This document shows positions 1 to 42,606 of a stretch of DNA of 42,606 nucleotides, piece after piece (the stretch's first letter is position 1; every line of letters begins with the position of its first letter). A model generated the notes under the pieces. It worked only from the letters and a program-made list of their open reading frames with translations, was not told the origin of the DNA and made no database searches. A program made the position numbers and the translations under genes. The stretch covers positions 1 through 42,606 of IMG/VR virus record IMGVR_UViG_3300044623_001282. The stretch is one strand, 5' to 3'. This DNA comes from a virus.

Positions 1-66
1 GTTATCGTCAGAACTGGCCCTGTGAATACTTGGAGAGTGCCCGTTAATATGCTTTCTACTGCTTAA
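1..66 (+). CDS. 3' end of a gene truncated by the window edge
   Basis: Only the last 21 codons are present; the frame is open to the left edge and ends with TAA at 64-66. The visible tail ends RVPVNMLSTA and is not hydrophobic. The stop codon overlaps the AAGGAG ribosome binding site of the next gene, so both are probably on one transcript. No family can be assigned from so short a piece. Confidence 0.5.
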   Translation, partial: VIVRTGPVNTWRVPVNMLSTA

Positions 67-76
67 GGAGTAAATT

Positions 77-274
77 ATGAAAACAATGGTTTTAACTGCA
101 ATTGGTCTTGGTGTATTTCTAAGTTTACTACTGAGTTGGCCCGTGATGTGGCTTTGGAATAACGCACTAGTTGGAGCCGTTACTGGTGTCAATGAAGTGT
201 CTTGGCTCCAAGCATGGGGCATTATGGTGCTGGTTGGTATCTTGGTTAAAACTAATGTGAGTACATCAAAATGA
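77..274 (+). CDS. small two-helix membrane protein
   Basis: This 65-residue protein has two hydrophobic segments, about residues 5-27 and 44-58, joined by a loop containing WNNALVGAVTG. AAGGAG at 65-70 lies six bases before the ATG. Its end overlaps the next start (ATGA). I recognise it as a small membrane protein seen in environmental phages; its function is unknown. A role in the host inner membrane is inference from hydrophobicity only. Confidence 0.75.
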   Translation: MKTMVLTAIGLGVFLSLLLSWPVMWLWNNALVGAVTGVNEVSWLQAWGIMVLVGILVKTNVSTSK

Positions 275-447
275 GCAAAATGGCTGAATTGGATTTCACT
301 ATCCGTGATATGCTGGCTGCGGACTATGCACCAGCAGCAATTTCTGTACGACTGGGCATCCCCGTGTACTTTGTTTATGATGTTCTGGAGTATGAACAGG
401 ATCTGGCAGATTCAAGTCTTGACGATGCAGTTAATTCTGACGGTTGA
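271..447 (+). CDS. 58-residue helix-turn-helix-like protein
   Basis: The ATG at 271 overlaps the preceding stop (ATGA) and the frame runs to TGA at 445-447. The segment around residues 11-40 (IRDMLAADYAPAAISVRLGI) has the spacing of a small helix-turn-helix, with alanines in the turn and LGIP starting the putative recognition helix; the C-terminal 20 residues are acidic. A DNA-binding regulatory role is inference. The downstream promoter's -35 box overlaps its stop codon. Confidence 0.6.
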   Translation: MSKMAELDFTIRDMLAADYAPAAISVRLGIPVYFVYDVLEYEQDLADSSLDDAVNSDG

Positions 448-472
448 CAACAAATGGTTTTGGGTATATAAT
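444..472 (+). promoter_or_regulatory. sigma-70 consensus promoter, early type
   Basis: TTGACA (444-449), a 17-base spacer and TATAAT (467-472) form a perfect consensus. The leader that follows (GAGTCTTAATCAGTTAATTA then AGGAG) closely matches the leaders at 37571-37621, 37874-37926 and 38421-38471 on the other strand, so this is one copy of a dispersed promoter-leader cassette. It drives the gene at 507. Confidence 0.9.
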
Positions 473-506
473 AGAGTCTTAATCAGTTAATTACAGGAGT
501 TCTCAA

Positions 507-920
507 ATGGCTTATATGTCTCCAGAAAAGAAAGCAAAAATTGCCCCTAAAATCAAGGCTATTCTTGCTAAGTATAAGGTTAAGGGTTCGCTTGCTGTAC
601 GTAATCATATGACCCTGTGCTTGAATCTTAAATCTGGTTCTATTGACTTTATTGCAAATTCTAATAAAGTTTGCGGGAATAGTCACTACCAAGTGGCTAG
701 TGGCTTTAAGCCTAGCACTAGTGGTTACGATCAAGTTAATCCTTATCACTTTAAAGATCATTACGACGGTAAGGCCCTTGCTTTTATGCAGGAAGTTTTT
801 GCTGCTATGAATGAAGGTAATCACGATCATAGCGACATTCAATCCGATTACTTCAACGTGGGGTGGTATGTTGATGTGAACGTGGGTCTTTGGAATAAAG
901 ATTATATTCTTACTGCTTAA
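507..920 (+). CDS. conserved phage/plasmid-type protein of unknown function
   Basis: This 137-residue soluble protein starts MAYMSPEKKAKIAPKIKAIL, a basic helical segment, followed by KGSLAVRNHMTL and a Lys/His/Asp-rich body ending VDVNVGLWNKDYILTA. I recognise the opening as a family found in phages and mobile plasmids without a known activity. AGGAG lies in the leader and a consensus promoter sits directly upstream, so strong early expression is expected. No catalytic motif is visible. Confidence 0.75.
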   Translation: MAYMSPEKKAKIAPKIKAILAKYKVKGSLAVRNHMTLCLNLKSGSIDFIANSNKVCGNSHYQVASGFKPSTSGYDQVNPYHFKDHYDGKALAFMQEVFAAMNEGNHDHSDIQSDYFNVGWYVDVNVGLWNKDYILTA

Positions 921-935
921 ATTTACAGGCACTAC

Positions 936-1163
936 ATGAACGAACGAATTAAAGAACTTGTTGAACAGGCTGGATTTAAGACTAGCTGGCAACATGCGGA
1001 TGTACAAGCAATAAAGATGGCTCGCTTTGAGAAGTTCGCCCAGTTGATTGTTCTGGAATGTGCAGCTTATCTCAACGGCGCAATGGAAGTTTATACTCAG
1101 TCGGAGCAGGATCTGTATGATCGTGGGGCAACAAAGATTAAACAACATTTCGGAGTTGAATAA
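936..1163 (+). CDS. MNER-family small paralog (copy 1)
   Basis: First of seven paralogs in the window. Each has three conserved blocks: an N-terminus MNERI(K/N)QLA(E/D)QA, a central EKFAQLIVxECA helix, and a C-terminus IKQHFGVEE, with linkers of variable length and sequence. This copy (75 aa) reads FEKFAQLIVLECA and ends HFGVE. The family is familiar from environmental phages but has no known function. Its terminal codons (TTC GGA GTT GAA) contain the GGAG that serves as ribosome binding site for the next gene, whose ATG overlaps the stop. Confidence 0.8.
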   Translation: MNERIKELVEQAGFKTSWQHADVQAIKMARFEKFAQLIVLECAAYLNGAMEVYTQSEQDLYDRGATKIKQHFGVE

Positions 1164-1402
1164 TGCAACCTTGCCCGTTCTGCGGTCACGCAGTTGACAT
1201 TGAAAATGGCGACACCCTATACCCTAACGCCATCGGCTGGAAGGATATGGAGTATGGGAGGGCATATCTCTCATTCAGAGAAGTGCCTCCGGAACAATGG
1301 TGTTACAGTTTTCATTGCCCCACAACTAGCGGTGGATGCGGGTGTGAAATGTCCGCTGACACCAAAGAGGAAGCAATTAAAAAATGGAACACACGAGTAT
1401 GA
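1163..1402 (+). CDS. Lar-type restriction-alleviation zinc-ribbon protein
   Basis: The protein (79 aa) has a zinc-ribbon layout: CPFC at residues 4-7, a second cysteine cluster at 52, 59 and 61, and a closing EAIKKWNTR. This matches Lar-family proteins, named after the Rac prophage protein that reduces cleavage of DNA by type I restriction systems. Anti-restriction activity here is inferred from family membership. Its ATG overlaps the upstream stop and its TGA overlaps the next ATG, so it is translationally coupled between two MNER paralogs. Confidence 0.75.
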   Translation: MQPCPFCGHAVDIENGDTLYPNAIGWKDMEYGRAYLSFREVPPEQWCYSFHCPTTSGGCGCEMSADTKEEAIKKWNTRV

Positions 1403-1635
1403 ACGAACGAATCAAACAACTTGCCGACCAGGCTACAACTTATATTAAGCCAACCGCAAACAGTGGAGAGGGCTGGATCGTTGACAACGAAAAGTTCGCC
1501 CAGTTGATTGTGCGGGAATGTGAAAAGGTTGCTAAGGACCCGCAATGGTACAGCGAAAGTCCATCCAATGGGTGGCGCAACCCTATCCGGCATGTGTGTA
1601 ATGTAATGAAAGAACATTTCGGAGTTGAAGAATGA
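1399..1635 (+). CDS. MNER-family small paralog (copy 2)
   Basis: This 78-residue copy begins MNERIKQLADQA, contains EKFAQLIVRECEKVA and ends KEHFGVEE. The start at 1399 is chosen because ATGA overlaps the previous stop and the family N-terminus begins there; a start 15 bases upstream would add MEHTS. The linker between the first two blocks (about residues 13-29) is unlike the other copies. TTCGGAGTTGAAGAATGA at its end supplies the ribosome binding site and start codon for the gene at 1632. Confidence 0.8.
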   Translation: MNERIKQLADQATTYIKPTANSGEGWIVDNEKFAQLIVRECEKVAKDPQWYSESPSNGWRNPIRHVCNVMKEHFGVEE

Positions 1636-1868
1636 ATATTGACCAAGACCAAATACTCTTTTTTGAATTTGTGTCATCGCTATCACTGGACCAATTGAGA
1701 AAATATTTTGCAATGCTTGGTCCGGAAGAATCAGAATATGTTCTCCAGGTTGTGCGTAATGTAGGAACACACTTGAATTTGGCAATAGCTGACTTCCATG
1801 ATCCTGTTGATGAACTTGTTGTTGCAAAAGATGTCCTAAGTAAGTTTACATTGAAAGGTAATATATGA
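1632..1868 (+). CDS. unknown small acidic helical protein
   Basis: This 78-residue protein begins MNIDQDQILFFEFVSSLSLD and contains ESEYVLQVVRNVGTHLNLAI and a C-terminal VVAKDVLSKF helix. It looks all-helical and acidic. Its start overlaps the preceding MNER gene and its stop overlaps the next start, so it belongs to the same coupled array. I do not recognise a family. Confidence 0.65.
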   Translation: MNIDQDQILFFEFVSSLSLDQLRKYFAMLGPEESEYVLQVVRNVGTHLNLAIADFHDPVDELVVAKDVLSKFTLKGNI

Positions 1869-2020
1869 ATACATATTGGGTTTTCGTAAAGTATAAAGAT
1901 GAACCAGGTGCAGGTTATGGTCGTGTCCATATTCAAGCGGATAATCCGTTTATGGCAATTGGTATGGCTCGGGCCATGTATGGTCGGTTGCTGATGTCCG
2001 AATCAGCAAATCATGTGTGA
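1865..2020 (+). CDS. 51-residue conserved phage protein
   Basis: It starts by an ATGA overlap and encodes MNTYWVFVKYKDEPG, then GRVHIQADNPFMAIGMARAM, ending SESANHV. The alternating beta pattern followed by a helix suggests a small alpha/beta domain. I recognise the NTYWVFVKYK opening from environmental phage genomes; its function is unknown. Confidence 0.65.
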   Translation: MNTYWVFVKYKDEPGAGYGRVHIQADNPFMAIGMARAMYGRLLMSESANHV

Positions 2021-2038
2021 TTTTGGTAACCCAAATGG

Positions 2039-2067
2039 TTGACAATAATGTCAATCTGTGTTATCAT
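2039..2067 (+). promoter_or_regulatory. sigma-70-type promoter
   Basis: TTGACA (2039-2044), 17 bases, then TATCAT (2062-2067). It stands in the 108-base gap before the gene at 2129, which has AAAGGA before its start, and differs in leader sequence from the repeated cassette. Confidence 0.8.
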
Positions 2068-2128
2068 TATAACAGTGCTGAGTAATATCAGTGCATTTTT
2101 AAAATTAGCTTAACTTAAAGGAAACAAA

Positions 2129-2521
2129 ATGGCTAAACAAACTTTCAAAGTCGCTGGTATGACTACTAACAATGGTAATACTAAGGTTCGTTTTACTGAT
2201 GATATGGTTCGCCGTATTAAACAGTTTACTAAGGGTGGTGCAAGTCGTATTGACTTGGTAGAATTGCCCAGTGAAATGACTAAGATTGAGGCTCTGAATT
2301 ATCTGGCTACTCATGCAGACTTTCAATCACCCAGTGATCAAGCAACTATCGCTGATTCTCTTGCTGATAAAACAAAGGAAGCAAGCAAAGGCACAGTAAA
2401 AGTCAAAGTCGCAAAGACTAAGGCAAAGCCTACTATTGCTAACATCAAGGCCCGCGCTAAGAAGGTTACCAAAGAGGTTTCAGTAGAACAAATTCTTGCT
2501 GAAGCAGGTGTTACCGCTTAA
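2129..2521 (+). CDS. basic, possibly nucleic-acid-binding phage protein
   Basis: This 130-residue protein has an ordered N-terminal part (MAKQTFKVAGMTTNNGNTKV, FTDDMVRRIKQFTKGGASRIDL, EALNYLATHADF) and a Lys/Ala-rich stretch from about residue 84 (VKVKVAKTKAKP, IKARAKKVTKEV), ending in a short acidic helix. I recognise the N-terminal part from environmental phages. The basic tail suggests binding to DNA or RNA, which is inference. A promoter directly upstream suggests strong early expression. Confidence 0.75.
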   Translation: MAKQTFKVAGMTTNNGNTKVRFTDDMVRRIKQFTKGGASRIDLVELPSEMTKIEALNYLATHADFQSPSDQATIADSLADKTKEASKGTVKVKVAKTKAKPTIANIKARAKKVTKEVSVEQILAEAGVTA

Positions 2522-2566
2522 TAATAAATAGAGGGGCTATGTGCCCCACCCTCAACAAAGGAAAAT

Positions 2567-2755
2567 ATGAAACTCTCTGATAAACTTACAAAATGTAGTG
2601 ACAATCTAATGGTCAATCTGTACGATAATGGCTTCATGGTTGAAGTGTCCGGTCGTGATTCAAATGAACAGTGGAAAACTGCTAAAATCATGTGCCCTTC
2701 TCTAGTTGAGGTTTGTGCGATTATTGTAGAAGCCGCAGCATTGCCGCGCGAATAA
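2567..2755 (+). CDS. small conserved phage protein
   Basis: A 62-residue protein: MKLSDKLTKCSDNLMVNLYD, then NGFMVEVSGRD, EQWKTAKIMCPSLVEVCAII and EAAALPRE. AAAGGA precedes the ATG. It seems to be a short beta-hairpin followed by a helix. I recognise it as a recurrent phage orphan; no function is known. Confidence 0.65.
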   Translation: MKLSDKLTKCSDNLMVNLYDNGFMVEVSGRDSNEQWKTAKIMCPSLVEVCAIIVEAAALPRE

Positions 2756-2765
2756 AGATTAACAT

Positions 2766-2978
2766 ATGTCAGTACTACATGCATTTGCTCGTAAGTTCAA
2801 TCCTCGTAGAAACTTTGATCCAACTAGTGTCACTGATCTGAAAGAGTTGAAATTTTTTAAAGAGCATAATACTTGGAAAGTAGGTTGCCCCTTTCATCTA
2901 GAGGATCCGTTCTTGGAAATTCCTGCAATGTGTATGTCAAAGTACACTGACTATATGCTCAAAAAGGTGAAAACATAA
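2766..2978 (+). CDS. small conserved protein before the terminator
   Basis: This 70-residue protein begins MSVLHAFARKFNPRRNFDPT and contains LKELKFFKEHNTWKVGCPFHLEDPFL in two adjoining stretches, ending YTDYMLKKVKT. Mixed charge and the motif W-x-x-G-C-P-F suggest a small globular domain of unknown role. The stop codon is directly followed by a strong terminator, so it is the last gene of the left rightward operon. Confidence 0.65.
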   Translation: MSVLHAFARKFNPRRNFDPTSVTDLKELKFFKEHNTWKVGCPFHLEDPFLEIPAMCMSKYTDYMLKKVKT

Positions 2979-3000
2979 AAAGCCCCGGAAGGGGCTTTTT
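2977..3000. terminator. bidirectional intrinsic terminator
   Basis: AAAAAGCCCC, loop GGAA, then GGGGCTTTTT form a perfect 10-bp hairpin with A-tract and T-tract. It lies between the converging genes ending at 2978 (+) and 3019 (-), so it can serve both strands. Confidence 0.95.
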
Positions 3001-3018
3001 TAATGGGTTCTATTGTTA

Positions 3019-4953
3019 TTAACCGATGAACCAAGCAGAACCATCACTATATACCGGTACTGCATTGGCTGCTCCGCCTACATACAGTGATCCAAATGTT
3101 GCTAGTGTCGCATCTGTAACAAATGCTCTTGAACCTGAACCTGCAGTTGCAGCAGCCGGTATGTTTCCAGTAACAAATACCCCTGATTTAACTACCCCTG
3201 CCGTTATCACATTTCCGCCAGTAATATTACCTGTAACATTAGCGTAACCACTCATAGTTACACCTTCACTACTATTTGTAGTTACGATATTAATAATACC
3301 TGTTTTACCTGTAGTGTCAAAACTCAATGCACTAGCATTGTTGTCAAGTAAGTCCCAATCTTGTGCTACAGCATACGAAGTGATATCACCATATAGTATA
3401 GGACTTGCGATGGTTCCTACTAATGTCGCTAATGGCCCGGGTATTATTGATGGATTAATAGTTGTGTTAGTACTGGGATAGAATGAAACACCTCCCCAAG
3501 CAAATACCCCTGATAGTCCTACTGTAGTATTAGGATCTAACCATACTGCTTGACCTGTACCAGCTGGAACATTGAATGCACTTTGTCCGACGCTCACTGT
3601 GCCGGCTACATTAGCAACCGCATTCAGTTTAATACCAAAACCGTTTGCTTGTGAGTTCTTGATAATAGAGTTAGTTACAACTAATATACCATTACCATAT
3701 GTTTCAACTACTACATCACCGTTCGCATCAAGTTGTGAGTTATTGAATGTTAGTGTAGCACCTGGGCCTGCGGCACCAACTTGGGTAGCACCTGATGTTT
3801 CTACACTTTCAAAACTTGCTGTACCGTTAAGGATATTAAAGCAATACACATCACCACTACCGTTGTGACTTACTTTTAGTGGTCCACCATGAGTATATGT
3901 GCCTGTGCCTGAATTGTCTTGATATAAGCCTGCACCGGTACCGTTAGCAGTAATCCATACATCTTGTAGACTTAATCGTAATGGACTTGTACCTGTTACA
4001 TAAATCGCTTTACCGTTTGTACCACCCACAATCTCTAAACCAGTGATACTAAAATGGTTATTGTTTAATGTACCTGATGTTGGGTTAACAGTGACATTGC
4101 CCGAAAGAATAATAGGTTGATGTATTTGACCGCTCTGACCAATCAAGTACACATGGTTAACAGTTAATGAAACATTTTCTGTAATGTTACTTAGTAGAAT
4201 GAGGTAGATTGGTTCTACTTCAGGATTTAATCCGCCACTGATAGCAGTAGCGATTGCCGCCTGCGCACCAGCGATTGTTTTGAATGGTCGTGCTTGACTA
4301 CCGTTCTGAGTATAAGTATCGGTTCTTGTTGCATCAACATAGTAACGATTTGTTACTGGTGTATCACCAAATGTTAATACTGAACTATTAGGTAATGTTA
4401 TATTAGCGGCTGTTACGGAACCGGTAGTAACTATCGTGTTGCTACCAAATGCACCCAATAAAGAAACAACATTGCTATTACCGTATGCACTGTTTGCATC
4501 TGCACTCCATGAACCATCCCCGCGTAATACATTGCTTATATTACCGTCTAAATTAACTACTGCTATATTGCCCGCAGTAGTATTAATAGTTACTTCACCG
4601 GTGCCACCTGCAGAAGTTGATGATATAGTAATGCCGTTGCCGGCTACTATTTCATAGACTCCAGTTTGATTTATTACCGTTTGTTTGACAGTTTGATCAA
4701 TGGCACTAACATATGTAGTCCCTTGAGAACTATACACTGTTACTACATCTGCTGGTTGATTATTTGCGCTTGTAGTCAGTGTAACATTATTTGCATTAAC
4801 CCTAAGAGTTGTTCCTACAAAAATAGCCTCACCGTTAGAAACAGTAGATTTCCCGTTAGCTATAATAGCTGATTGAGCCAATTGACTCTCTGTCCTGCGT
4901 AGGACACTTGGGTCACCAAGACCGACTGTTGGTTGTGTTCTTAAAGTTGCCAT
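3019..4953 (-). CDS. tail fibre / adhesin with parallel beta-helix region
   Basis: This 644-residue protein is rich in Thr, Ser, Asn, Gly and Val and poor in Lys, as in fibre shafts. After an N-terminal attachment-like part (MATLRTQPTVGLGDPSVL) it has a region from about 205 (RYYVDATRTDTYTQNGSQARPFKTIAGAQAAI, given here as a described stretch) that opens a pectate-lyase-like beta-helix with repeated short strands (VYLIGQSG, FSITGLEIVGG, SLQDVWITANG). The C-terminus (RAFVTDATLATFG ... VPVYSDGSAWFIG) matches that of the fibre at 11927, so the two share a tip domain. It has GGAG and a CATAAATA box upstream, consistent with late expression. Confidence 0.85.
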   Translation of the reverse strand: MATLRTQPTVGLGDPSVLRRTESQLAQSAIIANGKSTVSNGEAIFVGTTLRVNANNVTLTTSANNQPADVVTVYSSQGTTYVSAIDQTVKQTVINQTGVYEIVAGNGITISSTSAGGTGEVTINTTAGNIAVVNLDGNISNVLRGDGSWSADANSAYGNSNVVSLLGAFGSNTIVTTGSVTAANITLPNSSVLTFGDTPVTNRYYVDATRTDTYTQNGSQARPFKTIAGAQAAIATAISGGLNPEVEPIYLILLSNITENVSLTVNHVYLIGQSGQIHQPIILSGNVTVNPTSGTLNNNHFSITGLEIVGGTNGKAIYVTGTSPLRLSLQDVWITANGTGAGLYQDNSGTGTYTHGGPLKVSHNGSGDVYCFNILNGTASFESVETSGATQVGAAGPGATLTFNNSQLDANGDVVVETYGNGILVVTNSIIKNSQANGFGIKLNAVANVAGTVSVGQSAFNVPAGTGQAVWLDPNTTVGLSGVFAWGGVSFYPSTNTTINPSIIPGPLATLVGTIASPILYGDITSYAVAQDWDLLDNNASALSFDTTGKTGIINIVTTNSSEGVTMSGYANVTGNITGGNVITAGVVKSGVFVTGNIPAAATAGSGSRAFVTDATLATFGSLYVGGAANAVPVYSDGSAWFIG

Positions 4954-4973
4954 TTTATTTTTCTCCGTTACTG

Positions 4974-4981
4974 TATTTATG
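4974..4981 (-). promoter_or_regulatory. T4-like late promoter CATAAATA with leader
   Basis: CATAAATA on the minus strand should start transcription about 4968, leaving a 15-base leader that contains GGAG (4963-4966) before the ATG at 4953. It is a late-type promoter with a conventional ribosome binding site. Confidence 0.6.
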
Positions 4982-5019
4982 CAATAATCCTAGATTTTAT
5001 GGCTAAAAAAAGAGGCTTT

Positions 5020-5916
5020 TTAACTTAAAATTTCAACCCATTTGTCAATCACATATTTCCAATCATATGACTGTGCATGATGCTGTATCTCTAAACATCG
5101 TTGACGATATTTTTCTGGGTTTGCTTTATAATAACTCAATAGTTCTACGGTTTGTTCTATAAACTCATGTTCTACGATTGGTACAAAATCAGCGCCCTTT
5201 CCCCCAACCCTACTGTAATGTCCAACTGGCGTACTTATAACCAATTTACCCGCAGCGCCTGCTTCTAATAAAGGTAAGCCTGCCCCTTCTTCGGTGCTAG
5301 CAATTAGCACAGCATCTACTGCTTTATAAAAACCAGCCATTGTAACAAAACTATGATGATATGATGCCGCTGCTTTTAATTCTAATCCTGCTCTTTGTGA
5401 AGCAATCTCTAACAACCATGGTCGTTTAATATGTTGATGCACCCCAACTTGTCCTAAATTCATACAACCAACAGTACGCAATGAATCATTTGGTTTACTA
5501 TAGAAGTTGTTAGTGTTAATTCCAAGTGGGGTAACAGTTGCAGGTCTAGTAACACCTAACTCTAAACTTACATTACTTAACCATTCACTAACTGCTCCGT
5601 ACTTATGAAACTTATCAAAGTCTCCTAACCCGTGCATCCCAATCAGTTCATCTATGTCTGATTTTGAATGACTGATTACCACGCATTGGGTTGCGTCAAA
5701 TATTTTATAGTTATAACCTAATAATCTCCATCCGTGCGGGCTAGTAACAAACAAGTCAGTGGTATCAATTAACTCCTGCATCTCTGCTAAAGTATAACTT
5801 TGATTCCAGGGTAGTAATTGACAATCAAATCCATATCCCCAAAGATACTTGCACAACTCATAATGAATTGTTCCAAACGCCCAAGTTGGCTCCATGTAAA
5901 ATACTATTTTTTTCAT
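5020..5916 (-). CDS. GT4-type glycosyltransferase
   Basis: This 298-residue protein shows the C-terminal GT-B signature: E210 and E218 in STEEGAGLPLLEAGAAG form the E-x7-E motif that contacts the sugar nucleotide. An N-terminal segment (FYMEPTWAFGTIHYELCKYL) and a middle VTPLGINTNNFYS fit the acceptor and linker parts of this fold. It is somewhat short for GT4 (usually 350 or more residues). The start overlaps the upstream gene's end (ATGA). It probably adds sugars to a phage structural glycan, DNA base or host surface glycan; the substrate cannot be told from sequence. Confidence 0.85.
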   Translation of the reverse strand: MKKIVFYMEPTWAFGTIHYELCKYLWGYGFDCQLLPWNQSYTLAEMQELIDTTDLFVTSPHGWRLLGYNYKIFDATQCVVISHSKSDIDELIGMHGLGDFDKFHKYGAVSEWLSNVSLELGVTRPATVTPLGINTNNFYSKPNDSLRTVGCMNLGQVGVHQHIKRPWLLEIASQRAGLELKAAASYHHSFVTMAGFYKAVDAVLIASTEEGAGLPLLEAGAAGKLVISTPVGHYSRVGGKGADFVPIVEHEFIEQTVELLSYYKANPEKYRQRCLEIQHHAQSYDWKYVIDKWVEILS

Positions 5917-6746
5917 ATTGAATCGTAATTAATTATTTGCCTAGTGACCTGATTTATAACTATTCCATCATAGTTCAAAAACTTCCTAAGTATATGTCTA
6001 AACTGACCAAACTCATCGTTGGTCAATGCCATAACATCAAACGCAAAGTATTCATGTGTTAATAGATAGTCATTAAAATTACTTGCTATTACTTTCTTTT
6101 GAAATAATGAGGGTAATGTGTCTATGTTAATAAATTCAGTATCTTTACTTAGACTCGGAAGATAGAATAGATTTTTTATTTTTGGTAATTCATATCTACC
6201 CCACCAATAGCTATACGCAGCCCAGAACTCACAATTGTTTCTATAGTCTAAATCAAACAAGTATGGGTCTGCTATCTGCTTAACATAAGTTGAATTGAAC
6301 CAGTAGAAGTTACCCTTGAAATGCCAATGCCACATAGAGCCAACCAGATCGGCTCCTTGATTCAAATGATATAGACAAGTATTGCTATTGTCTATAACAC
6401 CGTACATCATTAATGATGCCCATCTCAATCCATTTTCAAACTCCAATCTATCTGTTTTACTAGAGCCCTTACAATGTAGATATAAACCATAGAAGTCTGA
6501 GTCATTAGAATCTTGCCAGAATTTTCTTATTGCAGGATATTCATAGTGTGATGCAGTGAAGCCGCTGTTAACATATTCAATGTTTAGTCCGTCTAAGAAA
6601 TCATAAGGCGTCCAGTCATTAGAATGTATAATGATTATCTTTTCGGATTTTAAACTGCTGACTTGTAGTTTGCTGATAATATGAAACAGACTGGCTTTAG
6701 TATTCGGTAACTCATTACACGAAATATAAATCCTAATTGGTTTCAT
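5913..6746 (-). CDS. putative glycosyltransferase (HF-x-GNF-W type)
   Basis: This 277-residue protein contains FYGLYLHCKGSSK, LRWASLMMYGVIDN, DLVGSMWHWHFKGNFYWFNS and CEFWAAYSYWWG. The order LYLHxKG, RW...M, and H(F/Y)xGNF(W/Y)W is what I recall from a family of bacterial capsule and protein-glycan transferases. It sits between a methyltransferase and a GT4 enzyme with 4-base coupling to the latter, supporting a shared glycan pathway. The acceptor is unknown and the assignment rests on motif memory rather than a catalytic DxD, which is not obvious. Confidence 0.6.
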   Translation of the reverse strand: MKPIRIYISCNELPNTKASLFHIISKLQVSSLKSEKIIIIHSNDWTPYDFLDGLNIEYVNSGFTASHYEYPAIRKFWQDSNDSDFYGLYLHCKGSSKTDRLEFENGLRWASLMMYGVIDNSNTCLYHLNQGADLVGSMWHWHFKGNFYWFNSTYVKQIADPYLFDLDYRNNCEFWAAYSYWWGRYELPKIKNLFYLPSLSKDTEFINIDTLPSLFQKKVIASNFNDYLLTHEYFAFDVMALTNDEFGQFRHILRKFLNYDGIVINQVTRQIINYDSI

Positions 6747-6757
6747 TTTGATTCCTA

Positions 6758-7360
6758 TTATCCACTAAAACCAGTTGGAAATTTATACAATGATTCATTT
6801 ATAGGAGTTGTATACCCCTTTAATACAGTGTAATTAATACACTGATCATTTTGATTGGAATCATCATTATAGTATGAAAGGAAGTTTTTTAAATAAAACT
6901 GTACATCAAATTTTTCAGTAAGATCGTTTATTTTGAAATTACTTTTATGAATTTCATATTTATTATTTTCATAATCATATTGTGGCGAGTTAGTTGGCCA
7001 TACAATTATTATCCATTTACTTCTATAAAGAAAATAATCTAGATAATCTATTGCTGTTGAACGAAATAAATGTTCTAACACATCACCAAATATAACTAGA
7101 TCATACTGGAATTTGTACTGCGTATCAATGAAAGTTGTCAAATCAATCGGATGTACTGAATCATATAAATTTTCAAGATTAAAATCTGTTATATAAGAAC
7201 TAGTAGGCTCAATACATTCCAAGACACCGCTATATCCCAAATCTCTAATTAATTTTCCATTTTTACCAGCGCCAGCCCCTACATCTAATATAGAGGTTGG
7301 CTTGATATTTCTCACATGATCTTGTAGTATACTGTCAAAATTTGTTGCTGAATGTGGCAT
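6758..7360 (-). CDS. class I SAM-dependent methyltransferase
   Basis: Motif I is ILDVGAGAGKNGKL (about residues 24-37), then ECIEPTSSYI as the acidic strand-2 residue, and YDLVIFGDVLEHL as motif IV with the (D)VLEHL signature; IIIVWPTNSPQYDYE matches the post-IV strand. The length (200 aa) is usual for small-molecule or sugar methyltransferases. Position among three glycosyltransferase genes suggests O-methylation of a glycan, as in polysaccharide capping. The substrate is unproven. Confidence 0.85.
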   Translation of the reverse strand: MPHSATNFDSILQDHVRNIKPTSILDVGAGAGKNGKLIRDLGYSGVLECIEPTSSYITDFNLENLYDSVHPIDLTTFIDTQYKFQYDLVIFGDVLEHLFRSTAIDYLDYFLYRSKWIIIVWPTNSPQYDYENNKYEIHKSNFKINDLTEKFDVQFYLKNFLSYYNDDSNQNDQCINYTVLKGYTTPINESLYKFPTGFSG

Positions 7361-7363
7361 AAT

Positions 7364-8494
7364 TTATCTAGGTAAATCTTTCTTTAGCCAATCAAGATTA
7401 GTTCTGTCCTCGTGCATTTGATACCAGCCTTTCCCAACATGTACATCTAATACCATTTGAAAGTATTCTTCATACATGGGTGCTACTTTTTCTAATGTAA
7501 AGTTTTCAGCAAACTTCCTGCAATTCTTTGGATCAATCTTATCAATATTTTTTGCTGCCCATACAAACTGATCAAATGTATGACAACGATAGCCAGTATA
7601 TCCGTGAATGTTATTCTCAGTGAAACTTCCCCAGTCAGTGGTAATTGTAGGTGTACCACTCATTAGCATTTCAATTTGAACGCCTCCAAAGGGCTCAACA
7701 TACATACTTGGAACGAATGCAGCTTTAGCATTACTCATTAACTCTTTGCGTTTGGCTACATCAGCATAACCTACAAACTCTACATGACTAGGGAATGTTA
7801 AATTATCTGGATTCTGTCCTGCAATGATTAGTTTAGCACCAATTGCTTCTGTTGCTTGTATTGCTACTTGAATGCCTTTACCATCGTATACTCTTCCTAG
7901 AAATAAGAAGTAATCTTGTTTCTTTTTTTTGAATTTAAAATCATCCGGGTCAAAGTAGTTTGGTATAACAGCATCATACCAATCTGATTTACAAGTACCA
8001 ACGGCATCTAATCCATAGTAAGCGTGATAGATAGCATAACTTTCAAATATCTTCCATCGTGCCCAATGTCCACCGGCGTAGCCAATACCCGGTTCAACTA
8101 TAATCATATCTGAATGTGCATCGCAAATTGGTCTGACACCACTGCCCCAGAAAGGTAATATGAAGTCATTCGTTTGTTTGCGTTTACCAACTTCTCTGAT
8201 AGCATTTGCATAGAATGTTTGATAAGCATGATCATCTGTGCTGAATTTGAAGAAGTTCTTACGCCAATCATAATCACCGTACGCAATTTTCCAATCTTCA
8301 TTGGTGATTACAGTTACATGTTCATCACAAACTAAATCACTATCTTCATGTCCATAATGAATAATTGTATGCCCGCGGGCTTTCATCATTTTACCAAATT
8401 TAACAACTTTTTGCGTATATGCACACGCATTGTATTCTTTGCTCGTAACCGTATGAGGTAAGCCTAGTATGTGGAATCTAAATTTGTTATTCAT
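7364..8494 (-). CDS. GT4-family glycosyltransferase, full length
   Basis: A 376-residue GT-B enzyme. [19 protein letters not shown] (about residues 196-214) is the start of the nucleotide-sugar domain, and [16 protein letters not shown] (267-282) is the E-x7-E motif (E267, E275). The N-terminal Rossmann-like half carries GHTIIHYG and [14 protein letters not shown]. It is the first gene of the glycan block. Its ATG is preceded exactly five bases upstream by a late-type box and there is no Shine-Dalgarno, so a leaderless message is predicted. Confidence 0.9.
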
Positions 8495-8499
8495 TTAGA

Positions 8500-8507
8500 T
8501 ATTTACA
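8500..8507 (-). promoter_or_regulatory. late-type promoter TGTAAATA, predicted leaderless
   Basis: TGTAAATA differs from the T4 late consensus at one base. Five bases (TCTAA) separate it from the ATG at 8494, so the expected start of transcription, six bases beyond the box, is the A of the start codon. Confidence 0.5.
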
Positions 8508-8533
8508 CTAGGCCTTTCATTGCTGAAAAAAAA

Positions 8534-9379
8534 TTAAGGATTACTTATGGATTTTATAACCCAGAAATCCGAAGACATTTGGGTATTAGCGATAACTTGG
8601 AATGGCATATAGAAGTAACCCTTGTCACCCCATCTTGTTCCCCAACTATTTCTAGCTATGAATGTATTGTTGGTTTTGTTATAACCAACAAGCAATACAG
8701 CATGTCCACCTAATAATCTTTCTTTCTTTATATTAGGATATGGCATTACCCCTGTTTTTGCTACAATAGGGCTATGAAAACTTGAATATACACTAAATCC
8801 AATTGTAACTGGATACCCAGCCGTAATAGCATCTATTACTTGATTAAAGTTTGCTGCTCGTTGATATGATGTAACTTTTCTTTTTGCTGCATCAATCAAT
8901 GCTAGTTTTGATGGGGCAGTTCTAAACTTACTTATATTGTATGGCCATAAGTTTTCAGTTGGTGCTCCGTAAGTATAACATGCTTTGATCCCATCCCGTA
9001 TATAAGCTCCACTGTCATAATTTATAGTTCCTATAAACATGCGCTCATAGTAATAGATGAATAGGCGGCTTATGTCAAGAGTCCTTTTTTGGCGTTTGTG
9101 CAATAATTCTATCGCACCTGCAATAGCATTACCAGTACAGCTACCCAAATTACCTTGATCTTCAATTAATGAACAGTATTGTCTTAAGTCTACTATGTCA
9201 GATTGTGTTTTGTTTGCCAATTGATATGGATGATCTCTAGTGTCTATCTTATCTTTGACCCAGTGATATTTGGGAATGGTAAAGTCTAATTTAAAAGATT
9301 TAATTTTTTGAACAATAGGTCTACGATGTAAACCCGGATCTTGTTCTATGTCTATTATTGTACTTGGATCTTGTTTCAT
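8534..9379 (-). CDS. papain-like cysteine protease (C1 family)
   Basis: This 281-residue protein has the full papain active site: oxyanion Gln75 in EDQGNLGSC, nucleophile Cys81, His226 in LLGGHAVLLVGYN and Asn244 in ARNSWGTRWGDKGYF. Residues 1-65 are a propeptide-like or attachment region without a signal peptide (DPSTIIDIEQDPGLHRRP). No secretion signal means it either acts inside the cell or is carried on the particle. Its place between the glycan block and fibre genes favours a virion or assembly role, for example cutting host surface protein or maturing a fibre; that is inference. No clear ribosome binding site is seen. Confidence 0.9.
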   Translation of the reverse strand: MKQDPSTIIDIEQDPGLHRRPIVQKIKSFKLDFTIPKYHWVKDKIDTRDHPYQLANKTQSDIVDLRQYCSLIEDQGNLGSCTGNAIAGAIELLHKRQKRTLDISRLFIYYYERMFIGTINYDSGAYIRDGIKACYTYGAPTENLWPYNISKFRTAPSKLALIDAAKRKVTSYQRAANFNQVIDAITAGYPVTIGFSVYSSFHSPIVAKTGVMPYPNIKKERLLGGHAVLLVGYNKTNNTFIARNSWGTRWGDKGYFYMPFQVIANTQMSSDFWVIKSISNP

Positions 9380-9459
9380 ATGTTTTCTTATAATTATGTT
9401 AAATCAAACAGTATTAGCTCTGCTTTGGGTGTGTTATGTGATTCACCTGTATAAATTAT

Positions 9460-11865
9460 TTAACTCCATTCGGTACTAGTACCTAACTGTGTAGGAGGTA
9501 CATATGCTGTAAATGTAGCGGGGAAAGCAAATGTCCCTGCTTGTGCCGAACCAGCATCATAAACACTATTTGTCTCCCACCCTGATACTGTGGTATCTAC
9601 TGGCATAAGGAGTACGAGCGGAGTGCCAAGATAGAATTCAAATCTAGCTATACCTCTACCACCTGTGCTCCATGAGACATACCAGGCGTAAGGTTGATTT
9701 ATATTAATTCCGGCTGCACTGATGGCTGCACTCATACGAGTGATTAAATCAGCAGAAGGAGTAAAAGCAAATCCGTTGCTTAAATTATCACCGGCGCTAA
9801 CAGTAAACTGACTAGGGCTATCTAGTGTTGGTCCACTACCATCAAATGTGTATGGATTTATGATATCAGCAGAACTGATAATAAATGTTGGAACAGTAAC
9901 AGCATATAACCAGTTAGGACCAATAGCATCAACTCCAACTGCCACAAACGATTTTGTTGTTGTACTATATTCAACTGACCTCATATATCCCTCAGCAGTA
10001 CTACCATTAAATAATGAAGGATAAGACCAATAGATTCCGTCTGGTGATGAAATGTATAATGGTTGTGCTATCGCTCCCACTTGAACTTGTCCAACTCCGA
10101 CAAATCCGCCATTTGGACTTACTGCTAATGATAATATTTCCATGAGACTAGTAGAACCAGAAATATATACCGGAGTCTTCCAAGTTGAACCGTCGCTTGA
10201 TGTAGAAAATCCAATACCATCAAAAATAGTACCAACTGATACAAACAAATTGTGGTAACTTGACCAGACAATTGAACTGGGTTCAAAAAATGAATTAACG
10301 ATTTGGGCTGAAGTCCAATTACTACCGTCTGTAGAAATAGAAAACCACGGAGTTTGATCGTTTGAATCGTATCCTGTTACAACAAATTTCCCAGATGAAT
10401 CAACTGTGATATCTGCACCAAAAAAGTATAATCCATTAGGGACATCAGGTAAGACAGTTGGTGTAGTCCAAGTTGATATATTAGCTGATGTGGCATATCC
10501 GGCGAATCCACCAGGTAGAATCATAATGGCCACAAACAACCCAGCACTATTAACGGTAATTGCATACACAGTTGAGATTAATATAGTGTCTATTATTGTA
10601 GGACTAGACCAAGTGATACCATCAGATGATGTAGAATATATAGGATATGTAACAGGACTACCAAGAGTACCAATTGCTAAAAATAAATTATGATAACTTG
10701 ACCATGTGACCCGATACATAAATGTATTAGCAGATATTGCTGTAGCTGGACCAGTCCAAGTATAACCATCACTTGAAGTAGCACTACCAAAGTCACCGTT
10801 TGAGCCAACCACAGTGATTAACCCTGCTGTAGAAATTGCACTGCAATTTACTTGTAGCGTAGATTGAAATGCACCTGCATTCATAATTATTGGTGTAGTA
10901 AATGTCGGCGGTCCAAGTCCAAATCTATTTTGATTAGCAATCCAACTTGCTTCTATTTCCGCCGCGCTCATTGCATTTTGATATATGTTAACAATGCCTA
11001 AATTACCTCCCCAGAACTCTGGATACTCCCATCGTGTCATTAAATTAATACCTCCGTTACTAGATAGAGGTGCTTCGGTACTCGGACCAGTGTCAACTAA
11101 TGTATGGTTCACATACAGTTTAACTTCAAGTCCATCATACGAACCTATAATCTGATACCAGTTTCCAGGCATTAATGTATAACCAATTGGATTTTCTATA
11201 AATGCGCCATCAAGATAAAATCCTGATTGTAACTTTGGGCTGTTGTCATTTAAACTGCCCAAAGCATAATTGATACTGCTTGTTGTTCCCGGGTATACTT
11301 CAGTAACAATACACGGTGAACCGCCATCACTAGTACCGGCATAATAGTGCCACACTTCAACTGTCCACTTATCCAACGTAGATAAACTTATTGGACATTG
11401 TGCGTATTGTTGTGATGCCGGTACGAATGCAAAACTACCACCTACTGCAGGATAGTCATATACTACCCCGTTCTGTAATAAGAATGGTTTATTAGACACT
11501 GAATCAAACCAAGTAAATTCGTTAGTAAATTCATACGAGTCCGCGTTGATGAAGGTTCCACCTGTGATAGTGATAGTAAATAATACTGAATCAACTGCTG
11601 TAACTACCCAATCAGTATGCCCAACAACTGTCCATCCAGCAATAATATTACCAAAACCTCCTGAGGATGGAGGATTGACCCAACCGTTAGGGAAGAATCC
11701 AACATTAGAATTTACCCCTGAATCATTTTGTTGTGGGTCAGTTGGATCGATTGCGAATGTAGAAGCATCAAGATTTAGCAATAGTATTGCGGGTTCAGGT
11801 GATATACCAATGTATACACCTCGATCTATTGAAACACCATCTGTTATTGTAATACCATCTGACAT
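9460..11865 (-). CDS. tail adhesin with LamG-like and BNR-like repeats
   Basis: An 801-residue structural protein. About residues 140-320 form a LamG/concanavalin-like carbohydrate-binding sandwich (SFAFVPASQQYAQCPISLS, WTVEVWHYYAG, WYQIIGSYDGLEVKLYVN, LGIVNIYQNAMSAAEI). Residues from about 335 to 665 carry repeated S(S/T)SDGxTWxxP units with intervening YHNLFxAxG strands, typical of Asp-box/BNR beta-propellers. The last 130 residues are a separate beta domain. Together these suggest receptor binding through host surface sugars. A purine-rich AAGAAAG precedes the start. Confidence 0.8.
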   Translation of the reverse strand: MSDGITITDGVSIDRGVYIGISPEPAILLLNLDASTFAIDPTDPQQNDSGVNSNVGFFPNGWVNPPSSGGFGNIIAGWTVVGHTDWVVTAVDSVLFTITITGGTFINADSYEFTNEFTWFDSVSNKPFLLQNGVVYDYPAVGGSFAFVPASQQYAQCPISLSTLDKWTVEVWHYYAGTSDGGSPCIVTEVYPGTTSSINYALGSLNDNSPKLQSGFYLDGAFIENPIGYTLMPGNWYQIIGSYDGLEVKLYVNHTLVDTGPSTEAPLSSNGGINLMTRWEYPEFWGGNLGIVNIYQNAMSAAEIEASWIANQNRFGLGPPTFTTPIIMNAGAFQSTLQVNCSAISTAGLITVVGSNGDFGSATSSDGYTWTGPATAISANTFMYRVTWSSYHNLFLAIGTLGSPVTYPIYSTSSDGITWSSPTIIDTILISTVYAITVNSAGLFVAIMILPGGFAGYATSANISTWTTPTVLPDVPNGLYFFGADITVDSSGKFVVTGYDSNDQTPWFSISTDGSNWTSAQIVNSFFEPSSIVWSSYHNLFVSVGTIFDGIGFSTSSDGSTWKTPVYISGSTSLMEILSLAVSPNGGFVGVGQVQVGAIAQPLYISSPDGIYWSYPSLFNGSTAEGYMRSVEYSTTTKSFVAVGVDAIGPNWLYAVTVPTFIISSADIINPYTFDGSGPTLDSPSQFTVSAGDNLSNGFAFTPSADLITRMSAAISAAGININQPYAWYVSWSTGGRGIARFEFYLGTPLVLLMPVDTTVSGWETNSVYDAGSAQAGTFAFPATFTAYVPPTQLGTSTEWS

Positions 11866-11921
11866 TTATTTTCTTTCTTATTAACACCAGTTGGTATTCC
11901 TCCGCTGATTGGTAATGCCAT
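11844..11921 (-). CDS. 25-residue reading frame before the adhesin gene; possible fibre remnant
   Basis: ATG at 11921 opens MALPISGGIPTGVNKKENK and the frame stops at TAA 11844-11846, overlapping the start of the adhesin gene. MALPISGG resembles the N-terminus of several phage minor structural proteins, so it may be the remnant of a fibre gene or a translated leader coupling to 11865. Evidence is weak. Confidence 0.25.
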   Translation of the reverse strand: MALPISGGIPTGVNKKENKCQMVLQ

Positions 11922-11926
11922 TTTGG

Positions 11927-14900
11927 TTATCCTATACGCCAGTTAGTACCATCACACCAAACACTTACAGTATTTGATCCACTGTTACCCACGATTGCAC
12001 CAAAGTTTCCTACTGGTGCTAAGTTTGCATCACTAACGAATGCTCTAAATCCTGCTACTACAAATTGACCAGATGGTAATGTATCTACTGTTAGAACAGG
12101 ACTTTGAGTAACACCGGCTTCCGTAAACAAATAGTTTTTAGAATTGGTTGTTAATTTAATACCATTCACTGATGTTAGTCTATTTGGTAGTGTGAACTGG
12201 CCAATCTGTTGACCAACTCCAGTTCCACTTACAGTAAATGTTCCACCACCACCACCGGTATATGCTCCGGTAACCGTTGTAGGTGTGCCGCCTAGTATTA
12301 TTGCATCGCCTACTTCCATTAATGCTAACACTCCTAACATATAAGTAGAAGATGCATTAGTAAATGTTAGTGTAGTGCCGGACCAGACTAAATCATCATA
12401 TTGATATAATATATCAAAGGTAGCAAGTGGAATGTTATTTGTTACATTACCACCTTGTGGTAATGTTAGGTTACCAGCAGTGTCAAATGTCCAGGTCTGT
12501 GTGCCATTGGCATCACCGGCTTGTATAGACACATTACCATTAACATTGACAGCGACATTAGCAAAGTTATCAGTTCCGAGAATAACAGTTTCACCGTTGC
12601 CAGCAATGTGAATGTCTGGACCTGCGGTTAGAAAGATATCCAGATAAGCACTAGCGTTAGCAGGATCAGGTTGTAACTTTAAGTTACCATTACCAATAAT
12701 ATTGATATCGCTGAATGTCACATTACCTGTATTAGCACCGCCGCCACCAATTGATACTTGAGTACCGTTGGCATAGTTGACTTGGAATGTATTGGCTGGT
12801 AGTGTTAAGTTACCATCTGCGCCAAAAATCCATTGATTTGTTCCGGTAGACAAAGATATTGTGCCAGGTGTAGTTGGTCCGGCACCGCTGTATATTTCAA
12901 CATTACCTCCGATGTATGGTCCCGTAGCATTTCCACCTCTTAGTACAAGGTCTCCACCTACTTCTCCCCAACTTTGATTACCTATGTTGGAACCTGCATC
13001 ACCGGCAGTGATGGTTAGATCGCCACCTGCTCCAGCATTAAGACTTGATGCAGCAATGCCGCCTGTGCCAGCACTAATTGTTAACGGATCTCCGGCTGTA
13101 CCGGCGGTGCCGGGAGACACCGCATTGGCGCCGTTGACAGTCTTTAAAATATTGTTAGGAAATGTTGTTGTACCATCTGCACCGAAGGCCCACCAGCCAC
13201 TAAAATTAGCAACAACCTCGTTTTCGTTCATGCCAATGTAAAGACCAAGCCGGTTTATATACATTACATTACGAAGGACAGTATTATCATAAAAATTGAC
13301 AGCAGGATCATCTGCATCCATCCAGTCTAATTCTGGTCCACCATGCGTACCATCACTACCATATGCTAATAGTGTTGGAAATCCGTTAGCAGATTGTATA
13401 ACACCAATTGATGGGTTTGTTGAATTTGGAGGCAACGATAATGTACCGTCATTACCAAACTGCCATGTGCCGCCGGTTATGCCAGGTTTAGAAAAACTGT
13501 ACGGAGCGTTCAAATTGGGTTCTTCCGAAGTCCAAGATGTTGTTATTGTCCATTCAGGGTTAGTGCCAGTTATAGCAGTTACTTGGTATGTGGCTCCGCT
13601 TCCATCAGTTATATTATCACCAATACTAACTATAGTATCTAGATCATTAAGTGAAATCTGGACATCAGCGCCACCACCATTGAACCCTGTTATACCATAT
13701 ATATAATATGGACCAGTCTCTATGTTTATACTGCCATTAGAAACTATCGGACCTTCAAATGGCAGTGTTAAACTACCATCTTGTCCAAATTTCCAAAGCG
13801 TATCGGAGTAGCTTCCTTCAGCGATATAACTAGTAAATGTTAAACTTATTCCAGTATCATCTAAAAATGCTGTACTACGACTAATATTGCCTATTGATGT
13901 GGCACCTGGTCTATCCCATGATAGTCTTGTAGAATCACCTTGACTAACTATGCTTATGCCGTTTGCGGAGTAAATGTCGTAATAGTCGCCCTGAAATCCG
14001 CCGCCCGGCAATGTCAATGTACCCTCTGTTTCAAAAGTCCAGATATTTCCATTCGCTATAACATTAATATTGTCAGTTGACTCAATGTTACCACCGCCAC
14101 CCGAAGTCAACGATATCGTATTAGCTGCAACTATATTAGCACCAGTAATATTGCCATTGCCTGTAAATTGCAATGCATTATTGGCATTACTAATTCTCAT
14201 AAATTCATTTATTAGTTCAAACCCACCTGTACCAAATATAATATCATTTACTGTACCGTTTTCGCCAGTTGATATTATTAAGTTGCCGCCGCGGCCTCCC
14301 GGTGATTGACCATCAAAGAATGATTGGACGAAAAGATAGCCATCACCTGGTCCAATGAAAGTAAAGTTAGGATCGGCATAACCTGAACTAGTGAAGCCCA
14401 TATCGATCCACCCACCCATATCACTACCACGATGCCCGTACGCTACCCAGTCAGCAGAACCAATATCTGAAACATTAACAATTGCTGCCTGCACATATGC
14501 TATATCAGTTGAACTAATAAGTAATGTAGAACCACCTATATCATCTAACACATCAGCACCCGGACCAACAAATAAATTGGTTCCAGTAATCGTTACATTG
14601 CCTGGTAAAGATACATTACCAGCTGAATCAAAATTCCATGCGTGAGTTCCGTTACTAGTTATAACAACATTGCCATTTGCATTTGCAATGTTTATATTAC
14701 TATTGCCATTAGCAATACTTGATTGAATGTTACCTAATGATACTGGTGTACCGTTAGCATAGTTGACTGCAAATGTATTAGCCGGCAATGTTAGATTACC
14801 ATCATCGCCAAATCTCCAAGTTTTGTCAGTGTTGGCATTGTCAGTCACAATGGCAAAGTTAGCTGCGGAAGTTACGCTGAAGAAATCATTTAGACTTGGT

Positions 14901-15397
14901 GCCGCACTAGGGTCACCGGAGAAATCAATGTTTCCTGCTACTGTTAATATATTTGAAGTGTTATCAAAAGTAAATCCTGCTGCACCTCCAAAATCACCGG
15001 CATTGTTGAACTGAACTTGAGTATTACTTCCACCGACTACACCGTTACCATTGCCACCACCTGATACCCAAGCAAGATTGCCAGTGCCATCTGTTTGTAG
15101 TATATACCCATTGACACCACCCGATACATTGAAAGTATTAATGTTCAGTGTACCTAAACGAGTGATGTTGGCTTGGTTTGAATTTACTACTGTATACGCT
15201 AGATTAGCTAAAGCTGCAGGTACAAAGTTTGCAGTACCGGCTCCTGCTAAGATTAAATTGCCAGTGATTTGTAAATTAGCTTTTTGTGTAGTTGGCACCC
15301 CTGCCATATTAACCACAGGTATTAGTGTGCTTGGGGCTATATTATTACCTATATTTGGTAATTGTGTTATTTTAATTGCTATGTTTGACGTTGCCAT
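11927..15397 (-). CDS. long tail fibre with W-x-F...G-x-L-x-L-P repeats
   Basis: At 1156 residues this is the longest protein here. At least eight units of the form WxFGxDGxLTLP recur (for example WRFGDDGNLTLPANTF, WKFGQDGSLTLPFEG, WQFGNDGTLSLPPNS, WTFDTAGNLTLPQGG), joined by variable Gly/Asn/Thr-rich strands, as expected for a trimeric fibre shaft. The C-terminus (FRAFVSDANLAPVGNFGAIV, then VWCDGTNWRIG) is the same tip module as in the gene at 3019. AAGGGAA gives a good ribosome binding site. Variation in the linkers suggests a host-range determinant. Confidence 0.85.
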   Translation of the reverse strand: MATSNIAIKITQLPNIGNNIAPSTLIPVVNMAGVPTTQKANLQITGNLILAGAGTANFVPAALANLAYTVVNSNQANITRLGTLNINTFNVSGGVNGYILQTDGTGNLAWVSGGGNGNGVVGGSNTQVQFNNAGDFGGAAGFTFDNTSNILTVAGNIDFSGDPSAAPSLNDFFSVTSAANFAIVTDNANTDKTWRFGDDGNLTLPANTFAVNYANGTPVSLGNIQSSIANGNSNINIANANGNVVITSNGTHAWNFDSAGNVSLPGNVTITGTNLFVGPGADVLDDIGGSTLLISSTDIAYVQAAIVNVSDIGSADWVAYGHRGSDMGGWIDMGFTSSGYADPNFTFIGPGDGYLFVQSFFDGQSPGGRGGNLIISTGENGTVNDIIFGTGGFELINEFMRISNANNALQFTGNGNITGANIVAANTISLTSGGGGNIESTDNINVIANGNIWTFETEGTLTLPGGGFQGDYYDIYSANGISIVSQGDSTRLSWDRPGATSIGNISRSTAFLDDTGISLTFTSYIAEGSYSDTLWKFGQDGSLTLPFEGPIVSNGSINIETGPYYIYGITGFNGGGADVQISLNDLDTIVSIGDNITDGSGATYQVTAITGTNPEWTITTSWTSEEPNLNAPYSFSKPGITGGTWQFGNDGTLSLPPNSTNPSIGVIQSANGFPTLLAYGSDGTHGGPELDWMDADDPAVNFYDNTVLRNVMYINRLGLYIGMNENEVVANFSGWWAFGADGTTTFPNNILKTVNGANAVSPGTAGTAGDPLTISAGTGGIAASSLNAGAGGDLTITAGDAGSNIGNQSWGEVGGDLVLRGGNATGPYIGGNVEIYSGAGPTTPGTISLSTGTNQWIFGADGNLTLPANTFQVNYANGTQVSIGGGGANTGNVTFSDINIIGNGNLKLQPDPANASAYLDIFLTAGPDIHIAGNGETVILGTDNFANVAVNVNGNVSIQAGDANGTQTWTFDTAGNLTLPQGGNVTNNIPLATFDILYQYDDLVWSGTTLTFTNASSTYMLGVLALMEVGDAIILGGTPTTVTGAYTGGGGGTFTVSGTGVGQQIGQFTLPNRLTSVNGIKLTTNSKNYLFTEAGVTQSPVLTVDTLPSGQFVVAGFRAFVSDANLAPVGNFGAIVGNSGSNTVSVWCDGTNWRIG

Positions 15398-15411
15398 TTA
15401 TTATTCCCTTA

Positions 15412-16512
15412 TTATGCAAACACTACACCGTTTTGACCGACACAATACCACTTGCTATTAATGTACTGTAATGTACAGCCGTCGCCAATGTCGTTAAATG
15501 TAATTGTTCCTGTGCCTGATGTTTTCCATCCTGCATTGGTAACTGTGATAACCATATCACCACCGTCTGCAACCATCATAAATGTTTTGATTTGCCCTGT
15601 ACTTCCGGCTGCTAGTGTAGCTGTACTTACTACTATAGTAGTAAAATAAGTAGCAACTGTTGATAGACTAGCAGCACCACCGTTGACTAAATTATCACTG
15701 CTACTTAATAATAGTTTACCTGTAACGGTGACATTTGCCGGCAACTCAACACTAATAGTACCAACTGTTGTTATTGGGCTGTTTGATACAACCAAAGAAC
15801 TACTAGACACTCCAACACTAGTTACAGTACCACTGGCTGTCGTAGTAGATATAGTTACGTTCCCGTTGCTACCACTCAAGTTAATACCTGTACCTGCACT
15901 TAATCGTGTAACACCCGTATTAAGTATAGTAATATTACCCGCTGTGGTTATAGGACTACCGGATAATTGTATGCCAACACCTGAAGTGATCATTCCTACA
16001 CTAGTAACAGTGCCCACTGATGCAGCATTGGCAATAGCAGTGACTCTACCATATTGATCAACTGTCATTGCAGGATATGTATATGATCCTGCAGTTGCTC
16101 CGGAATTAGCTAAGTCAATACTTATTGTGCCGGCGCTAACGATGGGGCTATTAGAAACAACTAATCTTGCACTTGATACCGGAAGTAATCCTACACTAGT
16201 GACTGTTCCTCCACTTCCGTTGCCTCCACCTGATGAACTTATTGTGATGTTTCCGGTAGTCCCGGACAATGTAACACCAGTTCCAGCAGTTAAACTGGTT
16301 ACCCCGATGTTTGTTATAGTTATCGTATTTGTATTTGCATCTGCACTAGTAAGTATTCCGTTACCACCAATGAATGTATTGTATGGACTAGCACATGCAA
16401 ATAATGTATTGAAATTAGTTACTGTTTTGGTAAACGCGGTGTATAGAGAATCGCTATTAGCCGATTCATTGGGTAACCCTATACCTATAGCTTGTATTCC
16501 TGAAATTGCCAT
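15412..16512 (-). CDS. tail fibre with GTVTSVG repeats
   Basis: This 366-residue protein has three GTVTSVG repeats, each followed by a (L/I)VVSNSPIxxxGTISI or LSGSPITTAGNITI unit, within a Gly/Ser/Thr-rich chain. The C-terminal domain (about 270-366) differs: TFMMVADGGDMVITVTNAGW, FNDIGDGCTLQYINSKWYCV, resembling a receptor-binding tip. AAGGA precedes the ATG and a GATAAATA box lies further upstream. It begins the fibre block in the direction of transcription. Confidence 0.8.
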   Translation of the reverse strand: MAISGIQAIGIGLPNESANSDSLYTAFTKTVTNFNTLFACASPYNTFIGGNGILTSADANTNTITITNIGVTSLTAGTGVTLSGTTGNITISSSGGGNGSGGTVTSVGLLPVSSARLVVSNSPIVSAGTISIDLANSGATAGSYTYPAMTVDQYGRVTAIANAASVGTVTSVGMITSGVGIQLSGSPITTAGNITILNTGVTRLSAGTGINLSGSNGNVTISTTTASGTVTSVGVSSSSLVVSNSPITTVGTISVELPANVTVTGKLLLSSSDNLVNGGAASLSTVATYFTTIVVSTATLAAGSTGQIKTFMMVADGGDMVITVTNAGWKTSGTGTITFNDIGDGCTLQYINSKWYCVGQNGVVFA

Positions 16513-16530
16513 GATTTAATCCTTATTATG

Positions 16531-16538
16531 TATTTATC
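16531..16538 (-). promoter_or_regulatory. T4-like late promoter GATAAATA with leader
   Basis: The box predicts a transcription start about 16525 and a 13-base leader containing AAGGA before the ATG at 16512. It would drive the fibre genes below it. Confidence 0.6.
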
Positions 16539-16557
16539 AATAGGGATCAAATCAGCC

Positions 16558-16884
16558 TTACCCTGGACTAAAGCTACTCCCGCATCCACATGCGGTTACC
16601 GCAGCAGGATTTTTAATCACAAATTGACTACCGGATAAATCATCTTTGTAGTCAATAGTTGATCCAGAAACATATTGCATAGACATTGCATCTACTAATA
16701 CACTGGAAGTACTGAATGGGATTTCAAAATCATCTTCGTTCATAACTTCATCTAGGCTGAATCCATAACTCATTCCCGAACAGCCACCTCCCTGTACAAA
16801 CATGCGTAGTCGCATTGCAGGGTTGTTTTCTTCTGCTAAAATGTCTGTTATCTTTGTTTGTGCTGCTTCTGTTACTGTTAACAT
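16558..16884 (-). CDS. IscA/ErpA-type iron-sulfur cluster carrier
   Basis: The 108-residue protein matches A-type Fe-S carriers over its whole length: MLTVTEAAQTKITDIL, GGGCSGMSYGF with Cys35, and TACGCGSSF with Cys99 and Cys101, the three cluster ligands. Such proteins receive Fe-S clusters from a scaffold and pass them to apo-enzymes. AAGGAA precedes the start. In a phage it may support Fe-S proteins made during infection or be attached near the tail; the client is unknown. Confidence 0.92.
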   Translation of the reverse strand: MLTVTEAAQTKITDILAEENNPAMRLRMFVQGGGCSGMSYGFSLDEVMNEDDFEIPFSTSSVLVDAMSMQYVSGSTIDYKDDLSGSQFVIKNPAAVTACGCGSSFSPG

Positions 16885-16886
16885 TT

Positions 16887-17795
16887 TTATTCCTTAATTT
16901 CTGTTTTCGTTGTCTTGTCAAAATCACTTAAACTACTGATTATTTCAAGGTCTGTTATATCTATAAATCCACTATCAATGCGATTCAAACTAGCTACTGA
17001 AATCATCCCCAACGATAGTTTATTATCGTATAGAAATCCCAAACTTTTAAAAAAATCTTTTTTATTATTATACCCTAGCTTAAACCACTCTATTCTTCTG
17101 TCATACTCTTTGTCACTTATTGTGGGAGCAAATTTAACTTGAAAATCAGCACTATAATGACGTTGAGGTCTAATATTACTAGTTCCCATATGTGAATCGT
17201 TATCGTGTATAAAATTAAGAATAGTTTTTCCAACTTCACAATAATTAACGTATACCTTGCCAAATGCCCATTTCATTGTAAAATGTTCGTAATCTTCATC
17301 TATTAACTCATGCCTAACTCTGCCCTTGAATGTAACAACTAACCTAGATTCAGGGTGATTGTTATTTAACAACTCATTGTATATGCAACTTTCAAATTCA
17401 TGTATCATTATATTAAATCTATTAATTGCTTCTTGCACTTCATGGGGTGCATTTTTATAAAACTCGGGGGGATTTTCAATTGGTCCTCTAATATCTTCAA
17501 AAAACTTATGTAGAATATTAAATGAATTTTGATTTACTTGAACTAGTGTTAAAAAGAATGGAATTATGTTTGGAGAATAGTCATTCACTATTTTCATTTG
17601 TGTATTCAACTCATTGATGTAATAGGTTTTATCCTTTTTATTGTTAGGCCAGTTTATAAATCTATCATTCTCGTAGATTGTGTAATTTTTGCCAACTTCA
17701 ATTGCCCATTTTTGTGCAATGTTAGTTTCAAAGATGTCAAAGTATAACTTTTTATCGGTAAATCCGTTTGTTAAAGTTAATACTAATTGTGACAT
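16887..17795 (-). CDS. unknown 302-residue protein, possibly virion-associated
   Basis: A soluble mixed alpha/beta protein with many aromatic residues (KLYFDIFETNIAQKWAIEVG, YTIYENDRFINW, YGKVYVNYCEVGKTILNFIH in related form, RPQRHYSADFQVKF). It opens with a beta strand and ends in a charged tail (KTTKTEIKE). I recall similar proteins of unknown function in large phages. The upstream AATAAATA box and lack of a Shine-Dalgarno suggest late, nearly leaderless expression. Confidence 0.7.
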   Translation of the reverse strand: MSQLVLTLTNGFTDKKLYFDIFETNIAQKWAIEVGKNYTIYENDRFINWPNNKKDKTYYINELNTQMKIVNDYSPNIIPFFLTLVQVNQNSFNILHKFFEDIRGPIENPPEFYKNAPHEVQEAINRFNIMIHEFESCIYNELLNNNHPESRLVVTFKGRVRHELIDEDYEHFTMKWAFGKVYVNYCEVGKTILNFIHDNDSHMGTSNIRPQRHYSADFQVKFAPTISDKEYDRRIEWFKLGYNNKKDFFKSLGFLYDNKLSLGMISVASLNRIDSGFIDITDLEIISSLSDFDKTTKTEIKE

Positions 17796-17803
17796 ACTAC
17801 TGA

Positions 17804-17811
17804 TATTTATT
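17804..17811 (-). promoter_or_regulatory. late-type promoter AATAAATA, near-leaderless
   Basis: Eight bases separate the box from the ATG at 17795, predicting a start about three bases before the start codon. No ribosome binding site could fit. Confidence 0.5.
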
Positions 17812-17833
17812 CAATATCGTGTGTGGTGCTATT

Positions 17834-19663
17834 TTAAGTAAAATAGGGGTCTACAATAACTAGTGTACCATCTTTTCGTTGCATAACATTCTCAGTATGT
17901 AAGTCCCACCTTAATCCACTTTCAAGACCAAGCCGATATAGTCTACTCATTGTTTGATACAATATTCCATATTGTTTATTAATCAATGGATCTGCTAATT
18001 TTTCAGTAACTGATTGAGGCATATTAGCCATACTAGGTTCAAGTTCCCAAGTCTCTGGTTTCTTCATCCTATTAACGACAGTATTCCAAGGTGCTCCGCC
18101 CTTGGCTTCGTCACTGAGCAACCACACCATTGCCTCTTCAAAACTATTATTCGGTATGGACTGTAGTCTCTCCATTGCAATTTGTCTATAGGGAACACCA
18201 TTGAGTTTAAATACAGTATGATGTTCTCCACCAATAGCTATGAATTTTGGCAAGTTAGGTGACTCCGGATGATCTTTACAGAAGTTGTAAAACGCCAAAA
18301 ATCCCCGTTCAGCATCTTGTGCTGGTCCGGGAACTGCTCTAGATGGCATTAAAATTTTAACCACTGACCCTTCATCCTTTGCCCAAACAGTTGCATCTTG
18401 ACCAGAACCTAACATGGTATATTTAAGTTGCTTCAATCTATCAAAAATCTGCCGGCTATTGTCAGTTTGAGTTTCATATTCATTTAGTGTTTCCTCCGCA
18501 TCGTCTTGTTCTAATTCTGCTTCGTCAACCGGACTCTTTGTTGCCCAAAAAGTTTTCCCCAATGCAGTTTGTTTGCTGCTCGGTAAAATATCATTTCCTA
18601 ATTCTTTAGCAAATTTATACATAGCAGTAGCTATCCCACGCCTTCTATGTTTGTTATCAACATGCAAATCAAGAGCCTCGATATGATCATCTTTAATTTC
18701 AAAATTAACCCAACTCACTTGGTTCTTTCCAACAAATGTTTTTATAGTAAATTGTTCACTGGGTTCATTGAATTTTTGATGCAGAAGAAATCTCCCGGGT
18801 GTGGCTACCATTGTATATTTGCCAAAAGTTTTTACTTTTTCAAACCCACGCTTGAAAATATCTGGGTTAACTTTTTCAACGACCGTTTCGTCATTATCAC
18901 TTTGCTCTAAATCTGCTAAATCAACATAATTGATAGGCACCCCCTTAATTGCAGCAGCTAACGCACGATGATTACCATCAATAATTCTGTTATCTGCCAC
19001 TACAATAACTTTACTTGCTAGTGCTGGATCATTAGTATATGATTGTACAATTGCTTGTTGGTCATCATCCAACATATCAGTTATTTCATCAATATGTTCT
19101 ACCCGATATTGACCAAGCAATGTAATCATTACTTTATGTCTTTGTAATGTTTGAATAGTTAATGGTTTATCAAACTCATGCGGAGATACATAGTCCCAAA
19201 ATTCTTCATCACGATCTGGATAGTTACCTCCGTATAGTTGAGCTAGAGTAGTAGAGTTAGCCCCATCTTCTTTCATTAGATGCTGTGCATCACCTGACTT
19301 CTCCCATGCTGCCCACATTGCCTTCCCGTCAGGCGATTGCTCTCTACTGGGACGAACATCATTGCCTAACATTTTGGCGTATGCGTACATTGTACTAGCA
19401 ACATCAAACTTTCTATACTTTTCAGCTACCCATGTGTTATCGCTTTCCAAATGACCGTCACCGCTATCTTGATGTATCTTAAACAAAGCATGAGCAATGC
19501 GAGTATATCTATTAAAAACATTTACTCGTAACAAAATTCCACCATCGTCGCTTTCGCCAGCCTCTGCCGTGTAAGTAAAATTGCCGATTTCTTGAGTATC
19601 TGTAAATCTTAGATCACGGATATCTGGATTAATTTCCTCGTTTATGAATTCTTTTGCTCTCAT
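17834..19663 (-). CDS. multidomain GNAT / ParB-like / GNAT / kinase-like protein with capsid-targeting-like leader
   Basis: A 609-residue chain with five parts. Residues 1-9 (MRAKEFINE) resemble a T4 capsid-targeting leader ending in (I/L)xE. About 25-120 is an acetyltransferase-like domain whose acetyl-CoA loop is degenerate (KYRKFDVAS). About 165-255 is ParB/sulfiredoxin-like, with DGNHRALAA (229-237). About 315-376 is a second GNAT-like domain with a normal RRRGIATAMYKFA loop. About 415-609 is a small kinase fold: glycine loop GSGQDATV (419-426), Lys436, catalytic loop DLHTEN (Asp587, Asn592) and metal Asp605 in IVDP. All key kinase residues are present. Packaging and injection are inference. 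Its ATG overlaps the upstream stop (TAATG). Confidence 0.75.
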   Translation of the reverse strand: MRAKEFINEEINPDIRDLRFTDTQEIGNFTYTAEAGESDDGGILLRVNVFNRYTRIAHALFKIHQDSGDGHLESDNTWVAEKYRKFDVASTMYAYAKMLGNDVRPSREQSPDGKAMWAAWEKSGDAQHLMKEDGANSTTLAQLYGGNYPDRDEEFWDYVSPHEFDKPLTIQTLQRHKVMITLLGQYRVEHIDEITDMLDDDQQAIVQSYTNDPALASKVIVVADNRIIDGNHRALAAAIKGVPINYVDLADLEQSDNDETVVEKVNPDIFKRGFEKVKTFGKYTMVATPGRFLLHQKFNEPSEQFTIKTFVGKNQVSWVNFEIKDDHIEALDLHVDNKHRRRGIATAMYKFAKELGNDILPSSKQTALGKTFWATKSPVDEAELEQDDAEETLNEYETQTDNSRQIFDRLKQLKYTMLGSGQDATVWAKDEGSVVKILMPSRAVPGPAQDAERGFLAFYNFCKDHPESPNLPKFIAIGGEHHTVFKLNGVPYRQIAMERLQSIPNNSFEEAMVWLLSDEAKGGAPWNTVVNRMKKPETWELEPSMANMPQSVTEKLADPLINKQYGILYQTMSRLYRLGLESGLRWDLHTENVMQRKDGTLVIVDPYFT

Positions 19664-20352
19664 TAGTTGGCTCTTTCCGGATCATACATCGGGTGATCTT
19701 GATTATATTGCTGTCTTACTCTCACAGGAACATTGTATTGAGTTTTTTGATAACCTAGTTCTTGTTTAACTTCTGTTCTTGGGTCACGCAATATAGCATC
19801 CCATGTTGCTTTCATTTTGGGATCCTTAAACCAATTATTCTGCATCAATTTATCATTGACCGATACATCATAATGCTGATCCGGATCATCACCAGGTTTG
19901 TAGCTATAGCGATACATGGGATGCTCACCAGGCGGGGTTGGCTTTATGGTGCGCTTTTTAGGCAACCATATTTGAATCTTTTTCACATATTTTCTAAATG
20001 GTTTCAATCCACCTTTGATCAATGTTTCAAATCTATCTGTGTCTAGGGAATCGTCTCGGCGTTGAAATTCGTCTCTGGCATCTTCGGGTGGTTCACCTTT
20101 GAACCAATCAGTGCCGGGCATTCTTTTGCGTCCTATGTCTCTACGCAACAAATCTTGGTCTAATGTGAATATTACACCACCGCTATCAAAGTTTTTCAAG
20201 TACCCAAGTGCATAGTTATAATTGCGGGTAGTGCTGACATCCTTACCTAATCCCATTTTATCATTATGCCACATTTGTAGCATACTAGGTATGCTAGTAG
20301 CATGATATAAATCGGCTGCTTGCAATTCGTTTAGAAATTCTTTTGCTCTCAT
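19663..20352 (-). CDS. ADP-ribosyltransferase-like protein with capsid-targeting-like leader
   Basis: This 229-residue protein begins MRAKEFLNE, then DLYHATSIPSML (His17), DVSTTRNYNYALGY (Ser40-Arg43), GGVIFTLDQDLL, and DRFETLIKG (Glu109) followed by KYVKKIQIWLP. The order LYHxT, S(T)xxR, a V-x-F-x-L-D strand and an ExxI step before a final strand is what I recognise in phage ART-like domains that use NAD. Activity is not certain because the three catalytic positions vary in this superfamily. T4 packages an ART (Alt) with the same kind of leader, which supports the idea. Start and stop are coupled to neighbours by TAATG. Confidence 0.55.
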   Translation of the reverse strand: MRAKEFLNELQAADLYHATSIPSMLQMWHNDKMGLGKDVSTTRNYNYALGYLKNFDSGGVIFTLDQDLLRRDIGRKRMPGTDWFKGEPPEDARDEFQRRDDSLDTDRFETLIKGGLKPFRKYVKKIQIWLPKKRTIKPTPPGEHPMYRYSYKPGDDPDQHYDVSVNDKLMQNNWFKDPKMKATWDAILRDPRTEVKQELGYQKTQYNVPVRVRQQYNQDHPMYDPERAN

Positions 20353-21215
20353 TACATTACAAAAATTTGCCCCACTGAACTTGATAATACATCATCAAAC
20401 ATATATTTCATATCGTTTGCTAGTGTTTGGGTAGCCTCTGCCCTTTCGCCTTCATCACGATATTCAGGTTTGATGTTCATATACTTACTAGAATTGCCCC
20501 AGTTCTTACGGCCATAACCCAAGTTGCCTGGTAATGGGTTGAATGAAACAGTACCAGTACCTAAATACTGTGCAAAAAGTTCGTATAGAAATTCATATGG
20601 TCGTTTGATTTCACCACCGCGACTACTACGCTGTGTGCCAATTGCATTAAATAGTGCGTTGTATTCAGGTGTTAGGTCCCATTTAATAGCAGTGCTATAG
20701 GTAGTTGCCCCGCGATATACTTTACCGTAATATTCTTCTAACATAGTATTGACTGCTGTAAAGAAATGTTTTTCTGCTTCTGCCCATGTACTCCATTGAC
20801 TTTTTCCACGAGTACCGGCTTGAATAGCATGACCAAATCTATGTGCCATGATCCATGGTGTCATCATCACTTTACTATCACCACTGTTACCAACAAAAAC
20901 CACAGTGATTGCATCTTCGCTGCCATCTATAATCGGTTGTGCTTGTTCGCCAAACATCTGTTGAAGTTGTTGTGCATTGACAGGGCCAGTCTCCTTGTAC
21001 TTACCTGTGCCAGGAATATTACTAAAGAACAATCTAAAATCGTATGGAGTTCTCTCAAAGAACTTTGCTGTCTTTAATTGATTTTTAGGATGCGGTACTA
21101 ATCGCTTGTCAACACCTCTGAATGGCCCCGGTTTATCAAAGTCACCCATTGGGGTGAATTGTTTAAGTGCCATCTCATCGACGGTGTTCTCTGATATAAA
21201 GTCATTTGCTCTCAT
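20352..21215 (-). CDS. degenerate zincin-like protein with capsid-targeting-like leader
   Basis: A 287-residue protein beginning MRANDFISE. WIMAHRFGHAIQ (His125, His129) looks like the HExxH helix of a zinc protease in which the catalytic Glu is replaced by Arg126; PYEFLYELFAQYL (Glu210 or Glu214) could give the third ligand. The upstream strand AITVVFVGNSG fits the edge strand of that fold. With Glu replaced, proteolysis is unlikely unless another residue acts; it may be a binding protein. Adjacent genes are coupled by overlapping stop and start. Confidence 0.55.
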   Translation of the reverse strand: MRANDFISENTVDEMALKQFTPMGDFDKPGPFRGVDKRLVPHPKNQLKTAKFFERTPYDFRLFFSNIPGTGKYKETGPVNAQQLQQMFGEQAQPIIDGSEDAITVVFVGNSGDSKVMMTPWIMAHRFGHAIQAGTRGKSQWSTWAEAEKHFFTAVNTMLEEYYGKVYRGATTYSTAIKWDLTPEYNALFNAIGTQRSSRGGEIKRPYEFLYELFAQYLGTGTVSFNPLPGNLGYGRKNWGNSSKYMNIKPEYRDEGERAEATQTLANDMKYMFDDVLSSSVGQIFVM

Positions 21216-21697
21216 TATAGTCCAATCTTGCCCGGATACATTGGGCCAGTTTCAATTTGTTCACCACCATCAAAGTACTTTATCTCAATGGGCATGGTCT
21301 GCCAGTTTAATCTATCAGCAGCCATGATACGATGATTACCTTCGTTGACCCAGGCTTCGCCATTGTAAGCTACCATGATGTATGGTAAGTATTCATTATC
21401 TGTACTAGATGACATAGGTGGCAATTTACCAGTCTTTTCCATGTAATCCATTAACCACGACAAGTCATCTTTACGAACCTTGAGTTGTTCATTACGCAAC
21501 CCCGGCAATGAAGACAAAACCTTTACACTTACACGAGGTGGTGTTCCTTTAACATAAGCGGTAGTACTACCAAAATGCGGTGCACCAAAACTGTCACGAC
21601 CTTTGCGTTGAGCATATTCTATTTTACCTTGTAACCAATCCTCATTGGGAACATCTATCCTCAGGGTACCTTCAGTGATGAATTCATTTGATCTCAT
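21215..21697 (-). CDS. ParB-like protein with capsid-targeting-like leader
   Basis: A 160-residue protein that begins MRSNEFITE/G, the best match here to a T4 prohead protease site (ITE|G). The C-terminal half has AWVNEGNHRIMAADRLNW, a GxHR motif typical of ParB/sulfiredoxin-like folds that bind nucleotide or DNA; the same motif occurs in the 17834-19663 protein. The N-terminal half is TLRIDVPNEDWLQGKIEYAQ. Its ATG sits exactly five bases after a perfect TATAAATA. Confidence 0.6.
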   Translation of the reverse strand: MRSNEFITEGTLRIDVPNEDWLQGKIEYAQRKGRDSFGAPHFGSTTAYVKGTPPRVSVKVLSSLPGLRNEQLKVRKDDLSWLMDYMEKTGKLPPMSSSTDNEYLPYIMVAYNGEAWVNEGNHRIMAADRLNWQTMPIEIKYFDGGEQIETGPMYPGKIGL

Positions 21698-21701
21698 TAT
21701 A

Positions 21702-22259
21702 CTATTTATAGGGTTTGGCCCACCTGGTATTGATCACATTCCAGTTTATGATCTTCCACTGTTCGGTTAAATACTTTTTCTTGTCTGAACCGTAGTCCAA
21801 TATCCAGGCGTGTTCCCATCGGTCAACTAATAACAATATATCATCGCGTACTTCATGGTTCTTGATCGTTTTAATCTTACCATCAGTCGCTAAGTATACC
21901 CAACCCGATCCTTCTAACTTCATAAATTCAGTTTCAAATTCAGACTTCATGTTATCATAATCACCATAGTGCTTATTGATGAATCCAAACATAGGGCCGT
22001 TGGGTTTGTTATTGTTTCTTACTTCACGGAATTGAGGGAATAAGGTGTTATGCAAAAAAGCACCTGCATAGTTGAAATCTCTGTCACCCTCTTTTTTGTT
22101 GTAGCGTTCAGCGTAACCGTGGGCTAGTTTCCCGTAGTGTAGATCCAATGTATCTTTGGATAGAACGGGACTAACTTCAGCCGGAGTGAAGTTTAGTGGT
22201 ATAATTTCTATGTCTTGCGGTTTACTCTTTTCCTCAAGTAACTGGATTAAATGTCGCAT
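21702..22259 (-). CDS. Fe/Mn superoxide dismutase with N-terminal leader
   Basis: Over about residues 35-182 this 185-residue protein follows Fe/Mn SOD: LDLHYGKLAHGY (His41), YAGAFLHNTLF (His70), GSGWVYLATDG, VDRWEHAWILDY (Asp146, His150) and WKIINWNVINTRW. All four metal ligands are kept, so dismutation of superoxide is plausible. The spacing between the first two ligands is shorter than in bacterial SOD. Residues 1-9 (MRHLIQLLE) resemble the leaders of the neighbouring genes, suggesting the enzyme may be packaged. Its message should be nearly leaderless. Confidence 0.85.
   Translation of the reverse strand: MRHLIQLLEEKSKPQDIEIIPLNFTPAEVSPVLSKDTLDLHYGKLAHGYAERYNKKEGDRDFNYAGAFLHNTLFPQFREVRNNNKPNGPMFGFINKHYGDYDNMKSEFETEFMKLEGSGWVYLATDGKIKTIKNHEVRDDILLLVDRWEHAWILDYGSDKKKYLTEQWKIINWNVINTRWAKPYK
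21703..21710 (-). promoter_or_regulatory. perfect T4 late promoter TATAAATA, predicted leaderless
   Basis: TATAAATA then GTATA then ATG at 21697. With the T4 late spacing, transcription starts on the A of the start codon. The box overlaps the stop codon region of the upstream gene, so it gives an internal start inside the operon. Confidence 0.65.
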
Positions 22260-22265
22260 AATATG

Positions 22266-22273
22266 TATTTATG
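22266..22273 (-). promoter_or_regulatory. late-type promoter CATAAATA, near-leaderless
   Basis: Six bases (CATATT) separate the box from the ATG at 22259, predicting a leader of one base. Confidence 0.6.
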
Positions 22274-22283
22274 CGTTGTCGTC

Positions 22284-22496
22284 TTAAAGACGCCTAATTA
22301 TTCTTCCCTTAGACAAATCATAAGGTGAAAATTCTACTGAAACTGTATCACCTAGTAATATTTTAATATCGTTCTTACGCATACGACCACTGATGTAACC
22401 AGTAACTACATTACTTAGATTCATCTGTACTTTGAACATGGCATTGGGTAATACATCAATTACCTTGCCATCCATCTTAATTCCTTCTTCTTTCAT
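22284..22496 (-). CDS. infA: translation initiation factor IF-1 homologue
   Basis: The 70-residue protein covers the entire IF-1 length: KMDGKVIDVLPNAMFKVQM, VVTGYISGRMRKNDIKILLG, DTVSVEFSPYDLSKGRIIRR. It is an S1/OB-fold that binds the 30S A site. The start at 22496 aligns with the usual IF-1 N-terminus; an internal Met with a nearer AAGGA would remove the first seven residues. Relative to bacterial IF-1, the HVVxAHISGKMRK loop reads NVVTGYISGRMRK. It may favour phage or leaderless messages, which is inference. Confidence 0.93.
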   Translation of the reverse strand: MKEEGIKMDGKVIDVLPNAMFKVQMNLSNVVTGYISGRMRKNDIKILLGDTVSVEFSPYDLSKGRIIRRL

Positions 22497-22519
22497 TTAG
22501 TTTATTAAACTCCTTTTAA

Positions 22520-22915
22520 TTATCTACGCATCCGTGCAATATCAATTGCATCTTGGTCACAGAACACCGGTACTGCGTTGCTCTTGTGAAGTTGACCAAC
22601 CCCTAACATCTTCGTCCCTGTATATTTTGGTGATGGTTTGCTAGATACAGGACCAGAATGCCCGGTATCTAAACTCTTAATGTGATGTGTGTTTGTACGA
22701 CCTACTGGGGTACTAAGTGAATAGATCAATGGTTCTGCTGCCATTGCTCGTTTTTGTTTCTTTAGCCCCTGCTCAACACCCCATTTTTTCTGTAGGGTGT
22801 GCCAGTCAGATGCTAGTTCACGGTGTTTCTGTGCTTCCTCAGCATTGCGAAACTTGACTTTACCTTTGCTTTTGCCGCCCATTGATAATGCGGGGTGCAT
22901 CATGTGCATAGTCAT
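22520..22915 (-). CDS. conserved basic phage protein
   Basis: This 131-residue protein has a Met/His-rich start (MTMHMMHPALSMGGKSKGK), a charged helix (KFRNAEEAQKHRELASDW), and a C-terminal half containing GRTNTHHIKSLDTGH and MLGVGQLHKSNAVPVF, ending DIARMRR. I recall the HKSN-x-VPVF ... RMRR ending from environmental phages; its role is unknown. The THHIKSL core hints at an HNH-like helix, but a full motif is absent. A consensus sigma-70 promoter lies just upstream. Confidence 0.7.
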   Translation of the reverse strand: MTMHMMHPALSMGGKSKGKVKFRNAEEAQKHRELASDWHTLQKKWGVEQGLKKQKRAMAAEPLIYSLSTPVGRTNTHHIKSLDTGHSGPVSSKPSPKYTGTKMLGVGQLHKSNAVPVFCDQDAIDIARMRR

Positions 22916-22944
22916 ATAGATAGAAACATAGTTAATATGACTGT

Positions 22945-22973
22945 AGTATAGCAGAAATGGGATTTATTGTCAA
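22945..22973 (-). promoter_or_regulatory. sigma-70-type promoter
   Basis: TTGACA (22968-22973 read on the minus strand), 17 bases, TATACT (22945-22950). It drives the gene starting at 22915 and probably IF-1. Confidence 0.8.
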
Positions 22974-22976
22974 TCA

Positions 22977-23354
22977 TTATCGCTTTAGTATTGACCAAAT
23001 CTGTTCTTTTTCAATGATTTCAGCTTCTAATTCCATATACGCTTTACGCAATCCACGCAAGTTTTCCCATTTTTCTTCTAGTCTTTCATTGGGATGTAGT
23101 ATCGCTAATCGTTCTTCAATCTTAGTCAATGACTCATTTAGACTTTTACCTTTAATTTTAATATCACCTTCAAACTCAGCATCACCTTTAACTTGCATTA
23201 CTCCCGTGCCGGTCGTACCGGGGTTAATAGTAAGTGAATCCATCCAATAAGGTGCGGCAGTTGTGTTAGTAGTAAAAACTAATCCAGCACCATTAGGTGA
23301 AGTGTAAGTACCTAAAGTATCAGTGGCAGTTGATTGTTGAATTTTGTAGGTCAT
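22977..23354 (-). CDS. structural-type protein with short beta region and coiled coil
   Basis: A 125-residue protein. Residues 1-60 are Thr/Gly-rich (TLGTYTSPNGAGLVFTTN, GTTGTGVMQVKGDAEFEGDI), like a small fibre or decoration domain. Residues 65-125 form a charged helix likely to be a coiled coil (ESLTKIEERLAILHPNERLE, RGLRKAYMELEAEIIEKEQI). I recognise the KGDAEFxGxIxIxGxSL ... RLAILxPN pattern as a phage structural accessory of unknown place. Start overlaps the upstream stop (ATGA). Confidence 0.65.
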   Translation of the reverse strand: MTYKIQQSTATDTLGTYTSPNGAGLVFTTNTTAAPYWMDSLTINPGTTGTGVMQVKGDAEFEGDIKIKGKSLNESLTKIEERLAILHPNERLEEKWENLRGLRKAYMELEAEIIEKEQIWSILKR

Positions 23355-23539
23355 GTTTTCTTTAATATGTAACGGCCAGCCTCATCAAACCCAATTTCAA
23401 TGTTGTCTCCCTCTTTCCAACCCATTTTATCTAATAATGCCTGTGGAATAGGTAATAGTAAATCATCTTCACTATCAGGGCTTGGTTGCGTTATTACTTC
23501 ATAACGCATTTTTTCTTGTCCGGGATTAGGTTTAGCCAT
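23351..23539 (-). CDS. AbrB/SpoVT-like swapped-hairpin protein
   Basis: A 62-residue protein with DLLLPIPQALLDKMGWKEGD followed by NIEIGFDEAGRYILKK, the looped-hinge beta pattern of AbrB/MazE-type DNA-binding domains (LPIPxxLLxxxGWxxGDxIxI). Such proteins are dimeric repressors or antitoxins; no toxin partner is next to it. A TATACT box six bases before the ATG (23545-23550) may give a nearly leaderless transcript, but its -35 is weak. Confidence 0.75.
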   Translation of the reverse strand: MAKPNPGQEKMRYEVITQPSPDSEDDLLLPIPQALLDKMGWKEGDNIEIGFDEAGRYILKKT

Positions 23540-23570
23540 ACATTAGTATACTATATTAGTATAAGGATAC

Positions 23571-24134
23571 TCAAGTTTTATGGATATACGGACCATAAAT
23601 CTTTTCAAGTTCATGGATAGTTTGGGCAGTATTAGCATCTTCATGCTTAACTGCGATACCACCTGCATTGCTCCATGCTTCTAAATACTTACCAAAATCA
23701 TCTACCAAAACATTTGGTTCACCATCTTGTGTGGCGTACTTGAACTTTCCACTTGTGAAAATAGCTTCTCCACTTGTACCCGGATTATATTGATCTAACC
23801 AGTGTTTTTTACCTTCAATGCTGCTTTTATTAAACGGGCCCCGTAACGGAGCAGACAACACGGTATAAGGAATTTTATTATCTTTCAGCCACATGATAAT
23901 ACGCATTCCACCAGTCAATGGCTTCAAGTCTTTGAAAAATTGATAAACTTGTTCTGGACTAGAATTTGCTAATTCGTTGATAGCTTCTTCCGGATTTGGG
24001 ATTGCTTTATAAGTTGAAACATTGTGTTTTTGTGCCCATGCTCCAAAAAAATCCGCTTGTACACCGTCCATATCTAGATACAAATGTGGCATTTTCGCTT
24101 CAGCCGTATCTTCTAATAATTCTCTTATTTGCAT
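23571..24134 (-). CDS. HAD-type 5'(3')-deoxyribonucleotidase-like enzyme
   Basis: The HAD motifs are clear: YLDMDGVQADFF with Asp22 and Asp24 (numbered from the upstream Met), TVLSAPLRG as motif II, GKKHWL as motif III, and VLVDDFGKYLEAW as motif IV. This set matches 5'(3')-deoxyribonucleotidases that dephosphorylate dNMPs. The N-terminus MQIRELLE resembles the leaders of the neighbouring proteins. There are two adjacent ATG codons; I choose the second (24134) because the late promoter predicts transcription starting exactly on its A. Packaging is inference. Confidence 0.8.
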   Translation of the reverse strand: MQIRELLEDTAEAKMPHLYLDMDGVQADFFGAWAQKHNVSTYKAIPNPEEAINELANSSPEQVYQFFKDLKPLTGGMRIIMWLKDNKIPYTVLSAPLRGPFNKSSIEGKKHWLDQYNPGTSGEAIFTSGKFKYATQDGEPNVLVDDFGKYLEAWSNAGGIAVKHEDANTAQTIHELEKIYGPYIHKT

Positions 24135-24139
24135 CATAA

Positions 24140-24147
24140 TATTTATC
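24140..24147 (-). promoter_or_regulatory. late-type promoter GATAAATA, predicted leaderless
   Basis: GATAAATA is followed by TT and two ATG codons. Transcription six bases beyond the box starts on the A of the second ATG (24134). It is divergent from the promoter at 24245. Confidence 0.6.
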
Positions 24148-24244
24148 TGTAATTGAGTTTAGACTATTTTAACACTAAATACATGATATGTAACATAATA
24201 AGGAAAAATGCATGGTATTAAGGTGAGTAAACCATAATATTTAA

Positions 24245-24252
24245 CATAAATA
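24245..24252 (+). promoter_or_regulatory. late-type promoter CATAAATA for the uptake/lysis operon, predicted leaderless
   Basis: CATAAATA, five bases (CAACT), then ATG at 24258. The predicted start is the A of the start codon. It would drive the seven-gene rightward operon to 28790. Confidence 0.65.
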
Positions 24253-24257
24253 CAACT

Positions 24258-25088
24258 ATGAAACAATTACTCACACTCCTAATATTGCTGTTCTCGGCAC
24301 TTGTCTATGCACAATCTCCAACTTCAACAGTACCACTTTCCCCGGATATAGCCGCAATTAAGAAGAAAAATGTCTTGGTTGTAGCAATGACCAAAAAAGA
24401 TAATCCTCCCTTCTTTAGTGGGGATGAAAAAAACATACGCGGACTAGATGTTGAAATTGCTCAACGCATAGGAGTATTACTTGGGGTGCCTGTGGAATTT
24501 CGCAGAGATGCAGAAAGTTTTGCCGATGTAGTTGAACAAGTTAGGTCTGGCGCCGCAGATGTTGCAGTAAGTAAACTGTCAATCACAGGTCCAAGACTAC
24601 TTACAGTTCGCTTTAGTGATCCGTACATCAAACTCAAGCAAGCAATGATTATTAATCGCTTATGGCTAAGTCAAAATAGTCAAGGCCGAGAAGTGTATGA
24701 AGTGATTAGAACATTTAACGGCAAGATATCTTTCATCCGTAACAGTAGTTATGATACATTTGCCCGTGCAAATTTCCCCAAAGCAATATATACTCCCGAA
24801 GATAGTTGGGATACGATTGTCAATAATGTAACTAGCGGTGCAATTGCTGCTGGATATAGAGATGAGTTTGAAATTAAGAAAATCTCATTTGAAAAGCCTA
24901 ATGCAGCAATTACTACAAAAACTGTAACTATTTCTGACTCTATTGATAATATTGCAGTTGCAGTAAATATTAACTCACCCCAACTACTAAGCATAGTAAA
25001 CTATGTAATTAAAAATGATTACAGTAATATTGACACTAAAAAGTTAATGGACCGATACAAGGCTGAAAAGTCTCCTGTAAAGAAATAA
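24258..25088 (+). CDS. periplasmic amino-acid-binding protein (SBP family 3)
   Basis: The 276-residue protein has a signal peptide (MKQLLTLLILLFSALVYAQS, likely cut after YA) without a lipobox. The mature part follows family 3 binding proteins: GLDVEIAQRIGVLLGV, DAADVAVSKLSITGPRLL-type segment with the conserved Arg, VRFSDPYIKLKQAMI, then the second lobe with FNGKISFIRNSSYD and AGYRDEFEI carrying the Asp expected to bind the ligand amino group. It should bind an amino acid in the periplasm. No ABC permease or ATPase is nearby; instead a secondary symporter follows 12 bases later. Confidence 0.88.
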   Translation: MKQLLTLLILLFSALVYAQSPTSTVPLSPDIAAIKKKNVLVVAMTKKDNPPFFSGDEKNIRGLDVEIAQRIGVLLGVPVEFRRDAESFADVVEQVRSGAADVAVSKLSITGPRLLTVRFSDPYIKLKQAMIINRLWLSQNSQGREVYEVIRTFNGKISFIRNSSYDTFARANFPKAIYTPEDSWDTIVNNVTSGAIAAGYRDEFEIKKISFEKPNAAITTKTVTISDSIDNIAVAVNINSPQLLSIVNYVIKNDYSNIDTKKLMDRYKAEKSPVKK

Positions 25089-25100
25089 TTAGGAAATAAA

Positions 25101-26387
25101 ATGAAATTTAATTTAAAAAACTTCTTATCTAGTCCATGGACTATTTTAGGATCAATTGTAATCGGAGTGTTGGCAGGAGTACATGCACCTGCATTAAGTA
25201 TGAACTTTGAAAGTGTTGGTGGAATTTACATTAGCTTGCTTAAAGTTGTTGTAGTACCTTTCTTGCTTGCAACAATTTTAGTTGGAGTTGTTAGTCTTTT
25301 ACAGAAAGAAGGCAGCGCCGCAATGATACGAAAGATTATCATAGGCTTCATTGCAAGTATGTTCATTGCCGCAGTGATAGGAGTTGGTACTGTTGCTGTT
25401 ACCGGCAGTGAAATGACACCTGCAAAACAATCTCAACTTGGTGCAATTGTCAACGATAAAGATTCTGGTAGTGATCTAAACATCACTCTAACAGAACCCA
25501 TGCCCAAGGCTCCACATATTGATCCAATACTGATGGCACAAAAGTTTATTCCGGAAAACATCTTTAACACCCTGGCTGCAGGTGAAAGTTTAAAGATTGT
25601 TATCTTTTGTTTGATATTTGGTATTGCACTGGGCAATATTAAAAGTTCTGGTCAAGAAATGCTGGTAGATGTATTGAAAAGTGTACAACAGGCCAGCATC
25701 AGTATCTTTAAGTTTTTAAACTACTTTCTACCGTTTGCTTTATTAGCAATGATCAGCAGTCAAGTTGGTAAAGTTGGAGTTGGCATATTCTTGACCATGG
25801 TTGAGTTTATCATGCAACAAGCAATTGGTGGATTCTTAATTATTGCACTAGGTACTGTTGTCATCTGGAAGCGTTCAGGTCTTAGCTTGATGACTGTTAT
25901 TCGTGAAACCAAAGAAACACTAATTGTTGCGGTTAGCTCACGCAGTAGTTTAGCATGTATCCCATACGCACAAGAAGCATTGCATAAGTTGAAATTTGAC
26001 AAAACAGGTGTTGAGTTAACTGTTCCGCTGAGTTTTACAGTTAATCGTATTGGTAGTATTGCGTATTATGCAATTGCCACAGTGTTTATTGCCAACATTT
26101 ATGGGGCTCCAATGGGAGTAACCGGGTTGTTAGTTGTATTGTTTGGTAGTATTCTTGCTGGGCTAGCCAGTGCAGGTACAACAGGTATTCTTACAGTTGC
26201 TACCGTAGCAGTTGTTTGTGATTTATTAAAACTTCCAAGTGAAGCAGTATTGGTATTGTTGATTGCAGTTGATCCATTAATGGACATGATTCGTACAGCA
26301 AGCCATGTACACGGTAATGTGGCTGTGACTGCTTTCGTGTGTGATAAAGAGCCAGAATATGGACAAGATCAAAGAGTTACTGCTTAG
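25101..26387 (+). CDS. dicarboxylate/amino acid:cation symporter (SDF family)
   Basis: Full length at 428 residues. Family marks: hairpin HP1 AVSSRSSLACIP (Arg281-Ser283 align with Arg276-Ser278 of GltPh), helix 7 SFTVNRIGSIAYY (Asn315), HP2 GLASAGTTGI, and helix 8 DPLMDMIRTASHVHGN, where Asp391, Asp395, Arg398 and Thr399 match GltPh Asp390, Asp394, Arg397 and Thr398. Arg398 predicts an acidic substrate such as aspartate, glutamate or a dicarboxylate. The NMDGT sodium motif is replaced by NRIGS and GltPh Asn401 by His402, so ion coupling probably differs. I recall RSSLA/NR variants in an uncharacterised bacterial subfamily. It is membrane-embedded and overlaps the holin gene. Confidence 0.9.
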   Translation: MKFNLKNFLSSPWTILGSIVIGVLAGVHAPALSMNFESVGGIYISLLKVVVVPFLLATILVGVVSLLQKEGSAAMIRKIIIGFIASMFIAAVIGVGTVAVTGSEMTPAKQSQLGAIVNDKDSGSDLNITLTEPMPKAPHIDPILMAQKFIPENIFNTLAAGESLKIVIFCLIFGIALGNIKSSGQEMLVDVLKSVQQASISIFKFLNYFLPFALLAMISSQVGKVGVGIFLTMVEFIMQQAIGGFLIIALGTVVIWKRSGLSLMTVIRETKETLIVAVSSRSSLACIPYAQEALHKLKFDKTGVELTVPLSFTVNRIGSIAYYAIATVFIANIYGAPMGVTGLLVVLFGSILAGLASAGTTGILTVATVAVVCDLLKLPSEAVLVLLIAVDPLMDMIRTASHVHGNVAVTAFVCDKEPEYGQDQRVTA

Positions 26388-26964
26388 TTTATTAAACTAC
26401 ATAGGTGAAAGTCCATTTCGCTTATTCACGGTTATTCTATTATGTGTACTGGGATTTGGCGGATGGATCATATACTCAGAAAAAGATGCGTTTATTGCTA
26501 GTTATCGGGCTCAACAGGCCATGCCAAAGATGAATGGTCGATATGAGGACGCACATAACTTTTTGCTGAAAAACACCACTGCTGAAATGGTGGCTATATT
26601 AGAAGTAAATACACTTTCAAATACAAGAAAAATAGCATTTTTATCTACCCGCGGCGCCGGTAGAGATAAAAATCACGATGGTGTTAATGTTGGGTTGTTC
26701 TCAAAAAATTATGATAACAACACCGATGTGATCAGTTTAATGTCGGGTAAAATTCCCTGTAGTTCATATCTCAAACCGCAAAGTTTGATTGGATTTGTAT
26801 ATCGTGATTATGGTGTGAATTTCATGTGCAGAATCAGTGTACCGGCTGAACCCGGTGTTTTCATTGGACAAATAAGTGTGGGTTGGAAAGAACCCCCAGA
26901 CAACATAGAAGAAATTCAAACCGCTATGATGATTGCTTCTTCAATACTGTATAGTAAGAAATGA
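26359..26964 (+). CDS. t: T4 gp t-like holin
   Basis: A 201-residue protein with a short cytoplasmic amphipathic helix (MDKIKELLLSLLNYIG), one membrane span (about 20-39, FRLFTVILLCVLGFGGWIIY) and a periplasmic domain. It follows T4 holin in order: (K/G)D(A/S)F...Y after the span, a mid-domain, then C-terminal MCRISVPAEPGVFIGQISVGW and a final helix MMIASSILYSKK, matching T4's CPYFNLDNIYAGTITMYW and AARILGRAK. Two cysteines could form the periplasmic disulfide. The ATG at 26359 is chosen over an upstream GTG at 26341. It overlaps the symporter gene by 29 bases. Confidence 0.75.
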   Translation: MDKIKELLLSLLNYIGESPFRLFTVILLCVLGFGGWIIYSEKDAFIASYRAQQAMPKMNGRYEDAHNFLLKNTTAEMVAILEVNTLSNTRKIAFLSTRGAGRDKNHDGVNVGLFSKNYDNNTDVISLMSGKIPCSSYLKPQSLIGFVYRDYGVNFMCRISVPAEPGVFIGQISVGWKEPPDNIEEIQTAMMIASSILYSKK

Positions 26965-27023
26965 TACTTCCTTCTATTATCAGTGTTGTGTTACTAGTGA
27001 TACTAATATTGGTGTTAATATGA
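26961..27023 (+). CDS. 20-residue transmembrane peptide between holin and racemase
   Basis: The frame MILPSIISVVLLVILILVLI begins in an ATGA overlapping the holin stop and ends in the TGA that overlaps the racemase ATG. Every residue but Pro and Ser is hydrophobic, enough for one span. The double overlap fits translational coupling. It may modulate the holin, as small membrane peptides do in other lysis cassettes; this is inference. It could instead be only a spacer that happens to lack stops. Confidence 0.5.
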   Translation: MILPSIISVVLLVILILVLI

Positions 27024-27733
27024 GCAAGCGGCTTGGTGTATTGGGTGGTATGGGGCCTGCTGCCTCAGCCGAATTTATGGTAAGACTGATTGCTCAAACT
27101 CCGGCAAAGCGTGACCAAGACCATATCCCTGCAATTCTTTGGAGCGACACCACAGTTCCAGACCGTAGTACAAGTATGCGAAATGGTGATGACAAACCGT
27201 TACCCTACCTGTTAGCGGGAATACAAGGATTAATATCAACCGGTTGTAATATAATTGTTATACCATGCAATACTGCACATTTTTGGTTTAACGAAATGGA
27301 AAAACAAGCATCGTGGCATGCTAAAATTTCTCATATTGTAGATAGTGTGGCAGATGCATTAAGGGACATAAAAGTTACTAATGCTAAAATAGGCGTCATG
27401 GGTACACAAGCAACTATTGAGTTGGGTATGTATCAGTACCGTCTAAATAAGTTAGGTTGGGATTGTATTGCACCGACTAAAGAAGAAATGGACACACTAG
27501 TACAGCCTGCCATTGATTTAATTAAAGCCAATCAGATTGCAGAAGCATATCCAATGTTAATGACTGTAATTCATAGTCTTATTGACAAAGGAGCAAAAGC
27601 AGTGGTATTAGGCTGCACTGAAATACCACTGTCTATTAAAGAAGATACAGTACAGGATACACCAATAATTAACAGCATTGACAGTTTAGTAAAGTCTGTT
27701 ATTAAAGAATTCAAAAAGGGGAAACTAACATGA
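27020..27733 (+). CDS. aspartate/glutamate racemase (PLP-independent)
   Basis: The 237-residue protein matches Asp/Glu racemases: RLGVLGGMGPAASAEF at the N-terminus, IPCNTAHFWF with Cys83 and VLGCTEIPL with Cys199, the two catalytic thiols. It lacks a signal peptide, so it acts in the cytoplasm, interconverting L- and D-aspartate or a related acidic amino acid. The start at 27020 is set by the overlap with the preceding peptide and the family N-terminus. Beside an acidic amino-acid symporter it would have an imported substrate. Confidence 0.9.
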   Translation: MSKRLGVLGGMGPAASAEFMVRLIAQTPAKRDQDHIPAILWSDTTVPDRSTSMRNGDDKPLPYLLAGIQGLISTGCNIIVIPCNTAHFWFNEMEKQASWHAKISHIVDSVADALRDIKVTNAKIGVMGTQATIELGMYQYRLNKLGWDCIAPTKEEMDTLVQPAIDLIKANQIAEAYPMLMTVIHSLIDKGAKAVVLGCTEIPLSIKEDTVQDTPIINSIDSLVKSVIKEFKKGKLT

Positions 27734-28056
27734 ACTTATCATCGGTTATATTTGTAATCGCAGTATTTGCCTCAGGTGGTGTTTTTGCACAAGCAAAAAG
27801 TCCCGAAGAACTTGTGAATGTGAAAATAGCATGTTATGATACTGATATACTAATTAAAACATTACTTGACACACATAAAGAGTATCCCATACTTATGGGG
27901 ATAACCGACGATAACGCAAATTCCACTATGGCAGTTTGGATAAACTTTAGAACTAAAACATGGACTATAGTTGCTACTAAGGAAAAGGTAAGCTGTGTTA
28001 TTGTATCAGGTAAGGGAATAGAATTAGTTCCATATAAAAAGGAACCAATGATTTGA
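27730..28056 (+). CDS. small secreted protein, possible periplasmic lysis regulator
   Basis: A 108-residue protein with a signal peptide (MNLSSVIFVIAVFASGGVFA, cut before QAKSP). The mature part has two cysteines (ACYD and VSCVIVSG), a strand pair around MAVWINFRTKTWTIVATK and a short tail. I recall KTWTIVAT...SCVI from orphan phage proteins. By size, export and position after the holin it could be an RI-like antiholin that binds the holin's periplasmic domain; this is a guess. It begins by ATGA overlap and ends in the TTGA of the next gene. Confidence 0.65.
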   Translation: MNLSSVIFVIAVFASGGVFAQAKSPEELVNVKIACYDTDILIKTLLDTHKEYPILMGITDDNANSTMAVWINFRTKTWTIVATKEKVSCVIVSGKGIELVPYKKEPMI

Positions 28057-28790
28057 AGAAAACTGTACTATTTTTGCTATTAGCCGCATCCCAATGTGTA
28101 ACTTATGCACAATCCAATTTAACGGCTCAAGCATGGTTGATTGCAGATGCTAATGGTGCAATACTTGAGGGTGTGCATACCACTGAGGTTAGGGCTATTG
28201 CTAGTATAACTAAATTAATGACAAGTATGGTTGTATTAGATAGTGGGCAATCATTAACTGAAACAATTCCCAAGAAACTTTACAATAGAAACTTCACCAG
28301 ACAAGAATTATTCAATTTAGCAATTGTTAAATCAGACAACAATGCTGCTAGAATGTTATGCGAATACTATCCTGGTGGAGTTAAAAAATGTGTTGAAGCA
28401 ATGAATACAAAAGCTAGTTCATTGGCTATGAATAATAGCCGGTTTACTGACCCAACTGGGTTGTTTAACACCAATGTAAGTACCGCAGAAGATTTAGTTA
28501 AATTAGTAATGGCTGCAAAGAATTACCCAATCATCACTAATGCAAGTAATACATCAATCATTAAATGGAAAATCAATAAGAAGAAATCTGCGGTCTTTCA
28601 CAATACTAACAGGCTAGTGGGCAAAGGTGTTGATTTTATAGTAAGTAAAACAGGATGGATAACTGCCAGTGGCGGATGTATTGTTATGATGTTACAGGGT
28701 GAGCAGGGTATTAGAACTGTAATCCTATTAGGTAGCAAGAATACACAGACACGCATCCCAGAAGCGTATATGTTATCTAAGCTACATTAA
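28053..28790 (+). CDS. PBP7-type D-alanyl-D-alanine endopeptidase
   Basis: This 245-residue protein starts at TTG (28053) overlapping the previous stop. The signal peptide MKKTVLFLLLAASQCVTYAQ targets the periplasm. It has the S11 penicillin-binding motifs: Ser51-x-x-Lys54 (SITK), Ser94-Asp-Asn96 and Lys199-Thr-Gly201. Like PBP7/8, it lacks the extra C-terminal domain of PBP5 and would cut D,D-bonds in peptidoglycan cross-links or stems. It converges with the next gene, overlapping it by four bases. No lysozyme or amidase is seen here, so it may take part in wall breakage. Confidence 0.9.
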   Translation: MKKTVLFLLLAASQCVTYAQSNLTAQAWLIADANGAILEGVHTTEVRAIASITKLMTSMVVLDSGQSLTETIPKKLYNRNFTRQELFNLAIVKSDNNAARMLCEYYPGGVKKCVEAMNTKASSLAMNNSRFTDPTGLFNTNVSTAEDLVKLVMAAKNYPIITNASNTSIIKWKINKKKSAVFHNTNRLVGKGVDFIVSKTGWITASGGCIVMMLQGEQGIRTVILLGSKNTQTRIPEAYMLSKLH

Positions 28791-29032
28791 TTCCGCTTGG
28801 GTGTGTAATCTACTCCTGCAATGGGAGTAAAGTCTTTGGTTAGATTGTTTACCATATCTTCACCGTACTTCAATGTAAGCATACTGAAGTTTTGATCATT
28901 GCTGTCTTTTTGCAGACCAATCATAAAATATTGATACCAGCGGATTTTAGAATTGGCAAACTTCTTAACAATATTGTCTTTTTCAATATCATCAAAATTA
29001 TTATTTTCACGGTAAAAAGTATAATATTTCAT
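28787..29032 (-). CDS. unknown small protein
   Basis: An 81-residue protein starting MKYYTFYRENNNFDDIEKDN, with RWYQYFMIGLQ and MLTLKYGEDMVNNLTKDFTP. I choose the ATG at 29032 because it overlaps the upstream TGA; a GTG nine bases earlier is possible. It seems to be a small alpha/beta protein of unknown function in the nucleotide-metabolism operon. Confidence 0.6.
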   Translation of the reverse strand: MKYYTFYRENNNFDDIEKDNIVKKFANSKIRWYQYFMIGLQKDSNDQNFSMLTLKYGEDMVNNLTKDFTPIAGVDYTPKRN

Positions 29033-29229
29033 TGTTTCCACAACACAAAAGCTGTGTAGTCTCGTTCTTTTTCAAAGTAAAATTCATACATGCCACCATC
29101 ACGCCCTGCAGGTATCAAGCAAGTATAACCCCATTCACCAATACAGTTTCTCTCTAACCAACTAGTCATTGGTCTTAATTTGCCATAATCAATAATGATT
29201 TCAGACTTAAGATTTGTGTTTAGTAACAA
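29029..29229 (-). CDS. small conserved phage protein (YGKLRPMTSWLE type)
   Basis: About 66 residues, with YGKLRPMTSWLERNCIGEWGY and a C-terminal YEFYFEKERDYTAFVLWKQ. The only full-length start is TTG at 29229 inside the deaminase gene; a shorter product beginning near YGKL is possible, so the start is unsure. I recognise the KLRPMT-x-W-x-E-x-NC pattern from environmental phages; its function is unknown. Confidence 0.55.
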   Translation of the reverse strand: MLLNTNLKSEIIIDYGKLRPMTSWLERNCIGEWGYTCLIPAGRDGGMYEFYFEKERDYTAFVLWKQ

Positions 29230-29728
29230 CTACACCACTCTTTTCTAGGAATTCAATTCCAGCTGGATCTCTATAAGTATTGCGATAGTACAGACTATTG
29301 ATACCACTTTGATAAATCAACTTAGCGCAATTGATACATGGTGCATGAGTACAAAACATTGTTGCACCCTCGCTAGATTCTGTGCTTGCGGACACTTTCA
29401 TTAGGGCGTTACTTTCTGAATGGAGGACCTCTGGTTTAGTTTTCAACCGATATCGTCTGGCATATCCCAAGTCAGGCTCTATATCATCTTCAACAAAAGG
29501 CCATTGTTCATTAATTTCTTCAGGGGCTTGCCATCCACCAGCATCACCACTCATGTATTCAACACTTTCACAATTGTTATCCCATCCACTTGGCATGCCA
29601 TTAAATCCACTTGCAAGGATTTTGTTACCCTTGACAATTACTGATCCAACTTGTAGGCGTTTAGCATAACTCAATGTACTAGTGAGTTCTGCTATCTGCA
29701 TGTAATAATTTACAAATTTTTGCTTCAT
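29207..29728 (-). CDS. dCMP deaminase-like enzyme
   Basis: A 173-residue cytidine/deoxycytidylate deaminase fold: KRLQVGSVIVKGNKILASGFNG, then the zinc site with HSE (His103, Glu105 as proton shuttle) and PCINC (Cys131, Cys134). The usual HAE is HSE here, as in several phage dCMP deaminases. An insertion (about 53-95) precedes the active site. It would convert dCMP to dUMP for dTTP supply. Its ATG overlaps the upstream gene's end. Confidence 0.9.
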   Translation of the reverse strand: MKQKFVNYYMQIAELTSTLSYAKRLQVGSVIVKGNKILASGFNGMPSGWDNNCESVEYMSGDAGGWQAPEEINEQWPFVEDDIEPDLGYARRYRLKTKPEVLHSESNALMKVSASTESSEGATMFCTHAPCINCAKLIYQSGINSLYYRNTYRDPAGIEFLEKSGVVVTKHKS

Positions 29729-29964
29729 TTTAGGTAGAATGTTTTAATATGTTCTCTTGCTGAATTGTTTCCTAATATACTTAGTATATAATTCGTCTGC
29801 CCATATTTTTCACAAAATGCTGGTCCTAATTTAGTATCACCCTTAATTTCTTCAAACAGAAACTCTTTGCAAAAATCTTCAAATTCTTGTTTGGTAATAG
29901 TAAAACTTTTCTTACTTTTACCCGGTGTCCACATCTGTAATTGTTTTGCCATGTTACTAAACAT
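29725..29964 (-). CDS. unknown small basic-start protein
   Basis: A 79-residue protein: MFSNMAKQLQMWTPGKSKKS, then FTITKQEFEDFCKEFLFEEI and EKYGQTNYILSILGNNSARE. GGAA six bases upstream supports the ATG at 29964; an ATG 12 bases on is the alternative. Mostly helical after a basic stretch. No family recognised. Confidence 0.6.
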   Translation of the reverse strand: MFSNMAKQLQMWTPGKSKKSFTITKQEFEDFCKEFLFEEIKGDTKLGPAFCEKYGQTNYILSILGNNSAREHIKTFYLK

Positions 29965-29965
29965 A

Positions 29966-30514
29966 CTAATTCCACAAACTACGAAAATACTTGCCGAACA
30001 ACTCTAATCCTTCTTGGATGCGTTCGTCATGTTTCAAATGCCCAACACCATCGTACCAATGCTCTGCGGGATTCCTATCTACCATTTGATATGTAGCTTC
30101 TACTTTACCTGTAATTGGAGATTGTTTATTAAGATATATTTTGTCACTTTTGATCCAGTTGTACTCGGCATCACCATGATGATATTGATCAGTATAATCA
30201 TCCTTGAGTATTTGCTCAAACGACCAAATCATTTTTTCTAAGATTTCATCCCATCGTTCTGTGCCAACTTTCCATGATTCGTCATGGGTTTCTTGGTAGA
30301 AATCAAAACTACCTTGCACCCCAAATGCTTCGCCACCAACCTCACCAAACTCAACGGGTACACCGTTCTTAGTTGCTTTAAGTTGAAGCAATGCTGGATA
30401 GATGATTAGTGCTAGTGTACAGTCTAAATTCCAAGTGTCGTAGTTATCAATCTGTACTTTGATCTTTCTAGTACCACTAGAGTTCTTTGGGAATTTACCA
30501 ATATTTATTTTCAT
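29966..30514 (-). CDS. conserved phage protein (DTWNLDxTLALII family)
   Basis: A 182-residue soluble protein with YDTWNLDCTLALIIYPALLQ, LEKMIWSFEQILKDDY and ERIQEGLELFGKYFRSLW. I recognise the DTWNLDxTLAxIIxPxLxxLK and IWxFEQ steps as a family widespread in large phages; its function is unknown. It sits in the operon with dCMP deaminase and MazG-like genes. Confidence 0.8.
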   Translation of the reverse strand: MKINIGKFPKNSSGTRKIKVQIDNYDTWNLDCTLALIIYPALLQLKATKNGVPVEFGEVGGEAFGVQGSFDFYQETHDESWKVGTERWDEILEKMIWSFEQILKDDYTDQYHHGDAEYNWIKSDKIYLNKQSPITGKVEATYQMVDRNPAEHWYDGVGHLKHDERIQEGLELFGKYFRSLWN

Positions 30515-30517
30515 GTG

Positions 30518-30727
30518 TTAACACTCTATATCTACATTTTGTCCCTTACTCCTACCTAAACGCCGATTTGCTTCAGTCCTTAGTTCTTGATTTCTAGTAT
30601 CTATGCCCTTGATTATTTTTTTAGTATCTTCAACTATTTTTCTATACCGTTCTTCCTCGTGCGTTCTTATTACTGCTGCTCGTTGTAACTCAACCAGTTG
30701 TTGATGATTAATCCCTTGTACTTTCAT
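30518..30727 (-). CDS. small helical charged protein
   Basis: A 69-residue protein, MKVQGINHQQLVELQRAAVI then RTHEEERYRKIVEDTKKIIK, rich in Arg, Glu and Gln, which suggests a single long helix or coiled coil. It ends RRLGRSKGQNVDIEC. Start overlaps the upstream gene (ATGA). Function unknown. Confidence 0.6.
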   Translation of the reverse strand: MKVQGINHQQLVELQRAAVIRTHEEERYRKIVEDTKKIIKGIDTRNQELRTEANRRLGRSKGQNVDIEC

Positions 30728-31068
30728 ATTGAAGTTTTAACCTTTCCATCGTCAAACCATACTACTTCTTTATTGTAACTGACCACTGCAACTTTGCTGT
30801 TTTCTTTCGCAAGTTGTGCAAGTTCATCTAGTGTTTTACCTTGGGCTATAAAGCTATTGGTTTCATGTTCGTAAAGATATAGAACCTCATTGCTATTCTC
30901 CACAAAATATTTCTTTACTGCAATTACTCCTGCGTTTTCCTCTGCTTCAATATCTATGCCTGCTTCTTTTAGTTTGATACGCAGGTGATAATAGATAATT
31001 TTAGCCATTATAAACATTCCCAATATGAATGCCAAGACGAGGGCCAGAAAAGATGAAATATAATCCAT
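30724..31068 (-). CDS. membrane-anchored protein with cytoplasmic domain
   Basis: A 114-residue protein with one N-terminal span (about 4-27, SSFLALVLAFILGMFIMAKI) and a soluble domain with EENAGVIAVKKYFVENSNEV and LDELAQLAKENSKVAVVSYN. I recognise the arrangement as a common small phage membrane protein. The ATG at 31068 lies exactly five bases after AATAAATA, so a leaderless late-type transcript is predicted in addition to read-through from upstream. Confidence 0.65.
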   Translation of the reverse strand: MDYISSFLALVLAFILGMFIMAKIIYYHLRIKLKEAGIDIEAEENAGVIAVKKYFVENSNEVLYLYEHETNSFIAQGKTLDELAQLAKENSKVAVVSYNKEVVWFDDGKVKTSI

Positions 31069-31072
31069 ACTA

Positions 31073-31354
31073 TTATTTATTAATAGTTAAGTTAGACCAT
31101 TTTTTCAGCTTCTCAAATTTTTGTTTCTTTGCTAAACTGATCCCAGTTTGAGTAACTCCAATCTTCATATCAACTAGCAATTCAACCATGGCAAACAGAT
31201 CACCAATTTCTTCTTCAAGCATATTAAGATTGGTTTTATCTTTACCTGGCTTCATTTGGTCAGGTCCAAACCGCATACACTTACTAACAGCTTGTGTTAC
31301 TTCTGCACATTCTTCTTGCAGGATTAACATGATTTCTTTTAATTCATTATTCAT
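31073..31354 (-). CDS. MazG-like nucleotide pyrophosphohydrolase
   Basis: A 93-residue all-alpha protein with ILQEECAEVTQAVSKCMRFG (Glu14, Glu15, Glu18) and LEEEIGDLFAMVELLVDM (E-x-x-D), the EExxE...ExxD metal site of MazG-like NTP pyrophosphohydrolases. It would hydrolyse an NTP or dNTP to the monophosphate and pyrophosphate; phage MazG-like proteins are thought to alter nucleotide pools. Translation starts from the GGAG inside the end of the upstream MNER gene. Confidence 0.85.
   Translation of the reverse strand: MNNELKEIMLILQEECAEVTQAVSKCMRFGPDQMKPGKDKTNLNMLEEEIGDLFAMVELLVDMKIGVTQTGISLAKKQKFEKLKKWSNLTINK
31074..31081 (-). promoter_or_regulatory. late-type promoter AATAAATA, predicted leaderless
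   Basis: AATAAATA then five bases (ATAGT) then ATG at 31068. The box overlaps the end of the MazG-like gene. Confidence 0.45.
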
Positions 31355-31581
31355 TCTTCAACTCCGAAATGATTTTTAACACTATCTCTAATCCGGTGCA
31401 TAGTATCTATCTCCATATAATCAACTGGAGTTTCAAGTATAACCTTGGCACATTCTGCCACAATCAACTGAGCGAACTTTTCATCCCTGGTGTCATACCA
31501 ATCTGCATTGGCATCGGTATCGCAAATATCATTGGCATATTTGTCAGCCTGTATAACAAGTTCTTTAATTTGTTTGTTCAT
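31351..31581 (-). CDS. MNER-family small paralog (copy 3)
   Basis: A 76-residue copy with the variant start MNKQIKELVIQA, the block EKFAQLIVAECAKVI and the end KNHFGVEE. The linker contains DTDANADWYDTRD. Its 3' end carries the GGAG that serves the MazG-like gene, and its own start is served by the same element of copy 4. Confidence 0.8.
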   Translation of the reverse strand: MNKQIKELVIQADKYANDICDTDANADWYDTRDEKFAQLIVAECAKVILETPVDYMEIDTMHRIRDSVKNHFGVEE

Positions 31582-31787
31582 TCTTCAACTCCGAAATGAT
31601 GTTTAATTTGATGTCCTGGGTCTGCCCATCCACCATCGGCAACCTTAGCACATTCCTGAACAATCAACTGGGCGAACTTTTCTTTATTAAACTTATAGTG
31701 TTGAACTACTGTTTGATTGTAGGAATCAAAAGTTTGGTAATCAAGTTCATCAGCCTGCTGGGCAAGTTGATTAATTCGTTCATTCAT
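31578..31787 (-). CDS. MNER-family small paralog (copy 4)
   Basis: A 69-residue copy: MNERINQLAQQA, KEKFAQLIVQECAKVADGGW, IKHHFGVEE. The ATG at 31787 matches the family N-terminus; a GTG nine bases upstream would add MVR. The C-terminal linker is the shortest among the paralogs. Confidence 0.8.
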   Translation of the reverse strand: MNERINQLAQQADELDYQTFDSYNQTVVQHYKFNKEKFAQLIVQECAKVADGGWADPGHQIKHHFGVEE

Positions 31788-31789
31788 TC

Positions 31790-31975
31790 TTACCACCCTA
31801 TATTTTTTGATGCTTGAACATGATCTACTTGTTCTCGTTTTTCAAACATTATTTTGCTGTAATATTTGCCTGTTTCTCCTTGAAACATAGAATCTCCTAT
31901 AGCAGCAAACCGCCATCTGGCCAATAATTGTTCGTAAGTGGCATTGTCAATCCACTGTTTGATTTGTTCGTTCAT
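31790..31975 (-). CDS. small conserved phage protein (WIDxATYEQLLxRWR type)
   Basis: A 61-residue protein, MNEQIKQWIDNATYEQLLAR then RWRFAAIGDSMFQGETGKYY and EKREQVDHVQASKNIGW. I recognise the LLxRWRxAxxGxxxFQGExGxYxxxxMxxKR pattern from phages. Its MNEQIK start resembles the neighbouring MNER genes, but the rest is a different family. Function unknown. Confidence 0.75.
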   Translation of the reverse strand: MNEQIKQWIDNATYEQLLARWRFAAIGDSMFQGETGKYYSKIMFEKREQVDHVQASKNIGW

Positions 31976-32011
31976 ATCAAGGTTCCAATAACATTCGTAT
32001 TGTAATCAGTA

Positions 32012-32242
32012 TCATACACCCCGTAATGATCCAGGCTTGTGTCTCTGCCATTCTTCAACTCCGAAAAGTTCTGTACCTGCCGCAACATGTCCGCTAGTAA
32101 CTGCTTTACCGTTGCGTATAACCATTTCATTCCACATGCCTAATTCAAAGTTCCAACGAATGTATTGTTGATTAGGCAACTCGTACCATTTTCCGTCTCG
32201 GGGAGTATCGGCAAATTTTACTCTAGTTTCAACTTCGTTCAT
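32012..32242 (-). CDS. small protein with a read-through MNER-type end
   Basis: A 76-residue protein: MNEVETRVKFADTPRDGKWY, then YIRWNFELGMWNEMVIRNGK, ending ELFGVEEWQRHKPGSLRGV. The DNA TTCGGAGTTGAAGAATGG is the MNER family 3' end with TGA changed to TGG, so FGVEE is followed by Trp and eleven more residues. The central part is unrelated to the family. It looks like a chimera of MNER ends with another gene body. Confidence 0.65.
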   Translation of the reverse strand: MNEVETRVKFADTPRDGKWYELPNQQYIRWNFELGMWNEMVIRNGKAVTSGHVAAGTELFGVEEWQRHKPGSLRGV

Positions 32243-32439
32243 TCTTCAACTCCGAAATGTTGTTTGATCTTGCCGACATAGGTTGAAGCAGGTTCACGAT
32301 GATTTACTGCATTCTCTACAACACCTGCACATTCCTGTACAATCAACTCGGCGAACTTTTCTACCACTTCTGGGTCACAGTTTTGATTGTTATATCCAAT
32401 TCGGGCGTGCCACCAAAGGTCTTCAATTCGTTCGTTCAT
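32239..32439 (-). CDS. MNER-family small paralog (copy 5)
   Basis: A 66-residue copy with the divergent helix MNERIEDLWWHARIGYNNQN, VEKFAELIVQECAGVVENAV and KIKQHFGVEE. The ATG at 32439 follows GGAG at normal distance (in the 3' end of the upstream gene); a TTG 12 bases earlier is less likely. Confidence 0.8.
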   Translation of the reverse strand: MNERIEDLWWHARIGYNNQNCDPEVVEKFAELIVQECAGVVENAVNHREPASTYVGKIKQHFGVEE

Positions 32440-32440
32440 T

Positions 32441-32671
32441 TTATACTCCAAACCGTTTGATAATTGTATTAAGTGCAGTGATGGCTACACTGTCACCTAC
32501 AACATCATCAGGGTGCAGCCAAATACCGTCTGGGTTATCTTCCGTTAGTGGGTTCTTACGCCAAGCGGCGAGTTCTTTTGTAAGATAGCTCTTGTACTCT
32601 TTTAATGTCAGCAGTGTAATACGATCTGCTGTTTCACCGTCTAGGGTGATTGGTCCGATTCGTTTATTCAT
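32441..32671 (-). CDS. small conserved phage protein (GPITLDxETADRIT type)
   Basis: A 76-residue protein: MNKRIGPITLDGETADRITL, LKEYKSYLTKELAAW, HPDDVVGDSVAITALNTIIK, ending RFGV. I recognise the GPITLDxETADRIT opening and the closing helix from environmental phages; function unknown. It has taken on an FGV ending, whose codons give the GGAG for the next MNER gene. Confidence 0.75.
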   Translation of the reverse strand: MNKRIGPITLDGETADRITLLTLKEYKSYLTKELAAWRKNPLTEDNPDGIWLHPDDVVGDSVAITALNTIIKRFGV

Positions 32672-32674
32672 TCT

Positions 32675-32785
32675 TCAACCCATGTTATCTTGTGGATGAT
32701 CATCTTTTGGCTGTGTATCTAAATATTGAAAGAATTTAACAAGACAATACACCCCAACAATTAACTGAAACAATTCAACAATCAT
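32675..32785 (-). CDS. 36-residue single-span membrane peptide
   Basis: ATG at 32785 to TGA at 32675: MIVELFQLIVGVYCLVKFFQ followed by a polar tail YLDTQPKDDHPQDNMG. One short hydrophobic helix at the N-terminus suggests membrane insertion. GGGAG in the end of the upstream MNER gene lies at the right distance. Function unknown. Confidence 0.55.
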   Translation of the reverse strand: MIVELFQLIVGVYCLVKFFQYLDTQPKDDHPQDNMG

Positions 32786-32788
32786 GTG

Positions 32789-33022
32789 TTACTCCCTGAA
32801 ATGTTCTATCACTGCATCAGCAACATCAAGATAAGTGTTCTGCGGTAAATTATTGGCCACAACCTGCATTGTTTCTTTGACAATTAATTGGGCAAACTTT
32901 TCTAAATCACGATTAGCTGATTCAGGAAAATCAATTGGGTTATCAGTGTTGGTATAGTGCGGCTGCTGTGTCTTCCACTCTAATCCAGCTTGCCGCGCAA
33001 GTTGTTTAATTCGTTCGTTCAT
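32789..33022 (-). CDS. MNER-family small paralog (copy 6)
   Basis: A 77-residue copy: MNERIKQLARQAGLEWKTQQ, LEKFAQLIVKETMQVVANNL, and a diverged end AVIEHFRE in place of HFGVEE. Even so, the changed terminal codons keep a GGGAG for the next small gene. It overlaps the upstream gene by four bases. Confidence 0.8.
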   Translation of the reverse strand: MNERIKQLARQAGLEWKTQQPHYTNTDNPIDFPESANRDLEKFAQLIVKETMQVVANNLPQNTYLDVADAVIEHFRE

Positions 33023-33342
33023 TCTTTATGAAAGTCTGGTTTAGTAATAATCTCAATCGTAGTATTTTCTATTTTAGAAATATCTTGTTGAAACTTAGCT
33101 AGGACACTGGCACCATATCCGCTAGTTCCTTCATTTCCTTTATAACAGATGTAAAGACTTCCCGATATATTCGTATACTCAAATCTATCATCAAATTCTA
33201 CTGTTTCGGTGATACCTGAACTAAGTTTCCAACTGTCACCACCTGTATATCCGCCATACCAATTACCAAATACTTTTTGTATTTTATCACCTTGGTGATT
33301 TATTTCAACAACAATCCATTTGTCTGGTTTATATGTACTCAT
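33019..33342 (-). CDS. conserved phage protein of unknown function
   Basis: A 107-residue beta-rich protein: YKPDKWIVVEINHQGDKIQK, VFGNWYGGYTGGDSWKLSSG, EYTNISGSLYICYKGNEGTS, ending ITKPDFHKE. I recognise the YGGYxxGDSWxLxSG step from phage genomes. No catalytic residues stand out. Start and stop overlap neighbours. Confidence 0.7.
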   Translation of the reverse strand: MSTYKPDKWIVVEINHQGDKIQKVFGNWYGGYTGGDSWKLSSGITETVEFDDRFEYTNISGSLYICYKGNEGTSGYGASVLAKFQQDISKIENTTIEIITKPDFHKE

Positions 33343-33791
33343 GCTAATTCCTTCAAATACTTTTCATGTTGAACCCAATCCCCATTACACAAGAAACCCC
33401 AATCGCGTGATTGCGGTCCCATAAAGAATAATGTAGTAGCAGTACCGCCCGCTTTCAATTCAAGCCAATGATACTCGTTTGCTTTGCGATAGATCACGCT
33501 GCCTGGTCCGCGCCATTCTTGAAATTCAGTAATCACTTTACCTTCATAATTGAAAACAGGGGTATGCTCATAGTAGCCGCCTCTAAGAATGATGGTCATG
33601 TAATCCCAAGGATGATCATGCAAAATTGGGTCGTCACTCCGAACAATCTTGTGCAAGGTGACATTAAAGGGGAACCATTTGCGATCTTTGAGAAAGATAT
33701 AATAACGATGTATATAATCTGCTCCAGTCCTACGATCTGGAATCAATCTATAGCGACCTAACTTATTCATTACATTATGAAAGAAACTCAT
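33339..33791 (-). CDS. cupin-fold protein, possible metal enzyme
   Basis: A 150-residue cupin: ILHDHPWDYMTIILRGGYYE contains the H-x-H pair (His58, His60) and a Glu at the usual place, and GSVIYRKANEYHWLEL has the second-motif His108. The sites resemble metal-binding cupins (dioxygenase or isomerase type). The substrate is unknown. It is the first gene after a sigma-70 promoter and a terminator, so it heads the leftward operon of MNER genes. Confidence 0.8.
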   Translation of the reverse strand: MSFFHNVMNKLGRYRLIPDRRTGADYIHRYYIFLKDRKWFPFNVTLHKIVRSDDPILHDHPWDYMTIILRGGYYEHTPVFNYEGKVITEFQEWRGPGSVIYRKANEYHWLELKAGGTATTLFFMGPQSRDWGFLCNGDWVQHEKYLKELA

Positions 33792-33809
33792 TCAATACTC
33801 CCTTCGCTT

Positions 33810-33838
33810 ATTATAGCACATAAATGATTTTAGTGCAA
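33810..33838 (-). promoter_or_regulatory. sigma-70-type promoter for the cupin/MNER operon
   Basis: TTGCAC (33833-33838, minus strand), 17 bases, TATAAT (33810-33815), just downstream of a terminator and upstream of the ATG at 33791. Confidence 0.85.
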
Positions 33839-33842
33839 GTGA

Positions 33843-33867
33843 AAAAGGGTGCATAAAGCACCCTTTT
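33843..33867 (-). terminator. intrinsic terminator after the winged-helix gene
   Basis: AAAAGGGTGC, loop of five, GCACCCTTTT, then a T-run on the minus strand: a perfect 10-bp hairpin 24 bases beyond the stop at 33891. It insulates the next promoter. Confidence 0.9.
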
Positions 33868-33890
33868 CTTGCTTATCTCAAGTCTTGAGA

Positions 33891-34148
33891 TTAGACTTGA
33901 CTCATTGCCAAAGCACGATATCCAGCAGCTACCACACGACGGCTAGGACGACCTAGTTCGTACTTGGTAGTAACACGGCCTTTGCTATCTTTATGCTTAT
34001 TTGCATATACAGCAAAACCAGCGAAACGCAAATCGCTAACTGTTGCGGTTGGGTTCTTTACGCCAAAACGTGCAGAAATTTGCTTTGCAGTCAATTTTTG
34101 ACCGTCTTTGAGAGCCTCCAATACACGGGCTTGTTTAGTTAAAGTCAT
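33891..34148 (-). CDS. winged-helix DNA-binding protein
   Basis: An 85-residue protein: MTLTKQARVLEALKDGQKLT, AKQISARFGVKNPTATVSDL (helix-turn-helix), RFAGFAVYANKHKDSKGRVT (wing), YELGRPSRRVVAAGYRALAM. It matches small phage winged-helix proteins. Monocistronic, between its own promoter and terminator, it is probably an abundant early regulator or DNA-coating protein. Target unknown. Confidence 0.85.
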   Translation of the reverse strand: MTLTKQARVLEALKDGQKLTAKQISARFGVKNPTATVSDLRFAGFAVYANKHKDSKGRVTTKYELGRPSRRVVAAGYRALAMSQV

Positions 34149-34194
34149 TTTATTTTCCTTATTAAATGATTCATTGTTCGTACAATGTGTAGCA

Positions 34195-34223
34195 ATTATA
34201 CGATATTTCTAACTAGGGTACAA
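34195..34223 (-). promoter_or_regulatory. sigma-70-type promoter for the winged-helix gene
   Basis: TTGTAC (34218-34223), 17 bases, TATAAT (34195-34200) on the minus strand; the leader carries AAGGAAAA before the ATG at 34148. Confidence 0.8.
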
Positions 34224-34269
34224 TATATATTGGGCAACGAATTGTAATTAGATTCCCAATATAATTTAC

Positions 34270-35204
34270 TCATTCCCTGGTCCAAATAACTCCGTCAAAT
34301 TTAGGCGGTAGATTGTCTAAGTCAAAATAAGCCAACTCAAATAAATCAGCAGCGGGATCATGTCCAGCATAGCCCCTAGGATTTGCAGCAACCAAAGTAT
34401 CACCCATGTAATACATATGAGGATCATGTACATGGCCACATGTCCAGAGGACAATCTGAGGATGATCCAAAATGAATTCACTCAAATCACTGTGATAACC
34501 ACCGTTCATCAAGTCTTGCCCAACATAACGAGGATGCGTACTCATTGAAGTAGGAGTATGATGTCCTACAATAACAACCTTGCTATCTTTTGTATCAGCC
34601 AATACTGTTTTGAAATAGCCAACTGTTTGGAGATGCCTAATCGCAGTATGTGCAGGCCGCAACTTAGTATAGCCAAGTTCATCATTACGAATGACTCTAA
34701 AATCATTCAGCATTCCACTCAATGCATGAAGCGTAAGTGGATCGCCCTTATTGCAGTCAGTCCATAGAGTTGCACCAATGAAGGTAACATCACCAATCAC
34801 CTTAGTGTCTTGCTCAAGAAAATATACATTTGGAAACTTACTATATTCATCACGCAGATATTGGATACTTGCTTTCCAGTTGCCATGATAGAATTCGTGA
34901 TTGCCTGCAACTACTACAACATGCGGGAATTGAAAACTAACTCGTTTAATAAACTCACGGAAACGCAATGCGGTTGCTTGTCTGCGACCCAAGTCAGCGA
35001 GATTTACATTACTATAAGGACCATAAGTCATTTCAGGATGATTGTGAAGGTCCTCGGCGATAAGGATATCACCGGACAGGATTAGTACATCTGCATTCTC
35101 TGTATTTTGAAGATTGATATCTTGGAACTCCAAGTGTAGTTTCACTAGAGGTCGGAAGCTAGTGCAATACGCAAACTTCCGACCTCTTTCTCTTTCTGGT
35201 TCAT
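34270..35204 (-). pseudogene. calcineurin-type metallophosphoesterase split at metal motif 1 (pseudogene or recoded)
   Basis: A frame from ATG 35204 (AGGA upstream, consensus promoter) reads MNQKEKEVGSLRIALASDL and stops at TAG 35145-35147. A second frame from GTG 35143-35145 reads VKLHLEFQDINLQ and continues 291 codons with the other metallophosphoesterase motifs: LILSGDIL (25-26), VVVAGNHEFY (81-84), VIVGHHTP and WTCGHVHD. The first motif should read SDLHLEF; Asp is in the first frame and His in the second. Removing 11 bases between CTC (35148-35150) and CAC (35134-35136) restores it. TAGTG would allow re-initiation but not an intact site. Either recent inactivation or recoding fits. Confidence 0.75.
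35147..35187. repeat. 12-bp perfect inverted repeat inside the split gene
   Basis: AGAGGTCGGAAG (35147-35158) and CTTCCGACCTCT (35176-35187) flank a 17-base loop. In the minus-strand message the hairpin lies in the coding part just 5' of the TAG stop, with its 3' arm encoding ASDL. It could stimulate recoding, or be the trace of a template-switch event. Confidence 0.9.
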
Positions 35205-35232
35205 ATTATGATCCTATTAATGTTAAAAAATT

Positions 35233-35261
35233 ATTATAACACCTATTTTAATAAATGTCAA
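35233..35261 (-). promoter_or_regulatory. sigma-70 consensus promoter for the metallophosphoesterase
   Basis: TTGACA (35256-35261), 17 bases, TATAAT (35233-35238) on the minus strand, 28 bases before the ATG at 35204. It supports 35204 as the true start. Confidence 0.9.
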
Positions 35262-35280
35262 GTATTTGATAAATAAAAGT

Positions 35281-35310
35281 GTAGTTCGCGGCAGTGGAAT
35301 GCCCAACTAC
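35281..35310 (+). promoter_or_regulatory. leader hairpin of the homing endonuclease gene
   Basis: GTAGTT pairs with AACTAC and, inside, GGCA with TGCC around a loop GTGGAA. It lies upstream of AAGGAG and the ATG at 35337. It may control translation or end divergent transcription; no clear promoter is seen for this gene. Confidence 0.4.
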
Positions 35311-35336
35311 TCTAACGCTAACAAGGAGCAATCAGC

Positions 35337-35978
35337 ATGACTATTTATTACCTCTATGTAAAGACGCATAGAATAACCGGGTTAAATTATTTAGGATATA
35401 CTTCCAAACTTGATCCACATAAATATCCAGGATCTGGAAAAAGATGGAATCTTCATTTGAAAAAACACGGATATTTATATGACACTAAAATCCTTAACCG
35501 ATGTATTTCTAAATTAGCAATAAGAGCATGGGGGTTATTTTACAGTAGATTATGGTCTATAGTTAAAAGTAAAAAATGGGCTAATTTGAAGGAAGAAAAC
35601 GGTGACGGTGGAGGATGCTTTGGTGAAGTCAATGGAATGTACCGTAAAACTCATACAGATGCAGTAAAGACTAAATTGGGGAAAGAAGCATCATTAAGAT
35701 TTAAGGGTAAATCATATGAAGAACTTTATGGTAAAGATAAAGCCGATTTACTTAAAAAGAAACGATCAGATAACCTCAAGGGAAAAGACAATTCTTTTAA
35801 GAACAATCCTAGATTTGATAACAATGAATATACTTTTTTCAATGTAAAAACCGGAGAAATAATTAACTGCACCCGATGGGTATTAATACATAATTACGGT
35901 GTACGAGGGCCTGTAGCCAGTGGAATTATTAATCACGGCTCAGTCAGCAGTCAAGGTTGGTGTATTTTGTTTGTATAA
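35337..35978 (+). CDS. GIY-YIG-like homing endonuclease with NUMOD3 repeats
   Basis: A 213-residue protein. Residues 3-45 (IYYLYVKTH, TGLNYLGYTSK, YPGSGKRWNLHLKKHG) fit a phage GIY-YIG-type nuclease domain. Two NUMOD3-like DNA-binding motifs follow: GEVNGMYRKTHTDAVKTKLG (96-115) and GKDNSFKNNPRF (149-160). The C-terminal segment YTFFNVKTGEIINCTRWVLI to GWCILFV is a further DNA-contact module. It is the only rightward gene in a long leftward region, AAGGAG precedes it, and it abuts a broken gene, all typical of a mobile free-standing homing gene. Confidence 0.75.
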   Translation: MTIYYLYVKTHRITGLNYLGYTSKLDPHKYPGSGKRWNLHLKKHGYLYDTKILNRCISKLAIRAWGLFYSRLWSIVKSKKWANLKEENGDGGGCFGEVNGMYRKTHTDAVKTKLGKEASLRFKGKSYEELYGKDKADLLKKKRSDNLKGKDNSFKNNPRFDNNEYTFFNVKTGEIINCTRWVLIHNYGVRGPVASGIINHGSVSSQGWCILFV

Positions 35979-35998
35979 ATCACTGCATAGGGCTATTT

Positions 35999-36265
35999 TC
36001 ATTTTGTTAACAATTCTATTAATTTCTTTTGGGTGATCACCTCGTGAACACTTTTTACTTCTTTGATTACCATTTCAATTTCAACGACTTCCCATTCCGA
36101 TATTTTATGATTAAGAAGTTGGTCATTCATAACCAGTGTCAAGAATGTACGCAACTGACCAATCTTCTGAAAGATTCTTCCAGAGAAGGTATATGAATTA
36201 TAACGCGGTGTTCCAGTCACATACCATTCTGGATTGTCTTTACTTCTAATCTTGTAATAAATCAT
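35999..36265 (-). CDS. small conserved phage protein
   Basis: An 88-residue protein: MIYYKIRSKDNPEWYVTGTP, SYTFSGRIFQKIGQLRTFLT, SEWEVVEIEMVIKEVKSVHE. I recognise the YKIRxK...GTPRxxxxxxGxIFxxIGQLRxxL pattern from large phages; function unknown. It overlaps the SWIM gene by four bases. Confidence 0.7.
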   Translation of the reverse strand: MIYYKIRSKDNPEWYVTGTPRYNSYTFSGRIFQKIGQLRTFLTLVMNDQLLNHKISEWEVVEIEMVIKEVKSVHEVITQKKLIELLTK

Positions 36266-36591
36266 GCTATCGCTACCAGATGTTTACACATGCCGCGAAA
36301 AACATACCCCGGGCAGCTACAGGTTTTTTCTTCAGTGTCAAGTGAATAGACCTGACCTTTGCTACCGGACACTTTGACTATTGTACTCTTTTCTTTGACC
36401 TTCTTAAAAGGATTTGGGTTAAGTGCTGCAAACTTACGACCACGCTTGTCAATTGTCAATGGTGTTTTTAGATAGAGTGGGGTAGTAGAACCCTGTCTAA
36501 TATACGCAAGAACCTTGGTGCCATCAAGCAAGTATTTATGATTGGGCTGAACATCGCCCGACCATTCAGTTGTTTCTACTACGGCTTCCAT
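36262..36591 (-). CDS. SWIM zinc-finger protein
   Basis: A 109-residue protein ending in a SWIM motif: Cys91-x-Cys93 ... Cys102-x-His104 in TCSCPGYVFRGMCKHLVAIA. The N-terminal part (MEAVVETTEWSGDVQPNHKY, LAYIRQGSTTPLYLK) is unassigned. SWIM fingers bind DNA or protein partners. Its GGGG ribosome site lies in the end of the upstream MNER gene. Confidence 0.88.
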   Translation of the reverse strand: MEAVVETTEWSGDVQPNHKYLLDGTKVLAYIRQGSTTPLYLKTPLTIDKRGRKFAALNPNPFKKVKEKSTIVKVSGSKGQVYSLDTEEKTCSCPGYVFRGMCKHLVAIA

Positions 36592-36593
36592 TG

Positions 36594-36803
36594 TTAAACC
36601 CCAAAATGTTTTTTAATAGTTTTATCAATCCTACGCTGATACCGTTCGTCAGTAAATGTTTGCGGAAACAGTTCAGCACATTCTCGCACAATCAACTGAG
36701 CGAATTTTTCTACAAAATCTTTACTGTACGGAATAGTCACAGGATATCCATCTGGACTTTGGTGTGATGCTTGTTCAGCAAGTTGATTAATTCGTTCGTT
36801 CAT
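36594..36803 (-). CDS. MNER-family small paralog (copy 7)
   Basis: A 69-residue copy: MNERINQLAEQASHQSPDGY, VEKFAQLIVRECAELFPQTF, ending IKKHFGV. It lies 3 kb from the other copies on this strand. The shortened end still provides GGGG before the SWIM gene's ATG. Confidence 0.8.
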   Translation of the reverse strand: MNERINQLAEQASHQSPDGYPVTIPYSKDFVEKFAQLIVRECAELFPQTFTDERYQRRIDKTIKKHFGV

Positions 36804-37225
36804 TCTGCTTCTACCTTAGTCAATTGCTCACTCAATACATACAGTTGACCGGGCACCATATTATCAGTTTCATATGCAACACCAACATACCAAACACCAT
36901 CCCGCATAATGTAGTAGTATTCGCAATCATACTCCTTGTCTAAGAATTCTGCATAAGATTGGTCCACAGTAAAGTCAACATCAGACTCACCGCGATCACG
37001 ACCGTAGAAAGTACAGCTATCAGTGAGAGCATCAAAATCGTGCTTTTCTCCAATTTCAGCTTTGAGGGAACTCAAGGAACCAAGAGATACCAGACGATTT
37101 GCCTTAGCACTATCATAGTGTTCTTGCAGGATCTTGCCGTTGTTTGACAGATAACCGTCCCAATGACAGTAAACGCTTTTCAGCTTGTCACCATGCATAA
37201 CACCAATTCGTGAACGAGTACTCAT
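36800..37225 (-). CDS. conserved phage protein (MSTRSRIGV family)
   Basis: A 141-residue protein: MSTRSRIGVMHGDKLKSVYC, HWDGYLSNNGKILQEHYDSA, LVSLGSLSSLKAEIGEK, YCYYYI-like aromatic region and WYVGVAYETDNMVPGQLY. I recognise MSTRSRIG...SVYCHWDGYxxxxGxxLxxHY as widespread in phages and bacteria; function unknown. AAAGGA precedes the ATG. Confidence 0.85.
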   Translation of the reverse strand: MSTRSRIGVMHGDKLKSVYCHWDGYLSNNGKILQEHYDSAKANRLVSLGSLSSLKAEIGEKHDFDALTDSCTFYGRDRGESDVDFTVDQSYAEFLDKEYDCEYYYIMRDGVWYVGVAYETDNMVPGQLYVLSEQLTKVEAE

Positions 37226-37240
37226 TTCTAATTCCTTTAA

Positions 37241-37558
37241 TTAAATTTGACCAGTTGCAAACGCAAACTCTGCTTGATACCCATTAGGGAACCAGCCAAG
37301 GCACGCTGTGCCGTTTTCAGTTACAAAAACAGAGTCACCGCGCTGATTGATTCGCAATTTTAATACGCGGCCGTTGAACTTCATCGTGGCGCTTCTTTTG
37401 CCTTTCGCATATGTAGAATCAACTTGATTGCGAATCTCTTTACGAGCGTTAGCAAGTGTAGTGTCGAGAGTTGTATACTGCACCTTGAGGTCAGTAATCT
37501 GTTGACACAGGGCTTCTTGTGCAGCAAGCAATTTGTTGTAGTCTTTGAGATTTGTCAT
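37241..37558 (-). CDS. coiled-coil protein with basic C-terminal domain
   Basis: A 105-residue protein. Residues 5-50 are a likely coiled coil (KDYNKLLAAQEALCQQITDL, VQYTTLDTTLANARKEIRNQ). Residues 55-100 are a basic beta domain (KRSATMKFNGRVLKLRINQR, GWFPNGYQAEFAF). DNA or protein binding is possible but unproven. It has its own copy of the repeated early promoter cassette. Confidence 0.65.
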   Translation of the reverse strand: MTNLKDYNKLLAAQEALCQQITDLKVQYTTLDTTLANARKEIRNQVDSTYAKGKRSATMKFNGRVLKLRINQRGDSVFVTENGTACLGWFPNGYQAEFAFATGQI

Positions 37559-37592
37559 TTTTCAAGTCCTTTAATTAACTGTCTAAGAGTAT

Positions 37593-37621
37593 ATTATATA
37601 CCCAAACTCATTTGTTGTCAA
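37593..37621 (-). promoter_or_regulatory. sigma-70 consensus promoter, repeated early cassette A
   Basis: TTGACA (37616-37621), 17 bases, TATAAT (37593-37598), then the leader CTTAGACAGTTAATTAAAGG shared with cassettes B and C. Confidence 0.92.
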
Positions 37622-37625
37622 CCTT

Positions 37626-37865
37626 TTACAGTGCTTCCAACTTAGCGATTTCAGCCTTCAATGCCTGAATTCGTTCAGCAACAACTTTAGCTTTGACAAG
37701 TGGAATCTGTTTCATTACATCATCAAAAAACTTGTTAAAAGTAACCCCTAGATTCTCGGCAGCAGGGCGCCATTCCCTTTGAGAAACCATACCTTGTGTC
37801 AGTTTGTCTTTAACTGCTTTTTCAGCATATTGATTGATTGCGTTTGTGTATTTTATTGTTGCCAT
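37626..37865 (-). CDS. small helical protein with C-terminal coiled coil
   Basis: A 79-residue protein: MATIKYTNAINQYAEKAVKD, EWRPAAENLGVTFNKFFDDV, RIQALKAEIAKLEAL (a leucine-heptad ending). No family recognised. It is placed behind a repeated early promoter. Confidence 0.65.
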   Translation of the reverse strand: MATIKYTNAINQYAEKAVKDKLTQGMVSQREWRPAAENLGVTFNKFFDDVMKQIPLVKAKVVAERIQALKAEIAKLEAL

Positions 37866-37897
37866 TTTTAGTCCTTTAATTAACTGTCTAAGAGTAT

Positions 37898-37926
37898 ATT
37901 ATATACCCAAAACCATTTATTGTCAA
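37898..37926 (-). promoter_or_regulatory. sigma-70 consensus promoter, repeated early cassette B
   Basis: TTGACA (37921-37926), 17 bases, TATAAT (37898-37903) and the same leader as cassette A; drives the gene at 37865. Confidence 0.92.
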
Positions 37927-37928
37927 AT

Positions 37929-38153
37929 TTATTTGCGTTTTGCCTTGGAATTTTTAATTTCCTCAGCACGCCGGAATGCGTTCAGATCATCATTAGTTAA
38001 CCAACCAGAACCCCATCTTGGGCCTGCTCCTCCACCGACAGTCCACCGTGAGGGGTGCTTGAGCAGTTCGGGTTTCAGCTTGTCAATCGTCCACATTGGA
38101 CGATTAGCAAGCCAATCAGCATTGCGGGCATTTGTTTCAGTTTGGCTTGTCAT
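37929..38153 (-). CDS. small basic protein
   Basis: A 74-residue protein: MTSQTETNARNADWLANRPM, WTIDKLKPELLKHPSRWTVG, GGAGPRWGSGWLTNDDLNAF, ending SKAKRK. Trp/Gly/Arg-rich centre and basic tail; no family recognised. The leader before its ATG contains CTTAGACAGT but the promoter part of the cassette is decayed. Confidence 0.6.
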   Translation of the reverse strand: MTSQTETNARNADWLANRPMWTIDKLKPELLKHPSRWTVGGGAGPRWGSGWLTNDDLNAFRRAEEIKNSKAKRK

Positions 38154-38199
38154 TTTAGTAGAATTCGTTTACGCACTGTCTAAGGATGCCGTACTCTCT

Positions 38200-38409
38200 T
38201 TACTTCTTAAACAATGTCTTTTCAAGATTGTCAATCATCTGTACTTGGCGAGCAATTTGAGCGTTCAACTTTGCTTCACGCGCCCGAGCAATCTCTCCGC
38301 GACCTGCTTCAAACTTTGCAAGTTCAAGTGCTTGCTCAAGTAGCGAAAACAGCACACCTGGATCTTGTGTTGCCAAAGCCCGTTGAATCAGTTGTTCTCT
38401 TGTTAACAT
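38200..38409 (-). CDS. small helical protein
   Basis: A 69-residue all-helical protein: MLTREQLIQRALATQDPGVL, FSLLEQALELAKFEAGRGEI, ARAREAKLNAQIARQVQMID, ending LEKTLFKK. Amphipathic repeats suggest oligomerisation. Expressed from cassette C; function unknown. Confidence 0.65.
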   Translation of the reverse strand: MLTREQLIQRALATQDPGVLFSLLEQALELAKFEAGRGEIARAREAKLNAQIARQVQMIDNLEKTLFKK

Positions 38410-38442
38410 CCTGCTGTCCTTTAATTAACTGTCTAAGAGTAT

Positions 38443-38471
38443 ATTATATACCCAAAATCATTTAATGTCAA
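38443..38471 (-). promoter_or_regulatory. sigma-70 consensus promoter, repeated early cassette C
   Basis: TTGACA (38466-38471), 17 bases, TATAAT (38443-38448) and the shared leader; drives the gene at 38409. Confidence 0.92.
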
Positions 38472-38475
38472 CCTT

Positions 38476-38571
38476 TTACGGCTTCATCATAAACGCAAAG
38501 TAATAGAAAAAAGGGCCAAACATTGTTACTGCAATGATGGCTGCTTGAAGTAGTTCAATTAAGTATTTCAT
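38476..38571 (-). CDS. 31-residue membrane peptide, predicted leaderless
   Basis: ATG at 38571 to TAA at 38476: MKYLIELLQAAIIAVTMFGP then FFYYFAFMMKP. The chain is almost wholly hydrophobic, one or two short spans. A TTGACA/TATACT promoter ends six bases before the ATG, so the message should begin at the start codon; no ribosome binding site is present. Function unknown. Confidence 0.55.
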   Translation of the reverse strand: MKYLIELLQAAIIAVTMFGPFFYYFAFMMKP

Positions 38572-38577
38572 GCTGTA

Positions 38578-38606
38578 AGTATATCACCGAAATCATTTAT
38601 TGTCAA
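38578..38606 (-). promoter_or_regulatory. sigma-70-type promoter without leader cassette
   Basis: TTGACA (38601-38606), 17 bases, TATACT (38578-38583). The expected start of transcription is at or next to the A of ATG 38571. Confidence 0.8.
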
Positions 38607-38611
38607 CCGTT

Positions 38612-39199
38612 TTATGGACGCTTTTTCAGTACACTATCGGCCAAACCATATGCCACTGATTCGGCAGCACTCAGAAAATAGTCCCTTTCCATATCCTTAG
38701 CTAGTTCTTCATATGTTTTACCTACACTATTGTGGTCAACATAGATTTGTGTAAGACTCTTTTTCATAGCTAAAATTTCTTTAACTTGAATTTCCATATC
38801 AGTAGCTTGTCCACGTGCGCCGCCTGAGGGCTGATGAACCATGTGCCGAGCATTTGGTAACATATAACGCTTGCCCTTAGCACCTGCTTGTGCAAGTAAA
38901 CTTCCCATTGAGCAGGCCTGACCCATAACAATAGTCATAATATCGGGTTTAATGAATTGCATACAATCATATATGGCCATGCCCGCCGTTACACTTCCAC
39001 CGGGACTATTGATGTAGATAGAAATATCTTTATCTGCTTCACTTTCTAGGTAAAGCAATTGGGCAACAACTAGATTGGCCATTTGATCATGTACTTCACC
39101 TTCAAGCAAAATAACACGGTCACGCAACATGCGGCTGTATATATCATACGACCTTTCACCTTTACTTGTTTGTTCTAAAACCATTGGGACTAGTGACAT
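38612..39199 (-). CDS. clpP: ATP-dependent Clp protease proteolytic subunit
   Basis: A 195-residue ClpP with the whole triad: Ser97 in [10 protein letters not shown], His122 in [13 protein letters not shown] and Asp173 in [10 protein letters not shown]; the oxyanion loop YINSPGGSV and the N-terminal axial segment [20 protein letters not shown] are also kept. It forms a barrel protease that needs a Clp ATPase; none is visible here, so it would use the host's ClpX/ClpA or a phage one elsewhere. AAGGA precedes the start. Confidence 0.95.
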
Positions 39200-39221
39200 A
39201 AGATTCCTTAAATAAAGTATT

Positions 39222-39250
39222 ATTTTACAGCAATCTCAAGCAGAAGTCAA
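39222..39250 (-). promoter_or_regulatory. sigma-70-type promoter for clpP
   Basis: TTGACT (39245-39250), 17 bases, TAAAAT (39222-39227) on the minus strand, with AAGGA nearer the ATG at 39199. Confidence 0.65.
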
Positions 39251-39260
39251 CTAATTTTGG

Positions 39261-39989
39261 TTAGTTACTTATCCAATCTTTATTACGATACGGTTTACCA
39301 TACATTGCATTTGGTAAATATCGTACAACTTTTTGTTTTACTCGTTTTATGATTGGATGTTCATGGTCATGATTAAATGCTTTTAGATACATTCTCCAAC
39401 TATTATAATTTCTTTTCTTACCGTACTGATCCTCGTCAAGATATTTGATTACATGGTCAGTGCTGTTTCTAAAATTCCATAACAACTCACAAGCAATATT
39501 ATATCCATATGCGTCAATCTCATCACTAGAACCCAAATATTCTTGTTCTTTACGCTGGCGAGTTCTTTGTGCAGTGCTATTATATGAGGGTAATCCGTTG
39601 AATTCTCTCCGGCGATATTGACGCATATGAATTATCTCATGCATTATGGTGTTTGATATAGTGCGACAAGTTCTAATAAAAATTTTATCAGTGATAGATA
39701 TCAAATCAGTTTTGTTCTTGTACACCACTATTAATTCAATTGAGTTTTTGTTTTCTTTATCTAGCTGACTGTAGTAGGTGCCGCCAATCCAAGCACGGTT
39801 TCTGCCAACTTTACTATCTATTAATTTTTTTAATTTGACAGGTATCATATGTTTTATATGATTACCTAGCAGTCTATGAAACTTTTCCATAGACATTGGG
39901 ATGTTAATTATCTTAGGATGCAATTTCCAAATATATTCAATTAATTCGTAGCGATTGATTGAAGACCAGTCAAAATTGCAAGTTGCCAC
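39261..39989 (-). CDS. zinc metalloprotease-like protein
   Basis: A 242-residue protein with ISNTIMHEIIHMRQYRRR (His117, Glu118, His121) and, 36 residues on, SSDEIDAYGYN (Glu157) as a likely third ligand, giving a gluzincin-like HExxH...E site. IELIVVYKN upstream is a probable edge strand. No signal peptide. It starts at GTG 39989 with AGGA upstream. It may process virion proteins; the target is unknown. Confidence 0.75.
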   Translation of the reverse strand: MATCNFDWSSINRYELIEYIWKLHPKIINIPMSMEKFHRLLGNHIKHMIPVKLKKLIDSKVGRNRAWIGGTYYSQLDKENKNSIELIVVYKNKTDLISITDKIFIRTCRTISNTIMHEIIHMRQYRRREFNGLPSYNSTAQRTRQRKEQEYLGSSDEIDAYGYNIACELLWNFRNSTDHVIKYLDEDQYGKKRNYNSWRMYLKAFNHDHEHPIIKRVKQKVVRYLPNAMYGKPYRNKDWISN

Positions 39990-40002
39990 GCTATATTCCT
40001 AA

Positions 40003-41532
40003 TTATTTTCTCTTAGTGCGGGATCCAGTTTCTCTTGGCTTATTGACAGGATTAACAATATCTTTTGCAACTGTTGTTAATTCGTCTTTGCCTGCATTCT
40101 TTTCTCGTTTTGATCTGATAGTTGGGGTGCTAACTTCTTCATCATCCTTAGGCTTACCTGAACCCTTATCAATTTTGAATGTATAGTTACCTTTTATACC
40201 AGTGCTATAATATGTTTTACCTGAAGATAGATAAACGCCCTTAATACTTTCACCAGGGTAAACAGTATTGAATTCTTGTAAGGTCCATTTACCTTTGCCT
40301 TCACTTGCTTTAGTATAAACTTGTACCAACGCCCCGTTGTTTAATATATCAGCAGCGGCAGAACTAAATTTTGTCTTGTCGTTCACTTCTTTGGCTGCTT
40401 GGTGTGCAACCGCTGCCATCAAGTGATAGTATAAGTTTACATTCTCTGGATCATCTGTTCTGCGTTTTTGTGCTAATTTTAATAAATTTTCACTAAGACC
40501 CAATTGCTCTATATTTTCCATACTAACTGGACCAATCTTCTTAAATGCTCTAATCATTTCAGCATCATCAGGACTGATGACACCATACTGCATACCTAAC
40601 ATTAGTGGTGCACTTGCTTGTCCGGCAGATCGTATAAGTTTTATCAATGAAACTACTTCACTGTGTTTTTCTAAGAATTTTTTACCATCAGATGTTTCTT
40701 CTAGTTGATTGATTTGATCAACCAGATTCTTTATGCTGGCAGTAGCACCATTGCCACCTTTTGTGCTAATTAATACACTGTGACCATCACTCGTAGACAA
40801 AATGCTATCACTTAACCCTGCTGTCTTGCTATCATCAAAACTGATTAATGTTTTCTGAAATGACCCGCCCAAAAACTTAGCCGCTGCTTCACCGGCGTTA
40901 CCCGTGTATTGACCTTTTTGCAATGCAATTGGCTGTAGTATTTCACAGAAGTAATCACGAAATGCAGTAAAGCTAACTCCTTCAGGAGCATCAAATGTCA
41001 TGGGTAATGGTTGACCCATTGCAATATTGTGTGCTACTTTATATAATGGATTGTTAGTTCCCAAACTACTAGCTAGTTGATTCATTAAGCTAGCGATAGT
41101 TAAATCAAGTTTATTAACTAACAAATCTTGTGGACTTAATCCTGCTTCTGATTTAGCGGCAGCTTTGCTACTGAGCTTATAAGTTGACCCGTCTACAGTA
41201 AATGTATTTGATACTTTGTTGTCAGTTCTTGATGGTTTAATTTCTTGTAGATATTGTCCAATGGTAAAATTACCAAATGAGATTAGTGCGAATCCACCTG
41301 TTCGTCCCGAACGACTGTTTTGCCAAACAATTCCAGGAACTTGTTTTTCAATTTCTGCTAAGGATTGATCTAGTTCTTCGGGTGTGTATTTTCCACCACT
41401 TTTTGGGAAGAATTTAATATCGTTGAATATTGCTTCATCCCCGTTTTCATTTTTAAAAATCTCGCCGGGTTTACGACCGGCTAAGCCAGTACTTTCAGTT
41501 AGTTGTTTAATTATATTAATAAATTCACGCAT
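40003..41532 (-). CDS. large unknown protein with capsid-targeting-like leader
   Basis: A 509-residue protein starting MREFINIIKQLTE/STG, similar to the leaders at 17834-22259. The N-terminal domain has GFALISFGNFTIGQYLQEIK (an E-x-K with a preceding strand, reminiscent of a nuclease core), and the middle has DGHSVLISTKGGNGATASIK, a second D...K pattern. The last 60 residues are basic and disordered (RSKREKNAGKDE, RETGSRTKRK). I recognise no family with certainty; a packaged DNA-binding or nuclease-like protein is one possibility. Confidence 0.7.
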   Translation of the reverse strand: MREFINIIKQLTESTGLAGRKPGEIFKNENGDEAIFNDIKFFPKSGGKYTPEELDQSLAEIEKQVPGIVWQNSRSGRTGGFALISFGNFTIGQYLQEIKPSRTDNKVSNTFTVDGSTYKLSSKAAAKSEAGLSPQDLLVNKLDLTIASLMNQLASSLGTNNPLYKVAHNIAMGQPLPMTFDAPEGVSFTAFRDYFCEILQPIALQKGQYTGNAGEAAAKFLGGSFQKTLISFDDSKTAGLSDSILSTSDGHSVLISTKGGNGATASIKNLVDQINQLEETSDGKKFLEKHSEVVSLIKLIRSAGQASAPLMLGMQYGVISPDDAEMIRAFKKIGPVSMENIEQLGLSENLLKLAQKRRTDDPENVNLYYHLMAAVAHQAAKEVNDKTKFSSAAADILNNGALVQVYTKASEGKGKWTLQEFNTVYPGESIKGVYLSSGKTYYSTGIKGNYTFKIDKGSGKPKDDEEVSTPTIRSKREKNAGKDELTTVAKDIVNPVNKPRETGSRTKRK

Positions 41533-41539
41533 AGTTTAG

Positions 41540-41547
41540 TATTTATC
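41540..41547 (-). promoter_or_regulatory. late-type promoter GATAAATA, near-leaderless
   Basis: Seven bases (CTAAACT) separate the box from the ATG at 41532, predicting a two-base leader. No ribosome binding site is possible. Confidence 0.55.
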
Positions 41548-41578
41548 TATAGAAAAAAATATAAAATTCTTAACCGAT

Positions 41579-41586
41579 AGTAAATA
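41579..41586 (+). promoter_or_regulatory. possible late-type promoter AGTAAATA with leader
   Basis: A one-mismatch late box would start transcription about 41592, giving a 13-base leader with GGAG before the ATG at 41605, the same geometry as at 4974 and 16531. Confidence 0.35.
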
Positions 41587-41604
41587 GATGTGAAGGAGAA
41601 AATT

Positions 41605-41883
41605 ATGATCAAATTTCTAAAAAGTCTATTCGGGATTGAAACCACAGCCCCAGTAGCAACACCCGCACCTATGGTAACAGCCCCTTATAAGATTCCGGAA
41701 CCAGCAACAGTAACACCAATTCTATTAGTAGTTGAAGCTGCACCGGTCGTAGTAGCTAAAAAAGCACCTGTTAAAGCTAAAGCACCTGCTAAGCCAAAGG
41801 TAGTAAAGCCTGCTGCGGTTAAAGCACCTGCTAAAGCACCTGCTAAAGCACCAAAAAAGCCTAAGATTAGCATCGCCAAGTAA
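41605..41883 (+). CDS. histone H1-like Lys/Ala/Pro-rich protein
   Basis: A 92-residue protein: an amphipathic start MIKFLKSLFGIETTAPVATP, a Val/Pro/Ala-rich middle, and a tail of KAPAK-type repeats (KAPVKAKAPAKPKVVKPAAV, KAPAKAPAKAPKKPKISIAK). This composition is that of H1-like DNA-compacting proteins. GAAGGAG is correctly spaced to ATG 41605; an earlier in-frame start at 41590 lacks one. It could condense phage DNA. Its stop overlaps the next start (TAATG). Confidence 0.7.
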   Translation: MIKFLKSLFGIETTAPVATPAPMVTAPYKIPEPATVTPILLVVEAAPVVVAKKAPVKAKAPAKPKVVKPAAVKAPAKAPAKAPKKPKISIAK

Positions 41884-42581
41884 TGAATACGATAGGGTTT
41901 GACCTAATTAGTGATTTGAATCTATACCCCGAGGATAGTTTCAATTGGGAAGGTAAAGCAACTAGTTTATACTGCATAATAGCAGGAAATATTAGTGAAG
42001 ATTTACGCACTATAAAACAAACTCTGTCGCATTTATCTAAATTTTATCAAGGTATATTTTATACTCTGGGTTCGTTGGAATATCATAATACAAGTGATAT
42101 AGTAAAAAGAACGAACGAAATTTATAAGGCTTGTCTTTCAATTAATAATTTAGCAATAATGCACCACAATGTGGTTGTTGTTGATGGGATAGCAGTTGTG
42201 GGAGCAAATGGATGGTATGGAAATACTATACACGATGAAGAAGCTGAAAGCATACTTGAAGTGCATCGTAATGCAGATATATTATACCTCAGAAATACAA
42301 TAGAACGACTGCAAAAACACCTAGATGTTAAAAAGATTATAGTGGTCACTAACTCAGTTCCCAGTATAGAGTTATACTTTGGTGAACATCCCAGCACTAT
42401 AGATAAGCAACTTAATTTAAATATCGCTTTAGTTGCCGACACCGAAAGCAAAATTTCACATTGGTTATATGGTACATATGAAAAAGTAGTTGACACCAAT
42501 ATAAACGATATCAACTACATTAACAATAGCAGTTTCAAAAGAAACCCCTATTGGTCTAGACGAATAGAAATTTCTATTTAA
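41883..42581 (+). CDS. degenerate metallophosphoesterase-fold protein
   Basis: A 232-residue protein that keeps the order of calcineurin-like phosphoesterases but has lost the metal residues: SDLNLY (Asn13 for His in DxH), IIAGNISE (Asn36 for Asp in GD), YTLGSLEYH (Ser-Leu for Asn-His in GNHE), VVTNSVPS (for GHHTP) and HWLYGTYEK (for GHVH). Compare the protein at 34270 for intact motifs. Phosphatase activity is unlikely; it may act as a binding partner. It converges with a gene at the right edge. Confidence 0.65.
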   Translation: MNTIGFDLISDLNLYPEDSFNWEGKATSLYCIIAGNISEDLRTIKQTLSHLSKFYQGIFYTLGSLEYHNTSDIVKRTNEIYKACLSINNLAIMHHNVVVVDGIAVVGANGWYGNTIHDEEAESILEVHRNADILYLRNTIERLQKHLDVKKIIVVTNSVPSIELYFGEHPSTIDKQLNLNIALVADTESKISHWLYGTYEKVVDTNINDINYINNSSFKRNPYWSRRIEISI

Positions 42582-42606
42582 GCATCAGCCTCTACTTTAA
42601 TCTGCA
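42578..42606 (-). CDS. possible 3' end of a leftward gene cut by the window edge
   Basis: Read on the minus strand, codons QIKVEADA then TAA (42578-42580) are open to the right edge and converge on the gene ending at 42581 with overlapping stops. Only eight codons are visible, so this is tentative. Confidence 0.3.

Follow-up and report, generated by a model that had tools for sequence, protein, structure and literature searches.

The window, which is the whole 42.6-kb contig (42,606 nucleotides) of an uncultured virus, contains a split metallophosphoesterase (MPE) gene on the minus strand. Read along that strand, the gene runs from a short upstream ORF, MNQKEKEVGSLRIALASDL (last codon CTC), through TAGTGAAA and CTA to CAC, where HLEF... 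begins. The CTC and CTA codons are referred to here as the take-off and landing codons of a proposed hop. The features of the locus are as follows.

35976-36002, minus strand: remnant of the original MPE start, ATGAAAATAGCCCTATGCAGTGATTTA, encoding MKIALCSDL
35337-35978, plus strand (opposite to the MPE gene): putative GIY-YIG-type homing endonuclease gene, 213 amino acids
35281-35310, plus strand: hairpin in the endonuclease leader, stem GTAGTT/AACTAC, upstream of AAGGAG and ATG
35233-35261, minus strand: cassette-borne sigma-70-type promoter of the rebuilt MPE gene (TTGACA 35261-35256, 17-nt spacer, TATAAT 35238-35233)
35148-35204, minus strand: upstream ORF MNQKEKEVGSLRIALASDL, the replacement MPE N terminus (ATG 35204-35202, take-off CTC 35150-35148)
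35147-35187, minus strand: 12-bp hairpin AGAGGTCGGAAG / CTTCCGACCTCT (arms 35187-35176 and 35158-35147)
35140-35147, minus strand: coding gap TAGTGAAA, 8 nt, with UAG then UGA in frame
35137-35139, minus strand: landing codon CTA (Leu)
34270-35136, minus strand: MPE body (HLEF...), 288 codons, resuming at CAC 35136-35134 and open to a normal stop

A preliminary description of this DNA had reported a consensus promoter, AGGA and an ATG ahead of a frame ending in CTC-TAG. All are in place: AGGA sits ahead of the ATG (35204-35202, minus strand), and the take-off codon is followed directly by TAG (35147-35145) and then TGA (35144-35142). Reading out the 11 nt at 35147-35137 restores SDLHLEF, as had been proposed; expressed as a hop, this is take-off at CTC, an 8-nt gap and landing at CTA. 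The hairpin reported just 5' is also present. Its stem lies directly 5' of CTC and overlaps it, the 3' arm taking in the take-off codon, and its RNA folding energy is -26.7 kcal/mol (z = -6.96 against 200 shuffles). The matching of the Leu codons stands in part: both are Leu CTN, but CTC and CTA agree at just two of three bases. Promoters resembling the cassette promoter are also found in three other contigs (L202, L194, L200). An Rfam search of the window gave no match.

The MPE body belongs to the calcineurin-like metallophosphoesterase family (PF00149), which it matches from profile position 26; the later motifs GD, GNHE, HH and GHxH are present. Motif I (D-x-H) is split at the gap and is continuous solely if the gap is skipped. 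The fold of the intact MPE of a near-twin contig, L002, matches PptH (6unc) with a Z of 24.9; a PDB sequence search with the MPE gave no match.

Several other features occur in the window. Host-like genes at 24258-28790 (plus strand) encode a family-3 solute-binding protein, a sodium:dicarboxylate symporter, an Asp/Glu racemase and a D-Ala-D-Ala carboxypeptidase; the cluster looks like a phage-borne acidic amino acid and cell wall module. Three 64-nt repeats, 88-95% alike, are found at 37566-37629, 37871-37934 and 38416-38479. On the minus strand they read as promoters of the TTGACA...TATAAT form, followed by a common leader whose last bases are AAAGGAC, and similar sequences are found in many relatives. 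An ORF at 41883-42581 (plus strand) includes the MPE-like phrases ISDLNLY and AGNIS; it has no match in Pfam or PHROG and is possibly a second, diverged phosphoesterase.

The near-twin L002 is 97.7-99.3% identical to the window on both flanks, but the roughly 840 bp that separate the upstream ORF from CAC are missing from it. The cassette insertion point is exactly SDL^HLEF, and this fixed site is uninterrupted in L002. The original MPE start (36002-35976) is severed from HLEF by the cassette; L002 is 97.7% identical up to this remnant, and uninterrupted relatives have the same kind of MPE start. Between the remnant and HLEF, the cassette carries the endonuclease gene on the other strand, the promoter, a ribosome-binding site and the replacement N terminus. 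In L002 itself the first MPE codons (2977-3003, GCGTCGGACATC) are closer to those of cassette-bearing L003 than to the window remnant, as though a cassette, since lost, had converted them or left them behind.

The cassette gene is assigned as a putative GIY-YIG-type homing endonuclease from its closest fold, the PHROG 314 match of a relative and the neighbours of its homologues. Foldseek places the I-TevI catalytic domain first among the PDB matches of the structural model (prob 0.98, but E 0.1), the relative in L090 is a PHROG 314 homing endonuclease, and homologues adjoin thyA-like, tRNA and other genes. A Pfam search gave no hit for the window copy and placed GIY-YIG in L210 below threshold; among cultured phages there were distant hits only. 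Relatives beside other targets (L095, L102, L106, L114) lie next to thyA-like genes, a tRNA cluster and a sequence that is tmRNA-like by eye, for which ARAGORN made no call. The hairpin in the endonuclease leader covaries across the endonuclease family (GTAGTT/AACTAC, GAGGAT/ATCCTC, GCGGGT/ACCCGC) and perhaps controls endonuclease translation.

Endonuclease relatives and pattern scans yielded 21 further viral contigs with an interrupted MPE gene, giving 22 contigs and 13 lineages with the window; these lineages partly share ancestry and are not independent events. All 13 have CTN-TAG-N(0-5)-CTN-CAY in the MPE gene, that is, Leu-TAG-(0-5 nt)-Leu-His.

Window: take-off CTC, gap TAGTGAAA, landing CTA
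L202 and L211: take-off CTT, gap TAGTGA, landing CTC
L197: take-off CTC, gap TAGTGA, landing CTC
L196 and L203: take-off CTT, gap TAGTGA, landing CTT
L194: take-off CTT, gap TAG, landing CTC
L214, L193, L200 and L210: take-off CTT, gap TAG, landing CTA
L199: take-off CTG, gap TAG, landing CTG
L213: take-off CTA, gap TAG, landing CTA

Gap length is thus 3, 6 or 8 nt, each gap containing one or two stops, and the stop right after take-off, first noted in the window, is TAG in 13/13 lineages. A looser scan, with the take-off and landing codons left free and every TRR stop accepted, recovered TAG and CTN/CTN sites only. Take-off and landing codons are identical in five of the 13 (permutation p 0.051), and in eight their third bases belong to one class (p 0.27); codon matching beyond CU is not significant.

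The preliminary description had suggested comparing homologues for the gap and the hairpin, and this comparison separates the two sets cleanly. The uninterrupted set, gathered by similarity to the window MPE, comprises 60-61 distinct contexts. All read SD(L/I)-HLEF, and neither the stop nor a strong hairpin occurs in any of 61. The codon at the take-off position in these relatives is TTA or TTG in 26/60 and ATC in 4/60. On the MPE tree the interrupted label needs at least five changes; the interrupted genes form one seven-lineage clade and six scattered lineages, with the window among the recent ones. The deep interrupted clade has no sampled uninterrupted neighbours, a consequence of choosing uninterrupted genes for their likeness to the window.

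The arrangement is more than a chance pattern, since stop, Leu codons and hairpin occur together in 12 other lineages, and a search of 257 Gb of cellular genomes for the junction pattern gave 13 matches, all unrelated to an MPE. The exact window hairpin and the exact window junction have no second copy in the viral contigs. A scan with GATCTNTAG gave real sites in L094/L214; the remaining seven hits are unrelated. In cultured phages, the two MPE homologues examined (MKIRYVSDLHLE and MKVKIVSDLHLE) are both uninterrupted. A plain 11-base insertion, offered earlier as the simpler account, is contradicted by the same arrangement in unrelated contigs of many metagenomes. A private assembly error or single insertion is rejected for the same reason; moreover, repeat contigs have identical site sequence.

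Twelve aligned lineages share the stem, with a 9-bp core in which 100% of cells are paired. Two core pairs show double compensatory change, and 0/500 shuffles match the covariation score; five of the nine pairs are invariant and uninformative for covariation. This covariation across lineages is not what a template switch, also offered earlier, would leave as sole origin of the hairpin. In L214 this position is taken by a weaker stem whose sequence differs (z -0.72). Local folding energies lie between -18.6 and -29.4 kcal/mol for 12 interrupted lineages; the thirteenth is at -9.0, and none overlaps the 61 uninterrupted contexts (median -2.9, minimum -7.2 kcal/mol).

The last eight codons of the leader vary mainly at third positions and R-I-A-x-A-S-D-L is kept; the encoded leader looks to be under selection as protein. 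Leaders carry a KGKGVG-like sequence, and that of L214 is MRLALASDL only. A KKYK-type nascent-peptide motif was not found in the leaders. In L196, L207 and L212 (one lineage) the outer ATG frame is one base off the SDL frame and an internal ATG CGT ATA is in frame; the leader of this lineage may start there.

The best explanation of these sites, and quite a likely one, is programmed short translational bypassing (a 'stop hop') spread by a homing cassette. The GIY-YIG-type homing-endonuclease cassette would enter the MPE gene between the SDL and HLEF codons and supply a promoter, a ribosome-binding site and a replacement N terminus, which leads into Leu CUN, an immediate UAG, a second Leu CUN and the rest of the gene. 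Peptidyl-tRNA-Leu would leave the first CUN codon while UAG occupies the A site. On the geometry that we infer for take-off, the 3' arm of the hairpin, which ends at the take-off codon, would lie inside the ribosome and the 5' arm outside; re-forming behind the ribosome, the hairpin could help to pull the mRNA. The tRNA would then re-pair on the second CUN codon 3-8 nt onward, with His next, so that SDLHLEF is joined and the metal site is complete. For the CTT/CTA and CTC/CTA pairs, the tRNA-Leu would have to be permissive at the third codon position. The interruption probably also shields the cassette-bearing allele from its own endonuclease. Bypassing, which the preliminary description had set against a fresh pseudogene, is favoured because the stop, paired Leu codons and adjacent hairpin recur in 13 lineages with intact downstream genes. 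Given the differing gap lengths (3, 6 or 8 nt) and stop counts (one or two), readthrough does not fit every lineage and nor does a single frameshift; the Leu-to-Leu hop alone gives SDLHLEF in all 13.

It is unlikely that two polypeptides are made instead. The SDL peptide would stop at UAG and the MPE body would start internally, by reinitiation or at its own start, and the parts might reassemble like the split NrdA of phage Aeh1. Functional homing-split enzymes are known (PMC2988022), and in the window a GTG overlaps the TAG (TAGTG) in the right frame and would give MKLHLEF. However, the GTG within TAGTGACTC is out of frame, and the metal ligand Asp sits on the short peptide. L202 lacks a start codon for 24 codons after the gap and L193 lacks ATG, GTG or TTG for 60, which argues against reinitiation; an internal start is rejected because none is conserved.

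That the genes are dead or dying, the downstream frame being a relic behind a scar that homing left out of frame or with a stop, is quite unlikely. Compared with L002, the MPE body of the window has 100% amino acid identity, with three synonymous and no nonsynonymous differences. The insertion here is recent, the closest relative L002 being nearly identical and uninterrupted, so integrity in the window proves little. The preliminary description would have taken such a relative, combined with a decaying copy here, as a sign of decay; the relative exists, but the window copy is not decaying. L196 has an additional 1-nt offset upstream, which a relic might show. Against decay, open frames of 262-305 codons follow the site in 13 lineages (copies on early-ending contigs are cut) at pairwise protein identities of 42-75%. 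The dN/dS ratio is 0.16 for L193/L210 (at dS 1.13), 0.18 for L200/L210, 0.16-0.21 in the closest old group and 0.16-0.35 wherever dS is estimable; the closest pairs carry the weight because most dS values are saturated. An alignment containing eight interrupted genes shows no change at any of the later catalytic residues. The hairpin covaries, and relics would not retain the same stop and Leu pair. Judged by open frames, catalytic residues and purifying selection, the downstream gene is alive.

Readthrough, with UAG decoded as an amino acid via a suppressor tRNA or changed code, is very unlikely. Seven lineages do have a single in-frame UAG, and phages with recoded UAG are known (PMC10879173). 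However, five lineages have a UAG-UGA tandem and the window is out of frame as well, and the reading would insert two extra residues within the D-x-H metal motif. A search for a suppressor tRNA found none. Genes on the same contigs end in UAG, among them three in the window and, in L213 and L214, the MPE gene itself, and reassignment of UAG is rejected on this ground; going by these gene ends, UAG is a true stop here.

It is equally improbable that only the mobile element profits from the hairpin and stop, which would spoil the endonuclease target or control leader translation while the host gene is sacrificed or expressed at trace level. The endonuclease adjoins the interrupted site in 11/13 lineages, and a cleavage-protecting insert has been proposed for gene 60 of phage T4. 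Against this, the site and selection persist in L211, which has no endonuclease near the site, and in L193, which has a C-terminal remnant only; other endonuclease cassettes (L003, L043) make a plain in-frame fusion without a stop. Frameshifting is rejected too: a -1 shift would reach HLEF in the window only and add residues to D-x-H, and an RF2-like +1 shift (CUU_U) reaches the HLEF frame in 0 lineages.

To our knowledge, efficient bypassing in bacterial phages is represented almost wholly by T4 gene 60. There, a pause with UAG in the A site is followed by detachment of the peptidyl-tRNA, and forward sliding is aided by a 5' stem-loop that folds again behind the ribosome (PMC5009743, PMC11194080). 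The likeness to gene 60 drawn earlier holds, and the associated homing endonuclease, absent from the preliminary description, adds to it. Gene 60 likewise combines an endonuclease insertion, UAG directly after take-off and a 5' stem-loop in a split phage gene (PMC5009743, PMC3014915, PMC11194080). In both, take-off and landing codons are of the same kind and a critical protein is joined from two ORF parts (here SDL and HLEF, in 13 lineages), with the MPE gap presumed untranslated. The anatomy departs, however. The MPE gap is 3-8 nt rather than 50, and the codons are Leu CUN rather than Gly GGA; they are identical in gene 60 but CTC/CTA in the window and not always identical elsewhere. The MPE hairpin is solely 5', its 3' arm running into the take-off codon, whereas gene 60 also has a stem-loop within the gap. 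Gene 60 has a KKYK peptide, an HNH rather than a putative GIY-YIG-type endonuclease, and one lineage rather than many. The MPE site is not classed as a gene 60 member because identical codons, a gap take-off stem-loop and a KKYK peptide fail.

The MPE sites match synthetic stop hops more closely than gene 60. In synthetic constructs, matched codons flanking a stop hop (PMC5009743), and in E. coli 9 nt are read as one amino acid; L194, L193, L199, L200, L210, L213 and L214 are likewise Leu-UAG-Leu, read as one Leu under the stop-hop model. The MPE sites differ in being natural, conserved and accompanied by a hairpin. A 2016 review knew of no natural in-frame stop hop (PMC5009743); our search covered open-licence papers, and later reports may exist. 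The bypassing inserts of Magnusiomyces capitatus mitochondria are also short, skipped in translation, tolerant of imperfect codon matching and present in many copies (PMC5009743), but they are mitochondrial, occur in many genes and are not bound to one site or to the MPE-cassette endonuclease. In the split nrdA of Aeromonas phage Aeh1 (mobE insertion), an endonuclease gene likewise lies in the critical region of a still-functional enzyme gene (PMC2988022). Two polypeptides reassemble there, whereas the MPE genes have no conserved second start.

The sites probably represent a widespread, mobile natural class of stop hop. In this class a homing cassette would place a hairpin, an amber stop and two Leu codons in the active site of a phage enzyme, and selection would keep efficient 3-8 nt bypassing in many lineages, in some after endonuclease loss. 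A mobile endonuclease cassette repeatedly enters one enzyme gene of uncultured phages and leaves a stop in the active site, which, as the sequences suggest, ribosomes hop to make intact protein. As a family of 13 in which gap length (3, 6 or 8 nt) and codon pair vary and the hairpin covaries, the natural sites would show which signals are required. If bypassing is true, the locus would be a small system for ribosome studies, with a leader of about 19 codons. It would also mean that standard gene callers truncate or miss such genes, a warning to annotators, and would suggest that homing endonucleases repeatedly spread recoding signals.
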